Positions 1 to 5,640 of a stretch of DNA of 5,640 nt are shown piece by piece; the stretch's first letter is position 1; each line of letters opens with the position of its first letter. Source of the DNA: Clostridia bacterium. GTDB taxonomy: Bacteria > Bacillota_A > Clostridia > Christensenellales > Borkfalkiaceae. The stretch is taken from assembly GCA_017462425.1 (NCBI GenBank), contig JAFTRD010000074.1, positions 1-5,640 on the forward strand, written 5' to 3'. The translations under genes were made by a program, and so were the position numbers. The notes under the pieces are model-generated. The model was not told where the DNA came from and searched no databases. It was given only the letters and a program-made list of their open reading frames with translations.

Positions 1-1
1 C

Positions 2-307
2 CTCATGCGCTCGGCGGTAGAGCTTGCCGAGCTTTGGCGCAGCGATAAAATCGGCAGAAAATTAGACGCTATGATGATCGTAGCGGATAAAGATACCCTT
101 TTAATTTTATCTGGTACGGGCGAGGTTATCGAGCCGGACGGCGGCTGCTGTTCCATCGGCAGCGGCGGCAATTACGCCTTGGCGGCGGCGAGAGCGCTGT
201 TGCAAAATACCGACTACGATGCGCAGACCGTGGCAACCAAGTCTTTAAAAATTGCCAGTGAAATCTGCGTATTCACCAACGACAATATCATTTGCGAAAC
301 GGTGTAA
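2..307 (+). CDS. hslV: HslV (ClpQ) peptidase subunit of HslUV protease, C-terminal part
   Basis: This is the 3' end of the gene for HslV, the threonine-type (serine-type in some Bacilli) peptidase that forms a double ring capped by HslU and degrades unfolded cytoplasmic proteins. The frame is already open at base 2, and 101 residues are visible; E. coli HslV has 176, so roughly the first 75, including the catalytic N-terminus, lie outside. Family signatures are visible: [12 protein letters not shown] at the left edge, [15 protein letters not shown] in the middle and ASEICVFTN near the end, matching E. coli GSGGPYAQAAARALL and AGDICIYTN. The last motif belongs to the region that binds a cation in E. 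coli HslV; the Gly there is Ser here. The stop codon overlaps the hslU ribosome binding site, so the two genes are surely co-transcribed. Because the N-terminus is missing, the nucleophile (Thr or Ser) cannot be read. Confidence 0.96.
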
Positions 308-312
308 GGAGG
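306..312 (+). promoter_or_regulatory. Ribosome binding site of hslU
   Basis: AAGGAGG lies 8 nt before the ATG at 321 and starts inside the hslV stop codon. It fixes the hslU start at 321 rather than the in-frame ATG at 252, which would overlap hslV by 56 nt and lacks a comparable site. Confidence 0.9.
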
Positions 313-320
313 CGGAAAAG

Positions 321-1631
321 ATGAATTTAACCCCCAAACAGATAGTTTTTGAGCTGGATCGGCACATTATCGGTCAGAACGACGCAAAAAAAGCGGTGGC
401 AATCGCCCTGCGTAACCGTTACCGCCGCAGTCAGCTTTCGCCCGAGCTAATGGAGGAAATCACCCCGAAAAATATCATTATGAAAGGTCCTACGGGCGTG
501 GGTAAAACGGAAATTGCCAGACGTTTGGCAAAGCTCGTCAAAGCGCCTTTTATCAAGGTCGAGGCGACCAAGTATACCGAGGTGGGCTACGTCGGTAAGG
601 AAGTAGAGAGCATGGTGCGTGATTTGGTAGAGTGCGCCATTCGCCTGGTGAAAGAGGAGAAGATGCAGGAGGTTTCCCTAAAAGCGCACGCCATTGCCGA
701 GAAAAAGCTGTTAACGGCACTCTACGAGGCGAAAAAAGCCGATAAGGGCGAAACCGCCACCGAGGTATTCAAATCCAACCTTTCGGACGGGCTGAAAAAG
801 GGCTTATACGAGGACTTCGTCTTGGAAATGGACGTAGCCGAGGAAAATAAGACCATGGAGCTTATCCCCGGCGGCGCTGCAATTTCTCTTGGCAGCATCT
901 TCGGCGAAGCTCTCCCCAAACGCAAAAAAAAGAGAAAAATAACCGTCAAGGAAGCCAGAAAAATAATCGTAGCCGAGGAGAGCGACAAGCTCATCGACAA
1001 CGACGCCGTCACCGCCGAGGGCTTGCGCCGCGCGGAGAACGACGGTATCATCTTCATTGACGAAATTGATAAAATTGCCGGCAAGGGCAACCACAGCGGC
1101 GCAGACGTTTCCCGTGAGGGCGTACAGCGTGACATTCTGCCCATCGTCGAGGGCTGTACGGTCATGACCAAGCACGGCGCGGTAAAAACCGACTATATGC
1201 TGTTCATAGCGGCGGGCGCTTTCCACGTATCCAAGGTGGAAGATTTAATTCCCGAGCTTCAGGGTCGTTTCCCTATTAAAGTGGAATTAAAGAGCCTGAC
1301 CAAGGAGGATTTTATCTCCATTTTAACCCAAACCGAGCACTCCATTACCGACCAGTACAAGGTACTGTTGGCGGTGGACAATATCGATTTATCCTTTACG
1401 AAAGAGGCGATTGCAAAGATTGCCGAGGTCAGCGTAGAGATCAACGAAACCAGCGAGGATATCGGCGCAAGACGTCTGCATACGGTCATGGAAACGCTTT
1501 TAGAGGAGATATCGTTCAACGCCGGTGGGGGCGGATACCCGGTTATTCCCATTCAGATTGACGAAAAATACGTCGTCGACCACCTCTCGTCCATCACCCG
1601 TGACAGAGATATCAAGAAGTATATATTATAA
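321..1631 (+). CDS. hslU: HslU (ClpY) AAA+ ATPase unfoldase of HslUV protease
   Basis: HslU is the hexameric AAA+ ATPase that recognises, unfolds and threads substrates into HslV in the cytoplasm. From the ATG at 321 the protein has 436 residues, against 443 in E. coli, so it is full length. Motifs in order: Walker A GPTGVGKT (residues 56-63), pore loop GYVG (89-92), the intermediate I-domain from about 100 to 225 with a lysine-rich stretch RKKKRK (201-206), Walker B GIIFIDEID (242-250), the highly conserved DVSREGVQRDILPIVEG block (262-278), sensor 1 area LFIAAGAF (294-301), the likely arginine finger in ELQGRF (Arg316), and sensor 2 GARRLHTVME (382-391). The C-terminus ends in KKYIL; in this family the last residues insert into pockets on HslV to activate it, and the terminal Ile-Leu is kept. 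The gene starts 13 nt after hslV. No catalytic residue is missing. Bacillus calls the pair clpQ-clpY or codW-codX. Confidence 0.98.
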   Translation: MNLTPKQIVFELDRHIIGQNDAKKAVAIALRNRYRRSQLSPELMEEITPKNIIMKGPTGVGKTEIARRLAKLVKAPFIKVEATKYTEVGYVGKEVESMVRDLVECAIRLVKEEKMQEVSLKAHAIAEKKLLTALYEAKKADKGETATEVFKSNLSDGLKKGLYEDFVLEMDVAEENKTMELIPGGAAISLGSIFGEALPKRKKKRKITVKEARKIIVAEESDKLIDNDAVTAEGLRRAENDGIIFIDEIDKIAGKGNHSGADVSREGVQRDILPIVEGCTVMTKHGAVKTDYMLFIAAGAFHVSKVEDLIPELQGRFPIKVELKSLTKEDFISILTQTEHSITDQYKVLLAVDNIDLSFTKEAIAKIAEVSVEINETSEDIGARRLHTVMETLLEEISFNAGGGGYPVIPIQIDEKYVVDHLSSITRDRDIKKYIL

Positions 1632-1637
1632 CCCCCC

Positions 1638-1857
1638 AACGTGGGATTTTCAAGGGGATAATCCCCTTGAATAGGGTGTGGGACAACGTCCCACGGAATA
1701 AATAGCCGTCAAAAAAGCAAACGCAGTTTGCGCCAATCGCTAAAAGCGATAAAAATAGCGCAAGGCATAGCCTTGCTTATAAAAGGCTAAATAGCGTAGG
1801 GAACGCTGTTCCCTACAACCCTTGCGAAGGGCGTTACGCCCTCTCGACACCCAAGTT
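1638..1857. repeat. Hairpin-rich intergenic element, copy 1 (hslU-hisS gap)
   Basis: This element nearly fills the gap between hslU and hisS and is a run of seven perfect short hairpins. Most can be drawn with a three-base loop: 1651-1669 (CAAGGGGA arm, TAA loop), 1678-1694 (GTGGGAC arm, AAC loop), 1717-1731 (GCAAAC, GCA), 1736-1750 (ATCGCT, AAA), 1760-1776 (GCAAGGC, ATA), 1796-1816 (GTAGGGAAC, GCT) and 1828-1842 (AGGGCG, TTA). Its first 83 nt (1638-1720) match 3122-3204 in the hisS-trxA gap at 75 of 83 positions without gaps. Its right end ACCCAAGTT (1849-1857) matches ACCCGAGTT at 3335-3343. The ends are loosely inverted (AACGTGGGA at left, AACTTGGGT as the complement of the right). No protein is encoded. 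It is probably a dispersed non-coding or REP/MITE-like element, but its family is not recognised. Confidence 0.8.
1711..1731 (-). terminator. Possible weak minus-strand terminator within element copy 1
   Basis: Read on the minus strand, the 6-bp stem GCAAAC-TGC-GTTTGC is followed at once by six T (the A run at 1711-1716). This has the layout of an intrinsic terminator, but the stem is short and only half GC. The same layout recurs in the other two copies (3195-3215 and 5166-5187). No minus-strand gene in the window ends here, so the role is uncertain. Confidence 0.35.
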
Positions 1858-1862
1858 ATCAC

Positions 1863-1868
1863 AGGAGA
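1863..1868 (+). promoter_or_regulatory. Ribosome binding site of hisS
   Basis: AGGAGA lies 7 nt before the ATG at 1876. It decides the start: the longer in-frame TTG reading from 1822 would begin inside the hairpin element and would add 18 residues not typical of HisRS. Confidence 0.85.
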
Positions 1869-1875
1869 AAATTAT

Positions 1876-3123
1876 ATGATCAACATTCCCAAAGGCACGA
1901 AAGACGTATTGCCCGCCGACTCGTATAAATGGCAATACGTGGAAGATAAGGCGCGCAGCGTTGCCAAGGCGTACAACTTAAAAGAGATACGTACCCCTGT
2001 TTTTGAGTACACCGAGCTTTTCCTGCGTGGCGTTGGCGAAACCACCGACGTCGTTACGAAAGAGATGTATACCTTCAAGGATAAGGGCGACAGATCCATC
2101 ACGTTAAAACCCGAAGGCACGGCAGGGGTTGCCCGTTCATTCATTGAAAACGGCCTGGCAAGCACGCCCATGCCCTTAAAAATGTTTTATATTATTCCGG
2201 CGTTCCGTTACGAGCGTCCGCAGGCTGGCAGACTGCGTGAGTTCCACCAGTTCGGCGTGGAGGTGTACGGTTCGGCTACCCCCCAAACGGACGCAGAGGT
2301 CATTGCCGTAGCCAACGACCTCATCTCGTCTTTGGGATTAAAGGCAAAGCTGTTCATCAACTCTATCGGCTGTAAAGAATGCCGCAAAAAATTCAACGAT
2401 GCGCTCAAGGAATATCTGCGCCCGAATTTAAATAAAATGTGCCCCGACTGCCAGACGAGGTTCGATAAAAACCCCATGCGTATTCTGGATTGTAAAGTGC
2501 CCGAGTGTAAAGAGATCAACCAGAACGCTCCCACCATTTTGGAATATTTGTGCGACGATTGCAAGGCTCACTTCGACTCCGTGCAGAAATACTTACAGCT
2601 TTCGGGTATATCTTATGAAATTAATCCCAAAATCGTAAGAGGATTGGACTATTACACCCGTACGGTATTCGAGTTCGTCAGCGAAGAAATCGGCTCGCAG
2701 GGCACGGTGCTTGGCGGCGGCAGATACGACGGACTCATTGAGGAAATCGGCGGCTCGCACACGCCCGCCGTGGGGTTTGCGGCAGGATTGGAACGGCTTT
2801 TAATGCTCATGGAAAACACGGGCGCTTTCTTCCCCCAGGAGCCTGCCCCCGTGGTATACCTTGCCGGTATGGACGAGGCTTGCCGTGAAAAGTCGTTTGA
2901 AATTGCGGTGGCGCTACGCAGCGCCGGCATCGCCTGCGAGGTGGACCACATGAACCGTTCCATCAAGGCGCAGTTCAAGTATGCGGACAAGCTCAAAGCC
3001 AAGTACGTTGCGGTTATCGGCGGTAACGAGCTTTTAGAAGGCGTAATGAACGTGAAAAACATGTCCAATTCCACGCAGGAAAGCGTAGCGTTTGAAGCTG
3101 CCGTAGCGTATTTTTCTCGCTAA
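1876..3123 (+). CDS. hisS: Histidine-tRNA ligase (HisRS)
   Basis: HisRS is the class II synthetase that charges tRNA-His with histidine in the cytoplasm. The ATG at 1876 gives 415 residues (E. coli HisRS has 424) and begins MINIPKGTKDVLP, the usual family start. Motifs: motif 1 region around TPVFEYTELF (40-49), the KPEGT strand (78-82), motif 2 FRYERPQAGRLREFHQFGVE (110-129), the histidine-specific HisA block RGLDYYTRTVFEF (255-267) and HisB GGGRYDGL (280-287), and motif 3 VGFAAGLERLL (299-309). The anticodon-binding domain follows from about 325, ending in the VAVIGGNEL-type strand. The insertion domain (about 165-235) carries paired cysteines CKEC, CPDC, single Cys206 and Cys211, and CDDC, which suggests a metal site; this is inference, though such cysteine-rich insertions occur in clostridial HisRS. 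The gene sits alone between two copies of the hairpin element; I see no convincing promoter and no T-box leader. Confidence 0.97.
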   Translation: MINIPKGTKDVLPADSYKWQYVEDKARSVAKAYNLKEIRTPVFEYTELFLRGVGETTDVVTKEMYTFKDKGDRSITLKPEGTAGVARSFIENGLASTPMPLKMFYIIPAFRYERPQAGRLREFHQFGVEVYGSATPQTDAEVIAVANDLISSLGLKAKLFINSIGCKECRKKFNDALKEYLRPNLNKMCPDCQTRFDKNPMRILDCKVPECKEINQNAPTILEYLCDDCKAHFDSVQKYLQLSGISYEINPKIVRGLDYYTRTVFEFVSEEIGSQGTVLGGGRYDGLIEEIGGSHTPAVGFAAGLERLLMLMENTGAFFPQEPAPVVYLAGMDEACREKSFEIAVALRSAGIACEVDHMNRSIKAQFKYADKLKAKYVAVIGGNELLEGVMNVKNMSNSTQESVAFEAAVAYFSR

Positions 3124-3194
3124 CGTGGAATTTTCAAGGGTTTATACCCCTTGAATAGGGTGTGGGACAACGTTCCACGGGATAAATAGCCCTC

Positions 3195-3215
3195 AAAAAA
3201 GCAATCTTCGATTGC
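3195..3215 (-). terminator. Possible weak minus-strand terminator within element copy 2
   Basis: On the minus strand the perfect 6-bp stem GCAATC-GAA-GATTGC is followed by six T (A run at 3195-3200). It is the positional equivalent of 1711-1731, with the same U-tract but a different stem pair. Weak stem, no minus-strand gene upstream. Confidence 0.3.
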
Positions 3216-3223
3216 GTTATATA

Positions 3224-3262
3224 TTTATCGCTTTTAGCGATTGGCGCAAACTGCGTTTGCTT
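3224..3262. repeat. 39-nt block, exact inverted copy of 1715-1753
   Basis: The 39 bases here are the exact reverse complement of 1715-1753. The block holds two hairpins (ATCGCT stem and GCAAAC stem) and the unpaired bases between them. Because the connecting bases also match, this is a true inverted copy, not just two similar palindromes. Confidence 0.9.
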
Positions 3263-3377
3263 GCAGGCGGCTTAATAACGCAGAGGGCAGTCGCCCTCCG
3301 CACCTTCCACCAAAGGGGGAGCGCCCCTTTGGAAACCCGAGTTGATTATTTTCCGCATAAAAAATGCATACTAAAAC

Positions 3378-3383
3378 AGGAGG
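3378..3383 (+). promoter_or_regulatory. Ribosome binding site of trxA
   Basis: AGGAGG lies 11 nt before the ATG at 3395, a slightly long spacing filled with A and T. It places the start at 3395 and not at the in-frame ATG at 3212. Confidence 0.85.
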
Positions 3384-3394
3384 AAAAAAATAAA

Positions 3395-3718
3395 ATGAGT
3401 CAAAACGTAAAAGAAGTAAATACAACCGAATTTAACGAGCTGTTAAAGGGCGCTTTGCCCGTGGTTTGCGACTTTTTTGCAAACTGGTGCGGTCCCTGCC
3501 GTATGCTTGCGCCCGTTATGGACGAAGTGGCAGGGGAGCTAAAAGATAGTGCCGTATTCGTCAAGGTAAACGTGGACGAAAACGAAGATCTGGCGGTAAA
3601 ATACCGCATCGCCTCTATTCCTTGCGTTAAAATGTTCAAAAACGGCGTGGAGGTGGGTGAAAGAATAGGATTTGCGCCCAAACAGAGCATGAAAGCGTTC
3701 GTGGAGGGGAACTTATAA
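3395..3718 (+). CDS. trxA: Thioredoxin
   Basis: This is a small cytoplasmic dithiol-disulfide oxidoreductase that reduces protein disulfides and is itself reduced by thioredoxin reductase. It has 107 residues, the normal length for a single-domain thioredoxin. The active site WCGPC is at 31-35, followed by the usual RMLAP; the conserved buried Asp is residue 26 and the cis-proline is Pro76. Two features are unusual: Cys25 just before the buried Asp, and Cys77 directly after the cis-proline, where most thioredoxins have Thr. The aromatic residue two before Ala29 is Phe-Phe rather than Phe-Trp. Cys77 should lie close to the active-site disulfide, so redox behaviour or regulation may differ; this is inference. 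The upstream gap is an element copy with no clear promoter, and the downstream gap holds the glyA promoter, so trxA may be transcribed from further upstream. Confidence 0.95.
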   Translation: MSQNVKEVNTTEFNELLKGALPVVCDFFANWCGPCRMLAPVMDEVAGELKDSAVFVKVNVDENEDLAVKYRIASIPCVKMFKNGVEVGERIGFAPKQSMKAFVEGNL

Positions 3719-3728
3719 CCCCAAATGA

Positions 3729-3758
3729 TTGACTTTTAAAAACGTTGTATGATACAAT
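3729..3758 (+). promoter_or_regulatory. Sigma-A-type promoter of glyA, extended -10
   Basis: TTGACT (3729-3734) and TACAAT (3753-3758) are separated by 18 bp, each one base off consensus. A TG one base before the -10 (3750-3751) makes it an extended -10 promoter. Transcription should start near 3765, giving a leader of about 30 nt with no room for a riboswitch. Confidence 0.75.
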
Positions 3759-3780
3759 AAACGAAAGAATAAAATTACAC

Positions 3781-3784
3781 GAGG
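3781..3784 (+). promoter_or_regulatory. Ribosome binding site of glyA
   Basis: GAGG lies 9 nt before the ATG at 3794. The spacing favours this start over the second Met codon at 3803, which would leave 18 nt. Confidence 0.7.
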
Positions 3785-3793
3785 TAAATACAA

Positions 3794-5044
3794 ATGATAG
3801 ATATGACCACCGTTAAAAACGCCGATCCCGAATTATATGCGGCGATGAACGACGAGCTTACCCGTCAGAGAGGAAATTTGGAGCTGATTGCCAGCGAAAA
3901 TATCGTTTCCCCTGCGGTAATGGCGGCAATGGGCAGCCATTTGACCAATAAATACGCCGAGGGCTTGCCCGGTAAGCGTTATTACGGCGGTTGCGAATAC
4001 GTAGACGTCGTAGAAACCATTGCACAAAACCGTTTAAAGGAAATTTTCGGCTGCGACCACTGCAACGTGCAGCCCCACAGCGGCGCAAGCGCAAACTTTG
4101 CGGTGTTCTTTGCCGTATTACAGCCCGGCGATACGGTTATGGGTATGAACCTCGCCCACGGCGGTCACCTTTCCCACGGCTCTCCCGTCAACGTATCGGG
4201 TAAATATTTCAACATCGTGCCCTACGGCGTATCCCCCGAAACAGAGGTCATTGATTACGACGAAATGGAGCGTATTGCGCTCGAATGTAAGCCCAAAATG
4301 ATCGTTTCCGGCGCTTCCGCTTATCCTCGAACCATTGATTTTAAGCGTATCCGTGAAATTTGCGACAAGGTGGGCGCGTATATGATGGTAGACATTGCGC
4401 ACATTGCAGGTCTGGTTGCCGCAGGCGCGCATCCCTCCCCCGTACCCTACGCCGACTTCGTTACCACCACCACGCACAAGACGTTGAGAGGTCCTCGTGG
4501 CGGCGTTATCATGTGCAAGGAAGAGCACGCTAAAATTATCGACAAAGCGGTATTCCCCGGCACGCAGGGCGGTCCTTTGATGCACGTTATCGCAGCAAAG
4601 GCGGTAGCGTTCAAAGAGGCTTTAAGTCCCGAATTTAAAGAATATCAGCAGCAAATCGTCAAAAACGCAGCGGCAATGGCGGCGCAGTTCACCAAAAACG
4701 GCGTAAGACTGGTCAGCGGCGGTACGGACAACCATTTAATGCTCTTGGATTTAAGCGGCAAGGGCGTTACGGGTAAAGAGCTGGAAAAAATGCTCGACGC
4801 CGTACACATTACCGTCAACAAAAACGCCATTCCCTTCGACAAGGAAAAACCCATCGTTACCAGCGGTGTTAGAATCGGTACGCCTGCGGTTACGGCAAGA
4901 GGCATGAAAGAAGCGGATTGCGCGAAGGTTGCCGACCTCATCTCCCGTGTTATCAACGAAAGAGAGGCTTGCTTTGAAGAAGTAAGCCAAGAGGTTGCCG
5001 CTCTCTGCGAACAGTTCCCTCTGTACGCCAACGATATTTTATAA
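3794..5044 (+). CDS. glyA: Serine hydroxymethyltransferase (SHMT)
   Basis: SHMT is a PLP enzyme that interconverts serine and glycine while passing a one-carbon unit to tetrahydrofolate, the main source of one-carbon units for purine, thymidylate and methionine synthesis. The protein has 416 residues, against 417 in E. coli. Visible signatures: LELIASEN (29-36), the [20 protein letters not shown] block (52-71), [10 protein letters not shown] (95-104), Asp200 and His203 in VDIAHIAGL contacting PLP, and the Schiff-base lysine Lys229 in [14 protein letters not shown]. Downstream are [17 protein letters not shown] (254-270) and [14 protein letters not shown] (357-370), whose Arg360 should bind the substrate carboxylate. 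All key residues are present. It has its own promoter 5' and a strong intrinsic terminator 3', so it is probably a single-gene transcription unit. Confidence 0.98.
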
Positions 5045-5055
5045 TCATAAGCAAC

Positions 5056-5090
5056 AAAAACGCCCCGTCGGTTGACGGAGCGTTTTTTTT
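5056..5090 (+). terminator. Rho-independent terminator of glyA
   Basis: A stem of CGC plus CCGTC pairs with GACGG plus GCG around a GGTT loop, with one C-A mismatch. Five A precede the stem and eight T follow it (5083-5090). It starts 11 nt after the glyA stop codon. Confidence 0.93.
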
Positions 5091-5130
5091 AACGTAGTTT
5101 CCAAAGGTTTATGACCTTTGGTGGGGATTG

Positions 5131-5152
5131 AAAGGGGCAACGCCCCTTTTTT
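5131..5152 (+). terminator. Second plus-strand intrinsic terminator
   Basis: An 8-bp stem (AAAGGGGC and GCCCCTTT, AAC loop) leads directly into a run of T (5147-5152). It may back up the glyA terminator. It is also hairpin 2 of element copy 3; in copies 1 and 2 the equivalent stem has no T run. Confidence 0.6.
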
Positions 5153-5165
5153 CTTATAGCCTTTT

Positions 5166-5187
5166 GAAAAGCAAAACGCAGTTTTGC
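5166..5187 (-). terminator. Possible terminator of the xre gene
   Basis: On the minus strand the 7-bp stem GCAAAAC-TGC-GTTTTGC is followed by TTTTC. It lies about 22 nt past the xre stop codon and is in the right orientation to end that transcript. The stem is AT-rich and the T run short, so efficiency is doubtful. Confidence 0.45.
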
Positions 5188-5209
5188 GTCCTTTTACCGC
5201 CTTTGGCGG

Positions 5210-5422
5210 TTAATAACTATCGTCTTTTAACCCAAGAAGATAATCTGCCGAAATATCAAGTTCTTTGCATAAATTGCGCAGCATTTCTATTGACGGTTGG
5301 CTTCTTCCCTTTTCCCAAGAATAGATACTGTCATCCGTAGTCTTTATCGCTGCGGCAAGCTGTTTTTGCGTAAAACCTTTTTCTATACGAATTTCTTTTA
5401 ATCGAATTGCAAATATATCCAT
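5210..5422 (-). CDS. Small XRE-family HTH transcriptional regulator
   Basis: A 70-residue single-domain DNA-binding protein of the Cro/C1 (XRE, HTH_3) family. The five-helix fold reads clearly: MDIFAIRLKEIRIEKG (helix 1), FTQKQLAAAI (17-26, helix 2), the recognition helix area TTDDSIYSWEKGRSQPS (28-44), then IEMLRNLCKELDIS and the typical DYLLGL ending. There is no extra ligand or peptidase domain, so it probably acts as a dimeric repressor. It diverges from the small gene at 5506, and two identical palindromes between them are the likely operators, predicting autoregulation. No Shine-Dalgarno sequence precedes the ATG, and a -10-like sequence ends only a few bases upstream, so the mRNA may be leaderless. 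The gene is richer in AT than its housekeeping neighbours and looks acquired. Its target beyond the neighbouring gene is unknown. Confidence 0.93.
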   Translation of the reverse strand: MDIFAIRLKEIRIEKGFTQKQLAAAIKTTDDSIYSWEKGRSQPSIEMLRNLCKELDISADYLLGLKDDSY

Positions 5423-5426
5423 ATTT

Positions 5427-5434
5427 ATAATATA
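5427..5434 (-). promoter_or_regulatory. Likely -10 region of the xre promoter
   Basis: The minus strand reads TATATTAT here, giving TATATT (5434-5429) or TATTAT (5432-5427). No good -35 hexamer lies 16-18 bp upstream. Palindrome 1 directly abuts the -10, where bound repressor would block polymerase. Transcription would start at about 5420-5422, on the start codon itself. Confidence 0.5.
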
Positions 5435-5449
5435 CCGTAAAAATTACGG
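5435..5449. promoter_or_regulatory. XRE operator 1 (palindrome CCGTAAAAATTACGG)
   Basis: A 15-bp palindrome with 6-bp arms CCGTAA/TTACGG around AAA, identical to 5464-5478. It sits 12 bp before the xre start codon, against its -10 region. Size and form fit an XRE dimer site; binding by the adjacent regulator is inferred. Confidence 0.8.
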
Positions 5450-5456
5450 AAAAATC

Positions 5457-5485
5457 TTGACAACCGTAAAAATTACGGCTATAAT
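5457..5485 (+). promoter_or_regulatory. Consensus sigma-A promoter of the small cysteine-rich gene
   Basis: Perfect TTGACA (5457-5462) and perfect TATAAT (5480-5485) at the optimal 17-bp spacing. Operator 2 fills 15 of the 17 spacer bases. The start is expected near 5492, leaving a leader of about 14 nt with the ribosome binding site at its very 5' end. A promoter this strong implies tight repression by default. Confidence 0.9.
5464..5478. promoter_or_regulatory. XRE operator 2 (palindrome CCGTAAAAATTACGG)
   Basis: Identical to operator 1, 29 bp away centre to centre, just under three helical turns. It lies between the -35 and -10 hexamers of the plus-strand promoter, so a bound repressor would exclude RNA polymerase. 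Confidence 0.82.
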
Positions 5486-5505
5486 ATAAAAAGAGGTTTA
5501 CGATT

Positions 5506-5640
5506 ATGAAAATACAAGAAGAAGAAAAAACTTGCAAAAATTGCAAATATTTTTTACAGCATTACGTCAAGAACGGCATAAAATACGTTCCGACGTATTT
5601 CGGACATTGTATCAACGGGGATTTGCCGAAGAAAGAGCAG
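5506..5640 (+). CDS. Small cysteine-rich protein, possibly zinc-binding (C-terminus beyond window)
   Basis: The frame opens at the ATG at 5506 and runs off the window after 45 residues. A GAGG ribosome binding site (5493-5496) lies 9 nt upstream. The product starts with an acidic stretch, then CKNCKYFLQHYVKNG, an aromatic segment and FGHCINGD, ending in KK as seen. The CxxC pair (Cys10, Cys13) plus Cys35 and a nearby His34 look like part of a metal-binding knuckle; a fourth ligand would be expected in the missing part. It resembles small uncharacterised clostridial proteins with a CKxCxxF-QHY start, but I cannot name a family or function. No membrane segment or signal peptide is visible. It is driven by the consensus promoter under operator 2, so it is the first gene of the repressor-controlled unit. 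Confidence 0.75.
   Translation, partial: MKIQEEEKTCKNCKYFLQHYVKNGIKYVPTYFGHCINGDLPKKEQ

Follow-up and report, generated by a model that had tools for sequence, protein, structure and literature searches.

The Locus and Its Hairpin Arrays

The window, the whole 5640-nt stretch of DNA that was analysed, contains the genes of an AAA ATPase (HslU), histidyl-tRNA synthetase, a thioredoxin and serine hydroxymethyltransferase, and the gaps following hslU, hisS and glyA each hold an array of hairpins (Table 1). The left end of copy 2 overlaps the hisS stop codon, and copy 3 adjoins the stop codon of an HTH gene on the minus strand. A separate terminator-like hairpin, seen by eye, follows glyA and precedes copy 3.

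Table 1. Genes, arrays, hairpins and R1 covariance model matches in the window.
Feature	Position	Strand	Description
hslU	321..1631	+	AAA ATPase; homology and context give the subtype name
Copy 1	1638..1857	+	hslU–hisS gap; complete element of seven hairpins, ends AAC...GTT; two facing units flank three central hairpins
Copy 1, R1 match	1640–1779	+	89.5 bits
Copy 1, R1 match	1714–1855	−	62.8 bits
Copy 1, H1	1649..1671	+	TTCAAGGGGA TAA TCCCCTTGAA; mirror flank GGGATT before it
Copy 1, H2	1678..1694	+	GTGGGAC AAC GTCCCAC
Copy 1, central hairpins	1717..1776	+	H3 1717–1731, H4 1736–1750, H5 1760–1776
Copy 1, opposite unit	1796..1842	+	H6 1796–1816, H7 1828–1842; read on the minus strand
hisS	1876..3123	+	Histidyl-tRNA synthetase
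Copy 2	3122..3343	+	hisS–thioredoxin gap; full seven-hairpin element
Copy 2, R1 match	3124–3263	+	52.6 bits
Copy 2, R1 match	3198–3341	−	49.7 bits
Copy 2, H1, H2	3133..3178	+	H1 3133–3155; H2 3162–3178, one G-T pair
Copy 2, central hairpins	3201..3260	+	H3 3201–3215, H4 3227–3241, H5 3246–3260
Copy 2, H6, H7	3283..3332	+	H6 3283–3298; H7 3310–3332, then the opposite unit's flank, AAACCC
Thioredoxin gene	3395..3718	+	
glyA	3794..5044	+	Serine hydroxymethyltransferase
Copy 3	5091..5220	+	3′ of glyA; partial element, one unit and two central hairpins
Copy 3, R1 match	5091–5229	+	44.5 bits
Copy 3, hairpins			H1 5101–5121, H2 5131–5149, central 5171–5187 and 5196–5210

All hairpins named in the first-pass annotation were located in the three gaps, which confirms the observation itself. 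Some details need correction: copies 1 and 2 hold seven hairpins each rather than four, and H2 of copy 2 (GTGGGAC/GTTCCAC) is imperfect. The supposed match by position across copies hid an inversion: the H4–H5 block of copy 2 (3220–3262) is an inverted copy of the H3–H4 block of copy 1 (1715–1757), with 98% identity.

Gap 1 contains 8 perfect hairpins of 6 bp or longer (two of them overlapping), gap 2 contains 6 and gap 3 contains 4; shuffles averaged 0.29, 0.50 and 0.50. The maxima over 300 shuffles were 2, 3 and 4, gap 3 alone lying within an extreme shuffle. The hairpin density is 22–26 per kb in arrays versus 0.55–0.61 outside, and coding sequence contains 1.2 perfect hairpins per kb. Folded as RNA, copy 1 is predicted to form a fully nested structure of −92.1 kcal/mol (z −7.55), with an AGCC/GGCT long-range stem enclosing H3–H5; the predicted z value is −4.34 for copy 2, also as RNA, and −5.0 for copy 3 folded as DNA.

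The location of hairpins at gene ends could suggest clustered intrinsic terminators or attenuators. However, no U-tract was seen by eye after the hairpins, for which this reading was dropped; besides, seven hairpins stand in a row, copy 3 lies beyond the terminator-like hairpin of glyA, and arrays also occupy divergent gaps. A terminator function is hardly credible.

Architecture of the Element

The basic piece is an oriented unit composed of a purine flank, hairpin 1, a G-run linker and hairpin 2. With 0 to 3 central hairpins between them, two such units point towards each other and form a nested, cruciform-like palindrome of about 130–230 nt. The chain reaches up to seven hairpins, and a full copy has an inverted pair of two-hairpin units and three central hairpins. 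Units are also found singly or in tandem. The words, the loops and the number and orientation of modules vary, while the stems are kept by compensatory change. A convergent orientation was found for 52 of the 93 neighbouring units that lie within 400 nt, as in the dispersed inverted doublets of REP/REPIN sequences. The loops are strand-specific: the H2 loop reads GGC in 75 cases and GCC in 1 (n = 121). The AAC..GGGATT/AATCCC..GTT ends are present; a MITE would share such terminal inverted repeats with an autonomous transposon. In the analysed parts of three genomes, the six facing unit pairs spaced 250–4000 nt contained no transposase. The one among them that spans a large ORF surrounds the host gene for a cysteinyl-tRNA synthetase.

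Distribution and Genomic Context

The covariance model R1, built solely from 15 copies in two congeneric genomes with the window left out, recovered all three gaps of the window (E of 7.5e-23, 2.4e-13 and 2.9e-11, as rough values), so the annotation was right to place them in one family. R1 matched nothing in related control loci totalling 815 kb (E up to 0.01), nor in 19.7 kb of genome G034. Many more copies exist beyond the window. Carriers comprise 11 of 151 genomes of the family, 25 of 248 of the order and 1 of 299 of the phylum, a patchy distribution; the class-level search matched nine genomes, with 9 matches in G555, 2 in G512 and one in each of the other seven. Some of these seven single matches resemble chance. 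Within genomes the element is multi-copy, its number varies and tandem runs occur.

The annotation recognised no named family, and in agreement with this the Rfam scan of the window yielded none at the gathering score. Gap 1 had no BLAST match among phages or plasmids, a DNA search of the 12 genomes nearest by HslU, which are outside the genus, also gave none, and searches of open-licence PMC papers showed no account of this family.

Whether the copies are always intergenic, a point raised by the annotation, was complicated by spurious reading frames. With crude gene calls, an ORF of 90 aa or longer covers the hairpins in 48 of 60 arrays. Overlaps of 50 nt or more with one of 69 arrays involve 35 ORFs of 150 aa or longer. 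Of the 29 scanned among these 35, 23 had no Pfam match and 6 had one (one, to DUF6652, below the cut-off), which in all six begins beyond the array residues. A coding role was rejected, as no Pfam match among the 29 scanned ORFs reaches the array part. One 626-aa ORF contains an entire array; in G016 and G061 the parts on either side of the array are conserved and the array part is not, which places the array in a gap. Within the reach of these tests, the copies are intergenic.

The hslU–hisS gap is filled in three of five genomes with collinear genes and the hisS–thioredoxin gap in one of five; presence/absence at the same gene pair among congeners was seen at further sites too. The nearest relative was found in the same genome for 119 of 149 units and at the orthologous site for 2, and the orthologous pair L157/L171 (84%) shows plain vertical descent. 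Mobility and spread would produce this pattern, but deletion in some congeners could likewise yield presence/absence, and gene conversion the within-genome likeness. Neither excision nor a dated insertion was detected for the element, no mobilising gene came to light, and inspection of the window by eye revealed no target site duplication; the intergenic DNA of congeners is too diverged to define an empty site.

Covariation and Maintenance of the Stems

Across 150 matches (149 from the genus or window), 97.5% of cells pair compared with 77.7% in shuffled and 42–52% in slid controls, and 35 of 37 pairs vary on both sides. The stems hold outside the genus too, across 82 matches in nine genomes. 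The partners indeed change together, well above the controls, and the interpretation of the arrays as one family with maintained stems is supported. Neither of the results that the annotation named as refuting it, a lack of further copies or covariation at chance level, was obtained.

H1 mismatches on the outward strand are mostly G-T (26, versus 3 A-C). For H2, G-T (13) and A-C (9), some mis-parsed, show no clear wobble asymmetry. In the strict count, 5 of 44 unique rows are mis-parses (H1 3′ arm with H2 5′ arm) and were kept in the totals; the unoriented count gave 8 G-U, 6 A-C and 2 others. Two further counts were set aside: an early one from flank-defined slots (GT/TG 55 versus AC/CA 18, mostly near loops) and one from the model alignment (57 to 7, helices 1–2), these being affected by parsing or by fitting.

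The annotation proposed that either pairing or a copying process keeps the stems; maintenance is borne out, and the choice of process is partly settled. If the arrays worked in transcripts, as mRNA stabilisers, processing sites or small RNAs, RNA folding would keep the stems, and the strong covariation, the predicted nested fold of copy 1 and the co-directional genes flanking copies 1 and 2 agree with this. Nevertheless, an element has its two units on opposite strands, and it is the unit, not the element, that the strand-specific loops and the G-T excess in H1 track. Arrays occupy 26 co-directional, 17 convergent and 13 divergent gaps versus 216, 93 and 98 gene pairs (crude gene calls; 13 arrays at locus edges left out), so there is no co-directional or 3′ preference, which speaks against a 3′-end role. 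Copy number, tandem runs and presence vary, and Rfam offers no match. A structured RNA seems unlikely.

Mutation alone might also keep stems perfect without function, through template switching between hairpin arms that mends quasi-palindromes. Such switching reportedly creates and mends hairpins through multi-base compensatory changes (PMC8794818); 273 of 331 H1/H2 hairpins are perfect and intermediates are few, as this would predict. Against it, the loop inversion that marks switching between strands is rare: reverse-complement loops occur in 8 of 368 (H1) and 16 of 348 (H2) same-stem pairs, about twice the random rates of 1.2% and 2.0%. The H4 figure was unusable, each hairpin having been counted on both strands. 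Template switching leaves unexplained the hairpin order conserved across lineages, the loop orientation and the mirror coupling to the unpaired flank described below. Same-strand switching without loop inversion may help, but on the whole we find a purely mutational origin quite unlikely.

The Mirror Flank and a Putative Intrastrand Triplex

Unexpectedly, the purine flank before H1 mirrors the H1 stem at a fixed offset in 78 of 83 positions versus 52% in shuffles. Direct repeats between flank and stem are also above shuffles, less strongly (z 4.1 and 4.6), and the best of them reaches 61%, a poorer fit than the mirror rule, so this explanation was abandoned. The flank follows the stem type: GGG in 86 of 120 GGG-stem, GAG in 9 of 9 GAG-stem and AGG in 8 of 9 GGA-stem units. 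The mirror score of H2 (z 6.5) is weaker evidence than that of H1, since flank and stem both vary between A- and B-type units. On the 3′ side the controls yielded z −1.0 and 0.2, and H3–H5 in the genus yielded 2.2, 0.3 and 2.3; values in other lineages, up to 4.6 (H3), are inflated by lineage mixing. Third-strand compatibility (G.G, A.A, T.A) with the purine arm peaks at one offset, with 394 of 487 (0.81) versus 0.70 shuffled in the genus, and reaches 105 of 112 in non-GGG stems.

The mirror symmetry of the H1 flank is what a purine-motif intrastrand triplex would require. Speculatively, the 5′ flank may fold back as a third strand on H1, perhaps also on H2, to form a triplex that marks the unit. 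With runs of just 5–6 triads and a second loop that commonly measures about 7 nt, the units are borderline by the published ITxF criteria (stems of 6–15, loops of 1–6). The intrastrand triplex motifs repeated in E. coli and others (PMC4666352) are similar: they have a third strand of the purine motif that runs antiparallel to the purine arm, as is predicted here, an intergenic location without strand bias, sometimes inverted pairs, and stems more conserved than loops. Their sequence is nearly invariant, whereas here flank and stem vary together, the 5–6 triads sit inside a chain of other hairpins, and the triplex is predicted from sequence.

Relation to Known Palindromic Repeats

REPINs and BIMEs (PMC3116915) resemble the present element: they are extragenic, exist in many copies, form inverted doublets with a spacer and a predicted single-stranded DNA fold, show compensatory changes and evolve within genomes. 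However, they have one REP per unit, whereas the present unit consists of two hairpins and a purine flank. Further differences are up to three extra inner hairpins, whole stems swapped between lineages, a tag other than GTAG/CGTC and no link to Y1/RAYT. CGTC-tagged REPs are likewise palindromic repeats reported without a dedicated transposase, but they have another tag and mainly other hosts, and the abstract mentions no hairpin chain (PMC3733652). Double-hairpin and palindromic elements of organelle genomes are also reported as dispersed hairpin-forming intergenic repeats, in organellar hosts.

A GTAG or CGTC tag at the palindrome foot is mostly absent, TAG occurring in 2 of 120 GGG-stem units. 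Copy 3 reads GTAG-TTT in its degenerate flank. PF01797 was found in 3 of 14 element-bearing genomes (one stop-broken) versus 8 of 14 without detected elements, counts limited by MAG completeness. Among carriers, G061 has five Y1 matches, G048 fragments only and G016 none. G135, a genome with one weak R1 match, has one; among other genomes, G072, G001 and G243 have one each and G034, G293 and G268 none. The Y1 transposase does not track carriers, and its link to the element was dropped. A classic REP/BIME/REPIN system mobilised by RAYT would account for intergenic, multi-copy, inverted palindromic unit pairs that are patchy by lineage, and for the Y1 genes of G061, but with PF01797 rarer in carriers, Y1 missing from G016 and fragmentary in G048, and a mostly untagged flank, it is very improbable.

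Proposed Nature of the Element and Its Significance

The reading we favour, with reasonable confidence, is that the gaps carry lineage-restricted, non-autonomous, REPIN-like dispersed DNA elements selected for their structure. We infer mobility, a moving enzyme and the triplex from the patterns described above. The element would spread, or be homogenised, via single-stranded DNA, with recognition depending on the folding of each unit on its own strand; selection for further spread would keep the stems, and copies whose pairing fails would lose out. The moving enzyme is probably not the usual RAYT/Y1 transposase. A bolder version, which we advance tentatively and with considerable doubt, is that this is selfish bacterial DNA inherited by shape and not by sequence, as tandem intrastrand triplex hairpin pairs read on one strand by a putative single-strand-processing enzyme other than Y1/RAYT. 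If so, only pairing and mirror symmetry would be read, and the letters would drift jointly while the architecture persists throughout an order of the Clostridia.

The element does not fit the bacterial palindromic repeats compared, and the usual mover of such repeats does not accompany it. It constitutes an unusually clear repeat family conserved more in architecture than in sequence, and plain sequence searches therefore miss it between lineages. In practical terms, it gives false ORFs and may account for assembly breaks in these genomes. It also offers natural tests of three questions: whether selection on folded single strands or template switching keeps palindromes perfect, how REPIN-like elements might spread in the absence of RAYT, and, by way of the mirror flank, whether cells use intrastrand triplexes.

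Hairpin runs in the window and architecture of the element

Pfam matches show, in the window, the end of hslV followed by hslU, hisS, a thioredoxin gene and glyA, with a small HTH gene on the opposite strand; the labels hslV and hslU are based on homology and context. Among named genomes, the closest relatives of the window HslU belong to uncultured Clostridia MAGs (top identity 77%), and the HslU of Candidatus Coproplasma avicola (NCBI lineage Eubacteriales incertae sedis) shows 71% identity. Among 301 genomes, G034, G061, G048 and G016 encode HisS at 78–85% and HslU at 89–94% to those of the window; these four and G072, grouped around G034, are treated as one genus. The order of the window and its relatives is taken here to be Christensenellales.

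The gaps behind hslU, hisS and glyA contain runs of hairpins (copies 1, 2 and 3), as the first-pass annotation had reported, and a hairpin count found no such run in the thioredoxin–glyA gap. The elements adjoin stop codons to the exact base: copy 2 starts within the stop codon of hisS (T-AAC), and copy 3 ends at that of the HTH gene. Near the start of the HTH gene a 16-nt palindrome, ACCGTAAAAATTACGG, occurs twice in identical form; the pair look like candidate operators of this small regulator.

Read inwards from both ends, a full copy comprises AACnnGGGATT, hairpin H1 (for example, TTCAAGGGAC nnn GTCCCTTGAA), a linker (CGGGGT or CAAGGGT), H2 (AAGGGGC, GAAGGGC or CGGGAAC), a spacer and central hairpins (GCGGAGC, ATCGCC or GCAAGGC), after which everything is reversed. 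All seven hairpins, H1 to H7, are perfect and in the standard order in eleven listed copies. The centre is missing in some copies, including many in G061, tandem runs of four or five are found in some arrays (loci L164 and L165), and single units, such as window copy 3, also occur. Few stem words are combined with many loops: in G048, AAGGGAC has 15 loops in 26 hairpins and GCAAGGC stems have 14 different loops in 32. The predicted fold of copy 1 encloses the seven hairpins in three nested long-range stems, and the H3–H4 block is inverted between copies 1 and 2 (98% over 43 nt). A second repeat, TCGAAAACGATT nnn AATCGTTTTCGA ... GGGCGAA attcca TTCGCCC, lies within or adjoining H1/H7-type hairpins of several arrays and looks like a nested insertion. 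In G555 (L288, L289), a recurrent CTTCTTTTCT / AGAAAAGAAG hairpin beside a related two-hairpin unit, present 12 times in 40 kb, is a lineage-specific addition.

Recovery of the family with a covariance model

A DNA search with gap 1 (E up to 0.1) gave matches in three of the five genus genomes (30 in G048, 13 in G061, 10 in G016) and zero in G034 and G072; long ordered arrays of perfect hairpins surrounded the matches. The covariance model R1 (37 pairs, five helices) was trained on 15 aligned copies from G048 and G016, with zero from the window, two of the 15 being from the hslU–hisS gap of these genomes, the orthologue of window gap 1. Run without filters, this window-free model recovered all window copies (rough E-values 7.5e-23 to 2.9e-11), which bears out the proposal that the three gaps carry one family. 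A full copy is built of two units that face each other and so gave two matches, one on each strand. The control, 815 kb from 50 loci of other named genomes, gave no match with E of 0.01 or below, and the 19.7 kb G034 locus held none of the 257 R1 matches found in 731 kb.

Locations of features in the window and in loci (L) fetched from the compared genomes
Feature	Location	Strand	R1 score (bits)
R1 match, copy 1	1640-1779	+	89.5
R1 match, copy 1	1714-1855	-	62.8
R1 match, copy 2	3124-3263	+	52.6
R1 match, copy 2	3198-3341	-	49.7
R1 match, copy 3	5091-5229	+	44.5
Copy 2 start in hisS stop codon	3121-3124		
HTH gene	5210-5422	-	
Copy 3 end at HTH stop codon	5210-5212		
Palindromes near HTH gene start	5434-5449, 5463-5478		
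Second repeat (about)	L149:212-340		
Second repeat (about)	L148:12735-12870		
Second repeat (about)	L159:11230-11340		
Second repeat (about)	L142:15950-16056		
Other hairpin, G061 hslU–hisS gap	L162:9130-9250		
Contig ends near R1 matches	L142, L148, L149, L151, L153, L155, L166, L167, L168, L172, L176, L178		

Covariation of the stems

Because the 15 training copies were chosen for perfect hairpins, pairs were counted on search matches, which include all 15. The genus set comprised the best 150 of the 257 R1 matches (149 from the genus or the window), and the outside-genus set 82 matches from nine genomes (G214, G248, G175, G111, G155, G117, G895, G814 and G555) in regions selected by earlier matches. 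In these alignments, which were fitted to R1 and are thus biased towards the model, slid controls included, and which contain non-independent related and tandem copies, standard pairs filled 97.5% of cells in the genus set (shuffled mean 77.7%, slid 42–52%) and 94.5% outside it (shuffled 71.0%, slid 35–49%), both sides changed in 35 of 37 and 37 of 37 pairs, respectively, and double-changed cells of the genus set numbered 1132 versus 324.6. Covariation far exceeds the shuffled and slid controls, so the claim that both stem partners change together stands. No model is needed to see the hairpins; G214 and G155, for instance, show them in a similar order and mostly with other words.

Strand-specific units and coupling of flank and stem

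Among 93 neighbouring H1 units at most 400 nt apart, 52 are convergent, 18 divergent and 23 tandem. Read outwards-in, H2 loops (n = 121) include GGC (75), AGC (17), AGA (13) and GCC (1), and the commonest H1 loops (n = 120) are ATG (18), GTG (13) and GAT (12). The oriented H1/H2 hairpins comprise 273 perfect ones and 58 with one mismatch; these mismatches, counted with mis-parses and non-independent tandem copies, are G-T 26 (20 from G061), A-C 3 and other 4 in H1, and G-T 13, A-C 9 and other 3 in H2. It seems that wobbles on one strand are tolerated by H1, and not clearly by H2. The two units of an element occupy opposite strands, an arrangement for which a single transcript offers no explanation.

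The flank before H1 varies with the stem despite the lack of pairing between them. With fixed linker forms, a GAG flank accompanies a GAG stem in 9/9 cases and an AGG flank a GGA stem in 8/9, following a mirror rule in which flank position -n (n 3 to 6) equals arm position n+2. With the flank unconstrained, 21 unique non-GGG units obey it at 78 of 83 positions (0.94 versus 0.52 shuffled, z 6.2); other mirror offsets give 0.24–0.33, and direct repeats a maximum of 0.61 (z 4.1), the best by z being 0.52 (z 4.6). For all 89 unique genus and window units the mirror scores 0.75 versus 0.59 shuffled (z 10.0) and the best direct repeat 0.66 versus 0.58 (z 4.7). Looser best-of-offset mirror scores are also elevated for H2; the 3' side shows no such rise. 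In the window, the right unit of copy 2 fits at 6/6 positions and the left unit of copy 1 at five consecutive ones, the left unit of copy 2 and copy 3 fit with breaks, and the right unit of copy 1 does not follow the rule. Such coupling might instead reflect shared descent, since most of the mirror signal comes from two non-GGG stem classes, but both classes occur together with varied outer stems and are not confined to a single species.

According to PMC4666352, purine-motif triads are G.G, A.A and T.A. The corresponding rule holds at 394/487 positions of the 89 genus and window units (shuffled 0.70, z 8.5) and, in other lineages, at 61/63 for a 5-nt outer stem (11 units, shuffled 0.93, z 2.6) and 109/144 for a 3-nt outer stem (30 units, shuffled 0.71, z 2.3), the score peaking at the same offset in all three sets. 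Judging from these sequence patterns, the flank–stem coupling would be the requirement of an antiparallel purine third strand, in a putative triplex.

Position relative to genes

With crude open reading frames as gene calls, the 69 arrays comprise 26 flanked by co-directional, 17 by convergent and 13 by divergent genes and 13 at locus edges, against 216 co-directional, 93 convergent and 98 divergent background gene pairs. Under looser calls (ORFs from 90 aa), 48 of 60 arrays overlap an ORF, and several array–ORF overlaps are over-long starts. The coding check covered 35 ORFs, each 150 aa or longer and sharing at least 50 nt with an array; in a Pfam scan of 29, 23 had no match and 6 matched, always outside the array residues, and one further overlapping ORF carries its array as an insert flanked by conserved parts. 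These checks thus revealed no coding array.

Arrays adjoin the tRNA synthetase genes hisS (window copies 1 and 2), alaS (L175, L257) and cysS (L175). L142, L166 and L178 represent one collinear stretch, rich in arrays, of three genomes, and by eye its proteins include DnaN-like and RsmG-like ones; arrays may thus be concentrated around the origin of replication. In G048, G061 and G016, an R1 match is found no more than about 350 nt from twelve contig ends, and hairpin-chain repeats may break MAG assemblies.

Distribution, turnover and nature of the element

R1 (E up to 1e-4) detected the element in 11/151 genomes of the family, 25/248 of the order and 1/299 of the phylum, and at least 20–21 copies each in G048, G016 and G061; copy numbers are lower bounds and absences not firm because 10–21 candidates per genome were scored under stricter filters. 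The pattern AAGGGAC N3-5 GTCCCTT was found in 20/301 family genomes, with a maximum of 44 hairpins (G061) and at most 1 per genome in the reversed control, and a flank-plus-H1 pattern in 9/391 genomes of the class, with one match each in seven.

The window, G048 and G016 carry the element in the hslU–hisS gap, which lacks it in G034 (74 nt gap) and G061. The G061 gap has another strong hairpin, CCGACCGCCGC aac GCGGCGGTCGG, which is not the element. The element is restricted to the window in the hisS–thioredoxin gap (1/5 genomes) and behind glyA among four with enough sequence, G048 stopping at a contig end. Sites collinear with G048 arrays have the element at 0/3 in G034 and at 9/16 in G061 and G016, the latter count being inflated because the G048, G061 and G016 regions were chosen by matches. 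With unit types mixed, mean similarity is 0.431 at orthologous sites versus 0.434 at unrelated sites of other genomes, and higher, 0.51–0.53, to copies elsewhere in the same genome. The nearest relative of 149 units lay in the same genome for 119, at another site of another genome for 28 and at the orthologous site for 2. This indicates either fresh insertions that reuse sites or within-genome homogenisation.

In MAGs of unknown completeness, PF01797 (Y1/RAYT), the transposase usual for REP/REPIN repeats, was found in 3/14 carriers versus 8/14 genomes without detected elements; within the genus, G061 had 5 matches, G072, where no element was found, had 1, G048 had a fragment, and G016 and G034 had none. 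Y1/RAYT as the mover is unsupported, PF01797 being rarer in carriers than in the genomes without a detected element. The hairpin-chain family had no description in the open-licence literature searched, including the accessible parts of PMC8794818, PMC3116915, PMC3733652, PMC4666352 and PMC12306157. Overall, these results favour a DNA element for which the folding of its single strand is important, and the reading placed first, with somewhat better than even confidence, is a REPIN-like mobile repeat.
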